A stretch of DNA of 40,772 nt, taken from positions 1 through 40,772 of IMG/VR virus record IMGVR_UViG_3300045107_000818; one strand, written 5' to 3'. The position numbers and the translations under genes are program-made. Within the stretch, counting starts at the first letter, position 1. Every line of letters begins with the position of its first letter. Positions 1-40,772 of the stretch are shown here, one piece after another. Source of the DNA: a virus. The notes beneath the pieces were generated by a model, which worked only from the letters and a program-made list of their open reading frames with translations, was not told the origin of the DNA and did no database searches.

Positions 1-624
1 TCAAGCCGCGACCTCCGCCGCCTTGCCGGTCGCGAACCCGAACGCGCCGCCGTGGGCCTTGGCGGCTTCCTCGCCCTGCTCGAACATAGCCCAGTGGAAC
101 GGTACCACATCGCGGAAGTGTCCGTGGTCGCGGACGACGCGGGTGAGGAACCCCGGCCCGCTCTGGTCCCACACGCCGCGATAGACCAGCACCGAGTGCG
201 GCAGGTCACGGATCGCGTGCCAGAGCATCGGGTGGTTTCGCGTCGCACCGAGCACCGACGGCGAGAGCATGTGCGGGCGGCTCGCGCCGTGGCTGGCGAT
301 CGTCGAGCAGAACGCGCCCACGCCGACGACGAGTTCATCCAGCGGGCGGAGCGGCAGGCGATCGGGATCGACGAACACGCCGCCTTCGCGGGCGAGCACT
401 TCGTAGCGCAGGAGGTTCAGCCGCGCCGCCGACCCCGCGGGCTCGCTGAGGTCGAGCGTCTGCTGCCACTGATCGTGGTTCAGGATCGGCGGCCTGGTCT
501 CGAGCGTGAATGTGACGACATCCCACTCGGGATGCAGCGTCTGCCACGCGTGCTTCCACGCGGTAAGCCGCTGACGGTCGGGAGACTCGGACAAGTCGGC
601 CGTGTAGATGACCTTCGGGATCAC
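1..624 (-). CDS. GT32-type glycosyltransferase (Gly_transf_sug, DXD motif)
   Basis: Predicted 207-aa sugar transferase using a nucleotide-sugar donor and a divalent metal. It begins IPKVIYTA, followed by a W...HPEW segment, as in capsular/OCH1-type GT32 enzymes. The core LLRYEVLAREGGVFVDPDRL (residues 71-90) holds the family signature LRYE...GG.F.D.D, with the DXD metal ligand at D86-P-D88. The GTG start at 624 follows AGGAGGTG and overlaps the stop of the preceding Ser/Gly-rich gene (GTGA), so the two are translationally coupled; a longer open frame to 996 is only read-through of that gene. It closes the tail operon, next to a methyltransferase and an MptE-like protein. Inference: it glycosylates a virion protein, perhaps its Ser/Thr-rich neighbour, or alters host surface glycans. 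The family call is firm, the substrate unknown. Confidence 0.78.
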   Translation of the reverse strand: MIPKVIYTADLSESPDRQRLTAWKHAWQTLHPEWDVVTFTLETRPPILNHDQWQQTLDLSEPAGSAARLNLLRYEVLAREGGVFVDPDRLPLRPLDELVVGVGAFCSTIASHGASRPHMLSPSVLGATRNHPMLWHAIRDLPHSVLVYRGVWDQSGPGFLTRVVRDHGHFRDVVPFHWAMFEQGEEAAKAHGGAFGFATGKAAEVAA

Positions 625-2108
625 GCCTTCACCTCCTCTTCGCTGCTCAAACCGCTCTGCTGCCACTTGGCGGGCGGCACGCCCTCCATGCCTCCCTCGA
701 TGAACGACGACGCGCCCTCGCCGAGCGCCACGGACTGCTGGGCGCTGCCGGAGCCTGAGCCGGAACCGGGCGGGCCCGAGCCACTTTCGCTCCCGCTGCC
801 GCTCGAGGAACCAGACGAACTGCCAGATCCCGACGAGCTTCCAGAACTCAACATGGACGAGCCACTGGACTTGCCGCTGCCGGAGTTCGATCCACTGCCG
901 CTCGAGGAGCCTGATCCCGATCCAGAACTGGACCCTGATCCAGAAGATGATCCAGACGCGGTCGCCTGCGTCGCGGGCATGTCGTTGTGGACCCACACGC
1001 CGTCGGCCAGGAACACGTTCAGCCCGGGCACATGGACCGCAACCGTGGTCACGCGATCGCCAACGCGGCTGATCGTCTCGACGCGCTCTTCGCTGAGGTC
1101 GTGCCGCACGAGATAGTCGCCGACGAGCACGAACTCCGCCGAGACGAACCCGACCTCATCGCCGCGGCGCAGGAGCACCGGGTGCTCGGGCGTGAGCCGC
1201 AGGCGACTGTTGATGGTGATGAACCCGTCGTGCGTGCCGATCTTCACGCTGGCCACGGAGCCGGTGACCGGCGTGAGCACCGCTTCGGCTCGCTGACGCA
1301 GCCACCGGTACTGGGCTCGCCAAGACACATCGCGGTCCAGACCCGCCACGTCGAGCGCCGCGACACGGTCGCCCGGCTGGAGCGCCTCGACCGGCTTGGT
1401 CGATCCGTCGGCCAGCACCACGGGCGTGCCCGCGAGCACGCAGTTGGAACCGGGGCCGGAGCCACCAGGACCGCTGCCCCCCGGGCCAGAACCACCAGGT
1501 CCCGAGCCGCCCGGCCCGGACCCGCCCGGACCAGATCCACCGGGGCCGCTGCCGCCGCCGCTCGATCCTCCGCCACCTGATGACCCGCCGCCGGACGAAC
1601 CGCCGCCCGATGAACCACCGGATGACCCGCCCGAAGACATGCCCGAGGACATACCGGAACTGCCACCAGACGACATGCCAGACGACGCCCCCGAACTCGC
1701 GCCCGAGGACATGCCGCTCGACGCGCCCGAGGAACTCCCGCCACCGGAACTGCTCATGCCCGATGAGCCCGTGCTCGACGGCGTCTGCGACGAGTCGGTG
1801 GTCATGCCGCTCGACGACATCGGCCCGCTGCTCGACGGCGTGTGTGTCGTCCCCGGTGTGTTGCTCGTGAACGCGCCGGTGGTGTAGAACGTGAGCGTCG
1901 GCGTGCCGCCCGGTCCGGTCGTGTAAATCACGTCGCCCGTGGTCGAGTAGCTCGCGGGCATGCTCGGCGTGCTGGTCGGGGTCGAGTACGTGCTCTCGGG
2001 TGTGGAGCCAGACGGCGTCGAGTAGTTGCTCGACCCGCCGCCTTGCGGAGCGCGTCCCGTCGCCCAGACCGGAATGTACAGGTAGTACCGCGTGGGGCCG
2101 TCGCTCAT
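621..2108 (-). CDS. Ser/Gly/Thr-rich protein with an internal Hint (intein-like) domain
   Basis: 495-aa protein built of low-complexity sequence around one folded domain. Residues 1-115 are Ser/Thr/Pro/Tyr-rich, 115-195 are SSG-type repeats, and about 195-222 are tandem GPGGS pentapeptides. Residues 223-375 are a Hint domain: C223 starts block A (CVLAGTPVVLADG, then LQPGD), T306-x-x-H309 is block B, and VWVHN ends it at H374-N375. Residues after 376 are again Ser/Gly-rich, with an acidic tail. The domain size (about 153 aa) fits a bacterial intein-like (BIL) element. The +1 residue is Asp, not Cys/Ser/Thr, so canonical splicing is unlikely and self-cleavage is more plausible. ATG 2108 overlaps the upstream stop (ATGA). 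Its place after the tail genes suggests a fibre or virion surface protein; that role is inferred. Confidence 0.8.
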   Translation of the reverse strand: MSDGPTRYYLYIPVWATGRAPQGGGSSNYSTPSGSTPESTYSTPTSTPSMPASYSTTGDVIYTTGPGGTPTLTFYTTGAFTSNTPGTTHTPSSSGPMSSSGMTTDSSQTPSSTGSSGMSSSGGGSSSGASSGMSSGASSGASSGMSSGGSSGMSSGMSSGGSSGGSSGGGSSGGGSSGGGGSSGGGSGPGGSGPGGSGPGGSGPGGSGPGGSGPGGSGPGSNCVLAGTPVVLADGSTKPVEALQPGDRVAALDVAGLDRDVSWRAQYRWLRQRAEAVLTPVTGSVASVKIGTHDGFITINSRLRLTPEHPVLLRRGDEVGFVSAEFVLVGDYLVRHDLSEERVETISRVGDRVTTVAVHVPGLNVFLADGVWVHNDMPATQATASGSSSGSGSSSGSGSGSSSGSGSNSGSGKSSGSSMLSSGSSSGSGSSSGSSSGSGSESGSGPPGSGSGSGSAQQSVALGEGASSFIEGGMEGVPPAKWQQSGLSSEEEVKA

Positions 2109-3043
2109 CGTGCGGCCTCCTGTCGCGGGGCGCTCGCCTTGGGACTGGGCTCGTACCACCCGTCGGTGCGGATGGGCTTGCCGCACTCGGCCGCAGCCGC
2201 CTTCACCGCGTCCTCGAAGGCCATCTTCTCGAAGACTTCCAGGGCGCTTCCGGGCGAGCAGTTGACCACGCGGAAGCGGTGCTTCTCAAAGTGCGGCTTG
2301 AGAGCCTCGAACCGGCGCGACAGCGAGTCATACAGCACGTTGTTGTGCCGGATCGCGTTGGCCGCGCGGTGCTCGTCGAAGGCGTACTTGCGCTCCGCGT
2401 CCATCCTGAAGTCGCAGCCGAGCAGGTACACCGTCGAGAACCCGAGGTAGTGCAGCAGCCGGAGGGCGACGAGCATGACCGAGCGCTTGCCGGTGATGCC
2501 CAGCGAGTCGGGGTTCTTTGCGTCGTTGCCCCATGAGACCGTGTCCCCGGTGAGGAATCGCTCGTGGTCGAAGTGGTCGCTGCGGCGGAAGAACAGCACG
2601 CCGGGCATCTGGTGGACCTTGAAGGCGCTGTTGCGGAGCGTGCCGTCGGGGTTCATCACCTTCAGCCGCTTGTCCCACATGCAGGTCGGCACGAACTTCA
2701 GGATGCCCGGGTCCTTCCAGCCCACGTCAATGAATCGCCCGGGATCATCCACGCAGGTCCAGAGCGTCGGTCGCCGCACGGACCAGGCGTTGTTCACGGC
2801 CATCGTGACGATGCCGCGGGCGTCCAGCAGCGACAGGTCGATCTGCTTGAGCGACGGCCCGGAGAGCATGAGGAACGCGGTCCGGCCCCCCGTCCCCCGG
2901 TAGAACCCGCTGAGCGACACCGACTCGAACGTCGGCGGCGCGGTGTAGAGGCGCAGGCCATCCCGGGCGGGCTTGCGCGCCTTGAGCCCGGCTTGCAGCG
3001 CCGCGATATCGGACTGGTTCTCACGCACCGCAGCACCCCCCAT
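2105..3043 (-). CDS. MptE-like/DUF115-type Rossmann protein (possible glycan-modifying enzyme)
   Basis: About 312 aa. A hydrophobic strand runs into SGPSLKQIDLSLL (near residues 61-73) and VTMAVNNAW, and a later YLLGCDFRMD follows. This GPSL...D...L / N / GCD.R layout is that of DUF115 (MptE-like) proteins and some CST-type sialyltransferases, which bind nucleotides or nucleotide-sugars. It overlaps the methyltransferase gene by about 23 bases and its stop overlaps the Hint gene start (ATGA), placing it in a presumed glycan-modification operon. The start is uncertain: ATG 3043 has only a weak AAGAG, while GTG 3028 has a GGGGGG-type ribosome site about 7 bases ahead. The exact reaction cannot be read from the sequence. 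Confidence 0.6.
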   Translation of the reverse strand: MGGAAVRENQSDIAALQAGLKARKPARDGLRLYTAPPTFESVSLSGFYRGTGGRTAFLMLSGPSLKQIDLSLLDARGIVTMAVNNAWSVRRPTLWTCVDDPGRFIDVGWKDPGILKFVPTCMWDKRLKVMNPDGTLRNSAFKVHQMPGVLFFRRSDHFDHERFLTGDTVSWGNDAKNPDSLGITGKRSVMLVALRLLHYLGFSTVYLLGCDFRMDAERKYAFDEHRAANAIRHNNVLYDSLSRRFEALKPHFEKHRFRVVNCSPGSALEVFEKMAFEDAVKAAAAECGKPIRTDGWYEPSPKASAPRQEAAR

Positions 3044-3614
3044 CACTCTTGAACCGCCCGACGATGTAGCGGGACCCCGCTTTGGGCCTGTCAACGACGC
3101 CGACGCGGGCGATGCGCTCCAGCCACCACTCGAGCGGCCGCACCGTCGGGTGCAGACCTTCGCCGGCGACGGTGGTCGTGCTCGGCCGCGTGCAGATCGA
3201 GAAGATGAACCGCCCGCGCGGCACCCCGACGCGGCGCATCTCCGCGAGCGTCAGATCGACGTCCTCGGGCAGGAGGTGCTCGAGGGCGTCGAAGCTGGTG
3301 ACGACGTCCGCGATGCCCGCCTGCAGGGCGGTCGCGTGCATCGGGCGCACGAGGTCCGCTTCGGGGAACGCGAAGTCGATGCCCAGCCCGTCGATGCCGA
3401 GGCGACGCAGCTCGCGCACAAGGTCGTTGCGGCCGCAACCGAAGTCCACCACGAACCTCGGCTTGCTCTCCTGGATGAGCGGGATCGCCGCCCGGCCGTG
3501 GTTGGTCGAGCCGTACGTCGAGCCGGGCTTGTTCGCGAGCGCCATGTACTTGGCCCGCTCCTTGGCACGCTTGGCATCCAGCGGCGATGCCGGTGCGGGT
3601 GTGGTCGTGGTCAT
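3021..3614 (-). CDS. Class I SAM-dependent methyltransferase
   Basis: 197 aa. Motif I, VVDFGCGRNDLVREL (residues 55-69), and the acidic end of strand 2, GLGIDFAFPEAD, bind S-adenosylmethionine. VTSFDALEHLLPEDVD matches motif IV of Methyltransf_11/23 enzymes, and MRRVGVPRGRFIFSI follows as the next strand. The substrate is unknown. The N-terminus mentions no DNA-binding element and no DPPY is present, so DNA methylation is unlikely; a sugar or small-molecule substrate fits the neighbouring glycosyltransferase-type genes. ATG 3614 overlaps the previous stop (ATGA) and has GGAGGTG upstream. Confidence 0.75.
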   Translation of the reverse strand: MTTTTPAPASPLDAKRAKERAKYMALANKPGSTYGSTNHGRAAIPLIQESKPRFVVDFGCGRNDLVRELRRLGIDGLGIDFAFPEADLVRPMHATALQAGIADVVTSFDALEHLLPEDVDLTLAEMRRVGVPRGRFIFSICTRPSTTTVAGEGLHPTVRPLEWWLERIARVGVVDRPKAGSRYIVGRFKSDGGCCGA

Positions 3615-4651
3615 TCGGCACCTCCGATGTAGAGGTTGAACTTGCGGTCCTCGTCGGCGGGGTCGGCGATCTCAATCAGGCTCATGGCCTCAAAGACCCA
3701 CACCGGCCTACCCCGGCTGTTGCGCTCGCAGGTGAGCTGCACGCACACGCCTTCCGGGATCGGCACGAGCTTGGGCTTGAGCGATCGCGCGGGCGGGCAC
3801 TTGGGCAGCACGCCCGGGAGCTCGCACACCGGGCCCAGCCCCAGCAGACCCCCGAACCCGGAGCCGGGCTCGGAGTCGGGGGGGTTCATGTGGTGGGCCT
3901 CGAAGCGGTTGATCGCCAGGCGTGTGGGGTCCTCGCCGCCGCTGGGGGCCTGCGAGGTCAGGCCGTTCTCCACCGGCACGTAGCGCAGGTAGTCCGGGCT
4001 GCCCGGGTTGCCGTCGATCTGGGCTTCCACCCACGGATATCGCCAGCGGTTGCGCTCGGTGGGGATCGGCTGGGCCACGCCGAGGATCGCGGTGATGCGT
4101 CCGGGTGAGGGGCGGCCGAGTTCGATCACGGCCCACTTCTCGCCGGTGCCATCCTCCTTCCACAGGATCGGGATGCCGCCCATGGGCGTGCTGGCCAGGA
4201 CCGTCTCGTCGGCCGCAAGCTCGCAGGTGGTGTCGGTCGCGTTGGTGATGTAGACCCGCGCGGTCGTCACGCCGGTGAGGACGCACGGGCCGAGCGCATT
4301 GGGCTTGATCGGCTGGAGCGCCACTGCGAAGGCGAGCGTGTCGGACTCCTCGGTCGCCACGTCACCCGTTAGAGGCGTGCGGCTGTGGAATGTCCGCTCC
4401 TGATCGTCCTCGCCGGGCTCGACGAGCACGCCGGTGATCGCCAGCGCGTGGTACGGCTCGATCTCTTCGCCCGAGTCGTTGCGGACCAGCACGATGCCGC
4501 GCTGCACCGATTCCATGAGCGGGCCCGCGACGGCTTCGCCGCGCCCCTGACGCCGGCGCAGGTCGACCGCCGCATCGACGAACGCGTTGTACGCGCCGGC
4601 GGGGATGCGGAGCGGCTGGCCGGAGCGGACTTTGCGGAGGTCGTCAGGCAT
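3611..4651 (-). CDS. Conserved phage protein of unknown function (tail region)
   Basis: 346 aa. The N-terminal RSGQPLRIPAGAYNAFVDA motif recurs, as I recall, in uncharacterised phage-related proteins of planctomycetes; I know no assigned function. The middle (about residues 55-200) looks beta-rich, like a virion structural domain: GIVLVRNDSGEEIEPYHALAI, then LGPCVLTGV, then WAVIELGR. There is no signal peptide or membrane segment. It follows the 272-aa tail-region gene by 15 bases and overlaps the methyltransferase start by ATGA, so it is in the tail operon. No ribosome-binding site is evident ahead of ATG 4651. A tail-tip or baseplate component is a guess from position only. Confidence 0.55.
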   Translation of the reverse strand: MPDDLRKVRSGQPLRIPAGAYNAFVDAAVDLRRRQGRGEAVAGPLMESVQRGIVLVRNDSGEEIEPYHALAITGVLVEPGEDDQERTFHSRTPLTGDVATEESDTLAFAVALQPIKPNALGPCVLTGVTTARVYITNATDTTCELAADETVLASTPMGGIPILWKEDGTGEKWAVIELGRPSPGRITAILGVAQPIPTERNRWRYPWVEAQIDGNPGSPDYLRYVPVENGLTSQAPSGGEDPTRLAINRFEAHHMNPPDSEPGSGFGGLLGLGPVCELPGVLPKCPPARSLKPKLVPIPEGVCVQLTCERNSRGRPVWVFEAMSLIEIADPADEDRKFNLYIGGAE

Positions 4652-4666
4652 GGTGAGGGGGTGGGG

Positions 4667-5485
4667 TCAGATTCCCAGTGCTCCAAAGTTGGCGTCGTCG
4701 TACACACGCTCGACATAGGCCGCGATGGGCTTCTTGATGATCGCGCCGGACCCGGTGTCCTCCGCGTCGGCGTAGCGGACCCACAGGTACTCCCACCCCT
4801 TCTTGTTGATCCCGGTGACGGGACCGACGGTCAGGTTCGTCTGGTTCGGGCTGGCCGCAAACCGGAACGTCATCTCCCAGTCGTCATCCGGGCCGTCGCC
4901 GCGTTTGGAGCCTGTTGCGCCGAGAAAGAGCACCTCGCCCGCCGCGAACCCGCGGAACGAGCCCGCGTTGGTCTTGCCGGTGCAGGAGAAGATCGCGCCC
5001 TTGTACGACGCGGTGACCTGGGCGTCCGTGAAGTAGTGCGTCTCGGAGAACTGGTACACGGGGACAGTGATGTCGACGCCCTCGACACCGTCGGCGGTGA
5101 CGCCGATCGCCCCGCCGAAGTCCGGCGCGGTGGTGCCGGGCGCGGGGCGGCGCTGCATGGTCTGCAGGCTCTGGGTGATGTGCTGTGTGCCGCCGCCGGT
5201 CTCGAAGTTGAACGAAGACTCGCTGGGCGTTGGGTTCCCGCCGCTGTCGCTGGAGCCGTAGCGCACGGTCACGTCCCAGAGTTGCGGGCCCAGCGGTTCA
5301 ATCTGCACGTTCTGCCGCGCGAGGCTGTCATAGGTCGCGGGTGAGGCAGTCTGCGCCGCGTTGCGGGCCACGAGGTCATCCGGGGTGCCGCGCACGATGT
5401 AGCCGAGCTCCGCAGACGACTGCGATGCTTGGTTCGCCTTGGTGGAGCGGCGGCTCTCGAACTTCTCAAAGACCTCAACCGGCAC
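4667..5485 (-). CDS. Hypothetical tail-region structural protein
   Basis: 272 aa, not recognised by family. It starts with a charged helix (VEVFEKFESRRSTKANQ) followed by sequence typical of a beta-rich virion protein, such as LWDVTVRYGSS, SFNFETGGGTQHITQS and WEMTFRFAASPNQT. The middle segment GAIGVTADGVEGVDITVPVYQF followed by FTDAQVTASY resembles phage upper-collar or distal-tail-type beta sandwiches, but I cannot assign it. It sits directly after the tape measure gene, where distal tail or baseplate hub proteins usually lie. The GTG 5485 start has AAAGGAGG nine bases upstream. Confidence 0.6.
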   Translation of the reverse strand: MPVEVFEKFESRRSTKANQASQSSAELGYIVRGTPDDLVARNAAQTASPATYDSLARQNVQIEPLGPQLWDVTVRYGSSDSGGNPTPSESSFNFETGGGTQHITQSLQTMQRRPAPGTTAPDFGGAIGVTADGVEGVDITVPVYQFSETHYFTDAQVTASYKGAIFSCTGKTNAGSFRGFAAGEVLFLGATGSKRGDGPDDDWEMTFRFAASPNQTNLTVGPVTGINKKGWEYLWVRYADAEDTGSGAIIKKPIAAYVERVYDDANFGALGI

Positions 5486-5515
5486 GAGTGATGACCTCCT
5501 TTCTTGGGGTGGGGA

Positions 5516-7510
5516 TCAGGCGAACCGCATTCCGTTGTCCACGCTTGCATCGAGAAGGCGCTTTGTGTTCTTGGCCGTTGCCTCGGTGGCGGTGGCCGTG
5601 CGCTCGGCGGCATCGCCACCGGTGCCGAGGCCCGAGACGGCCGCGGAACTGAACGTGCCGGTGACGCTGATGCCCTTGCCGATGGCCGCCCCGAGACCGG
5701 ACAGGCGCTCCTCAAAGTCCGCGAGAATGTCCCGCTGTGGACGACCAGGTCGCTTCTCAGCGTCGGCGGCCTCGCGCTTCTTGCGGGCCTCCTCGATCGC
5801 GGCGGCGAGTTTCTGTTTGGCGGCGTCGAGCGCGGCCTGTGACTCCGCGAGTCCTGCCGCCGTGTCCTTGCGCAGGGCTTCCTGCGCGTTCTCGAAGTCC
5901 TGTCCGATGCCCGCCAGCGTCGCCTCGTGCATCGCGGCGGCGTCGCGGCGCTGGGCCTCGCGTTCCTTGTCGCGTGCGGTCACCGACTGCTGGGCAGCGT
6001 TCTCCAGCTCGACGAGTCGGGACTCGAGCTGCTGGTCCACGGCCTTCTTGGCGGCGTCCACGTCGAGCCCGTCATCGAACAGCCCTTGAATCTCCAGCAT
6101 CCGCTTAGCGACCCAGGACGAGGCTTCCTCCCAGATCATCTGGAAGCCGGTGGCGAAGCTCGTCCAGGTCTTGGAGAGGAAGGCCGTCGTCTCGATCCAC
6201 GCGACCTCAAGGGCGTGGAACACGATCTCCGCGGCGGCCAGCGCGCCGTACCACATGGAGTAGGCGGTCGAGACGAAGAACTCCTTCGCGCCCAGCCACG
6301 CCTTGTTGAGCGCCGCTACGCCCTGCTGCCAGATCACCTTGAGCGAGAGCCACAGAATCTCGGCGGCTAATGCGATGTCGCCAGCGGCGAGAGCGTCGGA
6401 GATGCCGCCGACCACCTTGCCGACCCAGTCACGCAGCTCGGTGAACTTCTCAGCCAGCCATGACAGAGCTTCGCCGCCCGCGCCGGTGACGACCAGCAGC
6501 GTGCCGCCAAGCGCCACGATCGCGGCGATCGTCAGACCGACCGGCGTCAGAATCGCGCCGATGGCGGCCCCGATCAGACTGAACGCCGCGCCGATCCCGC
6601 CGATGACGGCGGCCACGATGCCAAGCGCCGCCCCGATGCCGGAGATGATGTATCCCAGCCCGACGATGGCAATCCCCGCTACCGCGACGGCCGCCGCGAC
6701 CTTGAGCGCCCAGACCACCGTCTCTTTGTTCGCCTTCACCCACGCCGTGGCGCTGACGACGATCCGCGTGATCCGCTCGGTGAGGTCTTTGATCGTCGGT
6801 GCCAGCGCCCCACCGATGGTGAAGACGCCCTGCTTAAGGACCTTCCAGAGCGTGCCGAGCGCATCGTTGAGTTCCGCCGCATCGCGGGCGGTCTCGGTGC
6901 TCACGGTGAGTCCGAGCTTGCGGGCCTGCTCCTGCATCTCGTTGATGCCTGCTGCTCCGTCGGCCATGAGCGGGAGCAGCTTCGTGCCCGCCTTGCCGAA
7001 GAGCTCCATCGCCATCGCGGCACGAAGCGCCGGGTCTTGGATCTGGGAGATCCGGTCGGCCAGCAGCTTGAACTGCTCGTCGGGCGAGAGCTTGGCCAGG
7101 TCCTGCACGGTGAGCCCAAGCCGTCCGAGCGCCTCGTTCGCCCCCTTCGAACCCTGCGACGCCTCTGTGAGCGTCTTCTGCATGACGCGGAGGCCGTTCT
7201 CCAGCGTCTCCATATCCGTGCCTGAGAGGTCGGCGGCGTAGCCCAGCTCGCTCAGGGCCTCGACACTCACGCCCGTGCGAGCGCTCATCTTGTCGAGCGC
7301 ATCGCCCGAGTCGCTGAACACCTTCGCCGTGCCGAGCAGCGCCGTGATCGCGGCGATGCCGATGCCCGCCATCTTCGTGCCTATTGAGCGCAGCCCCGCG
7401 CCGAAGGCTTCGAGCTTCTTCTGGGCCGCCTTGAGTCCAGCCGACAGCTTGTCGCTGAAGCCCAGCTCAATGAAGGCTCGCCCGGCTCGGATGCCCCGCG
7501 TATCGGCCAC
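5516..7510 (-). CDS. Phage tail tape measure protein
   Basis: 664 aa. Residues 1-230 carry the TP901-type tape-measure core: an amphipathic helix region, then DKMSARTGVSVEALSELGYA, FKLLADRISQIQDPALRAAMA and ELFGKAGTKLLPLM. Residues about 270-345 form a long Ala/Gly/Ile/Val hydrophobic stretch with several potential membrane segments, as expected for the part that enters the host envelope. Residues about 480-600 are Ala/Glu/Lys/Gln-rich coiled coil. This protein sets tail length and is threaded inside the tube. At 664 aa it predicts a fairly short tail (about 100 nm at the usual 0.15 nm per residue; general knowledge, not measured). GTG 7510 is close behind the gp10-like gene. Confidence 0.93.
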   Translation of the reverse strand: MADTRGIRAGRAFIELGFSDKLSAGLKAAQKKLEAFGAGLRSIGTKMAGIGIAAITALLGTAKVFSDSGDALDKMSARTGVSVEALSELGYAADLSGTDMETLENGLRVMQKTLTEASQGSKGANEALGRLGLTVQDLAKLSPDEQFKLLADRISQIQDPALRAAMAMELFGKAGTKLLPLMADGAAGINEMQEQARKLGLTVSTETARDAAELNDALGTLWKVLKQGVFTIGGALAPTIKDLTERITRIVVSATAWVKANKETVVWALKVAAAVAVAGIAIVGLGYIISGIGAALGIVAAVIGGIGAAFSLIGAAIGAILTPVGLTIAAIVALGGTLLVVTGAGGEALSWLAEKFTELRDWVGKVVGGISDALAAGDIALAAEILWLSLKVIWQQGVAALNKAWLGAKEFFVSTAYSMWYGALAAAEIVFHALEVAWIETTAFLSKTWTSFATGFQMIWEEASSWVAKRMLEIQGLFDDGLDVDAAKKAVDQQLESRLVELENAAQQSVTARDKEREAQRRDAAAMHEATLAGIGQDFENAQEALRKDTAAGLAESQAALDAAKQKLAAAIEEARKKREAADAEKRPGRPQRDILADFEERLSGLGAAIGKGISVTGTFSSAAVSGLGTGGDAAERTATATEATAKNTKRLLDASVDNGMRFA

Positions 7511-7516
7511 GTTTAA

Positions 7517-7954
7517 TCACCCTTTCTTGATCGAGTTCCGCCACAAGAGCGGCAGGTTGGGCCGCTCCTTCTCCATCGCCGGAGCCATGTATGGCCGCGG
7601 AGCGATCTTGACCTTCTGCGACGTGAGCTTGCCGCCGCGTCTGCGAAGCACGACGACTTCGCCGCCATACTCCAGAGCGCTCGGTGCCTCGCTCTTCTTG
7701 ACTCCCACCGGCCCGACAACCACCGAGTCGTTGGGCTTGTCGTACCCGAAGAGGATCAGCCGACGCAGGCTGCCCTCGTGCGAATGGGGAGGGCTCCCGG
7801 CGGGTGCCGACCCCTTGCGTTTGCGGATGCTCGTCTTCGCCGCCGTGCGGATGAACGCGCCGGCCTTGCTGAGCACTTTCCGCTTGGCGTTGTCGACCGC
7901 CGCCATGACGACGTGGCGATCGAAGAACATGTCCTTGATCCGCATGGTGATCAC
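7517..7954 (-). CDS. HK97-gp10-like / phage virion morphogenesis protein
   Basis: 145 aa. MRIKDMFFDRHVVMAAVDNAKRKVLSKAGAFIRTAAKTSI is a helical N-terminus; then come SAPAGSPPHSHEGSLRRLI, VVVGPVG, ALEYGG and RPYMAPAMEKERPNLPLLW. The combination 'R..A.....P..TG.L..SI' / 'VGP' / 'E.G' / 'ARPFM.PA' is that of HK97-gp10 and phage_tail_S-type tail completion proteins. GTG 7954 overlaps the lipoprotein stop (GTGA) and has GGGGAG about seven bases upstream; an internal ATG at 7945 is possible. Its position between the tail chaperone and the tape measure is unusual, since gp10-like genes normally precede the tail terminator gene. Confidence 0.65.
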   Translation of the reverse strand: MITMRIKDMFFDRHVVMAAVDNAKRKVLSKAGAFIRTAAKTSIRKRKGSAPAGSPPHSHEGSLRRLILFGYDKPNDSVVVGPVGVKKSEAPSALEYGGEVVVLRRRGGKLTSQKVKIAPRPYMAPAMEKERPNLPLLWRNSIKKG

Positions 7955-8451
7955 GCACCACTCCCCGCCCCCCCAACCGGACCGCCATTCCCGCCGCCGG
8001 TGCCAGCGAGACCGCTGCCCTTCTCCAGACCCTTGTTGAAGGACGCTTCCTTCTCCTTGCGGAGACGGCCCGACCCGATGAATAGTCCGACGATGCCGGT
8101 GAGCGCGGGCAGCGCCGGCCCGAGCACGGGCAGGCCCGCGACGGTCGGGCCAACGGTGTCGAGGGCCGAGAGCGTGAGTTGTCCCAGCAGCCCGCGGATC
8201 TCGCCAGCCTTCTCGATGTTGCCCTTCCACTGCGCGCCGGTCGTCTGCGTGAGGTTGAACCAGTTCTGGTACTCAACCTCGGCCTCGTTGAGGCTCAGCG
8301 TCGACGGCAGGCCGGTGGTCTGCTGAATCGTGTTGGGCGTCTTGACCTTGACGATGTCACCAAGGTCGAGGCCGGCGCACGACGCGAGCACGAGCGCCAG
8401 CAGGATCAGGGCACCGAGATAGACGTAATGGCGGGTGGTCAGGCTCTTCAT
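7951..8451 (-). CDS. Putative phage lipoprotein with second membrane segment
   Basis: 166 aa. The N-terminus is a lipoprotein signal: TTRHYVY, hydrophobic LGALILLALVL, then lipobox LASC with acceptor Cys25. A second hydrophobic segment lies near residues 103-128 (GPTVAGLPVLGPALPALTG and onward), followed by basic RLRKEKEASFNKG and a Gly-rich tail. Phages carry similar short lipoproteins with a C-terminal membrane helix; roles include outer-spanin-like lysis, superinfection exclusion or holin-like action. None can be chosen from sequence. ATG 8451 overlaps the end of the long tail-chaperone frame by four bases. Moderately sure it is a real lipoprotein gene, unsure of role. Confidence 0.62.
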   Translation of the reverse strand: MKSLTTRHYVYLGALILLALVLASCAGLDLGDIVKVKTPNTIQQTTGLPSTLSLNEAEVEYQNWFNLTQTTGAQWKGNIEKAGEIRGLLGQLTLSALDTVGPTVAGLPVLGPALPALTGIVGLFIGSGRLRKEKEASFNKGLEKGSGLAGTGGGNGGPVGGAGSGA

Positions 8452-9205
8452 GCACGGGTCTCCTTGGCGACCTCCGGCATGCGGCGGTCGATGAACACGT
8501 CTTTGAGGACCGACACGTCAACCTTGACGGGGCGGGCGGGCTTGTTGAATGGGTCGAAGTCGGATGGCTTGAGCAGGCGGGATCGCTTGGGGTCGCGGGC
8601 GGTGTTGGCCACCACGGACATGACGGCGGCGGCGATCGACCAGTCGTGGCGCTGGCGGCCGTCGAGCATCGCGACCAGCTCCCGCAGCGTCAGGGGCCCG
8701 GGGTCGAGGCCGAGGGCTCCGGCGCACTGGTAGATGAACTTCCAGACATCAGCGGCTCGGGGAGGGGGGGCACCATCCGGTTCACGAGCTTGTCCAGCTC
8801 GCTCTCGCTGGTCAGCGTCTCGATCCGCTTCTCCGTCAGGTCGCGGGCCTTGTCCAGAACGCGGTTCGTGGCCTGGAGCACACGCCCGAGGTTGGCTCGG
8901 TCCCTCGGGCTCGGGCAGAAACTGATGAGTTCGTCCAGCACCGCGCCAGTTGCGGCATCGATGGCGTCGCCCGCCATCGCCTTGCCGAACTCCTCGTCGG
9001 AGACCTTGGCGGCGTCCGCCTCGGGCTTGCAGACCGCGTAGACCACATCGCACAGGAGCACCGGGTCGCGGATGAACTTCTCGATGAGCGTCCCCTCGAT
9101 GACCTGCATGAGGTCGACACCCGTGAGTCCGCGCACGCGCTTGAGCGTGGCGACGTTGATGTCCACCGTCCAGGTTCGACCTGCGTTGTCCTTGAACTGC
9201 CGCAT
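8448..9205 (-). CDS. Tail assembly chaperone, -1 frameshift product (gpGT-like)
   Basis: Predicted 252-aa fusion made by a -1 ribosomal frameshift at the C7 run 8770-8764. About 147 residues come from the frame starting at 9205, then the -1 frame continues PPRAADVWKFIYQCAGALG to a stop at 8448. The second part resembles the T half of tail chaperones (W...Y..AG..GL.P..LTLREL..M..G) and has no start codon or ribosome site of its own near the join. Lambda-type phages use the short and long forms in fixed ratio to load the tape measure before tube assembly. The order tail tube, chaperone pair, tape measure fits, with two small genes inserted. Confidence 0.72.
8690..9205 (-). CDS. Tail assembly chaperone, short form (gpG-like)
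   Basis: 171-aa unshifted product. It begins MRQFKDNAGRTWTVDINVA, with VRGLTGVDLM in the following helix and a long helical middle (LGRVLQATNRVLDKARDLTEKRI). It ends in a short Ser/Pro tail made only in the unshifted frame (SGSSSTSAPEPSASTPGP). ATG 9205 has GGAGG six bases upstream. Length, predominantly helical content and position between the tail tube and tape measure genes match gpG-type chaperones. Confidence 0.75.
   Translation of the reverse strand: MRQFKDNAGRTWTVDINVATLKRVRGLTGVDLMQVIEGTLIEKFIRDPVLLCDVVYAVCKPEADAAKVSDEEFGKAMAGDAIDAATGAVLDELISFCPSPRDRANLGRVLQATNRVLDKARDLTEKRIETLTSESELDKLVNRMVPPLPEPLMSGSSSTSAPEPSASTPGP
8764..8770 (-). other. C7 slippery run, predicted -1 frameshift site
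   Basis: On the coding strand the frame reads ATG GTG CCC CCC CTC. A P-site tRNA on the second CCC can slip one base back with full pairing because the run has seven C. The next codons are then CCT CCC CGA GCC GCT, which joins the two conserved halves of the tail chaperone exactly. This is seen directly; use of the site is inferred from lambda G/GT practice. Confidence 0.65.
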
Positions 9206-9278
9206 CCGTGCCTCCGTTAAGACGCTGTGCCGGTTGCACAGCCGTTGAACACCTGTTGCACCGACTCCGCCGCCGGGG

Positions 9279-9707
9279 TTACGAACCGATCCATGAAGGC
9301 GCCGTCGCCGAGTACGTGACCTTCGCGGTCACCGACACGGTGATGGCCTCTTCGAGGGCTTCGCTGCGGCTGAAGTTGGTGATCGAGAAGTCCGCCTGCA
9401 GGCCTTGGCCCGCGGCCGCATCGAGGATCTGCAGGCCGATAGGGTCGTTGTTGAAGAACGCGTTCTTGATGGCGGTAAACCCGGCGTCGCCGGTGTCCCA
9501 GACCATCTCGAACTCCACACTCGCTTCCTTGAGCGTGGCGACGGTTGCCCGCCACCCGCTGTTGGCTCGTGTGGTCACGTCCGCCTCGCCCGCCTCCAGG
9601 TTCAGCGTCACGTCGCGGGTGTTGCCCAGCGCCGTCCACGCACCCGCGCCTGCCTGACCACCCGTCTTGTACTTGAGGGCAGCCTCCATGCCGAGCTTGA
9701 TTGCCAT
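9279..9707 (-). CDS. Phage major tail tube protein
   Basis: 142 aa. The layout is beta-rich: MAIKLGMEAALKYKTGG, W..LGNTRDVTLNLEAGEADVTTR, then WRATVATLKEASVEFEMVWD, FFNNDPIGLQILD and EAITVSVTAKVTY. The string 'G...DVTL.LE.GEADVTTR...GWRA' followed by 'F......' and '.V..T.K.T' is the tail tube fold of siphophages (gpV/TP901-1 MTP type). ATG 9707 has AAAGGAG seven bases upstream. It lies between the terminator/85-aa genes and the chaperone pair, the usual place. Confidence 0.87.
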   Translation of the reverse strand: MAIKLGMEAALKYKTGGQAGAGAWTALGNTRDVTLNLEAGEADVTTRANSGWRATVATLKEASVEFEMVWDTGDAGFTAIKNAFFNNDPIGLQILDAAAGQGLQADFSITNFSRSEALEEAITVSVTAKVTYSATAPSWIGS

Positions 9708-9719
9708 CGCTGACTCCTT

Positions 9720-9977
9720 TCACTCGGCGCTGTGGCCGACCACGAAGACCGTCTCGCCGCCCTTGCATTTGACCAACAGGTCCGCCAGGTTCACCCGTTC
9801 GAAGTAATACTGCGTGCCCGGCGCGACATCGATCGGATCCGTCTTGCCGTCAGACAACAGCAGGTCCTGCGTGTTCTTGTGTGACGCCGTGAGCGTGAAG
9901 GTCGCCACGAGCTTCGTCGCCGACAGCGGCTTGTCGCCTCCATCCAGATCGACCTTGAAGATGATGGCATTCCTCAC
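9720..9977 (-). CDS. Small hypothetical protein between tail terminator and tail tube genes
   Basis: 85 aa, family not recognised. Predicted all-beta: AIIFKVDLDGGDKPLSATKL, then LVATFTLTASHKNTQDLLL, then TQYYFERVNLADLLVKCKG. The start is GTG 9977 with GGAGG about seven bases upstream; it lies four bases after the tail terminator stop. Small beta proteins here may be tail decoration or adaptor subunits, but nothing in the sequence proves this. Confidence 0.6.
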   Translation of the reverse strand: MRNAIIFKVDLDGGDKPLSATKLVATFTLTASHKNTQDLLLSDGKTDPIDVAPGTQYYFERVNLADLLVKCKGGETVFVVGHSAE

Positions 9978-9980
9978 GCA

Positions 9981-10412
9981 CTACCTCCGCTCGCGGTACG
10001 TCACACTCAGGACACTCGTGAACACCCGGTGCTGCTCGAGCGCCTCGCTCGACACCACCGGCTCGTTGTTGATCCCGACCCACGCCGCGTCGGGGAAGGC
10101 TTCCAGCCGCTTAAACCGCAGGTGATCCGCGATCGCCTCCACCAGCACAAGCAGTTCGTCGATCGCCGTGTCCGCCCCATCGGCAGGCAGCTTCTTCTGC
10201 ACGCCCACATCGACGATGTACTCGATTGCCAGGCTGTCCCGCGTCACCGGCGACATCTGCAGCGTGCGGGGAACCACCGAGACCCGCAGGTCCTTGAGGT
10301 TCTCCAGCGTGAACGCGGGCTGGTACATGCGGACGGCCGTGACCGGCTGCCCGAAGGACCCGGCGCTCACGTGCGCCGCGACGGCGTCGGCGAGGGCGGC
10401 GATCGTGCTCAC
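9981..10412 (-). CDS. Putative tail terminator / tail completion protein
   Basis: 143 aa. An N-terminal helix (STIAALADAVAAHV) is followed by beta strands LRVSVVPRTLQM and EYIVDVGVQKKL, a helix AIDELLVLVEAIADHL, and a final strand VFTSVLSVTYRERR. This alpha-beta-beta...alpha-beta plan is shared by tail terminator (gpU/gp10-type) and minor tail proteins that cap the tube. GTG 10412 overlaps the previous stop (GTGA) and has GGAGGTGG upstream. Position just before the tube gene supports the call; sequence similarity to a named family is not evident to me. Confidence 0.6.
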   Translation of the reverse strand: MSTIAALADAVAAHVSAGSFGQPVTAVRMYQPAFTLENLKDLRVSVVPRTLQMSPVTRDSLAIEYIVDVGVQKKLPADGADTAIDELLVLVEAIADHLRFKRLEAFPDAAWVGINNEPVVSSEALEQHRVFTSVLSVTYRERR

Positions 10413-10702
10413 GGGCCACCTCCGATGACGGGCGAGCCCGTAGTCGGCACGCTCTGGCGCGGCGAGTTGGAAGTCAGCCCGGAGAGCTTGCCCTCGAGGA
10501 ACCAGATCTTGCGTTCCATCTCGGCGTACTGAGCGCGGATGCTGCGGGCCTCGCCGATGAACTCGTCGAGCCGCTTCTCCACCTGCTGGAGCTTGGTAGT
10601 GACCACGCCCCATTGGATGGTCATCGCGCCCGCCGCGAGCACGACCGTGACAATCACGCCGGCCCACCGAGCACTGCCGCTTTGTCCGTTGCCTTCTGCC
10701 AT
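10409..10702 (-). CDS. Small membrane protein with one TM helix and coiled coil
   Basis: 97 aa. Residues about 13-34 (WAGVIVTVVLAAGAMTIQW and onward) form one transmembrane helix; residues 35-75 (KLQQVEKRLDEFIGEARSIR and following) form a charged coiled coil; the tail is Ser/Pro/Gly-rich. Such short TM-plus-coil proteins in phages include XhlA-type holin partners and inner spanins. The ATG start at 10702 leaves a two-base gap after the head-completion gene, so it sits in the head-tail operon rather than in a lysis cassette. The function is unproven. Confidence 0.62.
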   Translation of the reverse strand: MAEGNGQSGSARWAGVIVTVVLAAGAMTIQWGVVTTKLQQVEKRLDEFIGEARSIRAQYAEMERKIWFLEGKLSGLTSNSPRQSVPTTGSPVIGGGP

Positions 10703-10704
10703 CG

Positions 10705-11082
10705 TTACTCCGTTGCGATGTGCTTGGTGTGAATCCGAAGAACCCTTCGGTACGGGTCGCTGTACCGGAACGGCGGCTGCCCTCTCGGCGCGTTGACCTC
10801 GTACACAAACACTGCCGTCCCGACCGTCTCTCGCACCTGATCGCCCGCCCGCGGGAGGATCAGGCCAGCTCCCAGATCCAGGTCCACCGTCCGCACGAGG
10901 AAGTCCCGCGACTCCACTCGGTGAATGAGCCCCGCGTCGTCGGCCTGCTCGAACTCGGTCTTGCCGATAGTGGCCTGTACTTCTTTCTCGTCCGTACCAC
11001 GCCGGTAAAGGACCGGGCGGGAGAGGTGCTGGTGACGCTGGGCATCGAGAAATGCCGCGCCGCGATCGAGCAGGTCGCCCAC
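10705..11082 (-). CDS. Putative head completion / head-tail joining protein
   Basis: 125 aa. N-terminal GDLLDRGAAFLDAQRHQHLS is a helix of the gpFII/ATP-binding-sugar-transporter type, followed by repeated short beta strands: RPVLYRRG, EVQATIGKTEFEQ, RDFLVRTVDLDL, LILPRAGDQV and YRRVLRIHTKHI. This resembles lambda gpFII-like head-tail connectors ('..V.Y.RG......AT.G.T.F........V.V....DFLV'). GTG 11082 has AAGGAG upstream. Position between the capsid accessory gene and the tail terminator supports a connector role. Confidence 0.62.
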   Translation of the reverse strand: MGDLLDRGAAFLDAQRHQHLSRPVLYRRGTDEKEVQATIGKTEFEQADDAGLIHRVESRDFLVRTVDLDLGAGLILPRAGDQVRETVGTAVFVYEVNAPRGQPPFRYSDPYRRVLRIHTKHIATE

Positions 11083-11099
11083 AGGTGCTCCTTGGGGGG

Positions 11100-11573
11100 T
11101 TATTGCTGCAGGCGAACGCGAACGATGGTGTCCGCATCGACGGTGGCTTTCACCGCCTTGCCGATCAGCTTGTTCGCGCCGGCGGCCGCGTTCTTGGTGG
11201 CGTTCTGGGCGGCCGCATCCCAGTAAGTGAGCGTGCCCGCGGGGATGGCGCTGCCCGCGCCGACCGCCTTGTTGAAGTCGAAGACGCCGGTGACAGCGAT
11301 CGATCCCAACTGGCCTGCCTTGATCGGTGCCTGCGTGACACCGATGAGGTCGGCCTGCACCACCACCGCGCCGACGAGCACGTCAGCGCCCGGGGTGTAG
11401 TCGATCGAGCCGCCTTCCTGAACGAACTTTGCTGGTCCTGAAGCCATTCCTGAACCTCCATCTGTTGGTGGGCCATCGGTGTCGATGCCCGATTGCTGAT
11501 CGATGCCGCTTCCGAGTTCGCTGGGGAGCTCGCCGCCGAGCCCCCCAGCGCCGGTGCTGACCTGCCCGGGCAT
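11100..11573 (-). CDS. DUF2190 family capsid accessory/decoration protein
   Basis: 157 aa as the longest frame, 115 aa from an internal ATG. The core AKFVQEGGSIDYTPGADVLV, then GAVVVQADLIGVT, then GQLGSIAVTGVFDF and GTLTYWDAAAQ is the DUF2190 fold, often found beside major capsid genes and thought to be a decoration protein. Two starts are plausible: ATG 11573, four bases after the capsid stop with GAGGTG inside that gene, adding a Gly/Ser-rich 42-residue leader; and ATG 11447, preceded by GGAGG at eight bases, where the family normally begins. The leader may be disordered or untranslated. Confidence 0.78.
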   Translation of the reverse strand: MPGQVSTGAGGLGGELPSELGSGIDQQSGIDTDGPPTDGGSGMASGPAKFVQEGGSIDYTPGADVLVGAVVVQADLIGVTQAPIKAGQLGSIAVTGVFDFNKAVGAGSAIPAGTLTYWDAAAQNATKNAAAGANKLIGKAVKATVDADTIVRVRLQQ

Positions 11574-11576
11574 GGC

Positions 11577-13505
11577 TTACACCTCGCCCTTGCTCTTGAC
11601 GCCGCCGCGCGGGTCCTGCAGGTTGACGCCGAAGTCGTGGTACCCACGCATCCGGATGCCGAGCATGTTGAAGTCCGCGTCCGACGTTTCGACGGTCGGG
11701 GCTTCCTGGCCGTTGAGGAATGCCATCTCGATGACCGGCAGGTCGCTGGGGTCCGCGAGGAGGTACCACGCCTTGGCCGAGTTGCCGGTGTAGAGCGCGT
11801 TGGACAGGTAGCGGCTGACCTCGATGCGGAACTTGCCCTGGTGCGGGTTGGCGACTGGGAACTTGGTGTTCGCGGTCGTGTCCCGGAGCTCGACGCTCTT
11901 GTAGAGCTGCGTGCCCATCGCCGAGAGCGCCGTCGGCACCAGCAGGATCGCGGGCATCACGCCGGTGGGCTTGCCGTCGGAGTCCACGAGGTCCATGAAG
12001 GCGACCTCGCCCTTGGTGAGGCCATCGATGCCGAGGGCGGTGTCCGCACCCGAGATGAAGTTCTTATTGCCGGCGCTGAAGAACGCGGCGTTGTTCAGGA
12101 ACGCCGTCCAGAAGACGTCGTTGATCTTCAGACCCGAGCCACGGCCGAGCTTGCGGGGAACCGTGGTGATCGCGCCGAGGTCGTCGTTGATGATGTCGCG
12201 GCGATCGATCGAGAGCATCAGGCCGTAGGTGTCGGCCTTGTTGGTGTACGTCTCCTCGCCGAGCGTGCCCTGCTTGAGCTCGCCGCCGGGGGCGACCTGC
12301 TCGTACTGGTCCTTGCCGACCAAGCGGTAGCTGGTGACGGTCTTGAAGTCGCTGACGTTGCGCACCGCGCAGATGCTCCGCCAGACGCGCTCGACGCTGA
12401 AGAAGCCCTCCAGCAGGAACTTGTTGGCGACGTTGGAGAGGATGCCGCCCACGTCGATGGTGGTCATGCCCGCCTCGATCCCGCGACCGAAGGCGGCTTC
12501 GAGCACGCGGCGGCTGTCGCGGAACGTGCGGCCCGTGTAGCCGTTGGCGATCGCGGCTTCGAAGAGGAGTTCCTGCAGGCCCAACCCGCCCTGGAAGCGC
12601 TTTGCGGCGATCTCGATGGCCTGCGTGGAGCAGACCTTCTCGATGCCTTCGAGCTTGGCGCTCTGGAAGCACGCGGCTTCGAGCACCTCGCTGGTGACGC
12701 TGTTGTCGGGCGCGTGGATGGCCGGGGCCTTGGGGCGGCTCGCGCGGAGGACCTCGAGCTCGGTGCGCGTCGCATCCCAGTTGTCGCGGATGGCCTGGGC
12801 CTCGATGCTCGTGTGCTTGCCGCCGCAGACCTTGCGGATCGACTCGATGCGCGCGGTCTCGGCGAGCGCCGCGGCACGGATCTGCTCGGGCGTCTGCTCG
12901 GTCCCGGTGACGGGGGCATTCGCAGAGGGAGACGGAGTGGGATTGCAATCGTCGGCCATGACGCTGGGCTCCTTGTGAAGACGCGCGGCGATGCTCGCGC
13001 TGGTGCGGCCGTCTGCGCCGAGATCCACGAAACTGATCTCGCCGAGCGTGGCCTTGCGGACGACGTAGACCGGACCACTGAGGTCCTGCCCGTTGACCGT
13101 CGCCTTCTGGTTGTCCTTGATGAACTCGAACTCCTCGACACTCGCGCCGACGGAGGCCTGCCAAGGGAATCCGTTCCGACTGGAGGCAACGACCTCCTTA
13201 GCGGCGGGCGTATCGCGGGAAATCACGCCGGTGGCGATGAGCTGACCGGCTTCCACGCGGATGCTGTCCGTATGGCCGACGCCCGAGAGCGGGTCGTGAC
13301 CGAAGCGGATGGGACGTGCCTGCGAGGGCACCCCCAGGCCCGCGAGGTCGATCACCACCGGGGCGCGCCAGCCACCGACCCGCATCGCGCCGCCGGTGTA
13401 CGCGACCATCTTGAACCGGGGCAACGGCGCGCTCTGGCCGTCCGCCGCGGCGGCGAAGGTGATGTCGGCAGTCGCGGTAAACGTCAGCGCGGGCAGGATC
13501 TTCAT
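11577..13505 (-). CDS. Fused prohead protease-major capsid protein (Mu gpT-like)
   Basis: About 642 aa in two parts. Residues 1-190 resemble prohead/I-like proteases: VVIDLAGLG, RFGHDPLSGVGHTDSIRVE, a GVISRDTPAA turn, FPWQASVGASV and KATLGEISFVDLGADGRTS. A helical, Pro/Ser-linked segment with TEQTPEQIRAAALAETARIE follows. Residues about 330-640 match Mu gpT-type capsid proteins: TTIDVGGILSNVANKFLLEG, then RNVSDFKTVTSYRLVGKDQY, SIDRRDIINDDLGAI and AFLNNAAFFSAGN. The protease is expected to remove the scaffold-like part during maturation. ATG 13505 lacks a clear ribosome site; GTG 13526, with GAGGAG seven bases upstream and overlapping the portal end, is an alternative. Confidence 0.88.
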   Translation of the reverse strand: MKILPALTFTATADITFAAAADGQSAPLPRFKMVAYTGGAMRVGGWRAPVVIDLAGLGVPSQARPIRFGHDPLSGVGHTDSIRVEAGQLIATGVISRDTPAAKEVVASSRNGFPWQASVGASVEEFEFIKDNQKATVNGQDLSGPVYVVRKATLGEISFVDLGADGRTSASIAARLHKEPSVMADDCNPTPSPSANAPVTGTEQTPEQIRAAALAETARIESIRKVCGGKHTSIEAQAIRDNWDATRTELEVLRASRPKAPAIHAPDNSVTSEVLEAACFQSAKLEGIEKVCSTQAIEIAAKRFQGGLGLQELLFEAAIANGYTGRTFRDSRRVLEAAFGRGIEAGMTTIDVGGILSNVANKFLLEGFFSVERVWRSICAVRNVSDFKTVTSYRLVGKDQYEQVAPGGELKQGTLGEETYTNKADTYGLMLSIDRRDIINDDLGAITTVPRKLGRGSGLKINDVFWTAFLNNAAFFSAGNKNFISGADTALGIDGLTKGEVAFMDLVDSDGKPTGVMPAILLVPTALSAMGTQLYKSVELRDTTANTKFPVANPHQGKFRIEVSRYLSNALYTGNSAKAWYLLADPSDLPVIEMAFLNGQEAPTVETSDADFNMLGIRMRGYHDFGVNLQDPRGGVKSKGEV

Positions 13506-13509
13506 GGAG

Positions 13510-15069
13510 TCAGTTGGCACTGGCACTGGCGGTCTCCTCGTCAACGGTGTCTGCGGGGTCGGCGTCGTCGTCCGGGGCTGAGGGCTTTGTCGTGCTCGTC
13601 GCCGGTGACGCGGCGGCGGGCGAGAGCCCCAGCTCGTTCATGAGCGCGAGCTCTTTGGCCCGCTGGCGGAGCTCTTGCTCCCAGTCGCGGCCCTGCCGGG
13701 CGAACTCGACGGCGAGCGTGGTGGTGTGGTTGGCCAGGCGCGTGGCCTGGGCGCTTGCTTCCTTGGCGGGATCGACGTGCTCGACGCCATCCCAGAACCA
13801 AGCGTGCTCCGGCAGCGTGCGTGCGATCGTGCGGAGTGACTGCGGGAGCAGCCCCTCGACCAGCACCGCCTCGTTGAGCCACGCCTTGAGGATGCGGTCG
13901 AGCACGGCGAGCTGCATCTGGTGCTGCTCGACGCGGATGCTCTTGAAGTACACCTGGTGGTCCAGGCGGCCGCTGGCGTAGTTGTACCCCGAGGAGTTGC
14001 CCGCCGCGACGTTGAACGGCATGTTCAGGCAGCGGGCGATCTCGTTGAGGATCTCGCGCTTGAACTCGCCGAACGTCGTCGTCGGCTGCTCGGCGTGGAC
14101 CTGCCCCAGCTTCCATCCGCCAGGCAGGACGGTCGCCAGTCGCTGCTCGAGCTCGACCTCGTCCATCGGCTCCAGCGGATCGGCCTCGCCGTTGGCCGGT
14201 GCGTCGGTGTAGATCACGGCAGCGAAGTTGGCAGCGGTCTCTGCGGCGGCGATGGTCGCCAGCGTGTAACGGCGGAGCTGCGCGAACAGCGGCAGCGCCG
14301 GCGTGATGTCGGGGATGCCGCGGAGCTGGCCCGGGCGGTCGGCCCGGAAGTAGTGCACCACCGACGCGGCGGGGAGCGTGTCGTACGCCAGCAGGTCGTC
14401 GATACGGGCACGGAGAGCGCTGCTGTCGCCGGGGTGACGCTTGAGCACTCGGTACGCGGAGGGGTTACCCCACGCGTCGAGCGCGATGCCGTCGATCTCG
14501 TCGTTGCGCCCGCGCCGGAGGAGGGGCGAGCAGACCTGGTCGGCCTCGATGAGCTTGACGTCGAGCGAGACCTGGGACAGGACTCCGGGGTTGTTCACGA
14601 GCAGCGCGAACGCCTCGCCGGTCTCGGCGCGGGCCATCCGCATGGTGCGGAGCTTGCCGGGCAGGTCGACCGCGCGCGACCACTGCTCGAAGGCGTCCTC
14701 GATGCGGGCGTTGGCCTCGGCGTCGCCGGTGAGCATCTGCAGCCGGGGACCGGTGCCGATGGTGTCGTTGGCGAGCGTGAGGACGATGCCCTTGGCGTAG
14801 GAGTTGTTGGCGACCTCGTAGCGGGCCCGGTTGCGGAGGACGCGACGGACCTCGGGATTGATCGCAGCATTGGGCGACAGGCCGTCGGCGTTCGCCCAGT
14901 GCTTGCGGTTGTCGGCGGTCGTCTGAGCCGAGTCGAACTTGGCGACGACCAACCGGCGGCCGCCGCGAGACCCACGTCCATACGAGTCTCGCGGCGCCGC
15001 CGGGGAGGGAGAGGCGGCGGAGTTACCGAGACCGACCCGGCTCATGATGTTGGCGATGGCTTTCAGCAT
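13510..15069 (-). CDS. Phage portal protein (lambda gpB family)
   Basis: 519 aa. Residues 45-110 carry NRKHWANADGLSPNAAINPE and YEVANNSYAKGIVLTLANDTIG, then GTGPRLQM: the lambda-family portal signature (WA.AD..S......R..LR.R.R.L..N...A.G.......VG.G..LQ). RMARAETGEAFALLV, VKLIEADQV and VVHYFRADRPGQLRGIP follow, then ARCLNMPFNVAAGNSSGYNY near residue 355. The C-terminus (Ala/Ser/Asp-rich) is probably disordered. It forms the dodecameric DNA channel at the head vertex. There is a stop-to-start gap of eight bases from the 73-aa gene; the ATG has only a weak ribosome site. Confidence 0.93.
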   Translation of the reverse strand: MLKAIANIMSRVGLGNSAASPSPAAPRDSYGRGSRGGRRLVVAKFDSAQTTADNRKHWANADGLSPNAAINPEVRRVLRNRARYEVANNSYAKGIVLTLANDTIGTGPRLQMLTGDAEANARIEDAFEQWSRAVDLPGKLRTMRMARAETGEAFALLVNNPGVLSQVSLDVKLIEADQVCSPLLRRGRNDEIDGIALDAWGNPSAYRVLKRHPGDSSALRARIDDLLAYDTLPAASVVHYFRADRPGQLRGIPDITPALPLFAQLRRYTLATIAAAETAANFAAVIYTDAPANGEADPLEPMDEVELEQRLATVLPGGWKLGQVHAEQPTTTFGEFKREILNEIARCLNMPFNVAAGNSSGYNYASGRLDHQVYFKSIRVEQHQMQLAVLDRILKAWLNEAVLVEGLLPQSLRTIARTLPEHAWFWDGVEHVDPAKEASAQATRLANHTTTLAVEFARQGRDWEQELRQRAKELALMNELGLSPAAASPATSTTKPSAPDDDADPADTVDEETASASAN

Positions 15070-15076
15070 GAGTCGG

Positions 15077-15298
15077 TCAGACGGAACCGGGGGGCACGAT
15101 CTTGGCGAACTTGATGCCGAGGCCGGGCTTCCTCGCGGCGTCCTTGGACGCGAGGAAGCGGACGACCTCGATCTGGTCCTTCAGCGGGTGCTGCTCGACG
15201 GACTGCCCGTCCACCGACGCCTTCGCGGGCTGCGACGCGTTGTCGCGGATGGCCTGGTCGAGGTTGGGGGCAGGATCGGGCAAGGTGCAGTTCTCCAT
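15077..15298 (-). CDS. Small conserved protein before the portal gene
   Basis: 73 aa, mostly polar: ENCTLPDPAPNLDQAIRDNA, then QPAKASVDGQSVEQHPLKDQ and IEVVRFLASKDAARKPGLGI. Similar short proteins ('..AI..NA..PA......SV.QH.L.DQIEADR.LAS') sit between terminase and portal genes in many phages, the slot of gpW-type joining proteins, though this one does not resemble gpW. The ATG at 15298 is embedded in the conserved 21-bp element at 15295-15315, where GGTG is the only ribosome-site-like sequence. It is the first gene of the head operon after that element. Confidence 0.62.
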   Translation of the reverse strand: MENCTLPDPAPNLDQAIRDNASQPAKASVDGQSVEQHPLKDQIEVVRFLASKDAARKPGLGIKFAKIVPPGSV

Positions 15299-15315
15299 AG
15301 AGCACCTAACCCGTT
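15295..15315 (-). promoter_or_regulatory. Conserved 21-bp element, copy A (head operon)
   Basis: Coding-strand sequence AACGGGTTAGG, then TGCTCTATGG. It shares 18 or more of 21 positions with copies at 29947-29967 and 37353-37373. TTCGGGAT occurs ten bases upstream here (15326-15333), as in copy C. It lies in the 89-base gap between the zinc-ribbon gene and the 73-aa gene. A short GGTGC/GCACC stem overlaps it (15284-15306). The copies look like a phage-specific promoter, operator or structured leader; which of these is not decided by sequence. Confidence 0.6.
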
Positions 15316-15387
15316 GCACGCTGTGATCCCGAATCGCGTGCCTCGAATGCGCCAAGTTGTTCCACCGGTAGAACCCGGCTGGCTCGG

Positions 15388-15576
15388 TTAGGCTCCAAGC
15401 CGCTCTGTAGTCGTCACGCGCCGGCCGCAGTTCCGGCACGCCCGACGGCGGCGGATCACGCCTCCAAGCGCCGCACGGGTGTAGAGCACCTCGAAGTGAC
15501 GACACCCGCACTTCGGACACGCCAGCCCTTTGGCTTGGACCCCGCTCGGTCGTGGTGTAGGCTTGGGCTCGTTCAC
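15388..15576 (-). CDS. NrdR/Ogr-like zinc-ribbon protein
   Basis: 62 aa. Cys pairs C20-P-K-C23 and C47-R-N-C50 frame a ribbon with RRRRACRNCGRRVTTTERLG, very like the N-terminal DNA-binding zinc ribbon of NrdR and reminiscent of P2 Ogr/Delta late activators. The ATP-cone of NrdR is absent. ATG 15576 overlaps the large terminase stop (ATGA). Immediately downstream, after 72 bases, lies copy A of the 21-bp element, so a role as transcription activator acting there is an attractive but unproven idea. It could also be a packaging accessory. Confidence 0.68.
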   Translation of the reverse strand: MNEPKPTPRPSGVQAKGLACPKCGCRHFEVLYTRAALGGVIRRRRACRNCGRRVTTTERLGA

Positions 15577-17864
15577 GGCTTGCCTCTCCTCAGTTGCGAG
15601 AGCTTCAGCCGTGGCCGCGCGACGACCTTGGCGTCGGTCCCGAAGAGGACCGCCCCCTCCATCGACGCGGCGACCGCGCAGCCCACGAGGCCGTCAAGCC
15701 AGTGGTTGTCGAGTCCCTCAACACGGAGCTTCCACTCGTCGACCGTGCGGCCACGCCCCTCGGTCCGCACCCGGTACTCGCTCGTCAAGTGCTCGGAGAG
15801 GAGCCGGTGGTGCTCGGCCCTGTGGCCGAAAAGCGACAGCCCTCCCGGATCACCCATCGGCACCGCCAGCCGCGCATGCACGAACGACTTCCAGAAGTTC
15901 GTGTCGAAGAGCACGTGCCGAACGGCTCGTTTGCCGGTGACCACCGGGACGCGCCAGTTCAGCCCGACCCGCTCGCCCCGCTTGCGCTTGTAGTCGCTGA
16001 AGGGGAGGCTGCTCGCGCCGACGTACCGCCCGTGGCTGGGCGTCAGCACGCTGGCGTGCGGGCTCTGGCGGCAGAACTGATAGACCACGTCGGTGGACGA
16101 TCCCCAGTTGGCATCTATCAGGCAGCGGTCGATCCTCACCATCGCGCCATCATCGCGCCGCCACTCGCGAGCAACCTTCTGTTCGATCAGACGCTCCAGC
16201 CCGCCGTAGATCGCGCCCTCGGCCCCGGCGCGGACGGACGCAGCGCCAAGCGTGCGCTTGATGTCGCGGAGCGTGAAGTACGCCTGCTTCTGGTCCGGCT
16301 CGGTGCCGTAGTCGATGACGTGCCCCGTGAAGTCGTCTTCCCACGCGGCCACCAGGTAGAACAGCGCCTTGCCCTGCACGTCCACAAACATCGTCAGGTG
16401 CGAGCAACCCAGGGGAACCAGCCCGCGGGCGTGACCGTTCACCTTGGCGGCGATCTGGTCGGCGCTCAGCAGGTCGTCGGCCACTTCGACCTCCGGGAGC
16501 GGCTCGTTCTGATACTCGGCGAAGAACGCCGCCTCGTTCTGCAGCCGCAGGTTCATCGCGTGCTGCACCGCGGAGAGTTCGTCGTGGTTGAATCGCTCGG
16601 GCCAAGCGATGTCCGCCCCCGCGTCCATCTCCGCGCGGTGGGCCTTGTAGAACGCGGTCGCCTCCGCTCCGCCCCGATCGGCCTTGAGCCCCTCGGCCCG
16701 CAGCCGGGCGTACTCGGCCCAAAGACGGTCGGCCGTGGGGAACGAGTACACCATCTTGGTCCGCTCGCCTTGCCACTGCGGGTGCTTGTCCCGGTCAAGA
16801 ATGCGATCGGCCAGGTCGTCGGAGCGGACGACCGTCAGCGTCATGAGCCCGGCAATCTTCCGGCCCGGGCCGGCCAGCCCCAGGATCGCGCCGGCGAGGA
16901 TCCGCTCGCGGTTGGCGCACTGCGACGGCGAGCGTGCGCTCTCGTCGGTCTGCGGGTCGTCAATCAGCACGAGCGACGGGCGCACGCTCACGCCGTCCAC
17001 GCGCTTGTGCTTCATGCCGCGGATGCGCCCGGTGATCCCGGCGACGCGGATGATCGCGCCCGACGCCACCGAGCCCGAGATGGTGGGGAGCACGATCTCG
17101 CGGGCCGTCCAGCCGATGTGCGTCTGCTTGCCCTGATAGAGCTGGCCCGCGGCCCGCTGGTGGATGCCTTCGAGAGACCGAATGGGATGGCAGACCTCCG
17201 GGAAGTCGGCCCCGAGGATCTCGCTGTTCTCCAGCTCTGCCTTGATCGACTCGAGCATCCCCGCCGCGTGCTCCTCGTCGGAGCCGATGAGCGCCACGAA
17301 CTCGCGGTGCCCGTACAGCAGCGCCCACAGGCACGCCACCTCGCACAGACTCGTCTTGCCCGAGCCGCGCGGCATCGCCATCGCGAACAGCCCGCCGTCC
17401 AGCACGGCCTGCTCGATCTTGGCGATGACCTTGAGGTGATCATCGGACCACTTGAGGTGGAACGTCTGCCCGAAGTACGTCTCGCAGAAGTACCGAAAGT
17501 CCTTCGCGGCCCGTGCACGTCGCGCGGGGGCAGCGACGGGAGGCAGGTCGCCGATGTCGCGGCCCGAGAGCGAGAGCATGGCGTTGCGGAGCCGAGCCCG
17601 CTCCTTCAGCGCCTCGTAGCCCGTGAGCCCCTCAGGCGTTCGAGCCGCTTCGGCCAGCGCATCGTGCCGCGTCGTCACCAGCCACGCCACGTAACGGAAG
17701 AGATCGACCTTGCCCGCGTCGCCATCGGCCGCGACACGGAAGCCCGCGCGCGTGCGATGCCGGTGGAGCTGCCGCTCGCTGATCACCTCGCCCAGCGGCG
17801 TGCTGTTGAGCAGTCGCGCGAGTTCGCCGGGCTTGAGTTGGCGCGGGTCAATCGCCACCGGCAC
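15573..17864 (-). CDS. terL: Phage terminase large subunit
   Basis: 763 aa. Residues 1-70 form an N-terminal module with SERQLHRHRTRAGFRVA and DLFRYVAWLV. The ATPase has Walker A MPRGSGKT at 164-171, Walker B SLVLIDD at 297-303 and a motif ALIGSDEEHAAGMLESIK between them. The C-terminal nuclease region carries acidic strands TMFVDVQGKALFYLVAAW, RCLIDANWGSSTDV and LDNHWLDGLVG. The protein cuts concatemeric DNA and pumps it through the portal. The GTG 17864 start lies inside the end of the small-terminase-like gene; GTG 17858 has better spacing from a G-rich ribosome site. Confidence 0.93.
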   Translation of the reverse strand: MPVAIDPRQLKPGELARLLNSTPLGEVISERQLHRHRTRAGFRVAADGDAGKVDLFRYVAWLVTTRHDALAEAARTPEGLTGYEALKERARLRNAMLSLSGRDIGDLPPVAAPARRARAAKDFRYFCETYFGQTFHLKWSDDHLKVIAKIEQAVLDGGLFAMAMPRGSGKTSLCEVACLWALLYGHREFVALIGSDEEHAAGMLESIKAELENSEILGADFPEVCHPIRSLEGIHQRAAGQLYQGKQTHIGWTAREIVLPTISGSVASGAIIRVAGITGRIRGMKHKRVDGVSVRPSLVLIDDPQTDESARSPSQCANRERILAGAILGLAGPGRKIAGLMTLTVVRSDDLADRILDRDKHPQWQGERTKMVYSFPTADRLWAEYARLRAEGLKADRGGAEATAFYKAHRAEMDAGADIAWPERFNHDELSAVQHAMNLRLQNEAAFFAEYQNEPLPEVEVADDLLSADQIAAKVNGHARGLVPLGCSHLTMFVDVQGKALFYLVAAWEDDFTGHVIDYGTEPDQKQAYFTLRDIKRTLGAASVRAGAEGAIYGGLERLIEQKVAREWRRDDGAMVRIDRCLIDANWGSSTDVVYQFCRQSPHASVLTPSHGRYVGASSLPFSDYKRKRGERVGLNWRVPVVTGKRAVRHVLFDTNFWKSFVHARLAVPMGDPGGLSLFGHRAEHHRLLSEHLTSEYRVRTEGRGRTVDEWKLRVEGLDNHWLDGLVGCAVAASMEGAVLFGTDAKVVARPRLKLSQLRRGKP

Positions 17865-18117
17865 CCCCCACAGACATCTCCTTCACGAGCCACGCGGCGT
17901 AGTGGACGAGGTTGATGGTGCCGTTGGCGTTCGTCGGCGCGCCCGCGTCGATGTCGGCGCGGAGCATCTCCTCGGTGATTGGCCTGCCGCCCGCTCCCCC
18001 AATCCGCGTGAGCACCCGCGCCGCGTCCGCGACGCCAAGCGCGGCGGGGTTGAGCCGCGAGGGTCCCTGTCCCGATGCGCCGTGGGGCCCGGAACTAGGC
18101 GCGTGTTCGGGAGTCAT
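17848..18117 (-). CDS. Small protein, candidate small terminase subunit
   Basis: 89 aa. ALGVADAARVLTRIGGAGGR, then PITEEMLRADIDAGAPTNAN and GTINLVHYAAWLVKEM suggest a winged/HTH-type DNA-recognition unit like Nu1. Its second half parallels the N-terminus of the large terminase next to it (ISERQLHRHRTRAGF then DLFRYVAWLV), so the two may share a DNA-binding module. ATG 18117 has GGGAGG six bases upstream and is the first minus-strand gene after a divergent intergenic region. Much shorter than typical TerS proteins; an alternative is an uncharacterised packaging accessory. Confidence 0.55.
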   Translation of the reverse strand: MTPEHAPSSGPHGASGQGPSRLNPAALGVADAARVLTRIGGAGGRPITEEMLRADIDAGAPTNANGTINLVHYAAWLVKEMSVGGAGGD

Positions 18118-18287
18118 CGCGGACCTCCCGCGCACGGTTGCCCACATCGGTGGCGGACTTGCCCACATGTCGCAGAATCATCGAGAAATGCAGGCCGAAA
18201 GCCTTGCCTGTTCCCCATCAGCCGGCCAATGTGTGTCACACGCGAGCGGGAACAACCAAACCCCCGCACGCGACGGAGACCACGAAC
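18118..18287. promoter_or_regulatory. Divergent intergenic region with repeats (presumed promoters)
   Basis: 170 bp between the leftward packaging operon and the rightward small-gene cassette, so both need promoters here. TTGCCCACAT occurs twice in direct orientation at 18138-18147 and 18159-18168, 21 bp apart (two helical turns). The palindrome GTGTGTCACAC lies at 18231-18241. These are operator-like, but no clear -35/-10 pair could be fixed. Confidence 0.45.
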
Positions 18288-18638
18288 ATGGACGCGACCA
18301 CGAAGACCACGATCGACCTCACCAAGACCCTGGCCAAGGCCGGGTTCCGAATCCCCGCCATCGAACTCCACACGCCCGACGGACGCTGCTGGAACATCGC
18401 CACGGTCCCCGCCGGTCGCGGCCGCCACCTCGACGGGCACTGGGGCCCACGCCCCGGGTCGCTCGGCGGCTTCCGCCTCTTCGAGATCGACCGCGATACC
18501 GACGCACCCAACGAGCACGACGCGATCGACGGCGATACCTGGACCGCCGACGAACTGGTCGACTACCTCCGGGCGGTCGGCCAACCCAAGGACACGACGA
18601 GTTGGGACCGCAAGAACGACAACCACCCGACGACCTGA
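18288..18638 (+). CDS. Small hypothetical protein, first gene of plus-strand cassette
   Basis: 116 aa, no family recognised. DLTKTLAKAGFRIPAIELHT is a helix-strand start; CWNIATVPAGRGRHLDGHWG and GGFRLFEIDRDTDAPNEHDA follow, with TADELVDYLRAVG as a final helix. The ATG at 18288 has GGAG nine bases upstream. It opens a rightward cassette of five small genes embedded in a leftward phage genome and is followed directly by a terminator hairpin. Direction and separate regulation suggest a small regulatory or host-takeover protein; that is inference only. Confidence 0.6.
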   Translation: MDATTKTTIDLTKTLAKAGFRIPAIELHTPDGRCWNIATVPAGRGRHLDGHWGPRPGSLGGFRLFEIDRDTDAPNEHDAIDGDTWTADELVDYLRAVGQPKDTTSWDRKNDNHPTT

Positions 18639-18666
18639 AGCCCGCGTAATGCGGGCTTCTCTGTTT
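18638..18666 (+). terminator. Terminator-like hairpin
   Basis: AAGCCCGC, loop GTAAT, GCGGGCTT, then CTCTGTTT. The stem is eight perfect base pairs with a five-base loop, and it starts at the stop codon of the 116-aa gene. The short T-containing tail is weak, so partial read-through into the following genes is likely. Confidence 0.6.
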
Positions 18667-18698
18667 AGCAGAGACCACGAACCCAAAGGAGCACGACC

Positions 18699-18962
18699 AT
18701 GACGAAGCGCACACCCAAGACCACCAAGCCCGAACCGACCGCCGCCGAGACCTACGCCGCCCGCCGCAGCGACATCGCCCGCCTGATGGACGTGCTGCAG
18801 ATGGAACTCGACAAGCACGCCGAGGGGGCCAAGGCCGACCCACGCAACTGGGGCTTCGCGGGAAGCCTCGGGAAGGTCCGCAGCGACCTGATCGATCTGG
18901 TCGGGTTCCTCAGCAACATGGACCCCGAGCACGTCGAGGCCTTTCTGAACGACGCCGAGTGA
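18699..18962 (+). CDS. Small helical hypothetical protein
   Basis: 87 aa, basic N-terminus (TKRTPKTTKPEPT) then a helical body: AARRSDIARLMDVLQMELDK, GSLGKVRSDLIDLVGFLSNM and DPEHVEAFLNDAE. The ATG follows AAAGGAG. Small helical proteins of this form recur in phages of this type beside a HARE-HTH gene, as I recall, but no function is known. It stands second in the rightward cassette. Confidence 0.6.
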   Translation: MTKRTPKTTKPEPTAAETYAARRSDIARLMDVLQMELDKHAEGAKADPRNWGFAGSLGKVRSDLIDLVGFLSNMDPEHVEAFLNDAE

Positions 18963-18992
18963 CCCGAACCACCAACTGCTAGGAGCAACGCC

Positions 18993-19277
18993 ATGAACAT
19001 CAGAACGATCGTGATCGAAGGCATCGAGAAGGACTTGAAGATCAGCCGCACCGAGCGCGGCGCGGAGGTGACCATCGAGCAGAACACGCGCCACGCGGGC
19101 AGGCAGGACATCTGCATCGCGCACATCGCCCGCGACGAGAACCGGGAGAGCCGCTACGCGAAAGCCACCGAGGTCGCCAAGTTGGTCTACGGCACCGACC
19201 GCCGGGGCCAAGCCGCCGCCACCAACTCGATGGTCCACGACGTGCTCAACGAGATGGAGCGCGTCGCGGGCTGCTGA
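18993..19277 (+). CDS. Small hypothetical protein
   Basis: 94 aa with an alternating beta-hairpin start (NIRTIVIEGIEKDLKISRTE, then RGAEVTIEQNTRHA) and a helical end (YAKATEVAKLVYGTDRRGQ, then SMVHDVLNEMERVAGC). Family not recognised. ATG 18993 has AGGAG upstream. It lies third in the rightward small-gene cassette, 30 bases after the previous stop, so it is probably co-transcribed. Confidence 0.58.
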   Translation: MNIRTIVIEGIEKDLKISRTERGAEVTIEQNTRHAGRQDICIAHIARDENRESRYAKATEVAKLVYGTDRRGQAAATNSMVHDVLNEMERVAGC

Positions 19278-19290
19278 CACACGCCACGCG

Positions 19291-19343
19291 GCGTCGCGGG
19301 AAACCGCGACCGCCACGCTTCCCCGTAGCGATGTGCGACGGGG
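19291..19343 (+). promoter_or_regulatory. Two adjacent hairpins in the leader of the HARE-HTH gene
   Basis: The first is GTCGCGG-GAAA-CCGCGAC (19293-19310), a seven-pair stem closed by a GNRA tetraloop. The second is CCCCGT...ACGGGG (19321-19343) with an 11-base loop. Neither is followed by a T-run, so they look like a structured leader rather than a terminator. Confidence 0.45.
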
Positions 19344-19370
19344 TTCCGCACCAGACAGAAGGAGTTCAAC

Positions 19371-19910
19371 ATGGCTCGCAAAGGCACGATCAAGAACATG
19401 GGCAAGGTCAAGAACGAGATGAGCGACGCGTGGAAGGCCCGCAAGGCCGCGAAGAGCGCTCCGCCCGCCACGGCATCCGCCAAGACCGAGCGCCTCCGCA
19501 AGGCGGCGCTCGCGGAGATCAACAACCGGCTGGCGGACGGGAAGCAGGACCACGAGGTCCCCACCGCCAAGGAGGTCGCCAACAACGCGGCCGTCGAGGC
19601 GTCCGCCAAGGGCAAGAAGGCCACGGCCCCCAAAACGCCGAAGACTCCGAAGCCCGCGAAGGAGCCGAAGGCCAAGCGCGTCAGCGCCCTCGACGCGGCT
19701 GCGCAGGTGCTCGCCACGAGCGAGGTGCCGATGCGGGCGAAGGAGATGATCGCCGCGATGGAGGCGAAGGGCCTGTGGACGAGCCCCGGTGGGAAGACGC
19801 CCGAGGCCACGCTTTACGCCGCCATCATCCGCGAGATCGCCGCTAAGGGCACCGCCGCCCGCTTCAAGAAGCACGAACGCGGAGTCTTCGTCGCGGGGAA
19901 GGGAGCCTGA
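19371..19910 (+). CDS. HARE-HTH domain protein
   Basis: 179 aa. Residues 1-100 are Lys/Ala/Pro-rich and low complexity, resembling histone H1-like tails ([19 protein letters not shown], then [17 protein letters not shown]). Residues about 103-176 are a HARE-HTH winged helix: [78 protein letters not shown] domains occur in RNA polymerase delta subunits, restriction-modification proteins and chromatin factors. A basic tail plus winged helix suggests DNA or RNA-polymerase binding. ATG 19371 has AAGGAG upstream. Confidence 0.82.
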
Positions 19911-19913
19911 ACC

Positions 19914-20183
19914 ATGAGCGCCACCCCCGCTCCCCAGCCCGCGCCGACCCAAGCCCAACTCGATGCCGTGCTGCAGGCCGCCCTGTACCTCCTCGGCGCA
20001 CGGCAGGACCGGATGCTCACCATCGAGGAATGGACGGACCTGGCGCGGGCTGTTGCCGCCTGCCAAGAGCGCAAGACGGCCGATTACCTCACCGAGCACG
20101 ACCTCGAGGACATCGCCGAGCGCTATGCCCTTGAATGGGACGAAGCGACCGACGGGGCTCTGCCCACGCTCGACGACGAGTGA
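19914..20183 (+). CDS. Small acidic hypothetical protein, last of plus-strand cassette
   Basis: 89 aa, helical and acidic at the C-terminus: QAQLDAVLQAALYLLGARQD, EWTDLARAVAACQERKTADY, TEHDLEDIAERYALEWDEAT. No known family. ATG 19914 lies three bases after the HARE-HTH stop with GGGAG upstream, so it is translated from the same message. A bidirectional terminator hairpin follows at 20207. Confidence 0.6.
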   Translation: MSATPAPQPAPTQAQLDAVLQAALYLLGARQDRMLTIEEWTDLARAVAACQERKTADYLTEHDLEDIAERYALEWDEATDGALPTLDDE

Positions 20184-20191
20184 GGCGTTCA

Positions 20192-21571
20192 TCACGCCTT
20201 GCTCCCAGCCGCGACCCGCTTGTGGGTGGTCGCGGCTTTCTCTTCGGTCACACCCTTGGCCGGGAGCCGCTCCGCCTTGCGGCCCGTGAACTTCTCCCAA
20301 CGCTGCACGATCACGTCGCAGTAGAGCGTGTCGAGTTCCATGAGAAACGCGCTCCGCCCGGTCATCTCTGCGCCGATGAGCGTGCTCCCGCTGCCGCCGA
20401 AGAGGTCGAGCACGTTCTCGCCGGGACGCGATGAGAACTCGATGGAGCGGCGGGCCAACTCCACGGGCTTCTCCGTGAGGTGAACCATGCTCTGCGGGTT
20501 GACCTTCTTGATCGACCAGGTGTCCGGCACGTTGGCAGGGCCAAAGAAGCGATGGGCCGCGCCTTCCTTCCAGCCGTAGAAGCACCACTCGTGATTGCCC
20601 ATGAAGTCCTTCCGCGTGAGCACCGGGTGCTCTTTGATTCAGATGATCGCCTGCGCGAAGTAGAGCTCGCAGCGTTTGAGCACTGGCGGGTAGTTGCCGC
20701 AGTTGGCGTAGCCGCCCCAGATGTAGAACGTGCTGCCGGGGATCAGCACGCGGGTGATGTTGCCGAACCAAGCGGCGAGAAGCCGATCGAACTCGTCGTC
20801 CGACACAAAATCGTTGGCCAGCGGCCGGTCCTTGGCGCGGAGCTTCTTGTGCGTGGCGCGGCTCTTCTCGGGGTAGCGGTTGAGGTCAGCGCTCTGCTGG
20901 TCGTGCTGGTCGGCCTTGCCCGGCAACGCGAACGAGCTCAGGCCGGCAACGATCGCGTTGTTGGAGCGCGGCTCGACCTTCACGTTGTACGGCGGATCGG
21001 TGTTGACGAGGTGGATCGGCTGGCCATCAAGCAGACGGTCCAGGTCCTCGGGCTTGGACGAGTCGCCGCACATCAGGCGGTGGTTGCCGAGCACCCAGAT
21101 GTCGCCGGGAACGGTGGTCGCGGCGTCCGGCGCGCCCGGCACGTCATCGGGATCGGTCAAACCCTCGCTGCCCGCGGGGGCCATGATGGCGCTGAGATCC
21201 TCAGCGGTGAAACCGAGCAGCGCGAGATCGAAGTCCACGCCCTTGAGGTCGGCCAGCTCCAGAGGCAGGAGCTCCATGTCCCACGACGTCAGCGTGGCGA
21301 CCTTGTTGTCGGCGATGCGCAGCGCCTTGACCTGGTCGGGCGTGAGATCCGTCGCGCGGATCGTCGGCACCTCCTTGAGGCCGAGCTTTCGCGCGGCGCG
21401 AAGCCGCGTGTGCCCGGCGATGATCACGCCCTCAGCGTCGATCAGGATCGGCACCTTGAAGCCGAACGCCTCGATGCTCTTAGCGACAGCATCGATCGCG
21501 GCGTCGTTGATGGTGCGAGGGTTGCGGTCGTACTCGTGGACCGCGTCGATGGGAAGCGTTTCGATGTTCAT
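20192..21571 (-). pseudogene. ParB-N/DNA methyltransferase fusion with in-frame TGA
   Basis: Reads as one 459-codon gene but for TGA at codon 311 (20641-20639). Residues 1-100 are a ParB-type N-terminal domain with AGHTRLRAARKLGL. DPPY at 192-195 is motif IV of N6-adenine or N4-cytosine methyltransferases; after the stop, VLDLFGGSGSTLIGAE (387-402) is the SAM-binding motif I and TEKPVELARRSIEFSS precedes it, giving beta-class order. The stop replaces the tryptophan that homologues have, as I recall, in QAIIW.KEHPVLTRKDFMG, so it looks like a single TGG-to-TGA change. The first half lacks SAM binding and the second lacks DPPY. Reinitiation at GTG 20623, behind AAAGAG, or a read error are alternatives. 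ATG 21571 has GGAG six bases upstream. Confidence 0.8.
20207..20244 (+). terminator. Terminator hairpin at the convergent gene junction
   Basis: AGCCGCGACC, 11-base loop, GGTCGCGGCT, then TTCTCTT. The stem is ten perfect pairs. It lies 24 bases after the last plus-strand gene and inside the 3' end of the minus-strand methyltransferase gene, so it can stop the rightward cassette from running into leftward genes. Confidence 0.7.
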
Positions 21572-22119
21572 AGCGATCTCCGTCGTGAGCGCCGGCGCGG
21601 CGCATGGGGCGTCGAGGTGGCCCGCCGCACACGCGGTGGGTCCGGGGGTCGGTGGATCGCTGGTTGGTTGGCTGGATCGCTCGGGCAGTCGGGCCCGTCC
21701 GGGGGCGGATTCCGCCCGCTTGTGACCCGCTACGGGCCCCGCCCGTTGGCCACGGGTTCGCCCACGTTGGCCCACGTCGCGTTCCTGGCGGGCGGGTCTA
21801 CCAACCCCGCCAGGCGTCCGGTACGCACGCGGGCGGGCGAAAGAAACTCATTCGCCGATTGCGGCTGTTCCCGCGGGCCAAGCGACGCGATTCCTGGCGG
21901 GAAGGAACCATGCCCCCCAGGCTTCCCCCTTGGTAGGCTTCCGGCTGTAAGGCCCCCGCTAGGCGCGGCCTGGCACACGACCTGCACGGGCGAACTCGTC
22001 GGGGGACTTCTTTCACCTTCTTTCACCATTTCACCCCCCCCCTCGCGCAGACACACACATACGCGCACGCGGGGGTGGGGGAAAGAAGGTGAAAGAGGGA
22101 AAGAAGTGTGTGTATGTGT
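21572..22119. other. Non-coding 548-bp region, candidate replication origin
   Basis: Between the methyltransferase start and the PrimPol-helicase stop no minus-strand frame shows protein-like sequence; the open frames here are Pro/Gly/Arg-rich and have no ribosome site. It holds a nine-pair hairpin (CCTGGCGGG/CCCGCCAGG, 21784-21814), an 11-bp direct repeat TTCCTGGCGGG (21782 and 21892), and at its left end the polypyrimidine/polypurine inverted repeat with TTTCACC repeats. Repeats plus asymmetry beside a primase gene are typical of phage or plasmid origins, but this is inferred. Confidence 0.45.
22006..22107. repeat. Imperfect inverted repeat of polypyrimidine/polypurine arms with TTTCACC repeats
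   Basis: Left arm 22006-22042 is pure pyrimidine apart from a few A; right arm 22071-22107 is nearly pure purine and pairs with it, including a perfect 15-bp match (CTTTCACCTTCTTTC and its complement). About 28 bases separate the arms. TTTCACC occurs at 22011, 22021, 22029 and 22147, CTTCACC at 22158, and inverted GGTGAAA at 22088. The last two direct copies lie in the 3' end of the PrimPol gene. Confidence 0.6.
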
Positions 22120-24357
22120 CTAGAGCCCGCATTTTGCCTCCACTTCTTTCACCCTTCCTTCACCTTCTTTCTCCGCCAAGCGGTAGATCAGCGCCGACCG
22201 GCCCGCCGTCGACTCCGAATCCACGAGCACGTCCCCGCGCTGCACGAGCGTTTCGACGAGGTCGTGGAACGAGCGGGAGTCCATCTTCATCCGCTTGAGC
22301 AGCACGCTGTGCGGCAGCGCGCCGTCGGGGGCCTCGCGGATCTTCCGCATCGCGCGAAGGGCGAGCTCATCGAAGGGCGTCTCGGCGGCGTGGTTGGCGG
22401 CCATGAACAGCATCCGCCTGGTCTGGTGCATCACCAGCCGCGAGGCCCACCGCACCGCCTCGACGCCGATCGCGGGCTCCTCGTGGTTCTCGCTGACGGC
22501 GTAGAGCAGCGCCAGCTTGCGGGTCTGCTCGCTGGCCCGCCCCCACACCGTCGTCGCGACGGCGTCGCGCCGTCCCTCGGCTTCGCCGTACGCCTGCTCG
22601 GCGGCCTTGCGCAGCTCGACGAGCAGCGTGCGGGCCTCGTCGGTGTGCGGCACGACGCGCGGCGTGGGGTGGGCGTTGGCGAGGTTGCCCGGCCCGGCGC
22701 GCAGGTCCGACCACCACTTGGCCGTCGCGAGCACGCGCTCGGGCAGGTCGCTGACGGTCGGCTCCTGGCCAGCCCCGCGCGGGCCGGCTTCCAGGATCAG
22801 CATGCGAGCGAAGAGCCCGTTGGTGAGCATCCGCTCCGAGAGCGCCGCGTAGTAGTGGTTCGGGATCGCCGTTCCGAAGAGCACCAGGCACGGCTGGTTG
22901 ATCACGCCCGGCTCGCTCTGCCCGGCCTTGCGGCGCATCGGGAAGACCGAGTTGGAGGCCGAGTACATCGTCAGCAGCGTGCCCATGATCGACTCAAACC
23001 GCGCGTCTCGGGCACGGTTGATCGACTGCAGCAGGCCGTCGATCTCGTCGGTCTGGAAGAGCATCGACGGCGTGCCGTGGAGCGCGTCCTGCACGCCTTC
23101 GCCGGAGGCCAGGCGGTCGCCCAGCCCGGTGCCGAGGTCGACGGCCTGGAGCACGCGGGCGTTGATCTTGCGGGGCCAGTCCTTGCCGGAGGAGGAGTGC
23201 GCCAGGCCGAGCAGGTACATGTTGGTGCGGTTGTCGCCGGGGTCGCGGACTTTGCGGCCCGCCAGGAAGGCCTGCAGCGCCAGCGCGCCGCAGAACGCCA
23301 GCGTCTGGCTCGGGTAGGGCGCGGTGGCGAGGCAGTAGTCCATCACCTCGCCGACGAAGCCCGGGACGCGCAGGGCCTCGGGCGGGAGCAGGCCCGGGTC
23401 CTCCGGCGGTGGTGGCGACGGGGCATCCATTTCCAGCGTTCGCCCCCGAACGACCAGGCGCGACAGATCAACTCCGCCGAGGTCTTCCACTCGCTCTGCG
23501 TCGCGCAACCATCCGTGCGGGCGGTCGTGCGGCTTGCTCGCCGCATCGCTGACCTTGTGGCGAAGTTCCTTCTCCGACCACGGCGGGTCGCAGCGCAGGT
23601 TGTAGCGGTCGGCCAGGAGCCGGAACGCAGTGTCGGCGTCGAGGCCGAACCCATGCACCATCGCCGTGGCGGCCGCATAGGTCTGGCCGTGGCCGCCCGA
23701 GCCAGAGATCGCGGGCGGGATGCGGTCGAGGTACGCCGCGGCGCGGCGGAGCAGGGCGTCGCCGGCTGGGAACGTCGGCGTTCCTAGCGCCTCTGGCTGT
23801 GAACGTGGCCGTTCCTTGCGCCCGTGCCGGGATTCGGTCACAGCCTCGGCCAGCGCCGCAACTGCGGCGGCCAGTTCCCCGGCGTCGACCACGGCTGGTT
23901 CGCCGTCGAGCGGGTCGTAGGGCTCCCCGCTGGGATGGATGCTCGGGCCGACGACCGTCTGCGCCCCGGTGCTCCGCAGCTCGACGATCATCTTCTTCGA
24001 CACTGGGTCCTGGTGCTTGCGGGTCTTCATCCCCTCGCACACGTACCACCAGTGCGACGCGGGCTTGCCCGGCCGCCCGGACATCGCGCCCGTCGGCGGC
24101 AGGAACTTGGGCGCGAGCGCGACCGCCTCCTCGCAGTCGAGGTCCACATCCACCAGCCACCCGCTCGGTTCGCCCAGGAGCACGCCGATGTTGCCGGTGC
24201 CGTTGAAGTGCGCCGGCAGATCGGGTTCGGACAGGCGCAGGTCCGTCCACCCCTTGAGCACGGGGATCTTCTTCCGCGCGGGCACAGGGATGACCGCGTA
24301 CCCGCGAGCGAGGTACGTGCGAGCCGAATCGAGCAGGATGGAGGGGCCATCGCTCAT
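22120..24357 (-). CDS. Bifunctional DNA primase/polymerase-helicase (PrimPol + DUF3987-like)
   Basis: 745 aa. Residues 8-150 are a PrimPol (AEP) domain: LARGYAVIPVPARKKIPVLK, GWLVDVDLDCEEA with metal ligands D70 and D72, GRPGKPASHWWYV with H102, and VGPSIHPSG at 136-144. Residues about 330-700 are a DUF3987-type helicase/ATPase with Walker A-like AHSSSGKD (376-383), LFQTDEIDGLL as an acidic strand-two motif, and a C-terminal HTH-like part (LRAMRKIREAPDGALPHSV). It should make primers and unwind DNA at the phage origin. ATG 24357 overlaps the helicase stop (TGATG). Its C-terminal codons coincide with two of the TTTCACC-type repeats. Confidence 0.87.
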   Translation of the reverse strand: MSDGPSILLDSARTYLARGYAVIPVPARKKIPVLKGWTDLRLSEPDLPAHFNGTGNIGVLLGEPSGWLVDVDLDCEEAVALAPKFLPPTGAMSGRPGKPASHWWYVCEGMKTRKHQDPVSKKMIVELRSTGAQTVVGPSIHPSGEPYDPLDGEPAVVDAGELAAAVAALAEAVTESRHGRKERPRSQPEALGTPTFPAGDALLRRAAAYLDRIPPAISGSGGHGQTYAAATAMVHGFGLDADTAFRLLADRYNLRCDPPWSEKELRHKVSDAASKPHDRPHGWLRDAERVEDLGGVDLSRLVVRGRTLEMDAPSPPPPEDPGLLPPEALRVPGFVGEVMDYCLATAPYPSQTLAFCGALALQAFLAGRKVRDPGDNRTNMYLLGLAHSSSGKDWPRKINARVLQAVDLGTGLGDRLASGEGVQDALHGTPSMLFQTDEIDGLLQSINRARDARFESIMGTLLTMYSASNSVFPMRRKAGQSEPGVINQPCLVLFGTAIPNHYYAALSERMLTNGLFARMLILEAGPRGAGQEPTVSDLPERVLATAKWWSDLRAGPGNLANAHPTPRVVPHTDEARTLLVELRKAAEQAYGEAEGRRDAVATTVWGRASEQTRKLALLYAVSENHEEPAIGVEAVRWASRLVMHQTRRMLFMAANHAAETPFDELALRAMRKIREAPDGALPHSVLLKRMKMDSRSFHDLVETLVQRGDVLVDSESTAGRSALIYRLAEKEGEGRVKEVEAKCGL

Positions 24358-26093
24358 CAGAAGGGGATCTCGTCTTCGGGGATGCCGTACGTCATGCCCG
24401 CGGGCTCCGGCGGCCGCGCCGGCAGGCCCTCGTCGCTATCAAGGCGCGGAGGCATATCGCCGAGCACGTGCTGCGTCACGCGCTCGAACTGGTCGCCGGC
24501 CTTCTTCTCGACCGTGATGGAGAGCGTCGGCGCGAGCGCCCCGGCCTTGGCCATCTCGACCGCCTCCTCCGTGCCGCCGGGCACAGGCTCGACCGAGCGG
24601 GCCCGCCACCAGGCCTCCGCCTTCGTGTGCGCGTAGCCGGTGTGGTCGAAGCAGACCCACTCGCGGAAGAAGCGGTTGAAGCCGACGCGGTACTCGACGC
24701 GCATGGTCAGCGGTGCGGACGGGTCGCTGCGCTTGGAGTGCACGTGGTACGTCGTCTCGCTGACGCGGTGCTCTTCGCGCGTGGTCTGGCCGCTGAGGAT
24801 GCCCTCGGTGCTGGCCTTCGCCTCGTGCTGCTGCCTGTTCGGCTCGGGGAACTGGTGGCCGCACTGCGGGCAGGTCTGGTAGCCCGCGGCGATGAGGGCC
24901 TGGCAGTTGGGGCACTCTTTCGCCGACGCTTCACCGTCGCCGCGATCGTCGGTGGCGATGCGGATCGCGTCGACCGGGCCGTGGCGGAGCACGTTGCCGC
25001 CGAAGTCCAGGACGAGGCAGTCGTTCTTGCCGGGGTGGAGTCGGAAGCCCCGGCCCACCATCTGGTAGTACAGGCCCGGCGACATCGTCGGACGCACCAG
25101 CGCGACGCAGTCGATGTGCGGGGCGTCGAAGCCGGTCGTCAGCACGTTCACGTTGCACAGGTACTTGAGCCCCCCCTCCCCGCCCGCTCGGAAGCGGCCG
25201 AGGATCGCCGCACGCACGCCGTCGGGGGTGTCGCCGGTGACGAAGCCGCACTCGATGCCGTGCTTGGCCTTGAGCACATCGACGATGTGCTGCCCGTGGC
25301 GGATGCCCGAGGAGAAGATCAGCGTGGCGCTGCGATCCTTGGTGTGCGCAGCGATCTCGGCGCACGCCCCTTCGACCAGCCCCTCCTTGTCCATGAGGTC
25401 CTCGACCTCGCTGGCGACGAACTCGCCGGCGCGGACGTGCAGGTCGTCGGTGCTGATCTTCTGCAATCCCGCCTTGGTCTTCAGCGGCGACAGGAAGCCC
25501 TGCACGATCAGCTCGCGGACGCCGACCTCGTAGCAGACGTGGTTGAGGATGTTGTGGGGGGCGGCGGCGCAGATCGAGCCCGACTTCATGCGGTACGGCG
25601 TCGCGGTCAGCCCGACGACGCGGACGTTGGGGTTCACCACCTTGGCGTCGGCGATGAACTGGCGGTACATCCCGTCGTCCTCGGCGGGGACCATGTGCGC
25701 CTCATCGACGATGATGAGATCGACGGGGCCGAGGTCGCAGGCCTTCTTCCAGATCGACTGAATGCCCGCGACCGTGACGGCGTAGCCGAGGTCCTTGCGC
25801 TTGAGTCCAGCCGAGTAGATGCCCATCGGCACGTCGGGCGCGATGACGCGAAGCTTGTCGGCCGCCTGCTCGAGGAGTTCCTTCACGTGCGCCAGCAGCA
25901 CGACGCGTCCGCCCCAGTGGCCGACCGCGTCGCGGCAGATCGTGGCGATGATCGGCGTCTTGCCCCCGCCGGTCGGGATGACAACGCAGGGGTTGTCATC
26001 CCGCTCCCGGAGGTGCGCGTAGACCCGGTCCACCGCTTCGCGCTGGTAGGGGCGGAGCTCGATGCGGGGCCCCGAGGTGGTCGCGGCGATCAT
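24357..26093 (-). CDS. DEAD/DEAH-box SF2 helicase with zinc ribbon
   Basis: 578 aa. Q-like RPYQREAVDRV is followed by Walker A IPTGGGKT (39-46), DEAH (130-133), GLTATPYR (161-168), ATLIFSSGIRHGQHIVDVL, then LTTGFDAPHIDCV and motif VI QMVGRGFR (344-351). C394/C397 and C408/C411 (CPNC...CPQC) form a zinc ribbon. The C-terminal 160 residues are unassigned and end in a short acidic DEIPF peptide of the kind seen in proteins binding the sliding clamp or SSB; that is inference. It is of the ERCC3/RecQ-like phage replication or repair type. ATG 26093 overlaps the upstream stop (TGATG). Confidence 0.9.
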   Translation of the reverse strand: MIAATTSGPRIELRPYQREAVDRVYAHLRERDDNPCVVIPTGGGKTPIIATICRDAVGHWGGRVVLLAHVKELLEQAADKLRVIAPDVPMGIYSAGLKRKDLGYAVTVAGIQSIWKKACDLGPVDLIIVDEAHMVPAEDDGMYRQFIADAKVVNPNVRVVGLTATPYRMKSGSICAAAPHNILNHVCYEVGVRELIVQGFLSPLKTKAGLQKISTDDLHVRAGEFVASEVEDLMDKEGLVEGACAEIAAHTKDRSATLIFSSGIRHGQHIVDVLKAKHGIECGFVTGDTPDGVRAAILGRFRAGGEGGLKYLCNVNVLTTGFDAPHIDCVALVRPTMSPGLYYQMVGRGFRLHPGKNDCLVLDFGGNVLRHGPVDAIRIATDDRGDGEASAKECPNCQALIAAGYQTCPQCGHQFPEPNRQQHEAKASTEGILSGQTTREEHRVSETTYHVHSKRSDPSAPLTMRVEYRVGFNRFFREWVCFDHTGYAHTKAEAWWRARSVEPVPGGTEEAVEMAKAGALAPTLSITVEKKAGDQFERVTQHVLGDMPPRLDSDEGLPARPPEPAGMTYGIPEDEIPF

Positions 26094-26992
26094 CAGCGTG
26101 CCACCTCCTCGGGCAGGGGGAAGTGCTCCTGGGTTGCCGCGTACAGCCGGGAGATCGGCTCTCCCTTGAGGAACGCGACGAGGGCCCGCTGCGTCTTGGT
26201 GTACCGCTCGTGCCCGGCCTGCCGCGAGTGGCTTGCCTTCTCGCACAGGAACTGGCGGAGCAGCACCACGGCCACGGCCCCGCCCTCGGGCACCACGCCC
26301 ATCCCGAGCATCCGTCCGAAGTCGCGGAGCCGGTCGTGATCGCACGAGTAGTACGCCCGTCCGATGACCGCCCGGGTCGAGGCGCACGCAATCGCTCGGG
26401 CGCGCGGCAGCGCCTCGACCGCGAACTTGACCGCGGCGGCGTGCTTGCCCAGCGCGTCGGCCGCCTGGGAGGACGTGAGGGCGACAGGCCCGGCGAGCCC
26501 GCCGAGCATCGCGCGGAGCACGGCCATGTCCGTCGTGCCCACATCTCCGTGCCCGCCGCTGAGGCGGAGGACGTCGCAGAGCGTGCGGGGCTTCCCGCAG
26601 TCGATCGCCATCAGTGCCTCGCGGGTGACGTTGCGCCACACGTGCATCTCGACGGGCGTCTCGGACATCACCACCGCCCAGAGCCGGTGCTGGCCGTCGA
26701 GCAGGATGCCGCTGGGGTCGAAGGCGATGCCCTCGTGCGTCAGCTTCCATTCGCCGCTGGCCATGTCGCGGGCGAGTCGCTGGACGTGCGCATCGCTGAC
26801 CTTGCGATTGCTGGTGTTGGCGTTGTCGAGCCAGTCCATCGCCATCGCGGGGGTCACCAGCACGCGGGTGACCGTCGGCTCGGGGCCGGAAGGGGGGAGC
26901 GTGGCGTTGCGAGAGGCGCGCCGGGCCCGCTCGACAGCAGTGTCGGCGGCGGCGGTACCGTTCAGAGCGAATCGCGGGGTCATCGTGGTCAT
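26093..26992 (-). CDS. ParB/sulfiredoxin-fold-like phage protein (DGQHRL motif)
   Basis: 299 aa. NRKVSDAHVQRLARDMASGE is followed by WKLTHEGIAFDPSGILLDGQ and HRLWAVVMSETPVEM; the G.LLDGQHRL.A motif marks a ParB/Srx-type nucleotide-binding fold that is widespread in phages without a settled function. The C-terminal half is helical (ALGKHAAAVKFAVEALPRAR, then VVLLRQFLCEKASHSRQAG). ATG 26992 overlaps the ParB-like stop (ATGA). It stands between a second ParB-like protein and the helicase, so it probably acts in replication or DNA transactions. Confidence 0.72.
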   Translation of the reverse strand: MTTMTPRFALNGTAAADTAVERARRASRNATLPPSGPEPTVTRVLVTPAMAMDWLDNANTSNRKVSDAHVQRLARDMASGEWKLTHEGIAFDPSGILLDGQHRLWAVVMSETPVEMHVWRNVTREALMAIDCGKPRTLCDVLRLSGGHGDVGTTDMAVLRAMLGGLAGPVALTSSQAADALGKHAAAVKFAVEALPRARAIACASTRAVIGRAYYSCDHDRLRDFGRMLGMGVVPEGGAVAVVLLRQFLCEKASHSRQAGHERYTKTQRALVAFLKGEPISRLYAATQEHFPLPEEVAR

Positions 26993-27747
26993 TCGGCGTC
27001 TCCTTCAAGGCATTGGGTGAGTTCGGGGATCAGGGCGCGGACAAACGCCGCGCCCAACGTGCTCAGCAGGCTGCGGGCCGCCCACCGCGGGTCGTGGGGC
27101 AGCTCGATGGCCGTCTTCTTGGTCGGAGTGGAGTGCCCGCGGACCGGCGTCATCGCGCTCGGGGCGAGCCCGCCGCGGGCGTGAGCGGGACCAGAGGTGT
27201 TCCGGCGGCCGATGTTCCTGGTCTTCATCACGGCCTTGGTGCCATGCTTGGTGGTGTATGCGCGGTCGGTCTGGGTGGGCTCACTTAACGAGTCGTTAAG
27301 TGAGGCCCGCATTCGGTTCACGAGATCAAGGCTGACGCGGCATCGCTTCGCGATCTCGCTGTTGGACCACGGGTTCCCGCGGTCGTCCTTCGCGACCAGC
27401 TTGTTGGTCAGCATTGTCAATACGGCCTTGCGCTTGTCGGCGTTGGTCCGACGCAGCCCGTGCTCGACATTGGCCGAGAGCGAGTGCAGCACGGCGTCCC
27501 GTAGCGTGCCCTCGCGCACCTCAGCGGCGATCGTCTCCCGACCGCAGCGCCGGTGGGCGTGGAACCGGTGGAAGCCGTCGACCAGCCACAGACTCGCGCC
27601 GTCGCGGACCACCACCACCGGCGGGAAGACCGCGCCGTCGCGCAGTGCGTCGGCGTACTCGGACACTGTCTCCTCCGAGATCGCTTCCCGCAGCTGCGTG
27701 CCGCCGTTGATCTTGAGGTTCGCGAGGCTCAGTTCTTCAATGCTCAT
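26989..27747 (-). CDS. ParB-like DNA-binding protein with HTH
   Basis: 252 aa. The N-terminal ParB domain has NGGTQLREAISEETVSEYAD, ALRDGAVFPPVVVVRDG, LWLVDGFHRFHAHRRCGRET and AVLHSLSANVEHGLRRTNAD. An HTH follows: NPWSNSEIAKRCRVSLDLVN near residue 130. The C-terminal third is basic and looks disordered, ending in a helix (RALIPELTQCLEGDAE). ParB-type phage proteins serve partition, replication control or as CTP-switch DNA binders. A perfect 25-bp palindrome sits inside this gene at codons for SLNDSLSE. The stop overlaps the next gene (ATGA). Confidence 0.82.
   Translation of the reverse strand: MSIEELSLANLKINGGTQLREAISEETVSEYADALRDGAVFPPVVVVRDGASLWLVDGFHRFHAHRRCGRETIAAEVREGTLRDAVLHSLSANVEHGLRRTNADKRKAVLTMLTNKLVAKDDRGNPWSNSEIAKRCRVSLDLVNRMRASLNDSLSEPTQTDRAYTTKHGTKAVMKTRNIGRRNTSGPAHARGGLAPSAMTPVRGHSTPTKKTAIELPHDPRWAARSLLSTLGAAFVRALIPELTQCLEGDAE
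27280..27304. promoter_or_regulatory. Perfect 25-bp palindrome inside the ParB-like gene
   Basis: Arms CTCACTTAACGA and TCGTTAAGTGAG are exact reverse complements around one central base. The site is AT-rich relative to its surroundings and uses TTA and AAC codons that are rare in neighbouring genes. ParB proteins bind palindromic parS sites, so this may be the binding site of the encoded protein; no second copy was seen in the window. Confidence 0.55.
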
Positions 27748-28060
27748 GCTCGGTCTCCAATCCCTGGTGAGCGATGGGCTCGATCACCACTCGCACCAGC
27801 CCGCCCGGCGTCACCGGGCCGCGCTCGATGACGAGACGGTCGATCTGAGAGTCGTCGTGGTACGCGCCGGCCTTCGCCAGCGCATCGAGAAGGGCTTTCT
27901 GCACGTTGTCGAGGTCGCGGCGCCGGTTGTCGGGCGGGCAGACGGTGACACGCACCTCCAGCCGGCCGTTCACCCGAACGATCCGCCTCGCCGCGAGGGC
28001 GGCGCACACGCTCGCGCGGTAGCGCCGACCCTCGCGGCTCAGCACGGTCCTGGAGCCCAT
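27737..28060 (-). CDS. rusA: RusA-type Holliday junction resolvase
   Basis: 107 aa from the first ATG. VRVTVCPPDNRRRDLDNVQK, ALLDALAKAGAYHDDSQIDR and LVIERGP hold the RusA catalytic aspartates (DLDN, DD..Q.D). The enzyme resolves four-way junctions in replicating phage DNA. Homology extends upstream of the ATG in the same frame to about 28106 (VLELPYPPSVNHIWRR, the usual RusA N-terminus), but no ATG, GTG or TTG lies there; a CTG near 28136, a frame change at the adjacent C7 run, or true truncation must explain this. It overlaps the ParB-like gene start by 11 bases. Confidence 0.83.
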   Translation of the reverse strand: MGSRTVLSREGRRYRASVCAALAARRIVRVNGRLEVRVTVCPPDNRRRDLDNVQKALLDALAKAGAYHDDSQIDRLVIERGPVTPGGLVRVVIEPIAHQGLETEHEH

Positions 28061-28131
28061 CCGCCGCCAGATGTGATTGACACTCGGCGGGTACGGGAGC
28101 TCGAGGACGCGACCAGATGAACTTGGGGGGG

Positions 28132-28602
28132 TCAGCGCTTCCAGGGCGGCGTCCCTCCCGGCCCGACGCCGACGGGAGCGCGGGCGCTCACCAGCGCGCC
28201 GCCGCCGCCCTTCTTGGCGTATCCCTTGATGACGTTGGTGAACTCACCGTTGTCGTCGCGCTTCTTCAGCCCGACGTTGATCTCCAGGGGAACGTTGTGG
28301 AGCTCGACCGAGTCTTTGGGCTGCATCACGCCGATGGCGCGGCAGATGGCCGAGAGCTCGCCGCGAGCGATCTTGACCGTCATCTCGCTCTTGTTCTCGA
28401 GGTTGAGGCGGGCCCAGACCAGGCGGCCCTTGAACTCGCCGTCGATGACCTGGAAGGTGAGCTGCAGGTACTTGCCAACGCCGGTCTTGGTCGGCTTGAG
28501 CTCCGACTCGGAGATGACGGCGAGGTACTTGCCCGCGGGGAGCGGATCGAGCGCGACGGACGGGTCGACTTGGTTCGCGTCAAAGTTGTTCAGAGTGGCC
28601 AT
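28132..28602 (-). CDS. DUF669 family phage protein (ssDNA-binding-like)
   Basis: 156 aa. ATLNNFDANQVDPSVALDPL and PAGKYLAVISESELKPTKTG are followed by GKYLQLTFQVIDGEFKGRLV, then WARLNLENKSEMTVKIARGE and LSAICRAIGV. This is the DUF669 pattern, an OB-fold-like protein repeatedly encoded beside phage recombinases and AAA ATPases and suggested to bind single-stranded DNA. The C-terminus is Gly-rich and ends PPWKR. ATG 28602 has AAAGGA upstream. It is paired here with an AAA ATPase, the standard arrangement. Confidence 0.85.
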   Translation of the reverse strand: MATLNNFDANQVDPSVALDPLPAGKYLAVISESELKPTKTGVGKYLQLTFQVIDGEFKGRLVWARLNLENKSEMTVKIARGELSAICRAIGVMQPKDSVELHNVPLEINVGLKKRDDNGEFTNVIKGYAKKGGGGALVSARAPVGVGPGGTPPWKR

Positions 28603-28661
28603 GAGTCAGTTCCTTTGCGGTTGGCGATGAACGGATGAGGGATGGACAACGGCAACGGTGG

Positions 28662-29486
28662 TCAGGCCGCAGCGGTGTTGTCGGTGGTGGGGGAAGGGGT
28701 GGCGACGGCGGCGGAGGGGTCCTCGCCGCGCACGAGCGCAGCGAAGACGCGATAGTCCAGCGGGATCTCTTCAGGCAGGCCCAAGCGGTTCTTGGCGACG
28801 TGCGCCGGACGCTCGACGGTGCGGATGATCCGCTCGCCCGTGCTCACGCCGTTGTGCTTGGCCTTGTTGAACCCCTCGTCGACCTTGACGGTGTGGACCT
28901 TGTACGTGGCGAAGAGCACTTCGTCGGCCCACTCCTGCACCAGCGCCGACGCGAGCTTGTGCAGGCGCGGCGAGTAGCGGTCGTACGGCACGGTCTCGGG
29001 GTTCTCGAACTTCTCGATCTTGGCGTGGGCGATGAGGACCACCGTCATGCCGCGATCGCTGCGGAGCGCATCGAGCGCACCGAGAACGGCTCGCCACTTG
29101 TCGATGGCGAACGAGAAGCCCTTGGCGTAGCCGATCTTCTCGATGTTCTCGACGTTCTCGTCGGCGCACACCTCGGCCCAGATCAGGCGCTCGAGCCAGT
29201 CGAGGCTGTCGATGACGACGGTGCGGTAGTCGTGGTCACCCGAGTACAGGGACTCGAGCGCCGCCATCACCTCGCCGAGACTACGGGCCAGCGGGAAGCT
29301 CTCGCAGTCGATGTCGGCCAGGCCGTCCTCGGTGGGAACGAAGATGGGCTTCTCGGCCATCGCGCCGAAGGTGCTCTTGCCGATGCCGTGTGTGCCGTAG
29401 AGCATCACGCGGCGCGGGCGGGCCTTGCGGCCCTTGCTGATCTGGTTCATGAGGGTGTGGGGGGTTGCGGATGAGGTCGTGGGCAT
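28662..29486 (-). CDS. RecA-like AAA ATPase (AAA_24/Sak4-like)
   Basis: 274 aa. VMLYGTHGIGKSTFGA carries Walker A GTHGIGKST; FVPTEDGLADIDCESFPLA follows, then Walker B TVVIDSLDWLERLIW and the sensor-like VVLIAHAKIEKFENPE with QEWADEVLFATY. This is the AAA_24 (RecA-fold) family, which in phages often pairs with DUF669 and acts as an annealing or strand-exchange ATPase. ATG 29486 has GGAG five bases upstream; an earlier GTG 29588, overlapping the previous stop, lacks a ribosome site. Confidence 0.85.
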   Translation of the reverse strand: MPTTSSATPHTLMNQISKGRKARPRRVMLYGTHGIGKSTFGAMAEKPIFVPTEDGLADIDCESFPLARSLGEVMAALESLYSGDHDYRTVVIDSLDWLERLIWAEVCADENVENIEKIGYAKGFSFAIDKWRAVLGALDALRSDRGMTVVLIAHAKIEKFENPETVPYDRYSPRLHKLASALVQEWADEVLFATYKVHTVKVDEGFNKAKHNGVSTGERIIRTVERPAHVAKNRLGLPEEIPLDYRVFAALVRGEDPSAAVATPSPTTDNTAAA

Positions 29487-29584
29487 GGGATCTCCGTGCT
29501 TGGGAAGTGAGGAATCGAGGTCGTGGGGCCAGATGTCGCGGGTGAACGCGCCCTGGCCGAGTCGGACGAGCGGGAGGTGGCGGG

Positions 29585-29917
29585 TCACGCGCCGGCGCTC
29601 GCGGGCACCTGCGCGGCAGCGCCGCCGCGCGGACCTTTCTCGACGGGACGGCTGACGCTGAAGGCGTCGTCACCAAACTCGTGGATGCAGAACCCGGTGA
29701 AGACGCGGGTCACCGCCCGTCCGGTCTCGGTGTCGCCGTCGACGACGATCACGCGACTGTCCCGGTCGATCGCGTAGCCCGCGTCGAGACGGATGGCGGC
29801 CAGACCCTGCAGGCATCCGACCGCGAGGATGGATAGCGCCAGCGTCTGCTCGACCTCGTCGATGTCGACGCGGTGCACGAATTCGAAGCGGTACACGGTG
29901 CGGGGCTGGGTCGTCAT
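29585..29917 (-). CDS. Small hypothetical protein, first gene after element B
   Basis: 110 aa. TTQPRTVYRFEFVHRVDIDE, VEQTLALSILAVGCLQGLAA, IRLDAGYAIDRDSRVIVVDG and DTETGRAVTRVFTGFCIHEF form an alternating beta/alpha pattern; the family is not recognised with certainty. ATG 29917 has GGAGG five bases upstream; the same frame reaches an earlier ATG 29950 that overlaps the 21-bp element and has no ribosome site. It opens the early operon, followed by the AAA ATPase and DUF669 genes. Confidence 0.65.
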   Translation of the reverse strand: MTTQPRTVYRFEFVHRVDIDEVEQTLALSILAVGCLQGLAAIRLDAGYAIDRDSRVIVVDGDTETGRAVTRVFTGFCIHEFGDDAFSVSRPVEKGPRGGAAAQVPASAGA

Positions 29918-29930
29918 GGGGTCCTCCGAC

Positions 29931-29967
29931 GCGGAACTGCATTCCGCCATAGAGCTACTAACCCGTT
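29931..29967 (-). promoter_or_regulatory. Conserved 21-bp element, copy B, with adjoining leader hairpin
   Basis: Element at 29947-29967 (coding strand AACGGGTTAG, then TAGCTCTATGG). Directly downstream is the hairpin GCGGAA/TTCCGC with a five-base loop (29931-29947), then GGAGG and the ATG at 29917. The element starts 12 bases after the sigma-factor stop. The same order (element, abutting hairpin, ribosome site, start) is repeated at copy C. Confidence 0.6.
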
Positions 29968-29978
29968 GGGTCGCGATT

Positions 29979-30500
29979 TCACGACAGGTACTCGTGGATT
30001 TCCGCTTTTCCCATCTGCGCGCGGATCCGGCTGACGGCGTACTCCAGCGTGGCGCGGGGCGTGCGGAGCTGTCGCGCGGCTTCCGAGACCGTCTCGCGCA
30101 GCAGCTGGTCGCACACGCGGCGGTCCCGCTCGGTCATGGCGCTCATCACGCCGCGCACGTCGGCGCGGATGCACGTGTCGCGGATGCTGTCGCGCTCGCC
30201 AACCGCGTCGTCGCAGCTGATCGACATCGCGGCCTGCGGGCCGCGCTTGGCGCGCTTGGCATCGCGGAGAATCTTGCAGAGCTTCCGCTCAACGACTCGC
30301 TCGACGAACGCCTCGGCCGATCCGCGGCTCGGGTTGAAGCGGCTCCATCGAACCACGACCTCCAGGAGCAGATCCTGCTCGAGGTCCTTGCGGTTGTTCA
30401 CGGCCGGGCTTGGGATGACCCGGGCGAGCTGCTTGGCCTTGATGCGGACGAGGGACTGGGCGAAGGTGAGGGTGGCTGGATCGATCGCGCGGGTGGGCAT
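29979..30500 (-). CDS. ECF-type sigma-70 family RNA polymerase sigma factor
   Basis: 173 aa from ATG 30500. FAQSLVRIKAKQLARVIPSP, then NRKDLEQDLLLEVVVRWSRF, NPSRGSAEAFVERVVERKLC and KILRDAKRAKRG match sigma region 2. DVRGVMSAMTERDRRVCDQL and SEAARQLRTPRATLEYAVSR match region 4 with its HTH. It should redirect host RNA polymerase to phage promoters; copy B of the 21-bp element begins 12 bases after its stop. A longer frame to 30638 includes GC-rich hairpin sequence and is unlikely to be translated. An AAGG ribosome site lies nine bases ahead of ATG 30500. Confidence 0.78.
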   Translation of the reverse strand: MPTRAIDPATLTFAQSLVRIKAKQLARVIPSPAVNNRKDLEQDLLLEVVVRWSRFNPSRGSAEAFVERVVERKLCKILRDAKRAKRGPQAAMSISCDDAVGERDSIRDTCIRADVRGVMSAMTERDRRVCDQLLRETVSEAARQLRTPRATLEYAVSRIRAQMGKAEIHEYLS

Positions 30501-30892
30501 GGGGCCGGACCTTCCTGGCATGGCCAGAAAGCCCCGGGGGGCGACAGGTCCGGAGGGATGCCCCCCGGGGCGTGGATGGACGACGGGTGCGGGCCTGTCG
30601 TCCCCGACTGGCGAAAACTCGATTTGCAGGCTCGTCAAAGCCCATGCCGCCCGTGCGGAAGGGGCTCATTGGCCGGGCAATCCGGGCAGGGCGGCGCGTC
30701 AGAATTTCTCAGAGAATCCGCGCGGTCCGGTATCGAAAACTCGATGGGGCGTCAGGATGGCTGCCCGGGCGTGGCAGACGGGGCGGGCAAGGCCGATAAT
30801 CGGGTGTTCAACCCGCGAAAACGGCTGCGGGAAGCGCGGTTTGGCCCGAACCCGGACATGCGCCTTGACGAATATAGCCGATATGGAATACT
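30501..30892. promoter_or_regulatory. 392-bp divergent control region (sigma factor / toxin)
   Basis: No gene is evident. Operator-like sites are present: CGAAAACTCGAT twice in direct orientation (30612-30623, 30734-30745) and the palindrome TTCTCAGAGAA at 30706-30716. Near the toxin, TTGACG is followed after 22-23 bases by AATACT, an incomplete sigma-70-like pair that would place transcription start at or inside the first codons. At the other end is the 12-pair hairpin described separately. Confidence 0.5.
30531..30571 (-). promoter_or_regulatory. Strong hairpin in the leader of the sigma-factor gene
   Basis: Arms GCCCCGGGGGGC and GCCCCCCGGGGC are perfectly complementary (12 pairs) around a 17-base loop. 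The hairpin ends 30 bases before ATG 30500, just ahead of the AGGAAGG ribosome site. There is no T-run on either side. It could modulate translation or transcript stability of the sigma gene. Confidence 0.55.
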
Positions 30893-30895
30893 GTG

Positions 30896-31252
30896 ATGTG
30901 GGAAGTCGAGTACACGGACGAGTTCGGGGCTTGGTGGCAGACCCTTCCCGAGGACGTTCAGGAGTCGATCGCCCACGACATCGGGATTCTGGAGGCCGTC
31001 GGCCCAGGTCTCGGGCGGCCGCAGGTGGACACGGTCAAGGGATCGCGCCACTCGAACATGAAGGAGCTTCGCACGCAGCACGATGGCGAGCCGTACCGCA
31101 CGTTCTTCGCCTTCGACCCCCGCCGGTGCGCGATCCTGCTCATCGGCGGCAACAAGACCGGGGACAAGCGGTTCTATGACAAGCTCATCCCCCAAGCCGA
31201 CGACCTCTACGACGAGCACCTCGCCCAACTGAAGCGTGAAGGACTGATCTGA
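30896..31252 (+). CDS. HigB/RelE-family toxin (phage Gp49-like)
   Basis: 118 aa. WEVEYTDEFGAWWQTLPEDV, then LGRPQVDTVKGSRHSNMKEL, RTQHDGEPYRTFFAFDPRRC and AILLIGGNKTGDKRFYDKLI fit the phage-derived Gp49-like/HigB branch of RelE/ParE ribosome-dependent RNases (E.R....YR..FAFDP...A.LL.GG.K......FY...I). Toxin-first order with an XRE antitoxin 15 bases downstream is typical of HigBA. GTG 30893 directly precedes ATG 30896. There is no ribosome site, so translation is probably leaderless or weak. It reads opposite to the phage genes and likely maintains the element or blocks other phages. Confidence 0.85.
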   Translation: MWEVEYTDEFGAWWQTLPEDVQESIAHDIGILEAVGPGLGRPQVDTVKGSRHSNMKELRTQHDGEPYRTFFAFDPRRCAILLIGGNKTGDKRFYDKLIPQADDLYDEHLAQLKREGLI

Positions 31253-31267
31253 ACTGGGAGCGCAGCA

Positions 31268-31588
31268 ATGGCCAACAAGTGGAACGACCTGAAGCGAAAG
31301 ATGAGCCCCCAGGCGCAGGCTCGCGTTGACGCTCGCGTCAAGGCGACGCTGCAGACGATGCCGCTGGCGGAGATCCGCAAGGCGATCGGCATGACGCAGG
31401 CCGATCTGGCTGGCAGGTTGGACGTCGCCCAGGGGAGCGTGTCCAAGTTTGAGAACGCCGCCGACATGTACCTCACGACGCTCCGCAAGTACGTCGAGGC
31501 GCTCGGGGGCGAACTCCACCTGACCGCGAAGTTCGCCGACGGACGCGAGCTTGAGATTCAGCACCTCACCGAGATGGCCGCGCGGTAG
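31268..31588 (+). CDS. HigA-like XRE-family antitoxin
   Basis: 106 aa. An N-terminal helical part (NDLKRKMSPQAQARVDARVK) is followed by an XRE helix-turn-helix: IRKAIGMTQADLAGRLDVAQ, GSVSKFENAADMYLTTLRKY, then VEALGGELHLTAKFADGREL. This is the HigA/SinR-type antitoxin form with a C-terminal beta hairpin that binds the toxin. It lies 15 bases after the toxin stop and should repress the pair's own promoter and neutralise the toxin. Confidence 0.87.
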   Translation: MANKWNDLKRKMSPQAQARVDARVKATLQTMPLAEIRKAIGMTQADLAGRLDVAQGSVSKFENAADMYLTTLRKYVEALGGELHLTAKFADGRELEIQHLTEMAAR

Positions 31589-31602
31589 CGTCTGGCGAGG
31601 GA

Positions 31603-32067
31603 TTAGTAGCCAAGGCCCAGACGCTGTGACTCCGCAGCGAGCTCGTCGAGCGCCCTCGACCGGTCGGTATCAATCCGCCGCTTGAAGTCCATGAGGTCCT
31701 TGAGCAGGATCCGTCGGTGGGTCCCGATGAGTCGGTGAGGCAGCTGATCCGCTTCGATCTGCTTGATCAAGAACGGTCTGGAAACACCCAGCAGCTTCGC
31801 GGCCTGCTGGGTTGTGAGTTCGACCTGAAACGAGGCCAGCGCGACGGCGCTGCCTGTCGCCATTTCTGAAAGCAGCCTTACGAGCAGCCTGACCGCCGGT
31901 GCTGGCAGCACAATCGCTTCAGCCTTGGCATGTCTGGCCAGACCGATGCGGAGTGGCTGACGTCGGTTGGCGTACCGAGCCAGCCGTTCGCTGGACGTCT
32001 TCGCGAGCAATCCCTCGGCCTTCGTCGTGGTGACGGTCTCGATGATTCTCATGAACTCGTTTGGCAT
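31603..32067 (-). CDS. Excisionase/MerR-type HTH protein (orphan antitoxin-like)
   Basis: 154 aa. The C-terminal half has VELTTQQAAKLLGVSRPFLI, KQIEADQLPHRLIGTHRRIL and LKDLMDFKRRIDTDRSRALD: a MerR/excisionase-type winged HTH. This exact form (TT.QAA..LGVSRP.L...I....LP....GTHRRI...D) is, as I recall, the antitoxin of PIN-domain toxin pairs, whose toxin follows immediately. No PIN gene follows here, only the convergent antitoxin end 15 bases away. ATG 32067 has GGAGGAG upstream. It may regulate its cargo neighbours or act as recombination directionality factor instead. Confidence 0.72.
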   Translation of the reverse strand: MPNEFMRIIETVTTTKAEGLLAKTSSERLARYANRRQPLRIGLARHAKAEAIVLPAPAVRLLVRLLSEMATGSAVALASFQVELTTQQAAKLLGVSRPFLIKQIEADQLPHRLIGTHRRILLKDLMDFKRRIDTDRSRALDELAAESQRLGLGY

Positions 32068-32156
32068 GCGATGCTCCTCCGGACTTTAGCGGCCAATCGC
32101 AGCAAACGCAGCGACCGAATCGCCTGCAACGCCGACGCGCCGCCTTTCGAGCGAGC

Positions 32157-33203
32157 TCACCGGGTGTGACGACACGCTCGGTCCTCGACCGATTGAACCC
32201 GGAAAGCACACTTCCAGTCCTTGCCGTCGAGCACGATCGGCTCCCCTTCGATTCCAAAGAACGCCGTCAGCGACTTGACGAGCGTCTCCTTGCGCTTCTG
32301 ATAGTTCTTGGACGCGTTGCCCTTCTTCCAGCTGATGTGACCGTTGACCAAGCCGAACGCATGGAGCAGCTGCCATTGGAGATTGGGCTTCTTGGTTCGC
32401 GCATCGAGCAGGTTCATGCCAGCGGGATCAAGCTCCCGAACCTCTCCACGCACGGCGACGTGGACATTCTCCGCGCCGAGGAAGCGAATGGACACATCGG
32501 ACCACGTTGAACCGCGGGGCGTAGGAAACGTCTTGACCTGCCTCGCCGTCGCCTTTGGCGGAGCGTGGAGAGCCAGGAACGACTCCAGGTGTTCGCGTAG
32601 CGGTTGGGCCGCGTGGAACACATTGTCCCCTCTCCACTCGAGCACTGAGTCGAGCGTGAGCCGGGCGGCTTCGCGCCCGGCGAGGAGCCGGTCCAGTTCA
32701 TCGCTGCCGCCGCTACGGGTCGGTGTGACCAGCACGAACGGTCGCTGCGACCACGCCGCGATGTGCGCTGTGCTGCGCAGCAGATCGGCCGCGCTCCGCG
32801 TCGTGGCCAGGTACACAGCGAAGGTGGCGTCGTCGTCGATGAGTTCGCCCAGCCACCACAGCCGGTTGCCCATTCCGACCGAGGATGGCGTTCCCGTCAG
32901 CCCCAGCGCCGTCGCCACGCCCCGGAAGAGCGTGTCGGCGTCGAGCTGCCACAGCACGATGTCCTCACGCCGGATCGGCGCGGACTCGCACGTCTCGGGG
33001 TCGACCGCGACGATGTCGTCCTCGTCGTGGACGACCACCTTGCGGCCCTCGATCGTGCCCGGCCACGGCACCGACATGGCCAGTTCCTCCATCGGCCGCA
33101 GTAGCGGCTGGAGGAACTGGAGCTCGTCTCCCATGTGCTCGCGCCAGACCGAGCGCACTCCGGCCCAGCCCTGCACCCGCTCAAGCGACTGCCACAAGCG
33201 CAT
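32157..33203 (-). CDS. Unknown cargo protein with C-terminal winged-helix-like region
   Basis: 348 aa, not recognised. The middle has RREDIVLWQLDADTLFRGVA, GMGNRLWWLGELIDDDATFA, VYLATTRSAADLLRST and QRPFVLVTPTRSGGSDELDR, suggesting a Rossmann-like alpha/beta domain. The end, NLQWQLLHAFGLVNGHISWK, KGNASKNYQKRKETLVKSLT and AFFGIEGEPIVL, resembles an OmpR-type winged helix used in some conflict-system regulators. ATG 33203 has GGGAGG upstream and overlaps the 388-aa gene by 23 bases. The two form a translationally coupled pair between a terminator and an antitoxin-like gene, the place where phages carry accessory cargo. Confidence 0.6.
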   Translation of the reverse strand: MRLWQSLERVQGWAGVRSVWREHMGDELQFLQPLLRPMEELAMSVPWPGTIEGRKVVVHDEDDIVAVDPETCESAPIRREDIVLWQLDADTLFRGVATALGLTGTPSSVGMGNRLWWLGELIDDDATFAVYLATTRSAADLLRSTAHIAAWSQRPFVLVTPTRSGGSDELDRLLAGREAARLTLDSVLEWRGDNVFHAAQPLREHLESFLALHAPPKATARQVKTFPTPRGSTWSDVSIRFLGAENVHVAVRGEVRELDPAGMNLLDARTKKPNLQWQLLHAFGLVNGHISWKKGNASKNYQKRKETLVKSLTAFFGIEGEPIVLDGKDWKCAFRVQSVEDRACRHTR

Positions 33204-34347
33204 GGCCGCCTCCCTTCACGAATCCTCCACCACGCAGGAACATCTCGATGAGATCGGCGTCGGTGTCGCGGGTGTATGTCGCGCGGTTGCCGTGCCGGAT
33301 CGTCACCGGCCTGGGCTTGCGGCCGTCTGTGAACCGCACCTCGAACGTGGCGGCGCTGAGCAGCGCGTCCTCGGGGATCGACTCGCGGGCGTGCTCGAGC
33401 GCCAGCAGCACGTCGTCGGCCTTCTCGACCTTCCGCCGGTGGAACGGGCCACCGACGTACATGATCAGCTCGATCAGCCGCACCGACGCCAGCCCCGTGA
33501 TGTGCTTGCACGCGAGACTGTTCCGGCCGCGCGTTCGGAGCGGCTCCAGGTCGTACCGCTCCTGATCAGCGGGAAAGAAGTCGGCCCGGCCGAAGATGTG
33601 CTGGCCGACGAGTTGGCGGTACGCGGCGCACTCGCCCTTGGTCGCCGCATTGATCCGCAACTCCCACGTTCGGCGGTCGAAGACGATCAGCCCGTGGGCC
33701 ATGGGCCGGTAGCGGACGCACCCCGGCTTGCCTTCGTCAAGGCTTCCCTCACGGCGATATGGGCCGCCGTGACGCACGAGGAACCGCACCTCATCGCCGT
33801 GGTCGAAGAAGAGCACTCTTGCCCCCGGCCCGCGGCGACGGGCCGCGTACCAGGCGACGACGCCCGCCTCCAGCGCCGCGAGCCGCTCGTCGCCCGGCGT
33901 CGCCCACGCCAGCGACGCGCCCGCCGCCGGGACGAACGTCTCGAACGAGCGCCGGCGCGAGACCGAGATCTCGGTGTGGCACCGCCGGACCAGATCGGGG
34001 TTCTCAACCCAGACGCGCGCCGCGATGTCCGCCGGCGACGCGTGGTCCTCCGGCAGCGCGATGCCCGCAACCTCGGCGGCGGCCTGAAGCGACTCCATGC
34101 CCATCGGCGTCGCCATCTCGTGCAGGTGCCAAAGGGCGTCGACCAGCTCGACCGGCAGACCGCCGATGTTGCTGAGCAGGGCGATCTCAACGCGCTCGAC
34201 GTCGAGGTGCGCCGGATCGGTCGGCAGCATCACGCCGCTCGCGGCGAGGAAGGCGGCGTGCGGCCGCAGGAAGTCGATCAGGACGGCGGGGTCGACCTCC
34301 CGCAGCGCGTACGCGCTTGTGAACCTTCGGAACAACAGGCTGCTCAT
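33181..34347 (-). CDS. Unknown cargo protein, partner of the 348-aa protein
   Basis: 388 aa, not recognised. It has a helical N-terminus (FTSAYALREVDPAVLIDFLR, then PHAAFLAASGVMLP), a middle with VLFFDHGDEVRFLVRHGGPY and HGLIVFDRRTWELRINAATK, and a C-terminal beta part (FEVRFTDGRKPRPVTIRHGN, RATYTRDTDADLIEMFLRGG). HGLIVFDRRTWELRINA... followed by QLVGQHIFGRADFFPADQE suggests a nuclease or sensor domain with conserved aromatic and acidic residues; no motif is diagnostic. ATG 34347 has GGAGG upstream and lies 19 bases after a terminator-like hairpin, so the pair has its own promoter or relies on read-through. Confidence 0.6.
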   Translation of the reverse strand: MSSLLFRRFTSAYALREVDPAVLIDFLRPHAAFLAASGVMLPTDPAHLDVERVEIALLSNIGGLPVELVDALWHLHEMATPMGMESLQAAAEVAGIALPEDHASPADIAARVWVENPDLVRRCHTEISVSRRRSFETFVPAAGASLAWATPGDERLAALEAGVVAWYAARRRGPGARVLFFDHGDEVRFLVRHGGPYRREGSLDEGKPGCVRYRPMAHGLIVFDRRTWELRINAATKGECAAYRQLVGQHIFGRADFFPADQERYDLEPLRTRGRNSLACKHITGLASVRLIELIMYVGGPFHRRKVEKADDVLLALEHARESIPEDALLSAATFEVRFTDGRKPRPVTIRHGNRATYTRDTDADLIEMFLRGGGFVKGGGHALVAVA

Positions 34348-34365
34348 GAACCGGGCCTCCGCCTA

Positions 34366-34393
34366 CGAGAAAGCCCCGGTCTCCACCCGGGGC
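34366..34393 (-). terminator. Terminator-like hairpin after the recombinase operon
   Basis: On the minus strand GCCCCGG, seven-base loop, CCGGGGC, followed by TTTCTC. Seven perfect pairs plus a short T-rich tail. It lies 93 bases after the stop of the 163-aa gene and just before the cargo pair, separating integration from cargo transcription. Confidence 0.6.
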
Positions 34394-34485
34394 GGTTGAC
34401 CCGAGTGTATCCCAAACGATGCCACATAACCGGTATCTGTAAGGGTTCGACAGGGAATCCTGATTCCATCCACAACATCCGACAG

Positions 34486-34977
34486 TTACTCGATTTGCGC
34501 AGCCTTTGCCCGCATGGCGACCACGCCGTCCGGCGCGGGGCCTGACACCATGTCGTCAGTCCGATTGAGCGCCCGCCAGAGCCGCCGCTGGGTCGCCCAG
34601 TCAGGCTGCCGGGTCACCGGCCGCAGTTGCTTCTCGGTGATCCGATCCTTGCCGCTGTCGGGCGGCGCGAGGAAGAGCAGTTGCTCCTGAATGTCGGGCG
34701 CGAGATTGACCAGGTCCATGATCTGGCTGAGCCGCCCGCGGGTGACGTGGCCGAGCCGCGCGATCTCGGCGAAGTCCTTCACCTGCCCGCTCCGAACGAG
34801 CCAGTCGAATCGGAGCGCGAGCGCCATGAGCTTGGCCACGCGCGGCACCCGCCGAGGTGACCGGCCCGTCACGGGCTTCGGCACGGGGGGCGGTGGGTTG
34901 CCGACGCGCATCGTGCGGCTCGTGTTGACGCCGCTCTCGAAGCGGACCTTGAACGTGGCGCGATCGGGAAGGCTCAT
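34486..34977 (-). CDS. HTH protein co-encoded with the serine recombinase
   Basis: 163 aa. RVPRVAKLMALALRFDWLVR, SGQVKDFAEIARLGHVTRGR and LSQIMDLVNLAPDIQEQLLF form a ParB/KorB-like helix-turn-helix (A.LG.VTRARL.Q...L..L.P.IQE..L). The N-terminus is beta-like (RATFKVRFESGVNTS). Genes of this form follow large serine recombinases in many bacterial genomes, as I recall. ATG 34977 overlaps the recombinase stop (ATGA). It may act as a recombination accessory or regulator. Confidence 0.68.
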   Translation of the reverse strand: MSLPDRATFKVRFESGVNTSRTMRVGNPPPPVPKPVTGRSPRRVPRVAKLMALALRFDWLVRSGQVKDFAEIARLGHVTRGRLSQIMDLVNLAPDIQEQLLFLAPPDSGKDRITEKQLRPVTRQPDWATQRRLWRALNRTDDMVSGPAPDGVVAMRAKAAQIE

Positions 34978-36503
34978 GGCTTGCACTCCGCGGCGAGTCG
35001 GGACGATTCGGGGTGGAAGACCAGCGTCACCTCGCCGGCCTTGCCGTCGTACTCGACGGTCTTGATCACCGAGCGGATCAGTTCGGAGCGCTCGCGCGTG
35101 CTGAGCTGGTCCCACAGCGGCTGGAACTCCGCGAACGCCGCGTCGACCTGGTCACGACGCAGCTCGTTCTTCGCGGCGTCGGCGAGTTCGTCCTCGATCT
35201 CGCGGATCTGCTCGCCGATCTGCCGCGAGCGCTCCGCCACCTCCGCCAATCGGTCGGCATTGCTGGAGGCCCCGGCGCGGCGCTCGTCGCTGGCGAGCCA
35301 TCGGAGTTCCCGCTGCAGCGTGGCGCGGCGGTCCTCGAGTTGCGTCGCGAGCTCACGCGAGTGGGCGCGGGCGCGTTCGAGAATCACGCCCACCAGTTCC
35401 CGGTCGCGGCCGAGTGCCCGCAGCCGCTCGACCACGAACGACTCGAGCTGATCGGCGGGGATCGACTTGGACGGGCAGGTGTGGTAGCCCCGGCTCTGGG
35501 CCGCGTGGCAGGCGTAGTAGCGGTACGTGCGCTTGCCCGCCTTGGTCGTGAAGGTGTGCGACATCGGCTTGTCGCAGTTGCGGCACCGCACCAGGCCCTT
35601 GAGCAGCCCGTGGTGCGTGTTGCGGACGTCGCTCCCCTTGTCGCGTCCGTTGGCCTCCAGGATCGTCGCCGCCCGCTTCCACAGCGTGGGCTCGATGATC
35701 CCCTCGTGCTCGCCCTCAAACAACTGGTCGTGGTGCTGCACCTTGCCGAGGTAGGAGACGTTGGTCAGAATGCGGTGGACGTAGGGGTTGGTCAGCGGCA
35801 GGCCGCCGACTTTGGTCCCGTCTTTCTGGGTCCAGCTCTTGGTCGTCCAGCCCCGCTTGAGCGCCTCTTCGGTCGTCGCGCGAACCGAACGCGTCTCGAT
35901 GTAGATCGCGAAGAGCTCCCGCACCCGGAAGGCCTCGTCGCGGTTGACGATGAGCTTCCCGCCCACCACGTCGTACCCGAGGATGGGCTTGCCGCCGAAC
36001 CACTTGCCCTTGCGCCGAGTGGCCGCGATCTTGTCCCGGGTGCGCTCGGAGATGATCTCTCGCTCGAACTGGGCGAACGACAGCAGGATGTTCAGCGTCA
36101 GGCGTCCCATCGAGTGGGTGGTGTTGAACTGCTGCGTGACGCTGACGAAGGAGACCTTTTTGCGGTCGAAGACCTCCATGATCCGGGCGAAGTCCAGCAG
36201 CGAGCGGCTCAGGCGGTCGACCTTGTAGACAACCACGCAGTCGACCTTACCCGCGTCGATGTCAGCCATGAGCTGCTTCAGGCCCGGCCGCTCCATGTTG
36301 CCGCCGGTGTACCCGCCGTCGTCGTAGCGGTCGGGCAGGCACACCCACCCTTCGGACCGCTGGCTGCTGACGTAGAGCTCGCCGCTCTCGCGCTGTGCGT
36401 CGAGCGAGTTGAACTCTTGCTCGAGGCCCTCTTCGCTGCTCTTGCGGGTGTAGATCGCGCAGCGGATCAGCCCGGGCGTCTTGGAGGTCGCGGCCGCGTT
36501 CAT
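34974..36503 (-). CDS. Large serine recombinase (integrase)
   Basis: 509 aa. The resolvase domain has AIYTRKSSEEGLEQEFNSLD with catalytic Ser22, DCVVVYKVDRLSRSLLDFAR and LLSFAQFEREIISERTRDKI. The recombinase domain follows (GKPILGYDVV to LPLTNPYVHRILTNVSYLG). A zinc ribbon has C307/C310 and C332/C343, then a long coiled coil (residues about 370-450) as in phiC31-type integrases. It should integrate and excise the element between att sites. ATG 36503 overlaps the DUF2924 stop (ATGA). Confidence 0.93.
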   Translation of the reverse strand: MNAAATSKTPGLIRCAIYTRKSSEEGLEQEFNSLDAQRESGELYVSSQRSEGWVCLPDRYDDGGYTGGNMERPGLKQLMADIDAGKVDCVVVYKVDRLSRSLLDFARIMEVFDRKKVSFVSVTQQFNTTHSMGRLTLNILLSFAQFEREIISERTRDKIAATRRKGKWFGGKPILGYDVVGGKLIVNRDEAFRVRELFAIYIETRSVRATTEEALKRGWTTKSWTQKDGTKVGGLPLTNPYVHRILTNVSYLGKVQHHDQLFEGEHEGIIEPTLWKRAATILEANGRDKGSDVRNTHHGLLKGLVRCRNCDKPMSHTFTTKAGKRTYRYYACHAAQSRGYHTCPSKSIPADQLESFVVERLRALGRDRELVGVILERARAHSRELATQLEDRRATLQRELRWLASDERRAGASSNADRLAEVAERSRQIGEQIREIEDELADAAKNELRRDQVDAAFAEFQPLWDQLSTRERSELIRSVIKTVEYDGKAGEVTLVFHPESSRLAAECKP

Positions 36504-37051
36504 GATGCAGCCTCCGCCCCAACCTCAGCCGACGCCCGTTCCTTCGACGCGATCTTCATCGCGTCGGCGAAGAACTTCGCGCCGTTCCAGTGGCTGCCAG
36601 TGATCGCGTTGGCCACCGCCGACAGCGAGCGGTAGACCTTGCCCTCGCACTCAAAGCCCTTGGGCAGCACGATCACGCTGTACGCCTTGCCCTTGTACGT
36701 GCGCCACAGTGTCGACCCGGCCAGCGGCACGTCGCTGGCCCGCTGGATGCGGAGCGAGGTGATGGCATGCTTGGGGAACGGCGCGGCGCTGATCCTCGCG
36801 GGCTCCGCGATCCCGCTCGGTGCCTGCAGGCGCAGGTCTGCGTCGTCGGCGATCTCCGCCGCGCGCTGGCGGGCTCGCTCGGAGAGGTCGCCCTCCGCGT
36901 CGGCCTGGAGCCGCCACGCGATCCGCTTGATCAGGTACGGACGGTTGTTGCACCGCGTGGGCTCGCCGAAGAGCTCGGCGAAGCGAGCCTTGAGCTGCGG
37001 CGTCTTGAGCGTTCCGAGCCGCTTGAGTTCTGCATGGATGTTCAGCGCCAT
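36500..37051 (-). CDS. DUF2924 domain-containing protein
   Basis: 183 aa. ALNIHAELKRLGTLKTPQLK, ARFAELFGEPTRCNNRPYLI and KRIAWRLQADAEGDLSERAR form the DUF2924 N-terminal helical region; the C-terminal part (GSTLWRTYKGKAYSVIVLPK, then GFECEGKVYRSLSAVANAIT, GSHWNGAKFF) is the typical second domain ending G.HWNG..FF. DUF2924 genes commonly precede serine recombinases and may be recombination accessory factors. ATG 37051 has GGAGG six bases upstream. Confidence 0.88.
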   Translation of the reverse strand: MALNIHAELKRLGTLKTPQLKARFAELFGEPTRCNNRPYLIKRIAWRLQADAEGDLSERARQRAAEIADDADLRLQAPSGIAEPARISAAPFPKHAITSLRIQRASDVPLAGSTLWRTYKGKAYSVIVLPKGFECEGKVYRSLSAVANAITGSHWNGAKFFADAMKIASKERASAEVGAEAAS

Positions 37052-37320
37052 GAAGGTCCTCCAGCCCGCTCGGCTCCGACATGGCCCGCGGCCGTGTCCG
37101 GATCGAGCGGGAGCGGACGATCAGGGCGATCATCTTCCGCAGGGTCAAGTCGATAGCTCTCGGGTTTTCGATGCTCCGCCGGCGCGATGCTGGCGGCCCG
37201 ACTGGCGCGGACGCCCGCCCGAATCCGCTCCCGGTGCCAGCGGTGCACGGCGGCGGCCAGCGTGGCGATGACGGCCTCGCGCCGCTTGGCGGCGGAGTTC
37301 AGAGGGTCCTGCTGGGACAC
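37042..37320 (-). CDS. Small hypothetical protein, first gene of the integration operon
   Basis: 92 aa. It is helical and basic at first (SAAKRREAVIATLAAAVHRW, then HRERIRAGVRASRA) and Asp/Pro-rich later (RLDPAEDDRPDRPLPLDPDT). No family recognised. GTG 37320 has AAGGAG seven bases upstream and is preceded by a seven-pair hairpin and copy C of the 21-bp element. It overlaps the DUF2924 start by ten bases. Its first-gene position parallels the 110-aa and 73-aa genes behind the other two copies. Confidence 0.6.
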   Translation of the reverse strand: MSQQDPLNSAAKRREAVIATLAAAVHRWHRERIRAGVRASRAASIAPAEHRKPESYRLDPAEDDRPDRPLPLDPDTAAGHVGAERAGGPSWR

Positions 37321-37333
37321 GAACGGCTCCTTC

Positions 37334-37373
37334 GCGGGTCAACAGCGACCCGCCAAAGAGCAACTAACCCGTT
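37334..37373 (-). promoter_or_regulatory. Conserved 21-bp element, copy C, with adjoining leader hairpin
   Basis: Element at 37353-37373 (coding strand AACGGGTTAG, then TTGCTCTTTGG), with TTCGGGAT ten bases upstream as in copy A. Abutting it is the hairpin GCGGGTC/GACCCGC with a six-base loop (37334-37353), then AAGGAG and the GTG at 37320. It shows that the recombinase operon shares its control signal with the phage head and early operons. Confidence 0.6.
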
Positions 37374-37432
37374 CGCGGACAGAATCCCGAAAGGAATCGG
37401 GCTGTGTCGAGCAGATCAGAATGGCCGAGCCC

Positions 37433-38056
37433 TCAGAGCGAAGGCTTGTCACAGGACCGCTTCGCTGCCATCGGGTCCAGTCGCTGCAGCAGCCCCGATT
37501 CAGGAAATCCGCTCACAATCTGTGTGCCGTTGTCCGTGATGATCACTTCCGATGACGGGTACGCGTCGCCTCTGAGTTCAAGTCCAGCGTGCCTGTCCGA
37601 CAACAGGTGCACCCGCTGATTGCTCGACCCTCTCCACAGCAACCCATCGGTCTTGAGTTCTTTCACGAATCGGCCTGTCACGAGGACATCGAGACAGTCC
37701 AGTAGCCTCACTTGCTCAGCACTTGTGAGCTCTTCAATCTCATAGCCCGTAAACGCCATGAGCGATAGATTCTGCCGCAGAAGCTGCTCAGCCAATGATG
37801 CGAGCGGAGCAGCCTGGGCAAAGGGCTCACCGCCCGTGAACGTCACGCCGTCAATCGGCTGGCACCCGACGATCAGTGCGACAAGCTCACTTACTCCCAT
37901 GATCCGTCGTGGCGAAAACGACCATGTATCCGGGTTCCAGCAGCCGGGACAGTGAAGCGGACACCCTTGGACCCAAAGGACGAAGCGATCGCCGGGCCCA
38001 TTCACACTGCTCCGTGACAAACATCTGGCAACATTAATGAGGGGCTCGGTTTCCAT
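37433..38056 (-). CDS. Radical SAM activase-like protein (4Fe-4S, NrdG type)
   Basis: 207 aa. GPGDRFVLWVQGCPLHCPGC carries the C32-x3-C36-x2-C39 iron-sulfur cluster motif; VTFTGGEPFA (71-80) binds SAM; SLMAFTGYEIEELTSAEQVR and LLDCLDVLVTGRFVKELKTD follow as in NrdG/PflA-type activases. It is the last gene of a four-gene operon with DUF1257, DUF2997 and a coiled-coil protein. ATG 38056 overlaps the DUF1257 stop (TGATG). It likely activates or modifies a partner in that system rather than a ribonucleotide reductase, since none is nearby. Confidence 0.87.
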   Translation of the reverse strand: METEPLINVARCLSRSSVNGPGDRFVLWVQGCPLHCPGCWNPDTWSFSPRRIMGVSELVALIVGCQPIDGVTFTGGEPFAQAAPLASLAEQLLRQNLSLMAFTGYEIEELTSAEQVRLLDCLDVLVTGRFVKELKTDGLLWRGSSNQRVHLLSDRHAGLELRGDAYPSSEVIITDNGTQIVSGFPESGLLQRLDPMAAKRSCDKPSL

Positions 38057-38550
38057 CAGTAGACCCGCTTTGAGAGCACCAGTCTGATGCGTCCCTGCTC
38101 GACACGCTCCTCGATCCGATAGCCGCTGCTCTTGGCCTTCTCGATCACCGCCTGCCGTGTGGCCTCGACGAGTCGACGACGCTCCTCCTCGGCCGCGAGG
38201 CGTTGTTCCTCAGCCATTCGGCGGCTCTTCTCACTCTGATGAACCTCGTAGCGACTGCTCAGGCGTGCCAGCCACGCTGAACCGAAGCGAGACTGGTCGT
38301 ATCCGCTCACGATCAGGCGAAAGCCGGTCGGTGTTCGAACGAATCCGACATCATTTGACGCGCTGCCGATGTGCTGGCGGCGGATGATGATGTGGGCTTG
38401 CTGCTCTCGCGCTGCTCCCTCGTAGCCAACCAGTGCCACCGCCTGTTGATGCACCTCCACCATAGAACGTGCAACGCCAAGGTCAGCCAGCGCATCGAGA
38501 AGGCTATCGGTATCGGTCATTGGAGTGGCGAGTTGCAGGTACGCGCTCAT
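38056..38550 (-). CDS. DUF1257 (Ycf35-like) protein
   Basis: 164 aa. SAYLQLATPMTDTDSLLDAL, VEVHQQAVALVGYEGAAREQ, QAHIIIRRQHIGSASNDVGF and RLIVSGYDQSRFGSAWLARL match DUF1257, the family of plastid/cyanobacterial Ycf35; IIIRR.H.GS.SND.GF is its hallmark. A Glu/Arg-rich helix follows (EKSRRMAEEQRLAAEEERRR), then a C-terminal strand pair. Function is not established. ATG 38550 overlaps the DUF2997 stop (ATGA) and has GGAGG upstream. Confidence 0.87.
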   Translation of the reverse strand: MSAYLQLATPMTDTDSLLDALADLGVARSMVEVHQQAVALVGYEGAAREQQAHIIIRRQHIGSASNDVGFVRTPTGFRLIVSGYDQSRFGSAWLARLSSRYEVHQSEKSRRMAEEQRLAAEEERRRLVEATRQAVIEKAKSSGYRIEERVEQGRIRLVLSKRVY

Positions 38551-38762
38551 GGCCGCCCTCCGCTCTTCAGGTTGGCCTGGTTGGATGTCGACGCACTGGT
38601 CGGCCGATCCGCCTGCTTGCGATCGACGCTTACCCACACCCCGGGGCAATCGGCGAGGATCTTCTCGAGGTCCTTGATACACGCATCACCAACAAATCCA
38701 TGTGCGTCGGCTTTGATCCGGCCTTGCTCGTCGATCTCAATCTCAATCCGCTGTTCTCGCAT
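38547..38762 (-). CDS. DUF2997 protein
   Basis: 71 aa. REQRIEIEIDEQGRIKADAH and GFVGDACIKDLEKILADCPG match the short DUF2997 form (I.I.I...G.I...A.GF.G..C......E..L), which almost always accompanies DUF1257. The C-terminus is polar (KQADRPTSASTSNQANLKSG). ATG 38762 lies four bases after the coiled-coil gene stop, with AAGAGGTG upstream. Its role is unknown; constant pairing suggests a complex with the DUF1257 protein. Confidence 0.85.
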   Translation of the reverse strand: MREQRIEIEIDEQGRIKADAHGFVGDACIKDLEKILADCPGVWVSVDRKQADRPTSASTSNQANLKSGGRP

Positions 38763-38765
38763 GGG

Positions 38766-40772
38766 TCACCTCTTTCGAGCCACGAGGCGTGCGTTGAGCC
38801 GTGCAGCCTCGGCTCGGGCAGGCTCGAGTTGCTCCCAAGCGTCGACCGCCAGGAAGCGGTCCGAACCTGCTTCCAGTAGCTCGCCAACCGACGGCAAGGC
38901 CTCCGCTGGAATCCGGAGTCCGGGCGACTCCCTAAGGGGTGCGGGAACAAACCCTTTGCCGCTTTTGCCCTTGGCATCATTGCTCTGCTTCAGTTTCAGA
39001 CTGAAGGGCCGTTTCAGTGCCTGCTCTGGCTCACTCCGGCTGCCGTTCAGGCGTGCGATCTCGCTGCTGACCGATTTCAGTTCATCGTGGAGCTTCCGCT
39101 GCCGAGCCTTCCAATCCGACTCACTCTCCTCCTTGCCTTGCCCCCCCTTGATCTCCTCGTCAAGGGCTGCCTTGCGTTCCTTGGCGGCAGCGACACTGGC
39201 ATCAATCACGCCGAGCCGCTGCCTGTGCTCAGCCTGGTCCTTCTCCCACTGCTCGCGTTGCTGCTGTTCGTCAGCCTTGGCGATATCGCTATCCACGCCA
39301 CGGACATACTCCTGCACCGCCGATTCGAGCGCATCCAAACGCGCTACTGCGCCGCGAGCGGCGTCTACCGATCCGCCAGCGAGTTTCAGGGGTACGAGCA
39401 AATCATGCTCTGCCATCAACTCGCGACGCATTCGGTCAAGGCCAAGTACGCCCTCGAACCAGCGCCCAAGTGAGGACCTCGCCAGATCGCTGCGTTCGCC
39501 AGCGGACTTAAGCAGTTCGCCGCAGGACTTGACTCGCAAGGCAACGGACTTCTCCGCTTCATCCCACTGCTGGTAGAGGCCGCTGCGAACCGCCTTCGTT
39601 GGAGGTGATGGCGGAACATTCGTCCAGGCGAAGACGGCCTTGCGGACAAGCGCAGGTGCGTCCGGCCACTTTGCTGGCTCCTTGTTCGACACCTCTTCCA
39701 GTGTCTCGCAAGGAACCTCACCTGCCTTGATCTCTTCTTCCTCGATACATGGCTTGGCTCCAGCAGCGCCTGGAAGCCATACCGCCCCCGACAGCGTTCG
39801 CAGAGATGCCTCCCGGCGGAAGACTGCTGCTGGTGTGGCTTGGACTAGCGCATCGTGGAGCGGCCGCGCTTGGGACGGATTCAGTCTGACACGGAGGAGG
39901 AACTCGGCGATTGGCCATTCGATCACTCCTTCCGTTGGCGTGACCCACATGTCCGGCAGCTGAACCCCGAGGCTGACCACTTCCGACCCGGCCGCTACAA
40001 GTTCCGCCAACGCTGCATGTCCTTCGCCCGATGCCAGAGTCACGAGGCGTCGAGCCCGCTTCGGGAGGCCGGCGCTTCCACTCCGTACACAAACCGCGTC
40101 ATTCGGAACAACTTCAGAATCCACTGGCCGGCGAAGCAAACGCACCGGACCGTCCGTGGGAGGGACGACATCTACTGGTCGGTCTTGGGGCGGCTCGAAC
40201 GTCAACGCCTGTGACTTTGGCTCTGTCCATGCCTCATCCACAGCATGATGCCAGAACCAGTGAAGAGCAACGCGGACGAGCCCCGCGCTCTGAGCCTCGT
40301 CCAGTTCGACGATCCATTGGGGTGCTCCGGTCAGAATGGCTCCGCCGCAGAGCACGGCGCGCCGGGTTGCGAAGTTCACCACCGCTGGAATCAGCGGCAG
40401 CGACGTACGGCGTGCGAGCAGGAAGGACGACGCCCTCTCTCGCAGACCCGGATCTCGCTGTCCCGTCCCAAAGCCCAAGGAGCCCAGCACATACACCCGA
40501 CGATCACCAACTGCGGCATCGAGCATGGCACGCGTGAGCGCACCGGGTCCTGCGTCCGACAGTACAAACATGGACGGCTGACTGGCATCGCCAACTACAC
40601 GGCGGACGAGGTCGCTGGCCTGAGCACTCACGGGGTCGATCCAAGGACCGTTGAGAGCAAAGCGCCCTGCGGCCTCCGGGAAGCACTCCCATGCCATGGG
40701 CAGGCGCGCGTCGGAACGGTCAATCGCCTTGCTGCGCGGGTACGGCGCGATGGGGCCGCGTAGCGTGCTCAT
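38766..40772 (-). CDS. Large coiled-coil protein with possible PLD-like N-terminus (may continue past the edge)
   Basis: At least 668 aa; ATG is the last codon of the window, so a start further right cannot be excluded. Residues about 60-200 (FVLSDAGPGALTRAMLDAAV, then FLLARRTSLPLIPAVVNFAT, AVLCGGAILTGAPQWIVELD and WFWHHAVDEAW) resemble a phospholipase-D-like fold in which the HKD residues are not evident. Residues about 465-590 form a Glu/Lys/Gln-rich coiled coil (RQRLGVIDASVAAAKERKAA, then LDEEIKGGQGKEESESDWKA). The end (PAEALPSVGELLEAGSDRFL) is helical. It heads the DUF2997-DUF1257-radical SAM operon. PLD-like assignment is tentative. Confidence 0.6.
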   Translation of the reverse strand: MSTLRGPIAPYPRSKAIDRSDARLPMAWECFPEAAGRFALNGPWIDPVSAQASDLVRRVVGDASQPSMFVLSDAGPGALTRAMLDAAVGDRRVYVLGSLGFGTGQRDPGLRERASSFLLARRTSLPLIPAVVNFATRRAVLCGGAILTGAPQWIVELDEAQSAGLVRVALHWFWHHAVDEAWTEPKSQALTFEPPQDRPVDVVPPTDGPVRLLRRPVDSEVVPNDAVCVRSGSAGLPKRARRLVTLASGEGHAALAELVAAGSEVVSLGVQLPDMWVTPTEGVIEWPIAEFLLRVRLNPSQARPLHDALVQATPAAVFRREASLRTLSGAVWLPGAAGAKPCIEEEEIKAGEVPCETLEEVSNKEPAKWPDAPALVRKAVFAWTNVPPSPPTKAVRSGLYQQWDEAEKSVALRVKSCGELLKSAGERSDLARSSLGRWFEGVLGLDRMRRELMAEHDLLVPLKLAGGSVDAARGAVARLDALESAVQEYVRGVDSDIAKADEQQQREQWEKDQAEHRQRLGVIDASVAAAKERKAALDEEIKGGQGKEESESDWKARQRKLHDELKSVSSEIARLNGSRSEPEQALKRPFSLKLKQSNDAKGKSGKGFVPAPLRESPGLRIPAEALPSVGELLEAGSDRFLAVDAWEQLEPARAEAARLNARLVARKR

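Follow-up and report, generated by a model that had tools for sequence, protein, structure and literature searches.

What is the group of genes at the end of a phage genome that joins two poorly understood small protein families to a radical SAM protein and a large coiled-coil protein? The question arises from virus record IMGVR_UViG_3300045107_000818 (40.8 kb), analyzed here over its whole length of 40,772 nucleotides (the window), whose minus strand encodes the tailed-phage proteins portal, terminase, capsid protease, primase, SSB and helicase. A sequence-only reading had proposed a coiled-coil/DUF2997/DUF1257/radical SAM operon at the right end, possibly a conflict system; all four genes were found at that place and on that strand. 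To our knowledge, DUF1257 (Ycf35) and DUF2997 are old and widespread, and their function was never established; a text search across 5.39 million open papers turned up three that name one or the other. The genes of the locus, followed by its phage-side neighbors, are as follows.

38766..40772, minus strand: p668, 668 aa, an open reading frame belonging to no Pfam family
38547..38762, minus strand: DUF2997 protein, 71 aa (PF11211, E 5e-5)
38056..38550, minus strand: DUF1257 (Ycf35-like) protein, 164 aa, start ATG at 38550 (PF06868, E 1e-7, above cut-off)
37433..38056, minus strand: radical SAM protein, NrdG/activase-like (PF13353, E 9e-37, above cut-off)
37042..37320, minus strand: small open reading frame, 92 aa, preceding the DUF2924 gene and conserved in L001
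36500..37051, minus strand: DUF2924 protein, phage-side neighbor (PF11149, E 1e-37)
34974..36503, minus strand: large serine recombinase of the phage, neighbor (PF00239/PF07508/PF13408)

The four window genes are real, as judged by their low dN/dS: 0.05–0.2 for p668, DUF2997 and DUF1257 relative to their G003 homologues and 0.15 for the radical SAM gene against L002, its value against G003 being not computable because synonymous sites are saturated. Purifying selection thus acts on every gene with a computable ratio. In L001, a near-identical copy, the gene junctions measure 3, −4 and −1 bp. The DUF2997 protein scores 23.5 bits, slightly below the PF11211 cut-off of 24.1, and occupies the same position in L002, L013 and L015, while the DUF1257 protein bears a charged helical C-terminal extension (alignment A4). 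Since the Pfam DUF1257 model left the locus undetected in a six-frame genome search, our own alignments were used. Profile searches of the PDB with alignments A2, A3 and A6 returned chance matches only. The proposed radical-SAM activase held up in part: the protein is NrdG/activase-like and an alignment of 11 homologues shows intact CxxxCxxC and GGEP motifs, but the TIGR02491 NrdG model gives 117.8 bits, under its cut-off of 126.1. The operon contains neither an NrdD-like gene nor an RVxGY-type glycyl motif, and identification as NrdG was rejected on the TIGR02491 score and the missing NrdD partner. A search for glycyl-radical motifs found no canonical one; the C-terminal GY of DUF1257 in the seven-gene form described below is not kept in other homologues.

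The operon was expected to continue past the right edge, possibly with an AAA ATPase or helicase, and the complete homologues contain both. A genome scan recovered the whole locus in two Phycisphaerales genomes, and L001 and L002, whose p668 proteins are 96% and 94% identical to that of the window, add three genes upstream of p668: a 538-aa AAA ATPase, an SF1 helicase of ~1,095 aa and a 556-aa protein, p556. The full order is AAA ATPase, SF1 helicase, p556, p668, DUF2997, DUF1257 and radical SAM. The ATPase is p97/Ycf46-like, with p97/CDC48 as its closest PDB match, and the helicase is a UPF1-like SF1 enzyme (PF13086/PF13087) whose best PDB matches are SMUBP-2 and UPF1; among PADLOC profiles, MkoA matches it best (E 9e-74). 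The locus is not a plain metabolic operon. Among 392 Planctomycetota genomes, the p668 profile matches four and the p556 profile adds G088 and G170. All seven genes stand in identical order in G037 and G093, which class-level searches place in other classes, so that the gene order is kept in three Planctomycetota classes, at identities from 61% (AAA, G037) down to ~20% (p668 and p556, G093). The G037 helicase is split over two frames, probably by an assembly frameshift. Searches of plasmids by tblastn with p668, p556 and DUF1257 gave none.

Two parts of this operon behave as separate modules: a trio of helicase, p556 and the PLD protein or p668, and a quartet of AAA ATPase, DUF2997, DUF1257 and radical SAM protein. 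The trio was found with three companion sets, namely a sigma-54 regulator, a vWA-PP2C-kinase triad and the quartet. In G088 a p556-like protein comes next after the helicase, and then a true PLD protein and the sigma-54 regulator; this four-gene type also occurs on Vibrio and Pontibrevibacter plasmids, which share with the present operon a homologous helicase (33–37%), the p556 N-domain, a PLD protein and the gene order, but differ in their two-HKD PLD, in the sigma-54 regulator and in having no quartet. G182 carries the trio with vWA-PP2C-STK. Conversely, the quartet occurs without the trio on Actinomycetota and Bacillota plasmids, and on a cyanobacterial plasmid, which also carries RloB and DndB genes, AAA-DUF1257-DUF2997 stands with no radical SAM gene annotated. 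Because trio and quartet each occur apart, we read the seven-gene form as a control module joined to a helicase effector.

The quartet's own relatives set a limit on what it indicates. Our DUF1257 profile found its locus in 13 of the 392 Planctomycetota genomes, with the trio in three and none in ten; nine of these ten have the AAA gene, and the radical SAM gene lies in the same cluster in three and ~7 kb off in a fourth. The same small partners and radical SAM family characterize the cyanobacterial Ycf46-Ycf35-DUF2997 clusters and the plasmid AAA/DUF1257/DUF2997/4Fe-4S clusters, and AAA, DUF1257 and DUF2997 sit together in one operon here as in the Ycf46-Ycf35 type. The plasmid clusters have the same AAA family, at 33–44% identity over full-length plasmid matches. 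These clusters differ in having no helicase, p556 or p668, and mostly place DUF1257 before DUF2997; that order marks the plain form, and the seven-gene form reverses it. The quartet was also seen in settings that give no hint of defence, a cyanobacterial ferredoxin cluster and a contractile injection cluster, and DUF1257/DUF2997 alone are no conflict marker because they occur in ordinary cyanobacterial contexts too. As AAA-DUF1257-DUF2997 mostly lacks the trio, a cyanobacterial-type Fe-S/AAA metabolic cluster might have come to lie by chance after an unrelated coiled-coil gene. This is extremely improbable and is already contradicted by seven genes that keep identical order, with several overlapping starts (by 1–4 bp), in three classes.

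The large coiled-coil protein had been suspected of carrying a degenerate PLD-like domain, and profile comparison bears this out. Residues 14–394 of p668 match the positional PLD orthologues (hhalign 98.4%, E 4.9e-15), and the reversed-sequence and unrelated (AAA) controls were negative for this comparison and for that of p556. The PLD region (~14–394) is followed by a coiled coil (~398–587) and a conserved C-terminal segment. At least two HKD motifs are present in all four positional PLD orthologues, whereas the motif (HxKx4D) is missing in 6/6 p668 proteins; a single HARRRLAD in the L014 p668 is not an HKD. A general PLD profile built on cardiolipin-synthase-type proteins left p668 undetected, where the positional orthologues succeeded. 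Given the profile match to PLD and the loss of HKD, p668 is, as judged from alignment, related to the PLD proteins but has lost the active site and acquired a coiled coil. An active PLD nuclease (PLDc_2) was rejected on the same absence of HxKx4D, and since the catalytic motifs are gone, the 'PLD' of p668 would be a scaffold with no evident nuclease. Structure prediction, which the sequence-only reading had proposed as a check, was informative for one segment: the coiled coil is the sole confident part of an otherwise low-confidence AF2 model (mean pLDDT 46, against 38 for p556, with 3–4 close sequences).

The helical p556 is related to the same plasmid operons, its residues 8–371 matching the 369-aa protein of the Vibrio, Pontibrevibacter and G088 operons (98.6%, E 9.5e-16); its N-terminal region is HTH-like in an AF2 model of low overall confidence. 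An extra C-terminal domain, present in the window clade and L013, contains an HDR motif (HxRx4D) that resembles a PLD half-site and is the sole motif of this kind. Assignment of this domain as PLD is not supported: the profile test against PLD failed and the aspartate is out of register in L013.

Among described systems, the operon comes closest to two helicase-centered ones. In CoCoNuTs, for which RNA targeting is predicted, the UPF1-like helicase CnuH is typically followed downstream by the wHTH-effector CnuE, often with a vWA-PP2C-kinase (TerY-P) triad or RtcR nearby (PMC11090510). The shared order with Type II/III CnuH-CnuE runs from UPF1-like SF1 helicase through a helical, putatively wHTH-like protein to a PLD-/HEPN-like effector, and the vWA-PP2C-STK triad or an RtcR-like gene reported there is also carried by sibling operons here. 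p556 takes the gene position described for CnuE and has a predicted HTH-like N-terminus in its low-confidence model. The differences are that the McrB-like GTPase CnuB and the coiled-coil McrC homologue CnuC are absent from the complete operons L001, L002, L013 and L015, and that the PLD protein is separate, catalytically degenerate and accompanied by AAA, DUF2997, DUF1257 and radical SAM genes. Without McrB/McrC, classification as CoCoNuT was rejected. Mokosh, described as a degrader of viral transcripts (PMC11291487), shares the theme of helicase with PLD, and the helicase core best fits the MkoA profile. The MkoA match is limited to the helicase part, however, with no kinase domain in helicase P0006; MkoC, a helicase-PLD fusion, likewise matches in its helicase part only, whereas the PLD-like protein here is unfused. 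No match to MkoB was found among the operon proteins tested, and with neither kinase fusion nor MkoB, Mokosh was rejected too. On these homologies, the operon is probably a new variety of CnuHE/Mokosh-like helicase anti-virus system.

The operon moves between genomes. Six of its seven genes share 88–95% DNA identity between G001 and G002, exceeding the 81% of rpoB; the homology of the operon sets in at the start codon of the AAA gene; and operon GC is 62%, lower than the 68% of the L001 flank and the window phage. The radical SAM gene departs from this pattern in the G001–G002 comparison (59% amino acid identity, 72% DNA identity over part), suggesting faster divergence or exchange. The end of DNA similarity to L002/L003 at 37605 raised the suspicion of an att site within this gene; the idea was dropped when protein comparison showed the gene to be complete in all and more diverged.

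The operon lies at a phage–chromosome junction. Both window edges are gene boundaries (a stop codon at base 1, an ATG at 40772), which suggests a software-trimmed provirus; the record ends exactly on the start codon of p668 and there cuts through the operon, leaving the rest of it beyond. On the phage side, the 92-aa open reading frame is likely the opening gene of the recombination module and outside the operon. In L001, L002 and L003 the operon is flanked by large serine recombinases of the window type. An accessory operon of the prophage that benefits the phage itself, by excluding superinfection or by taking over host nucleic-acid metabolism, would accord with this position at the recombinase end of the window phage, on the same strand, and with related recombinases adjoining the operon in L001 and L003/L004. 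We nevertheless judge it improbable. On the other side of the operon in L001 lie a tRNA-Asn gene, 395 bp from the AAA gene, and host-looking genes further out; in G004 the operon has the recombinase end of a related phage on one side and on the other transposases, past which come host secretin/T2SSE genes; and no phage recombinase was seen adjoining the operon in G037. The operon proteins are 68–91% conserved against 27–53% for the phage early genes around the recombinase, and superinfection exclusion itself counts as defence. A search for an att repeat shared by the tRNA-Asn region and the phage found none.

A link to defence islands, anticipated from the window, is suggested by all three genomes with long enough contigs, where defence genes lie within ~22 kb of the trio. 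G037 has a PLD protein and a complete PsyrTA nearby (PADLOC E 3e-290 and 2e-112 for PsyrTA); the neighbors in G002 are an HKD-Snf2 helicase and a gene for type IIG restriction-methylation (7e-178), and those in G182 are type IIG, TmtA-like and McrB-like genes. This closeness, counted in three genomes and carrying no statistic, is a suggestive pointer to a defence role. Shared mobile islands would explain such neighbors if the operon were a stress-response or RNA-maintenance machine, with a UPF1-like helicase under RtcR-/TerY-type control, for the repair or clearance of damaged host RNA or DNA. RtcR is known from RNA repair and resembles the sigma-54 regulator of sibling operons, and DUF1257/DUF2997 homologues adjoin a ferredoxin gene in cyanobacterial genomes. 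The operon is very patchy, however, at four to six of 392 genomes, a distribution seldom seen for housekeeping functions; it is transferred between genomes; and restriction and PsyrTA genes are adjacent. We regard host maintenance as rather unlikely, though less so than service to the phage.

We therefore favor, as a reasonably probable reading, that the window locus forms the 3′ half of a mobile anti-invader operon of seven genes in which the quartet would serve as a switch on the helicase complex. From homology and gene context we infer the anti-invader role, the nucleic-acid target and the switch chemistry. In this proposal, the UPF1-like helicase with p556 and p668 would be the working part, acting on foreign RNA or DNA, and the quartet would sense or license activation. 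Remodeling of the helicase/PLD complex may fall to the AAA ATPase, while the radical SAM protein may set the switch by redox sensing or by one-step protein modification. More tentatively, and as a possibility we rank well below the general reading, radical SAM protein, DUF1257, DUF2997 and p97-like AAA ATPase could form a post-translational or redox switch on a defence complex built around a UPF1-like helicase, in the role that reversible phosphorylation (TerY-P) or a sigma-54 regulator has in sibling operons.

For p668, gene position made it possible to track a PLD protein as it appears to have become a coiled-coil scaffold after active-site loss. For DUF1257 and DUF2997, their junction with a helicase effector in three classes points to a testable role as part of an ATP- and radical-SAM-based switch on a nucleic-acid machine; if true, this would be the first function for the DUF1257/DUF2997 module.

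The radical SAM gene (window 37433-38056) is set apart from its surroundings: compared with two related loci, L002 (a complete operon copy from a Phycisphaerales genome) and L003, it stands at 57-68% at the amino-acid level versus 84-98% for the adjoining genes. Because this divergence far exceeds that of its neighbours, the sequence comparison suggests that the gene may have been exchanged or may evolve faster.

Operon-type genes were also found in other settings, listed here with a defence system near one operon copy and two further genes of the window:

L018 11339-13494, AAA and radical SAM pair as in the quartet (AAA, DUF2997, DUF1257, radical SAM), Treponema succinifaciens plasmid
L022 12050-13627, nearly full-length AAA homologue (33%), Streptococcus satellite phage Javan368
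L085 512-7340, L086 9701-16264 and L087 546-7371, four-gene operons (helicase, 369-aa protein, two-HKD PLD protein, sigma-54 regulator), Vibrio/Pontibrevibacter plasmid set
L014 6886-16698, helicase-p556-p668-vWA-PP2C-kinase operon, genome G182
L025 2840-5976, complete PsyrTA (RecQ-PRTase and DprA-like), genome G037, ~14 kb from the operon
Window 621-2186, phage protein with a Hint (intein-like) domain, beside tail genes
Window 20639-21775, fusion of a ParB-like domain with a DNA methyltransferase-type protein; genome G002 encodes a similar one (L012 10666-12279)

The Treponema pair lies within a contractile-injection-system-like cluster (VgrG, baseplate V), and the Javan368 homologue is placed at the end of the satellite phage. 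In genome G004 (L034-L036), the gene order of a 57 kb viral contig, as assembled, is not that of the window: the contig brings together early and tail genes of a phage, the operon, transposases and secretin/T2SSE genes of the host.

The G182 operon is adjoined by a NOV_C/TmtA-like gene, a McrB-like gene with a DpnI-type HTH and a type IIG restriction gene. In Vibrio aerogenes, cas1-cas2 lie near the four-gene operon. This plasmid operon looks like a stand-alone candidate defence system.
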